Positions 1 to 36,672 of a stretch of DNA of 36,672 nucleotides are shown here, in pieces. The stretch lies in assembly GCA_025451095.1 (NCBI GenBank), contig JANWLB010000112.1:1-36672 (forward strand), given 5' to 3'. Both the position numbers and the translations under genes were made by a program. Each line of letters opens with the position of its first letter. Position 1 is the stretch's first letter. Source of the stretch: Alphaproteobacteria bacterium (GTDB lineage: Bacteria; Pseudomonadota; Alphaproteobacteria; Micavibrionales; Micavibrionaceae). The notes under the pieces are model-generated. The model ran no database searches, was not told where the DNA came from, and was given only the letters and a program-made list of their open reading frames with translations.

Positions 1-1367
1 CACATATGGGCCAGCGCATAAACATTTCGCGGATCAGCGATGCTCGCCTGCGTGAAATGAGCAAGGGATTTATCAATCTGTCTCCGATTCTGGTAGATGA
101 AGCCCAGCATATTATTCGCACTGACGTCCTGCGGGTATAAAAGGGAGTATTTTTGATAGTAGGGAAAGGCGAGATCGGGCTGATTTCTGCCCACATTGTA
201 GGTCCACGCAATAAAATAAAGCCCGTGCGGATCTCTGTCCGATGTCCGGTCGTAATACGGGTCTTTTTCGACAGCCCGGCGGTAATATTCCAGCGCCTGG
301 TCACTGTAACCCACATTGTTCAGAGTTTCCGCGTATGACAGCGTAATAAAAGTGATGTCGGGATGATGTTTCATCAGGCGCTCATAGAGCGCCATGACAT
401 TCGCCCAGACGACGGGATCGGAATAATACTCTTCTGTCGTTTTGGCGCGGCCATCCGACCCTGACCACCAGGCCGCGAAACCTTCCTGTTCAGCATCACC
501 TCTTTGCCTTTGCCAGACATCCTCATCGTCATAGGCCTCCAGGGGCAGCATAAGAAGAATTGAATCCTCCGGCACTTTCCTTATCATATCAAGCGCGTAG
601 TTAAGAGCCTCCCCATCACGACCCATCCACTTTCTCTGCATGAAGTTCAAATAGGCTGAGTATATGGGATAGTAGTCAGGAACGCTGGTGGTGGCCTGAC
701 TGAATGCTTGCATCCCGCCTTCCCGGCCTTTCAGAAGAAAGGCATAATTAACAGCATATTCCTGTGTCACGCCCTCGCGGGGATCGAGGCTCAGGGCCTT
801 GATGATATCGTCATTGCCAATCTCAAGCAGCGCATGAAAGCTCTGCATGTTTGATTTTTTTGTTTCTGAAGCATAGCCCTCGCCACGCAGCTTCCAGGCA
901 TAATAATAATAAGCAACCGCCCGCGCCGTATAGGGAACGGCACTGTCGGGAAAGGCTTTCACCCACGCGTCAAAATGCGGCATGATATCTTTCATCTGTA
1001 TGCCCAGTTCATCGATCCAGTGACGGACGGCCACGGCCGTGCCCGCAGACAGACGCCCCGGCAATAGCTGCTTCTCCTCAATCATCAACCGCTGAACTTC
1101 TGCGTATTGTCCTGTTAGCAGAAGATTGAGAATTCTCTCGTTCTTCAACTGCCTCTGATAGGACGGGCTCTGGCTTTTCAGCGCCTCAGCCTCTTTTTCA
1201 AAACCCGCGACAGTCTGCCCGACGATGGCCTCAAGCGTCTGCCCCCGATGATCAGGGGCATGAGTCCGGTCGTTTTTCATGTGTTTGGAAATGGAAAACA
1301 TGAACATCATGCCGAACATCAGGGCTACCCCTGCCGCCAAGGCTAATTCTGCTCCTCTGACCCTCAT
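1..1367 (-). CDS. Membrane-anchored TPR-like protein resembling DUF4034 proteins (3' end outside window)
   Basis: The frame is open from the ATG at 1367 down to position 1, giving 455 residues with no stop, so the C-terminus lies beyond the left edge. Residues about 6-26 are one hydrophobic segment ([18 protein letters not shown]), a likely signal anchor. After it come helical stretches with TPR-like spacing. A region around residues 80-170 includes [20 protein letters not shown] and [10 protein letters not shown], a pattern I associate with DUF4034 proteins. A later part around residues 330-450 has clear TPR character ([17 protein letters not shown]). The ATG follows a purine-rich GGGGGCAGGG. 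It is divergent from lepA. The role is unknown: TPR arrays bind proteins, so a scaffold or processing-tolerance role is only a guess. The family name is from memory; the TPR call is firmer. Confidence 0.72.
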
Positions 1368-1511
1368 TTGCCCTGCCCCCGTAATATGTCCGGAAATTGT
1401 AAACGGAATTGGTTTTCTTACAAACCCGAAATCGGTCCGTTTTATGGAATGACCTTGACAAAAAGCACAATATTGATCAAACAACTAGCCTGTACACGCT
1501 ACCGGGACAAC

Positions 1512-3320
<1,809 letters not shown>

Positions 3321-3347
3321 CCGCGCGGCGCGCTGCTTTCTCCAAAT

Positions 3348-3376
3348 TTGCGCTCTTTTCCCGTCTTTGTTATACA
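3348..3376 (+). promoter_or_regulatory. Promoter implying a leaderless transcript for the HETGH protein
   Basis: A -35-like TTGCGC (3348-3353) and a -10-like TATACA (3371-3376) are separated by 17 bp. The ATG at 3382 begins six bases after the -10, where transcription would normally start, and no Shine-Dalgarno sequence precedes it. The expected mRNA would therefore start at or near the AUG. This is inferred from sequence only. Confidence 0.5.
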
Positions 3377-3381
3377 TAACC

Positions 3382-4524
3382 ATGAGTTTGGGGAGAGCCT
3401 TTTTCAAAGCTGTCAAAACCTACCTGTGCCCGACATCGCTGCGGGGACTGGCGGCGGCGATCCTGGCGCAGCAGGCCCTGCATCTGGGCGCAGGCCTGAT
3501 CCTTTATCCCAGCCCCCGGGATTATCTGCTGGCGGAAGGATTTAATGAAAAGGCCGTTGCCGCCGTCACGCCCCGCATACCCGCCTTCGTCCGGCCTGTG
3601 CCGCAAGACCGCGGCACTCTGGATAAAATATATGCGCTGACGGATGCGCCGACCCTTCTTGGTATTGCCGCGTCTCTTTATTATAACGCGCATTCCTTCC
3701 CCGGATATACGGTTGCCCTGGCCGGCTGCGACATCTGGGTGCCCAAAAAAGAGAGCTATGATCTCAGAAAGGAAATTGCCGACACCCTGCATGTCAGGCG
3801 CGAGGCGATCCGCCCCCTGCCTGTGAATGACAAGGATGCATGGCTTTATACCCTTACTCACGAGACAGGACATTGCCACCCGGTCAGGGAAACGCTGGCG
3901 ACAATTTCGCGCTTGTCCTCCGCCCTGCCGGAAAATCTGAGAAATGCGGCAGGATATGGCCCCTACGATACGCCCGGGAGAAGCTACGATTCAGAGCTCC
4001 ACTCTGATATGGGTGCCCTCACATTCATGAATGAAAGCACTGAAAGCGTTGGCATTGAAAGAATGGTTCTTTATTACCGTGCCGTATCACCGCTTAATAT
4101 CTGGAGCACGGAATTTGGCTATGCACATGACCTGGCTCTGCATATTGACGCCTCTCTCTCCGGCAAGCCTCCTCCGACGATGAAAGACGTCGTGGATTCA
4201 AGAAAGGAGCTTGTTGGCTATATCGCCAGATACCTGGAATCGATAAAAACAAAACCCCTTCAGGTTGCCCGAAAAATAGCTCCCGACCTGACGCCCCCAA
4301 AGACCGAAGATGACTCGATAGGGCGGCTATCCTTTCTGGCGGTACAGGGCACATTGAGAAAATACGGTGACGATATGTCTCCGTTCGCCCGCCGCCGGGC
4401 CGAGCTTTATATCCAAGGGATTGAGTATTTTGCCCCTTCCCTGACCGAAAGCTATATTCCTTCTCCGGCACAGACCGCCCCTGACCTGAAAAAAGATGAA
4501 CCCGCCGGGCCTGGTGTGATATGA
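3382..4524 (+). CDS. Unknown protein with HExxH metallopeptidase-like motif
   Basis: I do not recognise the family. The 380-residue protein has H160-E-T-G-H164, a zinc-binding HExxH pattern, in the context YTLTHETGHCHP. About 40 residues later comes SYDSELHSDMGAL (E205, H207, D209), which could supply a third zinc ligand as in gluzincin-type peptidases. The N-terminus is weakly hydrophobic (RGLAAAILAQQALHLGAGLIL) and might be a membrane segment. The start at 3382 is preferred over the TTG at 3367 because it fits the promoter spacing and has a normal N-terminus. The stop at 4522-4524 lies 7 nt before the next ATG, so it may be cotranscribed with prmB. Peptidase activity is inferred from the motif; substrate and location are unknown. 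Confidence 0.75.
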   Translation: MSLGRAFFKAVKTYLCPTSLRGLAAAILAQQALHLGAGLILYPSPRDYLLAEGFNEKAVAAVTPRIPAFVRPVPQDRGTLDKIYALTDAPTLLGIAASLYYNAHSFPGYTVALAGCDIWVPKKESYDLRKEIADTLHVRREAIRPLPVNDKDAWLYTLTHETGHCHPVRETLATISRLSSALPENLRNAAGYGPYDTPGRSYDSELHSDMGALTFMNESTESVGIERMVLYYRAVSPLNIWSTEFGYAHDLALHIDASLSGKPPPTMKDVVDSRKELVGYIARYLESIKTKPLQVARKIAPDLTPPKTEDDSIGRLSFLAVQGTLRKYGDDMSPFARRRAELYIQGIEYFAPSLTESYIPSPAQTAPDLKKDEPAGPGVI

Positions 4525-4531
4525 AGGCATC

Positions 4532-5479
4532 ATGAAGGCCGCTTACCGTCATACCTTTTCCTTACGAAAGGCCGTCCCGCGCCGCCCCCCCGCCACTGTC
4601 TTTGACGTCGTGCAGGATGCCGCCCGGCGCTTTGAGGAAGCCGGCCTTTCCTATGGCCACGGTACGTCGAACGCGTTCGACGATGCGGCCTTCATCGTGC
4701 TGGAAGTTCTGGGTTTGCCCATCGACAGTCTTGAAAAACGTAAAAACCGCCGCCTCAATGAGGCGCAGCAAAAAGCCGTCGCCGCGGCCGTTTCCGACCG
4801 GATCGCCACGCGCAAACCGTCCTCCTATCTTCTGAACAAGGCTTATATTCAGGGGATACCCTTTTACGTGGACGAGCGCGTGATCGTGCCGCGCTCCTTC
4901 ATCGGTGAACTTTTATATACCGAAGGCGGATTTTCACCGCCAGGCATGTCGGGCAACATCCTTACTGTTCTGGATTTGTGCACGGGGTCGGGATGTCTGG
5001 CCATTCTGGCGGCGCATATCTTTCCAGACGCCCGCATCGATGCCGTGGAGCTTTCTGCCGATGCCCTGGCGGTTGCGCGCAGAAACGTTACAGAAAGCGG
5101 CATGACGGCGCGCATCACTCTGTTTGAAGGCGACCTGTTCGCGCCGCTACAGGGCAAAAAATACGATCTGATTATCACCAATCCGCCTTATGTCGATGTC
5201 GAAGGCCTGGCCGCCCTCACCGCCGAGCACCGGCATGAGCCGAATCTGGCTTTTGACGGCGGCACGGACGGGCTGGACATCCTGCGCCGGATAGTGAGGG
5301 AAGCGCCGCAATATCTTACAGAGCGCGGCGGCCTTCTGTGTGAATCCGGGCGCGGCCGCACCGCTCTTGAGCAGGCCTTTCCCCACCTGCCCTTCTTGTG
5401 GCTGGAAACGGAAAACAGCACAGATGAAGTCTTCTGGATCACGCGCAGAAAGATGGAGCAACATGCACCCGGCTCTTAG
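4532..5479 (+). CDS. prmB: Ribosomal protein L3 N5-glutamine methyltransferase (PrmB)
   Basis: PrmB methylates a glutamine of ribosomal protein L3 with S-adenosylmethionine. The 315-residue protein has the class I methyltransferase fold: SAM-binding motif VLDLCTGSGCLAI, acidic post-strand VEL, and the catalytic NPPY tetrapeptide in TNPPYVDVEGL that binds the glutamine side chain. The segment FYVDERVIVPRSFIGELL separates PrmB from PrmC (HemK), and the N-terminal helical substrate domain is present. Start ATG 4532 has AAGG about 5 nt upstream; the competing ATG at 4521 is out of frame and stops after four codons. It follows the HETGH gene by 7 nt and overlaps the next gene by 17 nt, which suggests one transcript. 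Confidence 0.9.
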   Translation: MKAAYRHTFSLRKAVPRRPPATVFDVVQDAARRFEEAGLSYGHGTSNAFDDAAFIVLEVLGLPIDSLEKRKNRRLNEAQQKAVAAAVSDRIATRKPSSYLLNKAYIQGIPFYVDERVIVPRSFIGELLYTEGGFSPPGMSGNILTVLDLCTGSGCLAILAAHIFPDARIDAVELSADALAVARRNVTESGMTARITLFEGDLFAPLQGKKYDLIITNPPYVDVEGLAALTAEHRHEPNLAFDGGTDGLDILRRIVREAPQYLTERGGLLCESGRGRTALEQAFPHLPFLWLETENSTDEVFWITRRKMEQHAPGS

Positions 5480-6116
5480 ATCAGGCCTGTTTCTTATCAG
5501 CACCGCGCTGCTGGTCTTCCCGGCCGCAGCAAAGGACGACGGCAAAAAGGAGGAACCTTCGTGCGCTACCGCCTACGAGAAAGAGATCGCCTCTGTCTGG
5601 CCTATCGTCCATGACATGTTCGGCTTCAAGGCCGTCTTCGACAATTACAAAGATCTGTGCACCCGGCATTATCCGAAAGAAATTCAAGCCGTTCAGGCTT
5701 TCGCCGACCAGCTGCAAAAGCAGACGGATGCAGACATAGAAAAATCATATGAGGTTGTATCCTGGCTGATAGACAACAAAATGTCGGCCCGCGTTCCACC
5801 CTCCTGCCGCGACGACAAGCCGGCGCGCGAGCAGACGAAAAAAGAAATGCGGGTCAGCATGGATCGCCAGAGAAAACTCCTGGAAGCCCGGTTTAAGAAA
5901 AGTGGAAAACGCCTCAAATCAAAAGATGGCGATCTAAGCCTGTGCCAGAATCTTCCTGAGATGAAAGATAAAATCAGCAAGAGCCTCGACCCGGCGCTTG
6001 AAAACCCGCTCCTGAAACTCTCGGAGATGCGCCATATGGTCAGCCGCGATCCCGGTGCCACTCGCCCGCCCTACCGCCTTTACCGGCAGGCGCTCAGGGA
6101 AGTCGCCGCCCCCTGA
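5463..6116 (+). CDS. Small exported hypothetical protein with four cysteines
   Basis: No family recognised. The 217-residue product begins with a typical Sec signal peptide: basic start, hydrophobic GLFLISTALLVF and a likely cleavage after PAAA. The mature part is charged and helical, with four cysteines (SCATAY, DLCTRH, PPSCRD, LSLCQN) that could form two disulfides in the periplasm. The open frame extends upstream inside prmB, but ATG 5463 gives the signal peptide and is preceded by GGAG at proper distance, so it was chosen. It overlaps the end of prmB by 17 nt and is presumably translationally coupled. Export is well supported; function is unknown. Confidence 0.72.
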   Translation: MHPALRSGLFLISTALLVFPAAAKDDGKKEEPSCATAYEKEIASVWPIVHDMFGFKAVFDNYKDLCTRHYPKEIQAVQAFADQLQKQTDADIEKSYEVVSWLIDNKMSARVPPSCRDDKPAREQTKKEMRVSMDRQRKLLEARFKKSGKRLKSKDGDLSLCQNLPEMKDKISKSLDPALENPLLKLSEMRHMVSRDPGATRPPYRLYRQALREVAAP

Positions 6117-6132
6117 GAAATCTCCGGCGGGG

Positions 6133-6160
6133 GTGACTTGCATTAGAGATGTCCTATATT
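6133..6160 (+). promoter_or_regulatory. Possible promoter of the pirin gene
   Basis: GTGACT (6133-6138) and TATATT (6155-6160) are separated by 16 bp in the only sizeable gap before the pirin gene. A strong GGAGGA ribosome site follows at 6169-6174. The -35 is poor, so the call rests mainly on the -10 and the position. Confidence 0.35.
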
Positions 6161-6181
6161 ATCTGGTTGGAGGAAGTTTCC

Positions 6182-6883
6182 ATGATTCACATATATCCCT
6201 ATGAAAAGCTCGGTCAGGCCGATTACGGCTGGCTGAAGGCCCGCTACCATTTCAGCTTTGGTGACTACCACAACCCCGGCCGCATGGGCTTTGGCGCCCT
6301 GCGCGTCATCAACGACGATATTGTCAGGGGTGGCAATGGCTTCGACACGCACCCGCATAAAAATATGGAGATCATCACTTATGTGCGTAGCGGGGCGATC
6401 ACGCACAAGGATTCGATGGGCAATGAAGGCCGCACAGCAGCCGGCGATGTTCAGGTCATGAGCGCCGGCACGGGCGTCCTGCATTCGGAACACAACAAAG
6501 AATCCAGCGACACCAGCCTGTATCAGATATGGATCATTCCGCGCGAAAAAAACGTACAGCCGCGCTGGGATAGCGCCCTTTTCCCCAAGGAGCCTGCGAA
6601 TGACGCCCTGCCGCTTCTGGTTTCCGGCCGCAAGGAGGACGAGGGCAAGGGTGCGCTATTTATTCACGCAGATGCTGCCCTTTATGGCGGCCGCCTGAAA
6701 AAAGGCGCCTCGATTTCCCAGAAACTCCAGGGCAACGGCTATCTGCTCGTCTCCGAAGGCGCAGTCACGATCGAGGGCAAGACTCTTAAAAAGGGTGACG
6801 GCGCGGAAATTACAGATACAGACAGTATTACCGTGACAGCGCCGGGCGAAGAAGCTGAAATCATCCTGATCGATGTAGCCTGA
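6182..6883 (+). CDS. Pirin family protein (bicupin, YhhW-like)
   Basis: Pirins are bicupin metalloproteins; bacterial members such as YhhW have quercetin 2,3-dioxygenase activity in vitro, but their physiological roles vary. The 233-residue protein carries the N-terminal cupin metal site: two histidines in DTHPHKNMEIITYV, and His/Glu in VLHSEHNKES. A short second cupin follows (KKGASISQKL ... LLVSEGAVTIEGKTLKKGDG). The Trp-rich YQIWIIPREKNVQPRW segment is typical. Start ATG 6182 was chosen because GGAGGA lies 7 nt upstream; an in-frame ATG at 6149 has no such site and overlaps the promoter. It is probably monocistronic, with a candidate terminator after the stop. Substrate cannot be told from sequence. 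Confidence 0.93.
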   Translation: MIHIYPYEKLGQADYGWLKARYHFSFGDYHNPGRMGFGALRVINDDIVRGGNGFDTHPHKNMEIITYVRSGAITHKDSMGNEGRTAAGDVQVMSAGTGVLHSEHNKESSDTSLYQIWIIPREKNVQPRWDSALFPKEPANDALPLLVSGRKEDEGKGALFIHADAALYGGRLKKGASISQKLQGNGYLLVSEGAVTIEGKTLKKGDGAEITDTDSITVTAPGEEAEIILIDVA

Positions 6884-6892
6884 AAGGCCGGG

Positions 6893-6925
6893 CGGCCGTG
6901 TCTTCTGGCATCGGCCGTTCTTTTT
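6893..6925 (+). terminator. Possible intrinsic terminator after the pirin gene
   Basis: Two CGGCCG hexamers (6893-6898 and 6912-6917) can pair as a stem with a 13-nt loop and are followed by TTCTTTTT. The stem is short and each arm is self-complementary, so this is tentative. It overlaps the promoter region of the next gene. Confidence 0.35.
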
Positions 6926-6933
6926 GCTATACT
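6905..6933 (+). promoter_or_regulatory. Promoter of the ICMT-like methyltransferase gene
   Basis: CTGGCA (6905-6910) and TATACT (6928-6933) are separated by 17 bp, each matching four or five of six consensus positions. The ATG at 6965 follows a GGAG ribosome site, leaving a leader of about 25 nt. Confidence 0.5.
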
Positions 6934-6964
6934 GCAAACGGGACAACGCCGCACGGAGACCGCC

Positions 6965-7444
6965 ATGACCGATGATATACCCAAGGAAAAAGACAAGCCC
7001 GCCATCCGCATCATTCCCCCGAAACTGGCGGGCCTGACTCTGCTGGCCGGAATTATTGTCAACTTTGTAGTGCCGCTTCATCCGTTCGAATTCTGGACAT
7101 CGTTCTTTTTCGGCATGTTCATCGCCGCCTTTGGCGCCCTGCTCGTGACATGGGCGATCAAAACCTTTGCCATCAAGGGCACGAATTTACGAATTGACCG
7201 GCCCGCGACCTGCATAGTGGAATCCGGGCCTTTCAGCTTCAGCCGCAATCCCATCTATCTGGGCGGCGCGATCCTTTATGCAGGATTGGCGCTGATGTTC
7301 AATTCCGGCTGGTCTCTGCTGCTCCTTGCCCCGCTGATTTACGTGATCCGCACGAAAGTCATCACGCCGGAGGAAGAATATCTGGAGAAAAAATTCGGCA
7401 CCGTGTATCTGGATTACAAAGCGAAAGTCCGCCGCTGGATTTAA
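6965..7444 (+). CDS. Isoprenylcysteine carboxyl methyltransferase / phospholipid methyltransferase-like membrane protein
   Basis: An integral membrane methyltransferase of the ICMT/PEMT superfamily. The 159-residue protein has hydrophobic segments near residues 22-40, 43-66 and 94-128. The characteristic SAM-binding region GPFSFSRNPIYLGG is followed by the conserved C-terminal part with TPEEEYLEKKFGTVYLDYKAKVRRW. Bacteria lack prenylated CaaX proteins, so the natural substrate is unlikely to be isoprenylcysteine; small methyltransferases of this type act on lipids, thiols or other hydrophobic acceptors. Start ATG 6965 is preceded by GGAG. The stop overlaps by 4 nt the stop of the convergent small gene. 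Confidence 0.88.
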   Translation: MTDDIPKEKDKPAIRIIPPKLAGLTLLAGIIVNFVVPLHPFEFWTSFFFGMFIAAFGALLVTWAIKTFAIKGTNLRIDRPATCIVESGPFSFSRNPIYLGGAILYAGLALMFNSGWSLLLLAPLIYVIRTKVITPEEEYLEKKFGTVYLDYKAKVRRWI

Positions 7445-7725
7445 TCATCAGGATTTTTTTCATCAGAAGATGATTTTGCCGGCGTCCACCCCTTCCGAAA
7501 ATTTTTTCCGCAGACATCTTCAAAAGTTTTACCTTCAGGTACGTAATCACACATTACAAAATCACAAGAGTTCCCTGTTTTCTGCTCACAGACCTCCTTG
7601 GAAGAATAAACGGAAAAGTCTGGCTTGTCTGGCTTGCCTTCCTTCCCATTCGAAATCAGAAGCATGGTCAATCCCGCAAGGACGACAGCAGAAGAAAAAA
7701 TAAGAAAAATCTTTTTGTACCTCAT
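7441..7725 (-). CDS. Small membrane-anchored Cys-containing protein, unknown
   Basis: No family recognised. From ATG 7725 the product is 94 residues: a basic start (MRYKKIF), one hydrophobic span (LIFSSAVVLAGLTMLLI) and a short extracytoplasmic tail with four cysteines (KEVCEQ, NSCDF, VMCDY, EDVCG). The spacing suggests disulfides or metal binding outside the cytoplasm. ATG 7737 in the same frame is an equally possible start. The frame's upstream start at 7803 is unlikely because a good TATAAT lies between them, at 7762-7767. The gene and its upstream region are clearly richer in A+T than their neighbours, which may mark acquired DNA. It converges on the ICMT-like gene with a 4-nt overlap. 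Confidence 0.55.
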   Translation of the reverse strand: MRYKKIFLIFSSAVVLAGLTMLLISNGKEGKPDKPDFSVYSSKEVCEQKTGNSCDFVMCDYVPEGKTFEDVCGKNFRKGWTPAKSSSDEKNPDD

Positions 7726-7761
7726 AACACGTACCATACCAAAAGATTCAATTTTACTAAA

Positions 7762-7767
7762 ATTATA
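7762..7767 (-). promoter_or_regulatory. Consensus -10 box before the small Cys protein
   Basis: On the minus strand 7767-7762 reads TATAAT, about 25-37 nt before the two candidate ATGs. The matching -35 is poor (TTATTA at an 18-bp spacer). The surrounding 7740-7810 is AT-rich, including the palindrome TTTATTAATAAA at 7781-7792. Confidence 0.4.
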
Positions 7768-7865
7768 GCAACATATTGATTTTATTAATAAAATTGATTG
7801 CATAATTAAGCCCGCCTTTACCCCGCCTCCTTATAGTGGTCTTGACGAAAGGCAAGGCCGCTTCA

Positions 7866-8414
7866 ATGAAAAGAGACTTCAACAATAATTCTTCGGACAA
7901 ACTGCGGTTGACTGTTACCGGCGCCATGAGGGGTGTAGAGCGGCAGGTGGCTGCGCTGGCGCCTAATCCTGACAGACCTGACCATAGAGGCCTGCTTTTC
8001 GTCAAAACCGATTCAAGAGGCACTGCGCCGGGCTCACACGATGGCCTGATGGGCAGCCTGCTTCTGGACTGCCTGACCGGCGGTCTTCTCAGCCAGGCTT
8101 TTTCTGAGGCCCTGCACATGCCCGCCGCCGCGCAGGGTATGGATTGGGGCACTGTGGCTGATATCACCGACGAGATCTGGACTGACCGCCGAAGCAGCAA
8201 TGAAAATTTTGAACTAGGCGAACGCGGCACGATGACCCGCGCCTTCAACCGCCGTATGAGCGATCCGTTCGCGGACCGCCTGCGCGCCGCCTGGATTTCT
8301 GACCTGCCAGAACGGCAACGGCTGGAAGCCCGTTATGCCGCTCTGAGCCGTACCCTGGATGCCGCCGGACAGGAAAAGCTTCTGCCGCAGGCACAAAACC
8401 GCTTCGCCAGATAG
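7866..8414 (+). CDS. Hypothetical protein
   Basis: Not recognised. The 182-residue product starts KRDFNNNSSDKLRLTV and contains one moderately hydrophobic stretch, GLMGSLLLDCLTGGLLSQAF (near residues 62-81), and a charged helical C-terminus ending LLPQAQNRFAR. It has no signal peptide or catalytic motif that I can identify. ATG 7866 was preferred over the frame's earlier start at 7836 because an AAGG lies upstream and the N-terminus is more typical of a cytosolic protein. Codon use matches the neighbouring genes. A TTAA-N7-TTTA sequence at about 7806-7820 upstream resembles a degenerate CtrA site. It is followed by another unknown gene in the same direction after 81 nt. Confidence 0.6.
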   Translation: MKRDFNNNSSDKLRLTVTGAMRGVERQVAALAPNPDRPDHRGLLFVKTDSRGTAPGSHDGLMGSLLLDCLTGGLLSQAFSEALHMPAAAQGMDWGTVADITDEIWTDRRSSNENFELGERGTMTRAFNRRMSDPFADRLRAAWISDLPERQRLEARYAALSRTLDAAGQEKLLPQAQNRFAR

Positions 8415-8453
8415 AAATTCAGACTTGGGCCTATGTATGATAGAATGGACTTA

Positions 8454-8483
8454 TTGATTTTAAGCCTTTGATATACTCATAAT
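8454..8483 (+). promoter_or_regulatory. Possible promoter of the 305-residue unknown gene
   Basis: TTGATT (8454-8459) and CATAAT (8478-8483) are separated by 18 bp in an AT-rich gap. The ATG at 8496 lies 12 nt beyond the -10, so the leader would be very short and has no clear ribosome site. TATACT at 8472-8477 is an alternative -10. Confidence 0.35.
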
Positions 8484-8495
8484 TTCATAAAGCCC

Positions 8496-9413
8496 ATGCC
8501 GGAATTCAACACCAGTCTCCTGCGGGAAAAATTCACGATCTACGACGCCATGCCGGCGGATCTTTCCGACAAGGGTCCCGTCGTCGCCTTGAGCAACCGG
8601 CTATCCCTGCCCCTGAAAAGCGATGACGGCAAGACTATCGAGACTTTTATCATTCGCGCCCAGAACATGCATATGTGCGCCCGCATCGGCGCCCAGATCG
8701 CCAGCGAGTTTCAGGAGAACGGCCCTCTTCTCGGCCGCAAAAAGCCTTTCGACTGGCATGAAACCTATGAAACCCTGATCAGGGGATATGAGAAAAAATG
8801 GAATCCGAACCGCTGGGTTGCGATCTATCACAAGGGCCGGGTTATATTCGAGGATGGCGCGATCGAGCGGCATCCTTTTCTCGATATCATTGAGCAATGC
8901 GATGCCCGCAACAAAGACAACTATGAGAAGGCGGTAAGCGTCGCACAGGACGCCTTTAAACAGGCCGGGCGCCTGATTACCATCGATCACGATTCGAACA
9001 TCGCCCTGATCCTGGCCGTAACGCCGCTCGAGGGCAAGTGCGGCGTGATTGTACGCGGCCCCAGCCGCACGACGACGTTCAACCTGACAGCCCACAAGAA
9101 AAACGACCATGAGGTGCGCGTATCCAATTGCCTGAGCGCCGCCGCCGCTTTTCTCGAAGGCATACAGCTGGCCTTTTTTATCGGCATGACACGCAAAAAG
9201 ATCCTCTACGAGATGATCAGCGGCATATCGCCCGAAGCCAAACAGGCGGAAGATGCGGGCCAGAAGCTGGGACGCCTGAACACCGCGATCTCCCAGTTTG
9301 AAAGCCTGCTTGACGTCACCTATCGCCCTGAACGTCCCGAATTTTCGCGAATGATCAGCGATGCCGAGGATTTCGCGCGCAAAATATTCGCGGAGCAGGC
9401 CGGAAAAAAATAA
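8496..9413 (+). CDS. Hypothetical protein, 305 residues
   Basis: Not recognised. It is a soluble-looking protein with no signal peptide. It alternates beta-type segments (WVAIYHKGRVIFEDGAI, IALILAVTPLEGKCGVIV, RTTTFNLTAHKKN) with helical parts, and ends in a helical, charged C-terminus (QKLGRLNTAISQFESLLDVTY and DAEDFARKIFAEQAGKK). The region NCLSAAAAFLEGIQLAFFIGM is hydrophobic but probably a buried helix rather than a membrane span. Composition and codon use look like the flanking genes. The stop lies 1 nt from the stop of the convergent HD-like gene. No functional motif is visible. Confidence 0.7.
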   Translation: MPEFNTSLLREKFTIYDAMPADLSDKGPVVALSNRLSLPLKSDDGKTIETFIIRAQNMHMCARIGAQIASEFQENGPLLGRKKPFDWHETYETLIRGYEKKWNPNRWVAIYHKGRVIFEDGAIERHPFLDIIEQCDARNKDNYEKAVSVAQDAFKQAGRLITIDHDSNIALILAVTPLEGKCGVIVRGPSRTTTFNLTAHKKNDHEVRVSNCLSAAAAFLEGIQLAFFIGMTRKKILYEMISGISPEAKQAEDAGQKLGRLNTAISQFESLLDVTYRPERPEFSRMISDAEDFARKIFAEQAGKK

Positions 9414-9414
9414 A

Positions 9415-11004
9415 TCAGGCGCGGAGCCTCAGCTCGTCAAGAATCTGTCTTACCGCATGCTCTACATTTTCTTTTTCCTGCAGAGGAAAATCGGGTGCGC
9501 CGGTCAGAGCAGCGGGCCGGTCACGGGAAAGCACCTCGCCGACCATGCGGCCATCGCCTCTGTCAATCAGGGCCGGCAGATATTTCGTCCTTATCGCCCG
9601 CTCGTACATCGAAACCGCCTGCGAAGATGTCATCGCCGTCCAGCCTGTATACAAGGCCTTCGCATTGAAAGAACCGGCCAACTGCTGCTGGGCATAGAAA
9701 CGCAGCGCGCCGCCTTCCAGGCGGGCAATGCGGCCGGCCAGCGCGATTTCCCGGGTGCGCTTCTTCGCCTCCTCCAGCGTGTAGGGGGTTCCATCCTTAT
9801 GAAGACGCGTCTCCTCGATCGAGGGGTCGAGGAAAAAGGCTTTCGCCGTGTTTATCATGAAACCGATGCGGGTCCTGTATGTCCGGGCCACGGCTTTTTC
9901 CGCCACGGCAAGCTCCGCCAGGGACCCCCTGTCTACCGCCGCACACAGATGGCCCAGCCGCCCCTCCTCGTACTCGGCGTCCGTCATGGTCCGGTAGCTG
10001 GGAATTAATGACGACGTGGTCATCAAGATCACGTTGCTGCCTTTTTTAACAGGGCTGAATGTATTCTTCACGTGACGGTTAAGATGGCGGGTGCCCTGGA
10101 TACGCTCGCAAACGGTCGCCAAATAGCCCAGAAACGGATGCGGGCTTTTCTCCGGCGCTTCAATCCATTCCCAGCTACTGCGCAGGAAGGAAAAAAGCTT
10201 TTCACCGCGCGGCCTTAAGCTGATTTCATCCTTAAGATGCGACGCCAGCTCATGCGCCATCTGCTCGTCCGACATGATCATGCCCCGGTTCTGGACATTG
10301 GTCAGCGCCTTCACGGCATCGACAGCCTTATAGAATTCTTTCTTGTCCTTTTTTTCAGTGACGGTCTGGATTGCCAGCCGCACGCCAAAATTAAAGACCA
10401 TACGTTCATATTCGGTCTTGTCCTTGACCTTGAACGTACCGGCTTCAGCGGCATTGGAAACGCTGCCCGCCTCGCCCAGCATCTCGCCCAGATCATGAAC
10501 CGCCATAAGCAGGCAGGTCATCTGAAAATTGCGGAAGAAATCGGCATCCCTGGCCAGGGCCGGATATTCCTCAAGAGCGGACTGATAGACATACAGGGCC
10601 TGCGGCAGCGTATGCAGGGAGTGAACGGCCGTATTTTCCCCCTGAACGCTTCCGATCATGGGATCGTCTCCATAGCGAACAGTCTCCTGCAACACCGTAT
10701 AGCAAAGCGTCAGTACGTTTATAACCTCATCATCCAGCCCGAGGAGAAGCTCGTCATTCAGATGCGAAAGGCATTTGTGAAAAACATCTTCCCATTCCTG
10801 GCGGGTATAGGGACGGCCCTCGCGGTCGTGGGCATATTCATGCCCGGTCAGGAATGCCAGCTGGCCGGAGAGGCGCGCATAGCGGATATCGGTACTGTTG
10901 CCGTCGCGACCCGGGTTCAGGCGCGCGTTCAATGCCGGCAGGTCGGCGGCCGTCACAGCGCGGATGCCTTGAGGAAAATCGTCCCGTTTCAAAGGAAGCT
11001 TCAT
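9415..11004 (-). CDS. Large unknown protein with HD-domain-like motifs
   Basis: The family is not recognised. The 529-residue cytosolic protein has a helical N-terminal half with SLHTLPQALYVYQ (H128, H131) and, forty residues on, LLMAVHDLGEMLGEAG (H170, D171). The His then His-Asp order and helical setting resemble the metal site of HD-superfamily phosphohydrolases, but a second H or D ligand is not obvious. A GHEYAH sequence at residues 54-59 also fits HExxH, probably by chance. Start ATG 11004 is preceded by GAGGAA. Upstream lie two exact 17-bp repeats that look like operators, suggesting regulated expression. The second HD protein in this window (20386-21501) is not similar along its length. 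Phosphohydrolase function is a hypothesis. Confidence 0.68.
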   Translation of the reverse strand: MKLPLKRDDFPQGIRAVTAADLPALNARLNPGRDGNSTDIRYARLSGQLAFLTGHEYAHDREGRPYTRQEWEDVFHKCLSHLNDELLLGLDDEVINVLTLCYTVLQETVRYGDDPMIGSVQGENTAVHSLHTLPQALYVYQSALEEYPALARDADFFRNFQMTCLLMAVHDLGEMLGEAGSVSNAAEAGTFKVKDKTEYERMVFNFGVRLAIQTVTEKKDKKEFYKAVDAVKALTNVQNRGMIMSDEQMAHELASHLKDEISLRPRGEKLFSFLRSSWEWIEAPEKSPHPFLGYLATVCERIQGTRHLNRHVKNTFSPVKKGSNVILMTTSSLIPSYRTMTDAEYEEGRLGHLCAAVDRGSLAELAVAEKAVARTYRTRIGFMINTAKAFFLDPSIEETRLHKDGTPYTLEEAKKRTREIALAGRIARLEGGALRFYAQQQLAGSFNAKALYTGWTAMTSSQAVSMYERAIRTKYLPALIDRGDGRMVGEVLSRDRPAALTGAPDFPLQEKENVEHAVRQILDELRLRA

Positions 11005-11042
11005 TGCCGCTTTATTCCTCGTCCCCTCAACCTGCCGCGTTG

Positions 11043-11076
11043 ATTCGCGTTATGTCATAATTCGCGTTATGTCATA
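11043..11076 (-). repeat. Two tandem 17-bp repeats, operator-like
   Basis: The 17-bp unit ATTCGCGTTATGTCATA occurs twice back to back (11043-11059, 11060-11076). Each unit contains TTATG-N-CATAA, a perfect inverted repeat. The pair lies 39-72 nt upstream of the HD-like gene start (minus strand). The core GTTATGTCATAA resembles metalloregulator (Zur-type) half sites, but that assignment is uncertain. Confidence 0.6.
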
Positions 11077-11111
11077 ATTTGAGGCCAGTACAGCGCCGGA
11101 CCCGCAAAATG

Positions 11112-11143
11112 TCAAGTTCTTCTGTAAATACAGAAGAAGTTGA
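11112..11143 (-). terminator. Long inverted repeat downstream of acnA, possible terminator
   Basis: Arms TCAAGTTCTTCTGTA (11112-11126) and TACAGAAGAAGTTGA (11129-11143) pair over 15 positions with one G-G mismatch, around a 2-nt centre. It begins about 24 nt after the acnA stop on the minus strand. The tail reads CATTTTGC, a weak uridine run, so it may be a terminator or a 3'-end stabilising hairpin. A long operator is possible too. Confidence 0.5.
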
Positions 11144-11166
11144 TCAATAATTATGAAAACTAGCGG

Positions 11167-13869
11167 CTAGGCGGCCTTTTCGCCTGCGCTTTGCGAAAGG
11201 TGGCGGAGCACATAGTGCATGATGCCGCCATGGGTGAAATACCCGAGCTCGTCCTGCGTATCGATACGGCAGAGCGCCTTGATCACCTCTTTCTTTCCAT
11301 CCTTGCGCGTGATGGTCACGGTTACGTCCATGCGCGGAGCGATCCCGGCTTCGAGGCCAGAGATATCGAATATCTCCTCTCCCGTCAGGTTCAGGCTCTT
11401 GCGCGTCATGCCGTCCTTGAAGACCAGGGGCAGAACGCCCATGCCAACCAGATTGGAGCGATGAATACGCTCGAAACTTTCTGCCAGCACCGCCTTGATG
11501 CCCAGCAGGAATGTACCCTTGGCCGCCCAGTCGCGGGAAGACCCTGTGCCATATTCCTTTCCGGCCACAACGATCAGCGGCACACGATCCGCGATATATT
11601 TCATCGCCGCGTCATATATCGGCATCTGTTCGCCGGTCGGCAGATATTTCGTGAGCCCCCCTTCAATGCCTCCCAGCATCTCGTTCTTGATGCGGATATT
11701 GGCAAAAGTACCGCGCATCATAACTTCGTGGTGACCGCGGCGCGCGCCGTAGGAGTTGAAATCCTTTGGTTCGACTCCATGCGCGATCAGATATTTTCCG
11801 GCAGGCGAGTCTTTCTTTATATTGCCGGCAGGCGAAATATGGTCGGTGGTGATGGAATCGCCAAACAGCGCCAGGCATTTTGCCCCTTTGATATCCGATA
11901 CCGTCCCGGCCGTCTTTTTCATGCCGACGAAATAAGGCGGATTGGCAACATAAGTGGATTTCTTGTCCCACGCATAAGTTTCGCCGGAACCGCCCTTAAC
12001 GGCCTGCCATTCTTTCGGCCCCTTGAACACGTCGGCATAGCGCGACTTGAACATGGCCGGGGTGAGCGAGCTTTCAACCGCCTTGCGAATCTCTTCGTTC
12101 GTCGGCCAGACATCTTTCAGATAGACGGGCTTGCCATCCTTGCCGGTGCCCAGAGGCTCCTTGGTGATGTCGATATTCATGTTACCGGCCAGCGCATAAG
12201 CAACAACCAGCGGCGGCGAGGCGAGATAGTTGGCCTTGACCTGCGGACTGACACGCCCTTCAAAATTGCGGTTGCCCGAAAGCACGGCCGCCACAGTCAA
12301 ATCACTGGTTTCCACAGCCACCCGGATAGGATCCGGCAGCGGGCCCGAATTGCCGATACAGGTCGTGCAGCCATAGCCAACCAGGTTGAAGCCAATCTGG
12401 TCAAGATGCTTGTTCAGACCGGCTTTCTCCAGGTAATCGGTAACAACCTGCGATCCTGGCGCCAGCGAGGTTTTTACCCACGGCTTGACTGCAAGGCCTT
12501 TCTCGACCGCTTTTTTGGCTACCAGACCCGCCGCCAGCATGACAGACGGGTTTGATGTGTTGGTGCAGCTGGTAATAGCCGCGATCACGACATCGCCGTG
12601 CTTGAGTTTGTAATCCTTGCCTTCGACAGCGGCTTCCTTGGCAGGAACGTTGCCCTCGGTCAGAAACTTCCTGAAGGCCGGTGCCGCCGCAGACAAAAGA
12701 ACGCGATCCTGCGGGCGTTTCGGCCCGGCGAGCGACGGCTCGACGGCTGAAATATCCAGCTCCAGCGTATCCGTAAAGACGGGATCGGGCGTCGATGAAT
12801 CGCGCCACATGCCCTGCGCCTTCGCGTATTCCTCGACCACTTTCACGCGATGCGCATCACGGCCGGAGAAGCTCATGTACCGGATAGTCTCCGCATCGAT
12901 GGGGAAGAATCCGCAGGTCGCCCCATATTCGGGTGCCATATTGGCAATGGTCGCGCGGTCGGCCAGCGTCAGGTTGTCGAGGCCGGGACCATAGAATTCG
13001 ACGAACTTGTTAACCACGCCTTTTTTGCGCAGCATCTCCGTCACGGTAAGAACCAGATCGGTCGCCGTCGTGCCCTCCTTCAGCTTGCCGGACAGCCTGA
13101 ATCCGACGACTTCAGGAATCAGCATCGAAACCGGCTGCCCCAGCATGGCGGCCTCGGCTTCGCTCCCGCCGACGCCCCAGCCCAAAACAGCCAGGCCGTT
13201 GATCATGGTGGTATGTGAGTCGGTGCCTACCAACGTGTCAGGATAGGCCACGTTGCGGCCTGAATTTTCATCCTGCTCAACCCAGACCGTCTGCGCCAGA
13301 TATTCAAGATTGACCTGATGGCAGATGCCGGTGCCGGGCGGAACAACGCGGAAATTGCGGAACGCCTGCTGGCCCCAGCGCAAAAACGCATAACGCTCAC
13401 CATTACGCTCGAACTCGATCTCGACGTTACGCTGAAAAGCAAATTTGCTGGCAAACTCGTCGACCATAACCGAATGATCGATGACCAGATCAACCGCCGT
13501 CAAAGGGTTGATCTTTTGCGGGTTGCCGCCCAGCGCCTTCATCGCCTCACGCATGGCCGCCAGATCGACGACAGCCGGAACGCCCGTGAAATCCTGCATC
13601 AGGACCCGCGCCGGACGGTAAGCCACTTCGTGCCCTGCCTTGCCCTTGTCGGACAACCAGGCCACGCAGGCTTTGACATCGTCCACGGTCACGGACACGC
13701 CATCCTCGAACCGCAGCAGGTTCTCCAAAAGCACCTTCATGGAAAAGGGCAATCGGGATGTATCACCAATGACCCGGGCCGCCTCCGGAAGGCTGAAATA
13801 ATCATATTCTTTCTTTTCGACCGTCAGCGTTTTGCGGGCCTTGAGCGTGTCGTGTCCTGTATGGGTCAT
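11167..13869 (-). CDS. acnA: Aconitate hydratase A
   Basis: Aconitase isomerises citrate to isocitrate in the TCA cycle using a [4Fe-4S] cluster; AcnA-type enzymes can also bind RNA as iron-sensing apo-proteins. The 900-residue length is standard. Cluster ligands are Cys435 ([10 protein letters not shown]), Cys501 and Cys504 ([12 protein letters not shown]), the same positions as in E. coli AcnA. Other signatures are [22 protein letters not shown], given here in part as [11 protein letters not shown], and the C-terminal swivel domain with [18 protein letters not shown] lies 10 nt upstream of ATG 13869. The promoter region carries a symmetric CtrA-type box. It stands alone; a long inverted repeat follows the gene. 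Confidence 0.98.
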
Positions 13870-13942
13870 GGATGTATCCTCTTGAATTTATGCGTAAAAG
13901 ACGCAGGGAGCCCTGTGCTAGAGACTCTACCATGAAGCATTA

Positions 13943-13972
13943 AGAATAAAAACGGTTAAGGAATCCTTAACC
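13943..13972 (-). promoter_or_regulatory. Symmetric CtrA-type box with internal GANTC site before acnA
   Basis: GGTTAAGGA-A-TCCTTAACC at 13954-13972 is a perfect inverted repeat and contains TTAA-N7-TTAA (13956-13970), the consensus of the alphaproteobacterial cell-cycle regulator CtrA. The spacer contains GAATC, a GANTC site of the CcrM methyltransferase. Towards acnA, TATTCT at 13948-13943 stands 17 bp from a hexamer inside the box, the usual layout of a CtrA-controlled promoter. Toward the candidate sRNA, TTAAAT at 13991-13996 is a possible -10. Binding is inferred. Confidence 0.55.
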
Positions 13973-13999
13973 CTAACCCCTTGAAATACCTTAAATTCG

Positions 14000-14137
14000 G
14001 GCGGATTTGCCCTTATTTTAGCCACATTCCCGGGCGATCCTGAGAATAGAGATTGGTTCCTCCCTTTTTCAGTTGGTTAACAGCAAGACTGAACTCCTTC
14101 TTAAAGACCGCTGCTTCCCACAGCGGTCTTTTCTATT
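14000..14137 (+). ncRNA. Candidate small RNA in the acnA-ccmA gap
   Basis: The 318-nt gap 13870-14187 has no coding frame but ends in a strong terminator that belongs to no annotated gene: acnA points away and ccmA starts after it. Upstream of the terminator are foldable pieces: CGATC/GATTG (14034-14038 with 14051-14055), then an unpaired-looking CCTCCCTTTTT (14059-14069), then TTCAGT/ACTGAA (14068-14073 with 14088-14093). A pyrimidine-rich CCTCCC can pair with Shine-Dalgarno sequences and is common in regulatory sRNAs. The 5' end is uncertain; a promoter might use the CtrA-type box at 13954-13972. No known RNA family was recognised. The alternative is a remnant of a lost gene. Confidence 0.42.
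14103..14137 (+). terminator. Strong intrinsic terminator
   Basis: AAAGACCGCTG (14103-14113) pairs perfectly with CAGCGGTCTTT (14121-14131) across a 7-nt loop, followed by TCTATT. The 11-bp stem with a uridine-rich 3' side is the clearest intrinsic terminator in the window. It ends transcription just before ccmA. Confidence 0.85.
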
Positions 14138-14187
14138 GCCTGATGTTCCCGGTAGACGCTTTCCTGCCCGGGTTGTAAAAAGCCTTC

Positions 14188-14796
14188 ATGCTCCGATTTT
14201 CCGGCCAGAACCTGTCTTGTCTGCGCGGCCATGTGCTGGTCTTTGAAAACCTGTCCTTTGCCCTGACGCAAGGGCAGCTCCTCGCGCTGACCGGCCCGAA
14301 CGGCAGCGGCAAGACCAGCCTGCTGCGCCTGATGGCCGGGCTGCAGGCACCGGCAAAAGGCGAGATCACCTGGGAAGATAGCTCCACGGACAGCGCCCCG
14401 AATCTTTCCCTTCACTGGATCGGGCCGGAAAACGCTCTCAAGCCCGCGCTGACAGTCGTTGAGAATCTGGAGTTCTGGCGTAGTGCCGATGCAGGCACCG
14501 AAGCCCTCGCTACCGCGCTCGGAAAACTGAACCTTGTTTCTCTGGCAAATACGCCCGTCCGTCATCTTTCAGCGGGACAAAAACGCCGCGCTGCGCTGGC
14601 CCGTATTCTTCTGGCGGAACGGCCGCTCTGGCTGCTTGATGAACCGGCGACAAATCTGGACGACCACAATGCCGCGATGCTTGGCGGCCTCATCAAGGAG
14701 CATACCGCCCGCGGCGGCATGGCGGTCATCGCCACGCATCAGCCCGCATTCTGGACTCCGCACGCTGTCCTGTCCCTGGCCGGAAGGCGGCCATGA
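14188..14796 (+). CDS. ccmA: Cytochrome c maturation ABC transporter ATPase CcmA
   Basis: CcmA is the ATPase of the CcmABCD complex, which releases haem-loaded CcmE for cytochrome c assembly (system I). The 202-residue protein shows Walker A GPNGSGKTS, the ABC signature LSAGQKRRAALAR, Walker B PLWLLDEP, a D-loop (ATNLDD) and the switch histidine in VIATHQ. The lack of a long C-terminal part is typical of CcmA. ATG 14188 has no strong ribosome site. It heads a tight operon: its TGA overlaps the ccmB ATG (ATGA). Confidence 0.95.
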   Translation: MLRFSGQNLSCLRGHVLVFENLSFALTQGQLLALTGPNGSGKTSLLRLMAGLQAPAKGEITWEDSSTDSAPNLSLHWIGPENALKPALTVVENLEFWRSADAGTEALATALGKLNLVSLANTPVRHLSAGQKRRAALARILLAERPLWLLDEPATNLDDHNAAMLGGLIKEHTARGGMAVIATHQPAFWTPHAVLSLAGRRP

Positions 14797-15461
14797 GCGT
14801 CTTCACCGCTCTCATACGCCGCGATCTGCGTCTAGGCCTGCGCAACAAAAGCCAGACACTCCTCGCCCCTTGCTTTTTTGTCACCGCCGCCGTGCTGTTT
14901 CCGCTGGCGATAGGGCCGGAGACTGCCGCACTCAAGGAGGCCGCGCCCGGACTTCTGGCCGTGTGTGCCCTGCTTGCGGCGCTGCTGCCGCTTGATACGC
15001 TTTTCCGCGCCGATAGCGAAGATGGCACGATTGACCTTCTGGCGCTCTCGCCTGCGCGGCTGGGCGCTTACGCGGCGGCGAAGATGGGCGCGCACTGGTT
15101 GTTCACCGGGCTGCCTCTGTTGGTCTTAAGCCCCGTTCTGGCCATCATGCTGGGATTGCCTTCAACAATATTCGGCGCCCTGTTCGCGGTCCTGCCTGCC
15201 ATGACCGTCCTTTTAACACTGATCGGGGGGGTGGGCGCCGCCCTCTCCCTTGGCACCCGGCAGGGCAGTATATTGCTGGCGCTTCTCGTTCTGCCATTTT
15301 ATATTCCTGTGCTGATTTTTGGAGCTGGCGCCATCGATCTGGCCAGCTATGATATTTCTCAGTGGAATCGGCCGCTCCTGTTTTTATGGGCGATGCTGGC
15401 CATAGCACTTCCCGTCGTGCCGCTTGTAACGGGAGCCATACTGAAAGGACAAACGGAATGA
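14793..15461 (+). CDS. ccmB: Haem exporter permease CcmB
   Basis: CcmB is the membrane permease subunit of the CcmABCD complex. The 222-residue product is hydrophobic with about six membrane segments, beginning after the amphipathic SVFTALIRRDLRLGLRNKSQ, which is characteristic of CcmB. The motifs FRADSEDGTIDLLALSP and GRxxxA-like loops fit the family, as does the segment LPFYIPVLIFGAGAI. The start codon overlaps the ccmA stop and the stop overlaps the ccmC start, so translation is coupled through the operon. Confidence 0.94.
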   Translation: MSVFTALIRRDLRLGLRNKSQTLLAPCFFVTAAVLFPLAIGPETAALKEAAPGLLAVCALLAALLPLDTLFRADSEDGTIDLLALSPARLGAYAAAKMGAHWLFTGLPLLVLSPVLAIMLGLPSTIFGALFAVLPAMTVLLTLIGGVGAALSLGTRQGSILLALLVLPFYIPVLIFGAGAIDLASYDISQWNRPLLFLWAMLAIALPVVPLVTGAILKGQTE

Positions 15462-16207
15462 CCGCCGCAGCCGGCATTTTATCAGGCTTTGCCAACCCGA
15501 CGCGCTTCAGGCGCCTGAGCGGGCCCGTCGCGTTTCTGGCCGGCGCCGTTTCCCTGGGACTTTTTGTATGGGGGTTCTATTTGTCGCTTGTCGTCTCCCC
15601 GGTTGATTACCTCCAGCAGGAAGCCGTGCGCATCATGTATGTCCACGTACCCGCCGCCTGGCTGTCGCTGCTCAGCTATACAAGCTTGGCGCTGGCCGCC
15701 CTTTTCCACATCATCTGGAAGCACACGCTGGCCGGGCTTTACGTGCGCGCGGCGGCGCCTCTGGGCGCGACCTTTACATTCATATGCCTTGTCACCGGCT
15801 CTCTCTGGGGACGGCCGACCTGGGGCACATGGTGGGTGTGGGATGCCCGCCTGACCTCCGTCCTTATCCTTTTCTTCCTGTATATAGGCATCATGGCCGC
15901 CGCCGACGCCTTTGAAAACCGGGACAAGGGCCTGTGGGCCGCATCCTGGATGGCCCTGATCGGCGCGGTCAATCTGCCTGTGATCAAATTTTCCGTCGAC
16001 TGGTGGAATACGCTGCACCAGCCAGCCAGCATCAGCAGCTTCGCGCGTATCGCCGAGCCCGCGATCGACGGCTCGATGCTGCAGCCCCTGATCATCATGG
16101 CAGGCGCCAATCTGTCTTTGTTCATCGCGCTGGCCGTCCTGCGCCTCAAAAGCGAGATCGTCAGCCGCAAACTGGACATCGCGCGCATAAGGAGAAATCA
16201 TGTTTGA
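15458..16207 (+). CDS. ccmC: Haem handling membrane protein CcmC
   Basis: CcmC binds haem with its tryptophan-rich periplasmic loop and attaches it covalently to CcmE. The 249-residue protein has six predicted membrane segments, the WWD domain WGRPTWGTWWVWDARLTS, and the two conserved axial-ligand histidines, in VHVPAAW and in LHQPAS. The open frame extends 32 codons upstream, but ATG 15458 overlaps the ccmB stop as ATGA and gives the expected N-terminus. Its last 8 nt overlap ccmD. Confidence 0.97.
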   Translation: MTAAAGILSGFANPTRFRRLSGPVAFLAGAVSLGLFVWGFYLSLVVSPVDYLQQEAVRIMYVHVPAAWLSLLSYTSLALAALFHIIWKHTLAGLYVRAAAPLGATFTFICLVTGSLWGRPTWGTWWVWDARLTSVLILFFLYIGIMAAADAFENRDKGLWAASWMALIGAVNLPVIKFSVDWWNTLHQPASISSFARIAEPAIDGSMLQPLIIMAGANLSLFIALAVLRLKSEIVSRKLDIARIRRNHV

Positions 16208-16361
16208 AGAATTCCCGGAAGGCTCTTATGCCCCCTTCGTGTGGGCCGCTTATGCCCTGACATCCCTTGTCCTGATGGGATTTGCCGGCTTCAGCATCCG
16301 TCGCTATTTCCGCCTGAAACGCACACTTGAAAATCTGACGGGCGGCAAGACCTCCTCATGA
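16200..16361 (+). CDS. ccmD: Haem exporter subunit CcmD
   Basis: CcmD is a tiny single-span protein that helps release holo-CcmE from CcmABC. The frame encodes 53 residues: a short periplasmic start (MFEEFPEGSYAPFVWAAY), one membrane helix (ALTSLVLMGFAGFSI) and a basic cytoplasmic tail (RRYFRLKRTLENL). The aromatic YAPFVWAAY before the helix is the family's hallmark. It overlaps ccmC by 8 nt, and its TGA overlaps the ccmE ATG. GGAG in the ccmC end acts as ribosome site. Confidence 0.92.
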   Translation: MFEEFPEGSYAPFVWAAYALTSLVLMGFAGFSIRRYFRLKRTLENLTGGKTSS

Positions 16362-16789
16362 CTCCCCGCCGGCAACGTCTCTATGCCATTCTCATGATCC
16401 TCAGCGGCATTGCCGTGGCGTTGGCCCTGACCTTGTTTGCCCTGCGCGATCATGTGACTTTCTTCTATAGTCCTTCGGATATAGTCGGCGCACAGGCACG
16501 CTTTATCCCGCCTAACCGCCCGTTCCGGCTCGGCGGCCTGGTCGTCGAGGGCTCGGTAAAAAAGATGGGGCCCTCCATCAGCTTTGAGGTCACGGATCTC
16601 AGAAAGACCCTGCAGGTTTCCTATACAGGCATCACGCCGGGTCTGTTCCATGAAGGAAAAGGCGTCGTCGCGCTGGGCAGCCTGAACAAGGATGGCGTTT
16701 TCATCGCGACTGAGCTTCTGGCCAAGCATGATGAAAATTACATGCCGCCTGAAGTGGCCCGCGCCCTGAAAAAGAACACGGCGCCTTAA
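16358..16789 (+). CDS. ccmE: Periplasmic haem chaperone CcmE
   Basis: CcmE carries haem covalently on a histidine and passes it to the cytochrome c synthase. The 143-residue protein has an N-terminal membrane anchor (LYAILMILSGIAVALALTLFAL), an OB-fold beta domain with FRLGGLVVEGSVKK, and the haem site LLAKHDENYMPPEV with His124 and Tyr128 in the usual spacing. It ends the operon; ccmF, ccmG and ccmH do not follow and must lie elsewhere if the pathway is complete. The stop overlaps by 3 nt the stop of the convergent 96-codon gene. Confidence 0.97.
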   Translation: MTPRRQRLYAILMILSGIAVALALTLFALRDHVTFFYSPSDIVGAQARFIPPNRPFRLGGLVVEGSVKKMGPSISFEVTDLRKTLQVSYTGITPGLFHEGKGVVALGSLNKDGVFIATELLAKHDENYMPPEVARALKKNTAP

Positions 16790-17076
16790 TCGGCAAAAAA
16801 GGCGAGAAGGCGCTTCTGGAAGGAGTTATCGTCCGATTTGAGCTCGATGAGCTTCTTGATGATCGCCAGGTTCTTGACCTGATCGACGGGAATTTTGCCT
16901 GAAGTATCCGGCTTGTTCATCTGAATTCCCTGACGCGAGGCCCGCTCAGCAATCACCTGCCGCGCGCGCTCCAGAAGATCCGGGTCGATCAGGCTGCGCG
17001 TCTGACGCATCTGCGAGAGCGCATCCTGCGTCAGCTTCATCCGTTTCGGATTTGAGTAGTAAATGCGGCGTGCCAA
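16786..17076 (-). CDS. Small basic hypothetical protein with TTG start
   Basis: Not recognised. The 96-residue product is basic at its start (ARRIYYSNPKRMKL), helical in the middle (DPDLLERARQVIAERAS), and has a C-terminal block VDQVKNLAIIKKLIELK ending LLAFFAD. It starts with TTG at 17076, supported by GGAG about 8 nt upstream; no in-frame ATG gives a longer product. It is probably cytosolic. The coding pattern is convincing in length and codon use, though the function is unknown. Confidence 0.68.
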   Translation of the reverse strand: MARRIYYSNPKRMKLTQDALSQMRQTRSLIDPDLLERARQVIAERASRQGIQMNKPDTSGKIPVDQVKNLAIIKKLIELKSDDNSFQKRLLAFFAD

Positions 17077-17114
17077 TTCCGGCTCCTGAAGCGTCGTATT
17101 AAATGAGGTTTACT

Positions 17115-17143
17115 TTGCAAATGGCCCTTTGAAAGCCTATATC
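17115..17143 (+). promoter_or_regulatory. Promoter before waaA
   Basis: TTGCAA (17115-17120) and TATATC (17138-17143) are separated by 17 bp, in the gap between the divergent 96-codon gene and waaA. An incomplete CtrA-like TTAA-N7-TTAC lies just upstream (17099-17113). The leader to the waaA ATG is about 40 nt. Confidence 0.45.
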
Positions 17144-17190
17144 TACCCTACGCGGAAAGCTCTAATATAAGGTTAGCAAACGATATTCTA

Positions 17191-18492
17191 ATGCTCAGGC
17201 TTTACATTTTATTAATGACCGCCTGCCGGCCCCTTCTCGAAACCATGCTGCGCCGCCGCGCGGCAAAGGGCAAGGAAGATCCACAGCGTATGGGCGAGCG
17301 CCAAGGTCTGGCCTCGCTAAAGCGGCCCTCCGGCACGCTTATATGGTGCCATGCCGCCAGCGTGGGCGAGGCACAATCCACTCTGATCCTGATTGAGGCC
17401 CTGCTGGAGCGGCTGCCCGGCGCCCATATTCTTGTAACAACGGGCACTGTTACCTCTGCTAATATTATGCAAAAAAGACTTCCGGCGCGCGCCTTTCACC
17501 AATATTACCCCCTCGACCATCCTGCCTGGGTCAAAAACTTTCTCGATCACTGGCGTCCCGATCTTGCGATCTGGATGGAATCCGAGCTTTGGCCCGCCAT
17601 GCTTGGCGAAATTGAACAACGGAAAATACCGGCCTTTCTCGTCAATGCACGGCTTTCGCCCCGCTCGCTGCGTCGATGGAAACATGCCGCCGGAATGGCG
17701 CGCGCTCTTCTTGGTGCATTCACAAAAATTCTGACACAGACAGAAGACGACTCCGCCGCCTTCAGGACGCTCGGCGCACAGAATGTAATCACAACCGACA
17801 ATCTGAAATACAGCGCAGCCCCTCTGCCCTGCGATGACAGCGCGCTGGCCGCCCTCCGGCAATCTCTGAGCGGTCGCCCGGTCTGGCTTTATGCCAGCAC
17901 CCACAAAGGCGAAGAAGATCTTGCCCTCCGTCTCCACGCCCATCTTAAAAATATATTTCCGGGGCTGCTCACGATTATCGTGCCCCGTCATCCCGAACGC
18001 CGGAACGAAATCACCGCCCTGTGCGAAAAAAGTAATCTGCGTTTCAGTCTTCGCACCGAGGCTCATGTTCCTCCGCGCGCCAGCGATGATCTTTATATTG
18101 CCGACACGCTGGGAGAATTAGGGCTTTTTTACCGGCTTGTCCCCGTTGCCTGCATCGGCCGCTCTTTCAGCGCGGATGGTGGCGGCGGCCACAATCCGAT
18201 CGAGGCCGCGCAACTGGATTGCGCCATACTGCATGGACCGCGCGTTCAGAATCTGCAGAAAATTTTTGAAGACATGAACAAGGCGGGCTCAGCCCTGCGC
18301 TTAAAAGACGAAGAGGACTTTGAAGGACAGCTGCAGCGCCTGCTGGGCGACCCGCAATCCCTCTCGGCTCTGCAGCAGAATGGAAAGTCCTTTGCACAGG
18401 AGCGCGCCCTTGCTCTCAATCATGTGCTGAGCGCGCTCACGCCCTGGCTTGAAAAAGCCAAAGCCCGTTCTCCCGGAAGCCAGGCCGCATGA
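17191..18492 (+). CDS. waaA: 3-deoxy-D-manno-octulosonic acid (Kdo) transferase
   Basis: WaaA (KdtA) adds Kdo from CMP-Kdo to the lipid A precursor at the inner membrane. The 433-residue length is typical. It has an N-terminal membrane-associated segment (LRLYILLMTACRPLL), the family motif WCHAASVGEAQS with the catalytic glutamate in GE, AIWMESELWPAML, the linker ASTHKGEEDLAL, and the CMP-Kdo-binding GGGGHNPIEAAQL. The ribosome site is weak. The TGA overlaps the lpxK ATG, so the two are translationally coupled. The neighbourhood (lpxK and an acyltransferase) supports the call. Confidence 0.96.
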   Translation: MLRLYILLMTACRPLLETMLRRRAAKGKEDPQRMGERQGLASLKRPSGTLIWCHAASVGEAQSTLILIEALLERLPGAHILVTTGTVTSANIMQKRLPARAFHQYYPLDHPAWVKNFLDHWRPDLAIWMESELWPAMLGEIEQRKIPAFLVNARLSPRSLRRWKHAAGMARALLGAFTKILTQTEDDSAAFRTLGAQNVITTDNLKYSAAPLPCDDSALAALRQSLSGRPVWLYASTHKGEEDLALRLHAHLKNIFPGLLTIIVPRHPERRNEITALCEKSNLRFSLRTEAHVPPRASDDLYIADTLGELGLFYRLVPVACIGRSFSADGGGGHNPIEAAQLDCAILHGPRVQNLQKIFEDMNKAGSALRLKDEEDFEGQLQRLLGDPQSLSALQQNGKSFAQERALALNHVLSALTPWLEKAKARSPGSQAA

Positions 18493-19499
18493 AATTCAAA
18501 ACACCCACCTTCTGGTATGGCGATCCACCCGCGCCCTCCAGCCGCGCGGCGGCGGCTCTGCTTTCTCCTTTGAGCCTCGTTTATCGTGGGCTTCATGCCT
18601 TGCATCAGAAGACCGGCCCGTCGCCCTACCGCTCCACCCTGCCTGTTCTGTGCGTCGGCAACATCGTCGCGGGCGGCAGCGGCAAAACACCGGTTGCCCT
18701 CGCCCTGCTAAAAGAAATTCAGGCGCTGAATTCAGCCAAGGCACCCTGCTTTCTGACGCGCGGCTATGGCGGCTGCCTCAAAGGACCGGTGAAAGTCAGC
18801 CCCGGCCGGCACACGGCACCAACCGCCGGCGACGAGGCGCTTCTTCTGGCCCGCGCCGCGCCCACCATCGTCAGCGCCAACCGCGGGAAAGGCGCACAGC
18901 TGGCTGAAAAAAGCGGCCACGACCTTATTATCATGGACGATGGGCTTCAGAATCCGAGCCTTGAGAAAACGTTGCGCCTGATCGTCATCGACGGCAGCAG
19001 CGGATTTGGAAATGGGCATCTTCTGCCCGCCGGCCCTCTGCGCGAGCCGCTGTCAACCGGTCTTGAAAAAGCCGACGTCTTTGTCCTGATCGGTCCGGAT
19101 ACACGCCATATCCGCAAACACCTTCCCGCCGGGAGGCCGGTCTGGCAGGCGCATCTCCGTCCGCACGCCGCCGGACTCGATAAAAATACGCCCTATGTGG
19201 GATTCACAGGCATCGGCAGGCCCGAAAAATTCAAGAATACTCTGGAGCAGCTTGGCCTTTCGCTGGCGGACTGGCGGAGCTTTCCTGACCATCACGCCTT
19301 TTCAGCAGGGGAGCTTGACGGCCTCGACCGCCTTGCCGCCACCCTCGGGGCACGCCTTATCACCACGGAAAAAGATGCGGTACGCCTGCCTGCCGGCTTT
19401 CCGTGGCGTAAGGCACCGGTTATCCTGCCCGTTGAGATTCAATGGGAAACGCCAGAGGATGTGCGACGCTTCCTGAAAGACAGGTTGAAACAGAAATAA
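18489..19499 (+). CDS. lpxK: Tetraacyldisaccharide 4'-kinase
   Basis: LpxK phosphorylates the 4' position of the tetraacylated disaccharide in lipid A synthesis at the inner membrane. The 336-residue protein has the N-terminal amphipathic region FWYGDPPAPSSRAAAALLSP, a P-loop VGNIVAGGSGKTPV (residues 57-69), TRGYGG, GDEALLLA, and the catalytic DDGLQNPSL. These match LpxK well. It overlaps waaA by 4 nt and precedes the acyltransferase by 5 nt. Confidence 0.97.
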   Translation: MKFKTPTFWYGDPPAPSSRAAAALLSPLSLVYRGLHALHQKTGPSPYRSTLPVLCVGNIVAGGSGKTPVALALLKEIQALNSAKAPCFLTRGYGGCLKGPVKVSPGRHTAPTAGDEALLLARAAPTIVSANRGKGAQLAEKSGHDLIIMDDGLQNPSLEKTLRLIVIDGSSGFGNGHLLPAGPLREPLSTGLEKADVFVLIGPDTRHIRKHLPAGRPVWQAHLRPHAAGLDKNTPYVGFTGIGRPEKFKNTLEQLGLSLADWRSFPDHHAFSAGELDGLDRLAATLGARLITTEKDAVRLPAGFPWRKAPVILPVEIQWETPEDVRRFLKDRLKQK

Positions 19500-19504
19500 T
19501 TTTC

Positions 19505-20395
19505 ATGAAGCAGATCAGATATTTTTTTGAAGCTCTCTTTGTAAATATCCTGTTCCTGGCATTTCGTTTAATGCCGCTGGATATGGCGTCGGCCTGCGGC
19601 GGCTGGATCGGATGCAACGTTGGTCCGCGCCTCGCTGTCTCCCGCAAGGCGCTTGATAACCTGCGCCGCGCCCTGCCCGGGCGGACCGATGAGGAATACA
19701 GCATCATCCTGGCTGGCATGTACGATAATCTGGGCCGCGTCATCGCCGAATACCCGCATCTCGAGAAAATCGCGCGCACGCGTGTAGATATTATCAATCG
19801 CGACCTTATCGCCCGGCCACTGGCCGAGGGAAAAACGATCGTCCTTGTTTCCGGGCATCTGGCGAACTGGGAAACAGCGGCGACAACAGCCCTGTTCCAG
19901 ATGAATCTGCCGCTCAAGGTCGTCTACCGCGCCCCCAACAATCCCTGGGTGGCGGACCTGCTGGATCGCGCCCGCAGCTTCAACGGCAGGATATCGACCA
20001 TTCCCAAATCCAAAACAGGCATGCGCGCGCTTCTGGAATCTCTGAAAAAAGGCGATCATATCGGCATTCTTATAGACCAGAAATACAACGAAGGCATACC
20101 GGCCTCGTTTTTCGGACAGCCCGCCATGACGAGCCCGGCCTTCGTCCACCTGGCGCAAAAATTCAAATGCCCTCTGATCGCCGCCCGCGTCGAGCGCCTC
20201 AAGGGCGCCCATTTCCGCATCACGGCCTTCGAGCCCGCAACCCTTTACAATGCCGACGGCACGCCGCGGGCCGTGGCCGATGTAATCGAAGACACACACA
20301 GGGTATTTGAAAGCTGGATCAGGGAAAGGCCGGAACAGTGGTTATGGCTGCACAGGCGGTGGATGTCCGAGGCCGATATTACGGCTCACACATAG
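19505..20395 (+). CDS. Lipid A acyltransferase, LpxL/HtrB family
   Basis: Late acyltransferases of this family add secondary acyl chains to Kdo-lipid A. The 296-residue protein has an N-terminal hydrophobic anchor (FFEALFVNILFLAFRLMPL), the catalytic HX4E motif H118-LANW-E123 in VLVSGHLANWET, the substrate site YRAPNN, and GILIDQKYNEGIPASFFG, which is conserved in the family. WLWLHRRW near the end is also typical. The open frame runs 21 codons upstream into lpxK, but ATG 19505, 5 nt after the lpxK stop, gives the correct N-terminus. Which acyl chain it adds cannot be told. The last 10 nt overlap the convergent HD gene. Confidence 0.92.
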   Translation: MKQIRYFFEALFVNILFLAFRLMPLDMASACGGWIGCNVGPRLAVSRKALDNLRRALPGRTDEEYSIILAGMYDNLGRVIAEYPHLEKIARTRVDIINRDLIARPLAEGKTIVLVSGHLANWETAATTALFQMNLPLKVVYRAPNNPWVADLLDRARSFNGRISTIPKSKTGMRALLESLKKGDHIGILIDQKYNEGIPASFFGQPAMTSPAFVHLAQKFKCPLIAARVERLKGAHFRITAFEPATLYNADGTPRAVADVIEDTHRVFESWIRERPEQWLWLHRRWMSEADITAHT

Positions 20396-21501
20396 AAACT
20401 CTGGCGTTCGCCTTTTATGTCCTGCTCCGCGCGGGCTATAATCCGGCTCATTCCGGGACCAAATAGCTGCTTGCCCGCCTCTGTGAAAAACGTCTCGCCC
20501 AGTTGCTCTCGAAGGAAAGCCAACACCGTGCGCGGCCCGGCCGTCTTCAGCCCCCGCTCCTCCATGATATTTATGGTTTCAATTATGGTTTGCTCGTAGG
20601 TCAGGCCCGCCGAAGTGCCCACATCTGCTTCATGCAGGATCATGGCCGCGCGCACAAGAGAGGGGTTTTCATCAAAGCGGCGCAGCTTGCCCATGGTCAT
20701 GATGGATATGTCCTCGCTGTTATCCTCCCAGAAATAATGCTTGTATATTTTTTTCATGCGCAGGCAGGGGCTGTTATCGCCAGCGAAGAATGTAATGTCT
20801 GTGCAGAATACAAGCGTTTCGACCTCGCCCAGCGCCGTCGAATCCATGCCGGTCGCCTCCAGATAAGGGCGCGCCAGATCGAACGATATCTGCTCCATGG
20901 CGCCAGGCGTATAAACACCGCCCCTGAGATTGTCGCCACCCTGGTGCCCCAGATCGTGAATGCAGGCCGCGATCAGCAGAACAGCAACCTGCTCCGGCTC
21001 CAGCGCCATATCCGTTCCCTCGAACAGATTGTTATGAGTGGCCGCCATGCGGATGGCGTGGAACAGGACTTTGCGATAATGGTCGTTGCCGTGATACTGC
21101 AGGCCATTGGGGGTTTCACCGATCAGAGCTGCCATAAACAGGCCCCTTGTAACGGCATCGTCTTCGTCCAGATCAAAATAATGGACAGCATGCGCCGCCA
21201 GCGCCGACAAAGAAGGACAGCCGCCCTCTGCCAGCCAGGAAGCAAAAAGCGCCGCTGTGCGGCTTCCATATTCCGTAATGTCTTCGCCCAAAAGCAGGTC
21301 AAGATGCGGCGCCAGGCGCTCATAGTCCGCCTTGAGAGCAGCGCCTACAGTGCTGATTCGACATTCAAAATCAGTGCCTGGTGGCGACGGACCGGGCTCA
21401 ACCGTATCGAAAAGGATGGCCATATCCTCGATGCTTTTCAGGACATCGGCCGGCAGACCTGTCTGTAAATCAGCCTTTTCCAGCACCGAATCCCGCGACA
21501 C
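20386..21501 (-). CDS. HD-domain protein resembling cyclic nucleotide phosphodiesterases
   Basis: The 371-residue cytosolic protein carries metal-binding motifs in phosphodiesterase order: YHGNDHYRKVLFHA (H137, H141) and ACIHDLGHQGGDN (H182, D183, H186, N191), with a later Asp in LHEADVGTS. The HD-x2-H-x-G-x2-N block resembles class I (PDEase_I) cyclic nucleotide phosphodiesterases more than HD-GYP or PAS-linked HD proteins. No sensory domain is recognisable in the first 100 residues. Start GTG 21501 is supported by AGGAAG 5 nt upstream. It overlaps the LpxL-like gene tail to tail by 10 nt. Substrate is not determined; cAMP/cGMP hydrolysis is a hypothesis. Confidence 0.8.
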   Translation of the reverse strand: MSRDSVLEKADLQTGLPADVLKSIEDMAILFDTVEPGPSPPGTDFECRISTVGAALKADYERLAPHLDLLLGEDITEYGSRTAALFASWLAEGGCPSLSALAAHAVHYFDLDEDDAVTRGLFMAALIGETPNGLQYHGNDHYRKVLFHAIRMAATHNNLFEGTDMALEPEQVAVLLIAACIHDLGHQGGDNLRGGVYTPGAMEQISFDLARPYLEATGMDSTALGEVETLVFCTDITFFAGDNSPCLRMKKIYKHYFWEDNSEDISIMTMGKLRRFDENPSLVRAAMILHEADVGTSAGLTYEQTIIETINIMEERGLKTAGPRTVLAFLREQLGETFFTEAGKQLFGPGMSRIIARAEQDIKGERQSFYV

Positions 21502-21631
21502 AAATTCTTCCTTTCCGGCTTTTCCCTGAGCAAGCGGTAAGCTCCTACATGGTAACGCTTATCCTCTGCCGGGTCCATAACCACGCCAGTCGGACTCCTT
21601 GTCGGGCCATATTGAAACTTGCGCCCAGGCT

Positions 21632-21637
21632 TATAAT
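21632..21637 (+). promoter_or_regulatory. Consensus -10 box of the DAHP synthase gene
   Basis: TATAAT at 21632-21637 lies 44 nt before the ATG. The best -35-like element, TTGAAA at 21613-21618, has a 13-bp spacer, too short for a usual sigma-70 promoter, so the -35 is unclear. GGAG at 21673-21676 serves as ribosome site. Confidence 0.45.
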
Positions 21638-21681
21638 TTCATAAACCATTGGTCTGACACATTTGCTGCGGAGCAATCTTC

Positions 21682-23073
21682 ATGACGAAAACCTGGGCGC
21701 CGGACACCTGGCGCAATAAACCGGCTAAACAGTTACCGGCCTATAAGGACGCCGAAGCCCTGCGCCGCGCCGAAAGCGAACTGGCCGCCATGCCGCCACT
21801 GGTCTTCGCCGGAGAGGCCCGCAACCTCAAGACTCATCTGGCCACGGTCAGCGCGGGTCAGGCTTTCCTGCTTCAGGGAGGCGACTGCGCCGAGAGTTTT
21901 GCCGAATTCAGCGCCAACAAGATCCGCGACAGTTTGCGTGTCCTGCTGCAGATGGCGATCGTCATGACCTTTGCCGGCGCCGTGCCGGTAGTCAAGGTGG
22001 GGCGCATGGCCGGGCAGTTCGCCAAGCCCCGTTCAGATGACTTTGAAACCCAGAACGGCGTCACCCTGCCCAGCTACCGGGGCGACAATATCAACGGTTT
22101 TGAATTTTCACCCGCCGCGCGTGAACCGGACCCCCAGCGCATGCTTAAATCCTATCACCAATCGGCAGCGACACTGAACCTGCTGCGCGCCTTCGCGCAC
22201 GGCGGTTATGCCGACCTTCACCGCGTCCATAAATGGAATCTCGACTTCGTAAAGGACAGCCCGCTGGGCGAACGGTATGAAGACCTGGCCACGCGGATCG
22301 ACGAAGCCCTGGACTTCATGGCGGCCTGCGGCCTGACCGGCGACAAGATCCCGGCCATTCGTGAAACTGATTTTTACACATCGCACGAAGCGTTACTCCT
22401 TCCCTATGAACAGGCCCTGACCCGCGTCGACAGCCTGACCGGCGACTGGTACGCCTGCTCTGCCCACTTCCTGTGGGTCGGCGCCCGCACGCATCAAACT
22501 GACGGCGCACAGATTGAATTCGCCCGCGGCATCAAAAACCCCCTCGGCCTGAAATGCGGCCCGCACATGGATACATCCACGCTGATGAAGCTGATTGAGA
22601 CTCTTAACCCGCAGAACGAGCCTGGCCGCCTGACCCTGATTTCCCGCATGGGTCACGCGCAGGTGGAGCAGAAACTTTCTCCGCTCGTGCGCGCGGTCAA
22701 GGAAAGCGGCTGGAATGTGGTCTGGTCGTGCGATCCGATGCACGGCAATACGATCAAGTCATCTTCGGGCTACAAAACCCGCCGGTTCGAGCATGTTCTT
22801 GAAGAAGTGCGGGGCTTTTTCGCTGTTCACAGCGCCGAAGGCACGCATCCGGGAGGCATACATCTGGAACTGACCGGGCAAAACGTCACGGAATGTACCG
22901 GCGGCGCCGAAAAGATCGCGGAAGAAAACCTCTCCGATCGATACCACACGCATTGCGATCCGCGCCTGAACGCCAACCAGGCCCTGGAGCTCGCCTTTCT
23001 TATCGCCGATGAGCTCAAAGCCCTGCGCACCAGCCGTCCTCTGAACCGACAGGACGCCGTTGCAGCCGAATAG
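21682..23073 (+). CDS. 3-deoxy-7-phosphoheptulonate synthase, class II
   Basis: DAHP synthase condenses phosphoenolpyruvate and erythrose 4-phosphate, the first step of the shikimate pathway. The 463-residue protein is a class II (plant/mycobacterial type) enzyme: [17 protein letters not shown] at the start, [76 protein letters not shown] and [18 protein letters not shown]. No extra chorismate mutase or ACT domain is present. nadE begins 12 nt after the stop, and gltX follows, suggesting a shared transcript. The M. tuberculosis homologue is called aroG; class naming varies, so no symbol is given. Confidence 0.97.
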
Positions 23074-23085
23074 ACAGGCGCTCAC

Positions 23086-24753
23086 ATGACCGCGTCGCTG
23101 CACATCACCCTGGCCCAGATCAATCCGGTCGTCGGCGACATAGCCTTCAACTTGAACAAAATCAGGAAAACCACGGCTGCGGCCCCCGATGGCACCGACC
23201 TGATCGTTTTTCCGGAAATGGCGCTGTGCGGTTATCCGCCGGAAGATCTTGTGCTCAAATCCTATTTCCTCGACCAGATAGACGAAGCGCTCCGCCAGCT
23301 TGCCGCCGACACGAAACAATACAAAACCTGCCTTCTGGTCTCTGCTCCCTGGCGGCAGAACGGCAAGACATACAATGCCCTGCATATGATCGGCGGCGGA
23401 AAAATCATTGCCACCGTCAAAAAGCACAGTCTTCCCAATTACGGCGTTTTCGACGAAGCGCGCCTCTTCGCCCCCGGTCCGCTCCCCACGCCCGTCCTTG
23501 TGAATGGCCACAGGATCGGCCTGATGATCTGCGAGGATATGTGGACGCCGAATGCCGCCCGGCACCTGAAGAAAAAAGGAGCCGAGATGCTGGTCGTCGT
23601 CAACGCCAGCCCGTACGAAGTGACGAAAAGCGACCAGCGGCTTGAGCTTGCCCGTGCACGCGTCCACGAAACAGACCTGCCTCTCATATACGTCAATCAG
23701 GTCGGGGGGCAGGACGAGCTGGTATTCGACGGCGCCTCTTTCATTCTGAACGATAAAGGCGATCTTATTCTTCAGGCGGAAGAATTCGTCGAGGATGTTA
23801 ACCATTCCGCATGGAAAAAAACACCGGCAGGACAATGGCTGTGCCTGACCGACAAGATAACGCCTCTGCACAATAAGCCCGAGGCTATTTATCAGGCGGT
23901 TATGACCGGCCTGCGCGACTACGTCACCAAGAACGGTTTTTCCGGCATCATACTTGGACTTTCGGGCGGGATTGACAGCGCCCTGTCCGCCGTCATTGCC
24001 GTCGACGCGCTGGGGCCTTCGGCCGTGCACGGCGTCATGATGCCTTCGCGCTACACTTCCGGCGAAAGCGTTGCGGACGCGGCAGAGCTTGTAAAAAATA
24101 TCGGCATTACGCTCGATACCATACCCATAGAAAACGCCGTCGCTTCATTTGAGGCAGAGCTGCGCGGCCATTTAAGCCCCGACGCCCCCGGTATTGTTCA
24201 TGAAAATATCCAGCCCCGCTGCCGCGGCCTGATCCTGATGGCACTGTCCAACGCTTCCGGAAAAATGGTTCTTTCCACCGGGAACAAATCAGAGATGGCC
24301 GTCGGCTACGCCACGCTGTATGGCGACATGTGTGGCGGATTCAACGCCCTGAAGGACATCTACAAGATGCAGGTCTATGAGCTGGCCCGCTGGCGTAACC
24401 AGCACAAGCCCGACCATGCGCTGGGTCCTGCCGGAAGCATCATCCCCGAGCGTTCTCTGACCCGCGCGCCGACGGCCGAGTTGAAACCCGGCCAGACCGA
24501 CCAGGACACGCTGCCCCCCTATGAGGAGCTGGATCCCATTCTGGAATGCCTGATTGAGCACGACATGAGTCTGGACGATATCAGTGCGCGCGGTCATGAC
24601 CGCGACACCGTCCTGAAAATATGGAAGATGCTGGACAATGCTGAATATAAGCGCCGCCAGGCCGCTCCCGGCGTCAAGATCACCCGCCGCGCCTTCGGCC
24701 GCGACCGGCGTTATCCCCTGACCAACCTTTTCATGAAAATTATTGAAAAATAA
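23086..24753 (+). CDS. nadE: Glutamine-dependent NAD+ synthetase
   Basis: NadE converts deamido-NAD+ to NAD+ using ammonia released from glutamine by its own N-terminal domain. The 555-residue protein has a nitrilase-type glutaminase domain (Glu44 in VFPEMALCGYPPEDL, Lys in KKHSLPNYGVFDE, nucleophilic Cys in LMICEDMW) and a synthetase domain with the P-loop LGLSGGIDSALSA near residue 290 and STGNKSEMAVGYATLYGDM. Both halves look intact. It follows the DAHP synthase gene by 12 nt. A candidate promoter for gltX overlaps its last codons. Confidence 0.97.
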   Translation: MTASLHITLAQINPVVGDIAFNLNKIRKTTAAAPDGTDLIVFPEMALCGYPPEDLVLKSYFLDQIDEALRQLAADTKQYKTCLLVSAPWRQNGKTYNALHMIGGGKIIATVKKHSLPNYGVFDEARLFAPGPLPTPVLVNGHRIGLMICEDMWTPNAARHLKKKGAEMLVVVNASPYEVTKSDQRLELARARVHETDLPLIYVNQVGGQDELVFDGASFILNDKGDLILQAEEFVEDVNHSAWKKTPAGQWLCLTDKITPLHNKPEAIYQAVMTGLRDYVTKNGFSGIILGLSGGIDSALSAVIAVDALGPSAVHGVMMPSRYTSGESVADAAELVKNIGITLDTIPIENAVASFEAELRGHLSPDAPGIVHENIQPRCRGLILMALSNASGKMVLSTGNKSEMAVGYATLYGDMCGGFNALKDIYKMQVYELARWRNQHKPDHALGPAGSIIPERSLTRAPTAELKPGQTDQDTLPPYEELDPILECLIEHDMSLDDISARGHDRDTVLKIWKMLDNAEYKRRQAAPGVKITRRAFGRDRRYPLTNLFMKIIEK

Positions 24754-24771
24754 AGAAAAAAGGTATATTCA
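24743..24771 (+). promoter_or_regulatory. Possible gltX promoter overlapping the nadE stop
   Basis: TTGAAA (24743-24748) is followed 17 bp later by TATTCA (24766-24771); TATATT two bases earlier is an alternative with a 15-bp spacer. Transcription would start near 24777, at the foot of the hairpin described at 24778-24808. Confidence 0.4.
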
Positions 24772-24777
24772 CAAAGG

Positions 24778-24808
24778 TCAGGAGGCACTCTCGTACCGCG
24801 CCTCCTGA
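24778..24808 (+). promoter_or_regulatory. Perfect 9-bp hairpin in the nadE-gltX gap
   Basis: TCAGGAGGC (24778-24786) and GCCTCCTGA (24800-24808) pair perfectly around a 13-nt loop. No uridine run follows, so it is unlikely to be an intrinsic terminator. If the upstream promoter is real it forms the extreme 5' end of the gltX mRNA. The 5' arm hides an AGGAGG sequence, but the gltX start is too far away for that to be its ribosome site. Confidence 0.55.
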
Positions 24809-24832
24809 AAAGTGAAAGGCCCTAATAACGCT

Positions 24833-26173
24833 ATGAAAGCGAAAGTCAGATTTGCGCCCTCCCCTACGGGATACCTGCACGCGGGCAATGTGCGGGCGGC
24901 CATCGTCACGTGGCTGTTCGCGCGCCAGACTAACGGACATTTCCTGCTGCGGATTGACGATACCGACACGGAACGCTGCAAGCCTGAATACGAGGAAGAT
25001 ATCGAAAGCAGCCTGATGTGGCTGGGGCTGAGCTGGGACGAAAAGACCCGCCAGCGCGACCGCAACGCCCGTTATGAGGAAGTCATTAAAAAACTAAAGG
25101 CCGACGGACGGCTTTATCCCTGCTATGAAACGCCGGAAGAACTGGCTCTCAAGCGCAAGACACAGCTTGCCCGCGGCAAGCCGCCGATCTACGACCGCAC
25201 CGCCCTGAATCTGACGGCGGAACAAAAAGACAAATACAAGGCCGAAGGCCGCCAGCCGCACTGGCGATTCAAAATGGATCACGAGCCGATTGAATGGAAC
25301 GATCTGGTCCGTGGGGCGGTGCGCTTCGACGGCGCGGCCATGTCCGACCCGGTCCTGATCCGCGAAGACGGCCGCCCGCTTTATCATCTGTGCTCGGTCA
25401 TCGACGATGTCGACTATGATATCAGCCACGTCATACGTGGAGAAGACCACGTCTCCAACACGGCCTCGCACATCCAGATGTTCAAGGCCATCGGCCGTAC
25501 ACCGCCGGAATTCGCCCACCTGCCCATGATCTCGGATATCGAAGGCGGCAAGCTTTCCAAGCGTCTGGGCTCCCTGAGCGTCAAGGATTTGCGCGAAAAT
25601 GAAGGGTTGGAGCCCATGGCCATCATAAGCCTTCTGGCCCGGCTGGGCAGCGCCGATCCGATCGAGCCGTTCCTTAGCCTCGACCCCCTGATTGGCAATT
25701 TTCATCTGTCAAAATTTTCCAAGGGCGCGCCGAAATTCGATATGGAGGAGCTGCTGCGCCTGAATTCCCGCATCCTTCACCAGACACCTTTTGAAAATGT
25801 CAACGTCCGCCTGGCCCGTATGGGCATGCAGGAACTGGATGAAAACTTCTGGCTTGCAGTGCGGCCCAACCTGACCAAACTTGAAGACATCAGGGAGTGG
25901 TGGCGTGTTGCCAACGGCCCTGTCGAGCCGGTGATCGAGGACCCCGGTTTCGCCACCCAGGCCGCCGGCCTTCTGCCGCCGCCGCCGTGGAACGATCAGA
26001 CATGGAAAGGCTGGACCGAGGCTGTCAAAACCGCCACCGGCCGCAAAGGCAAGGACCTGTTCATGCCGCTGCGCAAAGCACTGACCGGCATGGATCATGG
26101 CCCGGAACTGGCCGTCCTTCTGCCGCTGATCGGCCGGGAAAAAGCCCTGAACCGCCTGAAAAAAGCGGCCTGA
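24833..26173 (+). CDS. gltX: Glutamate--tRNA ligase
   Basis: GltX charges tRNA-Glu (and, in many alphaproteobacteria, tRNA-Gln for later amidation). The 446-residue protein has the class I HIGH-type motif as SPTGYLHAGNVR, LLRIDDTDTER, VIRGEDHVSNTASHIQM, and the KMSKS-type motif GGKLSKRLGS. An in-frame GTG at 24812 would add seven residues, but ATG 24833 gives the normal N-terminus (MKAKVRFAPSPTG). Alphaproteobacteria often have two gltX genes; which one this is cannot be told. A second gene or a GatCAB transamidosome would lie outside the window. Confidence 0.96.
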   Translation: MKAKVRFAPSPTGYLHAGNVRAAIVTWLFARQTNGHFLLRIDDTDTERCKPEYEEDIESSLMWLGLSWDEKTRQRDRNARYEEVIKKLKADGRLYPCYETPEELALKRKTQLARGKPPIYDRTALNLTAEQKDKYKAEGRQPHWRFKMDHEPIEWNDLVRGAVRFDGAAMSDPVLIREDGRPLYHLCSVIDDVDYDISHVIRGEDHVSNTASHIQMFKAIGRTPPEFAHLPMISDIEGGKLSKRLGSLSVKDLRENEGLEPMAIISLLARLGSADPIEPFLSLDPLIGNFHLSKFSKGAPKFDMEELLRLNSRILHQTPFENVNVRLARMGMQELDENFWLAVRPNLTKLEDIREWWRVANGPVEPVIEDPGFATQAAGLLPPPPWNDQTWKGWTEAVKTATGRKGKDLFMPLRKALTGMDHGPELAVLLPLIGREKALNRLKKAA

Positions 26174-26177
26174 GAAA

Positions 26178-26192
26178 GCGGGGAAGCCCCGC
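26178..26192 (+). terminator. Short GC hairpin after gltX
   Basis: GCGGGG (26178-26183) and CCCCGC (26187-26192) pair around an AAG loop 5 nt after the gltX stop. The nearest T-run is about 20 nt downstream (GATTTTTCTT), so intrinsic termination is uncertain. Confidence 0.35.
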
Positions 26193-26256
26193 CAAATCGC
26201 GTTATATTACTGATTTTTCTTGATTATCCGGCCCTGACTATAGCATTCTCCGCTGC

Positions 26257-27882
26257 ATGGCACAAACACCCGAACGGATATATCTTTTCGACACGACCCT
26301 GCGCGACGGAGCGCAGACACATGGGGTCGATTTTTCTGTGACGGAAAAGGCCACGTTGGCCGCCGCGCTGGATGATCTGGGCATCGATTATATCGAGGGC
26401 GGCTGGCCCGGCGCTAACCCGACCGACGACAGTTTTTTTGCCCGGCCGCCGAAATTCAGGCACAGCCGCCTGACCGCCTTCGGCATGACTCGCCGCGCGG
26501 GCCGCTCCGCTTCCAACGACCCGGGCCTGAGCGCCGTACTGAACAGCGGCGCGGAGTCGTTCTGCCTTGTTGGCAAAACCTGGGATTTTCACGTGAAAGT
26601 GGCGCTGAACATAACTCCCGAAGAAAATCTGGCCAGCATCCGCGACAGCATTTCCGCCGCCGCCGGAAAAGGAGAGGCCCTCTTTGACGCAGAGCATTTC
26701 TTCGACGGATACAAGGCCAACCGGGATTACGCGCTGCAATGCCTGAAAGCCGCTTATGAAGGCGGCGCCCGCTGGATCGTCCTGTGCGATACCAACGGCG
26801 GCACCCTTCCCCATGAAATCGAGCCGATCGTCCAAGAGGTTGCCAAAATCATTCCGTCCGACCGCCTGGGCATTCACACACACGACGACACAGGCAATGC
26901 CGTTGCCAACACGCTGGCCGCCGTGCGGGCAGGATGCCGTATGGTACAGGGCACGCTGAACGGTCTGGGCGAACGCTGCGGTAACGCCAACCTGATCACC
27001 CTGATCCCGACCCTGATGATCAAAATGGGCTACGATGTCGGCCTTGAAAATTCCGATCTTAAAAAACTTCGTCCCTTAAGCCGCCTGCTGGATGAGATGC
27101 TCAACCGCGCGCCCGACACCAGCGCGCCTTATATCGGCGAACGCGCCTTTGTGCACAAAGGGGGCCTGCACGCTTCCGCGGTACAAAAGGACGCCGCCTC
27201 CTACGAACACATCAATCCGGAGCTCGTAGGCAACACACGTCTGATTGTCGTTTCCGACCAGGCAGGCCGGGCCAATGTCATGGCGCAGCTCGAAGACATG
27301 GGCATCAACATCGATCCAAAGGATGAATCTGTGCAGAACCTGGTCGATATCGTCAAGCAGCGGGAATTCGAAGGCTATGCCTATGACAGCGCGCCGGCCT
27401 CTTTTGAGGTTCTGGCGCGCCAGACGCTGGAGCAAGTGCCTGATTATTTTCTGCTGGAACGCTTTTCTGTGACGGATGAAAGACGATACAATGCACGCGG
27501 CGCCCTGACCACCGAGTCCGAAGCCAGGGTTCGCATACGCGTCAATGACAGGCTGGAACACAGCGTCGCCGACGGCAACGGCCCCGTCAACGCCCTGGAC
27601 AAGGCTCTGCGCAAAGCGCTGGAGCCTGTCTATCCCGCGCTGAAAGATGTTCATCTTCTGGATTTTCGGGTCCGCATCCTCAAAGCCCAGGAGGAAACGG
27701 CCGCCCTTACCCGCGTCATGATTGAAAGCGGCTCGCGCAAAAATCCCGATGACCGCTGGTACACGGTCGGTGTATCCGGCAACATCATCGATGCTTCCTA
27801 TAACGCCTTGCGCGACAGCTATATCTATACGCTGCTTAGAAGCGAAAAGGCGCAGCGCATCAAGGGCGCTAAAAAAGGCTGA
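26257..27882 (+). CDS. cimA: (R)-citramalate synthase
   Basis: CimA condenses pyruvate and acetyl-CoA to citramalate, a threonine-independent route to 2-oxobutyrate and isoleucine. The 541-residue length and architecture match citramalate rather than isopropylmalate synthase. The aldolase-type catalytic domain has LFDTTLRDGAQTHGVDFS, GGWPGANPTD, LCDTNGGTLP and the metal site GIHTHDDTGNAVAN. GERAFVHKGGLHASAV follows, then a C-terminal regulatory LeuA-dimer domain. ATG 26257 lacks a good ribosome site; TATAGC at 26239-26244 is a possible -10. trmJ begins 6 nt after the stop, so the two likely share a transcript. Confidence 0.95.
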   Translation: MAQTPERIYLFDTTLRDGAQTHGVDFSVTEKATLAAALDDLGIDYIEGGWPGANPTDDSFFARPPKFRHSRLTAFGMTRRAGRSASNDPGLSAVLNSGAESFCLVGKTWDFHVKVALNITPEENLASIRDSISAAAGKGEALFDAEHFFDGYKANRDYALQCLKAAYEGGARWIVLCDTNGGTLPHEIEPIVQEVAKIIPSDRLGIHTHDDTGNAVANTLAAVRAGCRMVQGTLNGLGERCGNANLITLIPTLMIKMGYDVGLENSDLKKLRPLSRLLDEMLNRAPDTSAPYIGERAFVHKGGLHASAVQKDAASYEHINPELVGNTRLIVVSDQAGRANVMAQLEDMGINIDPKDESVQNLVDIVKQREFEGYAYDSAPASFEVLARQTLEQVPDYFLLERFSVTDERRYNARGALTTESEARVRIRVNDRLEHSVADGNGPVNALDKALRKALEPVYPALKDVHLLDFRVRILKAQEETAALTRVMIESGSRKNPDDRWYTVGVSGNIIDASYNALRDSYIYTLLRSEKAQRIKGAKKG

Positions 27883-27888
27883 TCCGAC

Positions 27889-28629
27889 ATGACGACCGGG
27901 CCCGCCATCATTCTTGTCGATCCGCAAATGGGCGAAAATATCGGCGCCGCCGCCCGGGCCATGTATAACTGCGCTCTGACCGAACTGCGCCTTGTACGGC
28001 CACGTGATGGCTGGCCGAACGAACGTGCCGACACCATGTCCACCGGCGCGCTTGAAAAAATAGGGCCGGTCCCCGTGTTCGATACGGTAGAAAAAGCAAT
28101 TTCCGACTTTCACTTCGTCCTGGCCACAACCGCCCGTCCGCGCGACATGGTCAAGCCTGTCTTCACGCCGCGCGGCGCCGCCGCCGAAGTCGAGAAACGC
28201 GCGCAAGGCGGGCAGCGCACGGCCATCTTGTTCGGCGCAGAGCGCACGGGCCTGACTAATGATGATGTGGCACTGGCACACGGCGTCGTGACCATTCCGG
28301 TGAACCCGGATTTCTCATCTCTCAATCTGGGGCAGGCCGTGCTCCTTCTGGCCTATGAATGGTTCCAGACGCAGACCGATGCGCCGCTCCGCACGCTCCC
28401 CGGCGACAGCCCCCCGGCAACGCATGAAAAGCTGAATGAACTGTTTGAACGCCTGGAGACGGAGCTGGAATCCGGCCATTTCTTTCGCAATCCCGATCAG
28501 AGGCCGACCATGGTCCGCAACCTGCGTAACCTTCTGGCACGCGCGGATATCACGGAACAGGAAGCCCGCACCTTTCATGGAATCATCAGCGCCCTGACCG
28601 GCAAGAAAAGCCGGAATGACGACCTCTGA
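27889..28629 (+). CDS. trmJ: tRNA (cytidine/uridine-2'-O)-methyltransferase, TrmJ type
   Basis: TrmJ 2'-O-methylates position 32 of several tRNAs. The 246-residue protein is a SPOUT (SpoU) enzyme with the N-terminal motif VDPQMGENIGAAARAM (motif 1, with conserved Asn), FGAERTGLTNDD (motif 2) and SSLNLGQAVLLLAYEW (motif 3), which form the trefoil knot. A C-terminal helical extension (HEKLNELFERLETELE ... RNLRNLLARADIT) is characteristic of TrmJ and not of TrmL. It follows cimA by 6 nt and converges on the ClpP gene. Assignment to TrmJ over a related rRNA enzyme is likely but not certain. Confidence 0.9.
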   Translation: MTTGPAIILVDPQMGENIGAAARAMYNCALTELRLVRPRDGWPNERADTMSTGALEKIGPVPVFDTVEKAISDFHFVLATTARPRDMVKPVFTPRGAAAEVEKRAQGGQRTAILFGAERTGLTNDDVALAHGVVTIPVNPDFSSLNLGQAVLLLAYEWFQTQTDAPLRTLPGDSPPATHEKLNELFERLETELESGHFFRNPDQRPTMVRNLRNLLARADITEQEARTFHGIISALTGKKSRNDDL

Positions 28630-28638
28630 ACGTCCCGC

Positions 28639-29433
28639 CTACTGAAGCGTCGGTGACCCGGGCACTACGTTCGGCACCGGCGGCAAAGACGGCGTGGCCG
28701 GCTGCGCCGAAACCTGAGACCCTAACCCCGTCGCCGGCGTATTGCGATTGTCGTTGGCCGGCGGCTTATGGCGTGGCTCACGGATCTCGTCGATCACGCG
28801 CAGAAGCTTCGCCTCTTTGGGGGACATGAAATTATCGCGCTCCATAAGGCTTTCGACGCGCTTTGCGTCCATTCCCGTATATTGTGAGATGATCTCGATC
28901 ATGATGCCTTTGAGACGCTGCATTTCATTTATATAAATGTTCATATCGATATCCGTGCCGCGAAAACCGCCGCTGGGACCATGGATCATAATCCGGCTGC
29001 TGGGCAGCGCAACACGCTTGCCGGGCGTACCCGCGGCCAGAAGGACGGCTGCCATCGAGGCGCATTGCCCCTCGCAAACCGTGCGTACGTCGCTGCGCAG
29101 TGACTTCATGGCGTCATAAATCGCCAGCCCGGCTGTTACGCTGCCGCCCGGTGAATTGATCCGCAGCTCTATATCCTTGCCCGGCTCCATATCGTCAAGA
29201 AGCTGCAGCGTGGCGATCACGGCCGTCGCCACTCCATCGTCGATCGGACCGGTCAGGCGCACAATGCGGCGGTCGACCAGTTCATGCAGAAGCGGGTTTC
29301 CTGTGCTGACTTTGACAAAGTCGTCTTTGGCGCTTTTGGCGCTGCCACCGGCAAAAGCGGCGGCTTCTTCTTCAAAATGCGCTGTAAGGGACGAAGTGTC
29401 CGATGCGGCGCGGCGGCTGTTTTCCTGGCTCAT
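28639..29433 (-). CDS. ClpP-type serine protease with N- and C-terminal extensions
   Basis: A ClpP-family peptidase. The 264-residue protein has a full catalytic triad: Ser126 (GQCASMAAVLL), His151 (SRIMIHGPSGG) and Asp200 (MERDNFMSP). Spacings of 25 and 49 residues equal those of E. coli ClpP. The core spans about residues 45-220. It differs by an N-terminal extension of about 40 residues (ENSRRAASDTSSLTAHFEEE) and a proline-rich tail (about 40 residues, ending NVVPGSPTLQ). ATG 29433 is supported by GGGAGA 5 nt upstream; the frame's longer start at 29538 has none. It stands alone: no clpX, clpA or tig lies next to it. I infer a second ClpP paralogue; it may still be the main one. Confidence 0.88.
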   Translation of the reverse strand: MSQENSRRAASDTSSLTAHFEEEAAAFAGGSAKSAKDDFVKVSTGNPLLHELVDRRIVRLTGPIDDGVATAVIATLQLLDDMEPGKDIELRINSPGGSVTAGLAIYDAMKSLRSDVRTVCEGQCASMAAVLLAAGTPGKRVALPSSRIMIHGPSGGFRGTDIDMNIYINEMQRLKGIMIEIISQYTGMDAKRVESLMERDNFMSPKEAKLLRVIDEIREPRHKPPANDNRNTPATGLGSQVSAQPATPSLPPVPNVVPGSPTLQ

Positions 29434-29596
29434 AGTCGTCTCCCATATGTTCAAGCATATAAACCTTCCCTTACGCCGTCCTTTTTTTGTTATGTCTATA
29501 CGGGGCCGGAGCCTCCGCACAGCGGACTGCTCAATCAAGCACGAGATATATTAAAAAAGCCTAAAGAAGATACATAACGAGGAAAATCGGAGACGA

Positions 29597-30085
29597 TCAG
29601 AGGCCGCTTTTGTTTTTGATATAGGGCAGGCAATAAGGCAGAAGTCGTTTTTTGGTCCTGGCATCAAGACGTGAAAACCCAGTCAGGAATTTGCGGCACG
29701 ACGGCGTTCCACAAAGACAGGGCACCTTCCATTCGGGATCGTTTTCGCAGGTGCTGTAATCGAAGAACAGCTCCTCCTCTTTTTGAATATCGCGCAGGGC
29801 ATAGAACGCCGTACCTTCCTCATTGAAGGCCAGGTTAGGCTCACAGCTGTGGTTGATATAATCGTCCGGCTTTCCGGTTTCTTCAAGATAGAGATCGTCA
29901 TCGATCTGCAGGATTCCCTTGTCGCAACTGTGCCAGTCTACATCCTTGCCCCGAACAGCGCGTCCTGTCAGCTCTGTGACGATAGTTCCGGCCTTTATGT
30001 TGGAATTCGCAAACAGGCCACGTCCATCGATATCAGACGACCTGACACTAACATCCGCGTAGGCTTTGGCGTATCTGATGCGCAT
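29597..30085 (-). CDS. SET-domain protein, possible lysine methyltransferase
   Basis: SET domains transfer a methyl group from SAM to lysine. The 162-residue protein is little more than a SET core: DGRGLFANSNIKAGTIV near the start, YINHSCEPNLAF (N78-H-S-C81, the pseudoknot motif), ALRDIQKEEELFFDYS (catalytic-tyrosine region, Tyr110), and a post-SET cysteine cluster CLCGTPSC (Cys123, 125, 130) that can bind zinc with a Cys from the core. It begins 9 nt after the gyrA stop on the same strand and is probably cotranscribed. The substrate is unknown; bacteria lack histones, so ribosomal or DNA-associated proteins are candidates. Such genes are patchily distributed and may be acquired. Confidence 0.88.
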   Translation of the reverse strand: MRIRYAKAYADVSVRSSDIDGRGLFANSNIKAGTIVTELTGRAVRGKDVDWHSCDKGILQIDDDLYLEETGKPDDYINHSCEPNLAFNEEGTAFYALRDIQKEEELFFDYSTCENDPEWKVPCLCGTPSCRKFLTGFSRLDARTKKRLLPYCLPYIKNKSGL

Positions 30086-30094
30086 CCGGTCTAT

Positions 30095-32830
30095 CTAGTG
30101 AGTGCCCGGGGTGACATCGCCTTCTGCAACAGGCTCGATGGCATCGACGACGGCATCGTCGTCCCCATCATCAATCAGCCATGCCACGGATACGACTTCC
30201 TCTCCTTCAGCGACCCGGAAAAGAGTGACGCCCTGCGCCGAACGACCAGTGAAACGGACGCCGGAAACGGGGATTCGGATCAGCTGGCCGCCGTCAGTGA
30301 CAAGCATGATCTGATGATCATCCGTCACAGGGAAGGCGCCGGCAACAGCGCCGCCGTTCTTCTTGGTCAGGCCCATATTGGCAACGCCCTGACCGCCACG
30401 GCCGGAGACACGGTATTCGTAAGATGATGTGCGCTTGCCGAAACCGCCGTTGGTAACGGTCAGGAGGAATTGCTCTTTCTCCTGCAGCTCCTTGAAACGC
30501 TGCTCGGAGAGCTGAACATCGCCTCCTTCGAGTTCCACACCTTCCTCGTCAGTGCCGCGCTGCTTATTGGCGGCCTTCAGATAGGAAGTGCGCTCCTCCG
30601 GCGAAGCCTCAACGTGCTTCAGGATCGACATGGAAATAACCTCATCGCCTTTGGCCAGCTTGATACCGCGCACGCCGGTCGATGTACGGCCTGCGAAAAC
30701 GCGAATATCCGTGACCGGAAAGCGGATGGCCTTGCCCATGCGGGAGGCAAGCAGGACATCCTCCTCCTCCGTCGCGATCTTAACGGAGACGAGCTTCTCG
30801 CCCTCTTCCAGCTTCATGGCGATCAGGCCGGACATACGGATGTTCTTGAAATCCGTAAGCTTGTTACGCCGGACGCTGCCATGGCTGGTAGCGAACATAA
30901 TATCCAGCTTGTCCCACAGATCTTCATTCTCCGGCAGACGCATATAGACGGAGATGTTTTCTCCCTGCTCCAGCGGCAGCAGGTTGACCAGCGCCTTGCC
31001 ACGCGTGTTCGGACCGCCCAGAGGCAGTTGCCAGACTTTCATCTTGTAGACGATGCCGCGCGAGGTAAAGAACAGGATTGGCGTATGCGTTGCCGCCACG
31101 AACAGGTCGGTGACAAAATCTTCCTCTTTAAGTGCCGTGCCGGTGCGGCCCTTGCCGCCGCGCTTTTGCGCCCTATAGGTGTTCAGGGGCACACGCTTGA
31201 TATAACCGCCGTTTGTGACGGTGATAACCATATCTTCGCGCTGTATCAGTTCCTCGATATCTTGCTCGAATTCATTCTCCAGCAGCTCGGTGCGGCGGGG
31301 CGTGCCGAACCTGTCTTTGACGTCGATAAGTTCAGAGCGCAGAACTCCCAGCAGTTTCTCGCGGCTGCCGAGAATGGTCAGGAATTCAGCGATTTTATCG
31401 GTAATCTCCTTGAGCTCATCGCCAATCTTGTCGCGCTCAAGCCCGGTCAGTCGGTGCAGACGCAGATCGAGAATGGCCTTAGCCTGAGCTTCGGACATGT
31501 TATAGGTGCCGTCCTTGGCGACCGCATGCTCAGGATCGTCAATCAGCGCGATCAGCGGAGCCACGTCTTTTGCCGGCCATTTGCGGGCCAGCAGCCCGTC
31601 CTTGGCATCCTGCGGCGTCTTGGCGTTGCGGATCAGCGCAATGACATCATCAATATTGGCGACAGCCACGGCCAGACCAGCCAAAATATGCGCGCGTTCA
31701 CGCGCCTTGCCCAGATCGAAGATCGTACGGCGGGTAATGACTTCCTCGCGAAACTTCACGAAGGCCGAGATAAAATCGCGCAGGCGCAGCATCTCGGGGC
31801 GGCCATGATTAAGCGCCACCATGTTGGCAGGGAAACTGGTCTGCAGCGACGTATGCTTGTAAAGCTGGTTCAGAACCACGTCGGCGTTTGCATTCTTCTT
31901 AAGCTCGATCACAATCCGCACGCCCTCGCGGTCGGATTCGTCCCGGATCTCGGAGATGTCTTCGACGATCTTTTCGCGCCCGACTTCGCCCAGGCGCTGA
32001 AGCAACGTGCCCTTGTTCACCTGATAGGGAATTTCGTGGACAACAATCGCTTCGCGCTTGTCACGCATATCCTCGATCGAGCATTTGGCGCGCATGGCGA
32101 TGGATCCGCCGCCTGTCAGATAGGCGCTGCGAATGCCGTTGCGGCCCAGTATCTGCCCGCCTGTCGGAAAATCAGGGCCAGGAATGAACTCGGTCAGTTC
32201 TTCGGAAGTGATGTCGGGGCGTTCGATATAGGCGCAGCAGGCGTCGATGACCTCGCCCAGATTGTGCGGCGGAATGTTGGTCGCCATGCCGACGGCGATG
32301 CCGCCGGCGCCATTGACCAGCAGATTGGGAATCCGCGCGGGCAGCACTTCAGGCTCAACCGTTGTCTCGTCATAGTTCGGGCGCCAGTTGACGGTATCCT
32401 TGTCAATGTCCTCAAGCAGCGCCTCGGCTGCCTTGGCCAGACGCGCCTCGGTATAACGCATGGCCGCCGCCGGATCGCCGTCCAGTGAGCCGAAGTTACC
32501 CTGGCCGTCTACCAGCGGCAGGCGCAAGGAAAATGTCTGCGCCATACGAACGAGGGCTTCGTAAATTGCGGAATCGCCATGCGGGTGATATTTACCCATG
32601 ACGTCACCGACGATGCGGGCGGATTTCTTATAGGTCTTGTCGGAACTATATCCGCCTTCACGCATGGCGTGAAAAATGCGGCGGTGCACGGGCTTAAGAC
32701 CATCGCGTATATCGGGCAGCGCGCGCGACACGATCACGCTCATGGCGTAATCGAGGTATGACTTCTTCATCTCCTCTTCGAGAGGAATGGTGGGCATATC
32801 GGAAGGCGGCAACGCCGTGGTTTCGCTCAT
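30095..32830 (-). CDS. gyrA: DNA gyrase subunit A
   Basis: GyrA cuts and religates DNA in the gyrase A2B2 complex. The 911-residue protein has the catalytic Tyr126 in [11 protein letters not shown], the quinolone-region sequence [17 protein letters not shown] and the GyrA box [10 protein letters not shown] in the C-terminal wrapping domain, separating it from ParC. Ser87 and Glu91 correspond to E. coli Ser83 and Asp87; Glu at the second site is a natural variant in many bacteria and does not by itself show resistance. The C-terminus is acidic ([14 protein letters not shown]). A clear promoter lies upstream at 32897-32869. The SET gene follows 9 nt after the stop. Confidence 0.98.
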
Positions 32831-32868
32831 TTTTTATACAGCTCTGACAGGGTTAAAATGGAAGCCTT

Positions 32869-32897
32869 TTAGTAGCAGGATTCCTTGGCATAAACAA
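32869..32897 (-). promoter_or_regulatory. gyrA promoter
   Basis: On the minus strand TTGTTT (32897-32892) and TACTAA (32874-32869) are separated by exactly 17 bp. The ATG at 32830 lies about 32 nt beyond the expected transcription start. The ribosome site is weak. Confidence 0.5.
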
Positions 32898-32951
32898 TGT
32901 TTTCAGGGGCAAAAAGTCCAAAAAATCACAACAAATCCCGGGTGCTTTTTG

Positions 32952-32980
32952 TTGACATAATTTATGGGGCGGCCTAGAGT
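32952..32980 (+). promoter_or_regulatory. Strong promoter giving a leaderless transcript for the M48 peptidase
   Basis: A perfect TTGACA (32952-32957) and TAGAGT (32975-32980) are separated by 17 bp. The ATG at 32986 begins six bases after the -10, so the transcript would start at the AUG. No Shine-Dalgarno sequence exists. Confidence 0.65.
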
Positions 32981-32985
32981 GCGGC

Positions 32986-33867
32986 ATGGCTTTCTGGGCA
33001 GACAACAGGTTCAAAATCAGGCAGGTTCTGGCCGTTGCCGGGATGATGGGCGCCGCCGCGCTGACCGCTCCGGTCGCGGCCGAAGCGGCAATGGCTTCTC
33101 TTATCATTGCCTGTCTGGCTGAAGGCCGCAAAGAAAGAAAAAAACCTTACACGGCCTGGTGCGACAGCTTCACCCAGACCCCCTATCTGAAGACGCACGG
33201 CGATACGACCGCAGTGGCCAGACAGCTTGCCCGGCAAGCCGGGATTGAAAAACTGCACGTTGTCTATCACACCAAAAATCACCTTTCACGCCTTGCCGTC
33301 GTCTTTTTTGACAACAACATCATGAGCCTCAGAGCGGACTGTTTTGGCAAAAAGGCTTTTTTCACACCTGCCGAACAGGAAGCCGTCCTCGGCCATGAAA
33401 TCATGCATCTTGCAAACAGGCATTTCAGGGATTTAAGGGCATGCACAACGCTCTCGGCTTTTGCCACGACCAATGCTCTATTGAGTACGCTGACATGCGG
33501 TTATCTTTTGCCGGGAAACCCTTTTATGAAGGCCGTTGCCCTTTGTGGCATGCTCTTTCTGTCGCGCTATGCCGCAAGACAACGGGAGCACGAAGCGGAT
33601 CAGGGCGGCGCGGATCTGGTTCGCGCCCCGGAGTCTCTGGCAAGCGCGCTGAATAAGGTAGAAACATATGGGATCCCCTCCTCACCCTGCCGACAGCTCT
33701 TCGGGGAAAATTTTGAAGCCCGGATACGAAATTCAGCCCCGGCCCTCGAGTCCCTGTTCAACTACATCGCCATGCCTCTCAACAGGCTGCTGTGCACGCA
33801 CCCGCTAAACGAAAGCCGAATCAGAAATCTTGAAAAGATGTCGGAAAGAGCCTCTCCGGCACCGTGA
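32986..33867 (+). CDS. M48 family zinc metallopeptidase
   Basis: M48 peptidases (HtpX, BepA/YfgC, LoiP types) degrade misfolded membrane or envelope proteins. The 293-residue protein has the zinc motif H137-E-I-M-H141 in VLGHEIMHLANRHF and the third ligand region RQREHEADQGGAD (Glu203 or Glu201), followed by THPLNESRIRNLEKM, a typical M48 ending. Hydrophobic segments near residues 13-45 and 160-195 suggest membrane association like HtpX, though the length and N-terminus differ from HtpX proper. ATG 32986 fits the promoter spacing. Its TGA is immediately followed by the stop of the convergent DUF2059-like gene (TGATCA). Confidence 0.9.
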   Translation: MAFWADNRFKIRQVLAVAGMMGAAALTAPVAAEAAMASLIIACLAEGRKERKKPYTAWCDSFTQTPYLKTHGDTTAVARQLARQAGIEKLHVVYHTKNHLSRLAVVFFDNNIMSLRADCFGKKAFFTPAEQEAVLGHEIMHLANRHFRDLRACTTLSAFATTNALLSTLTCGYLLPGNPFMKAVALCGMLFLSRYAARQREHEADQGGADLVRAPESLASALNKVETYGIPSSPCRQLFGENFEARIRNSAPALESLFNYIAMPLNRLLCTHPLNESRIRNLEKMSERASPAP

Positions 33868-34434
33868 TCAGCGTCCAGGCGCCGTAGCGGGCGGTGCGAC
33901 CTGCGGCACGGACGGCGCTCCCGGCCTTCCCACGGCGGGCGCCTTGGGTGGCACGCTCTGCGGCAAAGGCTGCTGACCTATGCCTATGCCTTTACCACCG
34001 CCACCCAGGCGCATCTTGAGCAGGGCCGCATCGAGCATCTTGGTGATTTCCGGCTGGATCATGCCCTGATAAAGAGGCGTTTTCTGGGAGATGGCGCGCG
34101 ATTCCGGTGTGCTGAAATAGTCGATCATGCGCTGAAGCTCGGGCACCGTGAACACTTCGGCCATCGCCTTGACTGAAATATCTTCCAGAACTTTCTGGTC
34201 TATGGATGCCATGACTTTTTCTTTAAAGACGCTTTTTTCGGCCTCCGGCACCGTGCGTGCCGCACGGTCAACGGCAGCCTGTACCTGCAGGCTTGTCGGC
34301 CGTATTTCATGCATCTTGCGGGCAAGTTCGAGGCGCTGCTGATAATCGGCGGAGCGCGCGGCCTCCTGTGCGCCGGCCGGCAGAGCCGCCACACAAATGC
34401 AAAAAACCAGAACCCATACGCCAATCCGCTTCAT
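33868..34434 (-). CDS. Exported DUF2059-like protein
   Basis: The 188-residue product has a signal peptide (KRIGVWVLVFCICVAALPAGA) and a helical core LARKMHEIRPTSLQVQAAVDRA ... VPEAEKSVFKEKVMASI ... ISVKAMAEVFTVPELQRMIDYFSTPESRAISQKTPLY, listed here in fragments, that resembles DUF2059: its family signature is the FT.xEL..mi.FY.sPeGra-type segment. The tail is low-complexity and rich in proline and glycine. ATG 34434 with GAGGGAG about 10 nt upstream was chosen over the TTG at 34452. It follows ssb on the same strand by 35 nt. Periplasmic location is well supported; the family call is moderate and the role unknown. Confidence 0.75.
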   Translation of the reverse strand: MKRIGVWVLVFCICVAALPAGAQEAARSADYQQRLELARKMHEIRPTSLQVQAAVDRAARTVPEAEKSVFKEKVMASIDQKVLEDISVKAMAEVFTVPELQRMIDYFSTPESRAISQKTPLYQGMIQPEITKMLDAALLKMRLGGGGKGIGIGQQPLPQSVPPKAPAVGRPGAPSVPQVAPPATAPGR

Positions 34435-34469
34435 AACCACACACTCCCTCAATATTTATTAATGTCCAC

Positions 34470-34934
34470 TCAGAACGGGATCTCGTCCTCAAGCGCGTCG
34501 ACGGGCTGCGAACTGTTGGCGGGCGCCGGCATGGAATCATACGATCCGCCACTGTCCGAAAAGCCGCCGGCCGCGCCGCCACGGGAATCGAGCATCGTCA
34601 GTTCGCCGCGGAAGGGACGCAGAACGACTTCCGTCGAATATTTGTCCTGGCCGCTGGCCTGGTCGGTCCATTTGCGTGTTTCCAGCTGGCCTTCCAGATA
34701 GACCTTGGCGCCTTTTTTCAGATAACGCTCAGCAATCGTCACAAGGCCCTGGTTGAATATGACCACGCGGTGCCACTCGGTACGCTCTTTACGTTCGCCC
34801 GTGGCCTTATCCTTCCAGCTTTCCGATGTCGCCACGGAAAGGTTAACAACCTTGTCGCCGGACTGCATGGTTCGAACTTCGGGATCGCGCCCCAGATTAC
34901 CCACCAGAATGACCTTGTTCACGCTGCCTGCCAC
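34470..34934 (-). CDS. ssb: Single-stranded DNA-binding protein
   Basis: SSB coats single-stranded DNA and recruits replication and repair partners through its C-terminal tip. From GTG 34934 the protein has 154 residues: [20 protein letters not shown] at the start, the OB fold with [11 protein letters not shown] and [13 protein letters not shown], a glycine/serine-rich linker, and the acidic partner-binding tip ALEDEIPF. The frame is open upstream to 34982, but GTG 34934 is preceded by AAGGGGG and gives the usual N-terminus. A promoter lies at 34999-34972. Confidence 0.97.
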
Positions 34935-34971
34935 TTGCAAAATCCCCCTTCTGAAAACGATTGAAGCCCAC

Positions 34972-34999
34972 ACTATAGTCAAGTTTCCCCGCTTGTAAA
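34972..34999 (-). promoter_or_regulatory. ssb promoter
   Basis: On the minus strand TTTACA (34999-34994) and TATAGT (34977-34972) are separated by 16 bp, placing the start of transcription about 30 nt before the ssb GTG. Both hexamers match five of six consensus positions. Confidence 0.6.
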
Positions 35000-35077
35000 C
35001 GGACTCTCTTGCCCCGATGGCGTATAAAACCTAGGTTTTTTTGGCCTTGTTCTGAAAGGGTTTTGTTTTCTTAATAC

Positions 35078-35106
35078 TTGATGTTTCTGGAAAACTCTGC
35101 TTTATT
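35078..35106 (+). promoter_or_regulatory. Possible promoter of the Clp-like ATPase gene
   Basis: TTGATG (35078-35083) and TTTATT (35101-35106) are separated by 17 bp. GGGAG lies about 9 nt before the ATG at 35153. The upstream 35020-35120 is AT-rich and contains the palindrome AAAACCTAGGTTTT (35026-35039). Confidence 0.4.
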
Positions 35107-35152
35107 TTAAACATAAATCTGAAAAAAAGCGGAGTATCAGGGAGCACCTGCA

Positions 35153-36672
35153 ATGGCCACTGCGTCGAACGACCGACACATCAAAGATTGCCATAAAAGA
35201 TTTCAAACCAATCTGCATGATTTCTCCCAGCTGATCATCAAGCTGATGCAGACTGAGGATATCCGGGTTGCGCTGGAACACGCCCCGTCCGTCGTCACGA
35301 AAGGCCGCAATTTCATCCAGATCGCGATGGATGACCTGATGGAAAACTTTGAATGGATGATCGAGACCGTCCGCCGCGATGATCCTTCCTTCGATGAAAA
35401 AAGAATCCCGGTCGAATTCTACCAGAACATGATGTTCAACCGCGATGGGCTCAAACTGAAGCGCAAAGAGGCGGAAGAAAAACTCAGATCGGGCCTTGAA
35501 GAAAAAAGAGGCAAGCTCGTTATGGGCCAGGTGATGCCTGAGTTCCTGAGCTGCACTCTCAACAGCATATCGCAGGAGCTTTCCCATGCCCTGCTGAGAA
35601 ACTGGTTCGTGGTCACAAACGATATGGCGCACCTTTTTGCCAACGAAGAAGCTCTTGTAGCTGAGATGTTTTCAAAATCGGCCACTGCTTCTCTTAGCGA
35701 GATGTATAACGGCTGGATTGATGAGCAAAAGCGTATTAAAGCCGAAGCAAAGAAAGCAGAAGAAAAAACGGACGAACCCGAACTTGATCCCCGGCTGATG
35801 ATGATGCTGGCCCGCTACGGAGAAGACATCACGGCAAGAGCCCTCCTCAACGACTATCCTCCCGCCATTGGCCGGGACGACGACGTCACTGACCTGAAGG
35901 CCTCCTTAATCCGGCCGAGCGGGCCCTGTGCCCTACTTCTAGGCAAGCAGGGCGTTGACAAAACGGCCATCACGCAAGGACTTGCCCACGATATCGTCAT
36001 GGGCAGGGTTCCGGCTCAGCTGAAAGATGCCCGGATCGTCCGCCTTAAAATCCGCGACCTGCGCGCCGATTCCGGAACAGGGCAAAAGGAAGAAGAGGAC
36101 GGCGAAACAAAAATTTACGATCAGTTTTTCGAACGCCTCCACTACATCCTGGAAAAGACCGCCGAACACAACGCCAGGAACAGAACGCAGATCATTCTGA
36201 ATATAGATGAAATGGATGACATTGCCCGCTCCTCCACCATATCAACAGCACGCGATCTGATTGCCGCGATGATGAAGGAGTACAAAACGCTGCGAATTGT
36301 AGCTGAAATGTCGGAAGATAAGCACTACAAGGCTGCGACAGAATCCCCTGATCTGATGAGCCGTTTCCAGACACAGAAAATTGAACCACTGAGCTTTGAA
36401 CTCACGCTTGAGCGCCTTAAGGAAACAGCCAGAACCCTGAAGAAAGAACAGGGCATATCAGTTAGTGACGATCTTCTGGCACGCACAATCAAGATGGCTG
36501 ATCGCCATCTGGCCACAATCGCCCGGCCGGGCAGCGCCCTGGACGTCCTTGAATCGGCGGCGGCCCGCGCCATGGCCCTGGGCTCCGAAGAGGTTACAGA
36601 AAGCCATATTGAAGATGTTCTTTCCGCGAAGACCGGCATTGCCAGGCACCTGATCGGCGATACGCTCTCGGA
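35153..36672 (+). CDS. Divergent Hsp100/Clp-type AAA+ protein (3' end outside window)
   Basis: The frame is open from ATG 35153 to the right edge (506 codons). Residues about 220-500 align in order with the first AAA+ domain of ClpA/ClpB: ALLLGKQGVDKTAITQGLAH (Walker A region, 261-280), IILNIDEMDDIA (Walker B, 347-358), MSRFQTQKIEPLS (arginine-finger region, Arg404), then RPGSALDVLESAAARAMA and VTESHIEDVLSAKTGIARHL, the entry to the second domain. The Walker A reads GKQGVDKT instead of GxxGxGKT, with Asp269 replacing the third glycine. The first 220 residues are helical and unlike the Clp N-domain, with a coiled-coil part (KLKRKEAEEKLRSGLEEKRGK). It is probably an unfoldase; its protease partner, if any, is unknown. 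Confidence 0.85.
   Translation, partial: MATASNDRHIKDCHKRFQTNLHDFSQLIIKLMQTEDIRVALEHAPSVVTKGRNFIQIAMDDLMENFEWMIETVRRDDPSFDEKRIPVEFYQNMMFNRDGLKLKRKEAEEKLRSGLEEKRGKLVMGQVMPEFLSCTLNSISQELSHALLRNWFVVTNDMAHLFANEEALVAEMFSKSATASLSEMYNGWIDEQKRIKAEAKKAEEKTDEPELDPRLMMMLARYGEDITARALLNDYPPAIGRDDDVTDLKASLIRPSGPCALLLGKQGVDKTAITQGLAHDIVMGRVPAQLKDARIVRLKIRDLRADSGTGQKEEEDGETKIYDQFFERLHYILEKTAEHNARNRTQIILNIDEMDDIARSSTISTARDLIAAMMKEYKTLRIVAEMSEDKHYKAATESPDLMSRFQTQKIEPLSFELTLERLKETARTLKKEQGISVSDDLLARTIKMADRHLATIARPGSALDVLESAAARAMALGSEEVTESHIEDVLSAKTGIARHLIGDTLS

Follow-up and report, generated by a model that had tools for sequence, protein, structure and literature searches.

AAA+ proteases are normally defined by their engine and their N-domain together. 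In the double-ring Clp unfoldases, LGF loops mark ClpC and are absent from ClpB (PMC10149685), and the N-domain of Lon binds substrates (PMC8087443). The window, a stretch of 36,672 nucleotides of alphaproteobacterial DNA, ends in a gene that combines a Clp-type AAA+ engine with an unfamiliar N-terminal domain, and related genes of the same bacterial family join this domain to engines of quite different kinds. A lineage thus seems able to replace its motor and yet retain the portion that probably selects the target. The parts of the interrupted reading frame are as follows.

35153 to 36670, plus strand: ORF of 506 codons, N-domain plus Clp-type AAA+ part, interrupted by the contig end, second ring missing
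35153 to 35722, plus strand: family-specific all-helical N-domain, residues 1-190, from profile matches in 18 genomes and AlphaFold2 models
35723 to 35797, plus strand: charged linker, approximately residues 191-215, from alignments, behind which the engine type changes
35798 to 36670, plus strand: first AAA+ ring (D1) of Hsp100/Clp type, partly degenerate

The contig (G000:C112) stops at 36672, and the ORF is open up to that edge. Its AAA+ part is of ClpA/ClpB type, and the identity of D1 as a Clp-type first ring is certain: ClpB and ClpC chains of the PDB match with E down to 1e-20, the NCBIfam models for ClpV, ClpA and ClpB match at 1e-28 to 1e-23, and residues 208-506 give a fold match of Z ≈ 27. 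ClpV is the best of these models, its match to D1 amounting to 97 bits vs a whole-protein cut-off of 885; no type VI secretion cluster, by which ClpV/TssH is recognised, lies at the locus, whose neighbours are gyrA, a DUF2059 gene, ssb and uvrA. The second ring (D2) is absent from the contig, and the rest of the organism's 85%-complete genome yielded no recognisable fragment of it. In the full-length Clp-type relatives both AAA+ rings reside in one chain, with Walker A, Walker B, pore loop 2, Arg finger and sensor 2 of D2 all kept and an LGF, IGF, VGF or PGF tripeptide at the ClpP-docking site in every member; by comparison with them, the window protein would be expected to carry a D2 as well. 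Inspection of the alignments revealed no ClpB-like coiled-coil middle domain, either in the window part or in the relatives.

The N-terminal region had been described in the sequence-only reading as unlike the Clp double-repeat domain, and this proved correct: residues 1-210 match no Pfam family above cut-off, Clp_N included, and PF02861 (the Clp_N double repeat) was found neither in the window protein nor in the six relatives scanned. Searches of Pfam, PHROG and the PDB returned no relative of the N-domain, which is a previously undescribed domain matching no known family. Structure prediction, proposed in the same reading, gave an all-helical AlphaFold2 model of moderate confidence (pLDDT 73.5, pTM 0.70) with no significant structural relative (best Foldseek E 0.46, best VIA-align Z 5.7). 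Assignment to a known fold was rejected and the fold is called neither new nor known, because these best scores lie within the noise for helical bundles. A profile built from eight relatives located the domain in 18 of the 104 genomes of the bacterial family, distributed over 8 of its 39 genera; with a 19-row profile, the 142 genomes of the order gave these 18 again and none of the 38 outside the family. In the overlapping samples of the class (385 genomes) and the phylum (398), the profile matched no genome other than the window's own. Within the genomes sampled, the domain occurs in one family of Micavibrio-like alphaproteobacteria only, and the records of the group include DUBU01000030 (Micavibrio sp.) as well as JAJFGQ010000024 and JAJFGW010000041 (Alphaproteobacteria). 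A viral origin of the gene was considered and dropped: two peptide patterns detected no relative in viral contigs, and there was no convincing PHROG and no BFVD fold match. That the N-domain may choose a special substrate, as proposed earlier, is plausible; the window alone could not reveal to that reading that Lon, CbbX and FtsH-type engines carry the same domain at this locus.

Four types of engine, assigned by Pfam, NCBIfam and motifs, follow this domain. The Clp type occurs in G000 (the window's genome), G021, G022, G051, G042, G106, G034, G132 and G057, the Lon type, in the slot beside ssb, in G001, G010 and G024, the CbbX/SpoVK type in G046, G136, G105 and G014, and the FtsH type in G049. 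The Lon-type copy of G053 lies at another locus, where G024 has a further one. In genus g24 a diverged N-domain-Lon gene was noticed outside the slot (L075 5425-7689 and L076 7862-10117). The Lon-type protein of G010 has an intact Ser-Lys protease, with GPSAG and IGGLPEK in place as in LonA, and scores 629 bits with the Lon model TIGR00763 (cut-off 608), and the substrate-binding N-terminal domain of Lon (PF02190) gave no match in it. The engine of G046 matches TIGR02881 (CbbX) at 2e-70, that of G021 has ClpB as its top match, and the AAA module of G049 matches TIGR01241 (FtsH) at 1e-125. No transmembrane anchor is present at the N terminus of the G049 protein, where the highest 19-residue hydropathy in the first 230 residues is 0.91; its contig ends inside the AAA module, and the M41 zinc protease half was not found at other contig edges. 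Engines are mixed within genera, Clp with Lon in g1, Lon with CbbX in g10, CbbX with FtsH in g14 and Clp with CbbX in g22.

The position of the gene is far more constant than its engine, and the slot is marked by the following features.

34470 to 34928, minus strand: ssb, constant neighbour of the gene and marker of the slot
35077 to 35106, plus strand: promoter-like element CTTGATG-N17-TTTATT, a weak match in the window and a strong one in six relatives
35138 to 35144, plus strand: ribosome-binding site CAGGGAG, common to different engine types

The gene and ssb are arranged head to head in nearly all carriers, and gyrA lies on the far side of ssb; gyrA, the DUF2059 gene and ssb lie on one strand, the N-domain gene on the other, followed usually by uvrA where the contig allows. 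In most of the non-carrier genomes examined, ssb and uvrA directly adjoin. At the place of the promoter-like element, CTTGAAA-N17-TCTAAT occurs with 0-1 mismatch in six carriers, whose engines are of Clp, CbbX or Lon type, and one mismatch was reached in 9 of 1,700 shuffles. SOS regulation, suggested by the ssb and uvrA neighbours, was discarded, as no GTTC-N7-GTTC box stood clearly above expectation. Other occupants of the ssb-uvrA slot were also noticed: in G018 it holds an 893-aa Clp protein (L098 1071-3752) whose D1 has decayed completely and whose N-terminal region is not matched by the N-domain profile, and in other genera a GGDEF-type gene, identified by eye, fills it (L088, L100, L105, L106, L115, L117).

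If whole genes had been replaced in this slot, the N-domains should group by engine. An AU test rejects a single clade of the CbbX-type N-domains (p 0.0003) and of the Clp-type N-domains (p 0.007); a single clade of the Lon-type N-domains was not rejected (p 0.10). G105 (CbbX) and G106 (Clp), members of one genus, pair in the N-domain tree (94/92), and the N-domains of G046 (CbbX) and G010 (Lon), again of one genus, are 47% identical. G046 and G136, both of CbbX type, have engines 70% identical and N-domains 38% identical, and the three Lon types of the ssb slot share 46-47% in the engine and 23-29% in the N-domain. On the species tree, at least six engine changes are needed. We infer both the direction of exchange and its mechanism, namely recombination in the linker.

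Another feature of the Clp-type members is the state of the first ring, for which the following sites were compared.

35942 to 35965, plus strand: altered Walker A GKQGVDKT, residues 264-271, with the Asp269 codon at 35957-35959
36065 to 36115, plus strand: D1 pore-1 loop region, residues 305-321, a longer acidic stretch in place of AGTxYRG
36203 to 36211, plus strand: D1 Walker B IDE, residues 351-353
36362 to 36364, plus strand: Arg404, the sole arginine left of the D1 Arg finger

The 506-codon ORF contains both GKQGVDKT, Asp269 included, and the Walker B IDE just as first read. The Arg-finger region, which had been taken as retained, keeps one arginine (LMSRFQ) and has lost the other of the pair, most control Clp proteins of the same bacterial family having LxRRFQ. 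The window protein thus departs from the canonical D1 set of Walker A GxxGxGKT, pore-1 AGxxYRG and an Arg-finger pair; five other Clp ATPases of genomes G000 and G010 retain the D1 motifs. Asp269 itself is not conserved. The sequence-only reading had named the normal glycine in homologues as the mark of a sequencing error or private variant, and since the closest relatives keep it (G021 GSLGTGKS, G106 GEEGVGKS and the second copy of G051 GGEGIGKS, all full-length and of the same bacterial family), Asp269 is a lineage variant by that reading's own standard. Decayed P-loops are found in the first copy of G051 (GKDYSNAR), in G042 (GEKGSGIE) and in G034, G132 and G057, where AEKGMDTS has an Asp at the position of Asp269 and the lysine is lost; in all, Walker A was lost in three lineages of the group. 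The D1 pore-1 loop is gone from every Clp member of the slot, the window protein included, and the Arg-finger pair is kept in no relative. D1 still evolves under purifying selection (dN/dS 0 to 0.07 in close pairs), and a structural role for the degenerate ring fits for that reason. The suggestion that the first ring may be structural gains support from this, from the decay of D1 motifs in several lineages and from the intact D2; a catalytically weak, structurally kept first ring appears to be the pattern of the group, with Asp269 as one local form.

A candidate peptidase partner is encoded in the window itself.

28639 to 29538, minus strand: ClpP paralogue with catalytic Ser and His kept

This paralogue, ≈ 6 kb from the AAA gene and beyond gyrA, has N- and C-terminal extensions and adjoins a small SET-domain-like protein, noticed by eye, at 29597-30085 on the minus strand. 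Counted as a second match above 100 bits, an extra ClpP beyond the housekeeping copy is present in 16 of 18 carriers vs about 7 of 86 non-carriers, G034 being the case in which the paralogue alone was found. An extra ClpP accompanies each of the 13 Clp- and CbbX-type carriers and the Lon-type G001, G024 and G053; the two carriers without it, G010 (Lon) and G049 (FtsH), have engines that bring or should bring their own protease. By plain counting, the association is strong (Fisher p 1e-11); the tree provides no more than three independent pairs with good support, whose direction is nearly always the expected one, and the association could reflect shared descent. The ClpP gene lies directly downstream of the N-domain gene in G042, G136 and G014, and the ClpPs of G046, G136 and G014, all of CbbX type, form one clade (99/99). 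Some extra ClpPs adjoin other Clp ATPases (G000:C4, G021:C34) and may serve those; at G000:C4 (L045 2660-11977), in the window's own genome, two ClpA-like and two ClpX-like ATPases are clustered with a ClpP. The C-terminal tails of three CbbX-type members (L042, L069, L070) contain LKFG or VGF, which is absent in G014 and could mimic the ClpP-docking motif.

The gene probably encodes the ATPase subunit of a dedicated ATP-dependent protease, built of an N-terminal targeting domain and an engine exchanged in the course of evolution. The sequences themselves show the shared N-domain, the constant ssb slot, the change of engine inside genera, the extra ClpP of all Clp- and CbbX-type carriers, the decayed but conserved D1, and the intact D2 with its docking loop in full-length relatives. 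The N-domain (190 residues) would recruit the substrate or an adaptor, and the lineage would swap the AAA+ engine behind it among the Clp double ring, Lon, CbbX/SpoVK and FtsH types. In the Clp type, D1 may be a passive collar that serves assembly and hand-over, D2 would pull the chain, and the unfolded chains would enter the paralogous ClpP, the presumed partner; in the Lon and FtsH types the engine's own ring would pull and the chains would enter the engine's own protease. More tentatively, with the chances slightly below even, the locus can be regarded as one slot in which promoter, ribosome site and N-domain stay and recombination replaces the whole engine, giving four architectures, of which the CbbX type would have taken ClpP as its peptidase.

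It is unlikely that the protein works on its own, in the manner of ClpB, ClpL or ClpV, as an Hsp100 disaggregase or remodelling ATPase that has no tie to a peptidase and binds aggregates or a particular assembly through its N-domain. The ClpV match of the window D1, the place of ClpB at the head of the list for G021 and the extra ClpPs that are not adjacent to the gene speak for it, yet the tripeptide at the D2 docking site is present in all full-length Clp-type members, and ClpB has no LGF loops (PMC10149685). No ClpB-like middle domain is visible, and one of the engines behind this N-domain is a Lon whose catalytic dyad is intact. To the same small extent the N-domain might serve mainly localisation or assembly, holding the hexamer at the membrane, the nucleoid or SSB, rather than select substrates. 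It serves engines whose natural N-domains differ greatly, a membrane anchor is missing from the first 230 residues of the FtsH type, and ssb is nearly always the neighbour; adjacency to ssb alone is, however, no sign of contact, and although nothing direct stands against localisation, the N-domain of Lon is a substrate binder (PMC8087443).

It is rather improbable that the gene belongs to an anti-phage or conflict system with the N-domain as fast-changing sensor or trigger, an ATPase-protease as effector and modular engine swaps, as could be read from the patchy presence, the engine exchange inside genera and the faster divergence of the N-domain in the three ssb-slot Lon types (23-29% vs 46-47%). 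PADLOC did not match the window protein and detected in relatives no more than general ATPase or Lon similarity, the single fixed slot lies beside housekeeping genes and not in a defence island, the search for viral relatives found none, and an N-domain dN/dS of 0.07-0.13 in close pairs gives no sign of positive selection. Of still lower probability is the view that the protein is an ordinary Clp ATPase except for Asp269, which would be a sequencing error or a neutral change private to it. One base change (GGC to GAC) suffices for it, the nearest relatives have Gly, and the sequence is the end of one MAG contig; against this, the window D1 lacks one Arg finger and the pore-1 loop as well, the decay of D1 motifs extends through the group, and the N-domain is unusual in any case. 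A base-calling error is made less likely by the Asp of the three relatives with AEKGMDTS and by the changed pore loop and Arg finger.

Should the slot with replaced engines be real, it would represent natural modular engineering of regulated proteolysis, with one targeting domain for several unrelated unfoldases. If the proposed roles hold, the group offers a natural test of whether substrate choice resides in the N-domain alone, of the way in which a double-ring Clp functions when its first ring is silent, and of whether a CbbX-type ATPase can feed ClpP, as well as a recruitment domain already found in natural fusions to four kinds of unfoldase.

Compared with ClpA and ClpC, the full-length Clp-type relatives are alike in the double AAA+ ring, in which no ClpB-type coiled-coil is visible, the D2 motifs and the LGF-type loop; the Clp-type proteins differ in that an unrelated N-domain replaces Clp_N and that D1 has no pore-1 loop and has lost Walker or Arg-finger residues. 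ClpI of Actinomycetota is likewise a lineage-restricted extra Clp unfoldase with a variable N-domain and LGF in part of its members, but it has intact ATPase modules and an M-domain, and its abstract mentions no replacement of the engine by Lon, CbbX or FtsH (PMC10149685). The Lon-type members share the AAA+, lid and protease domains with Ser-Lys dyad of LonA, whereas the new N-domain stands where the substrate-binding N-terminal domain of Lon would be. FtsH resembles G049 in its AAA module, and G049 differs in having no transmembrane helix in its N-terminal 230 residues. The engines of G046, G136, G105 and G014 are like CbbX/SpoVK/EccA-type AAA+ proteins and unlike them in the extra N-domain and in a ClpP paralogue as neighbour or candidate partner; a CbbX paired with ClpP, or one N-domain with exchangeable engines at one locus, was not found described in the limited literature searched. 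The parts belong to known families; what close relatives show at this one locus is an N-domain that forms the conserved identity and an engine that is the exchangeable part.
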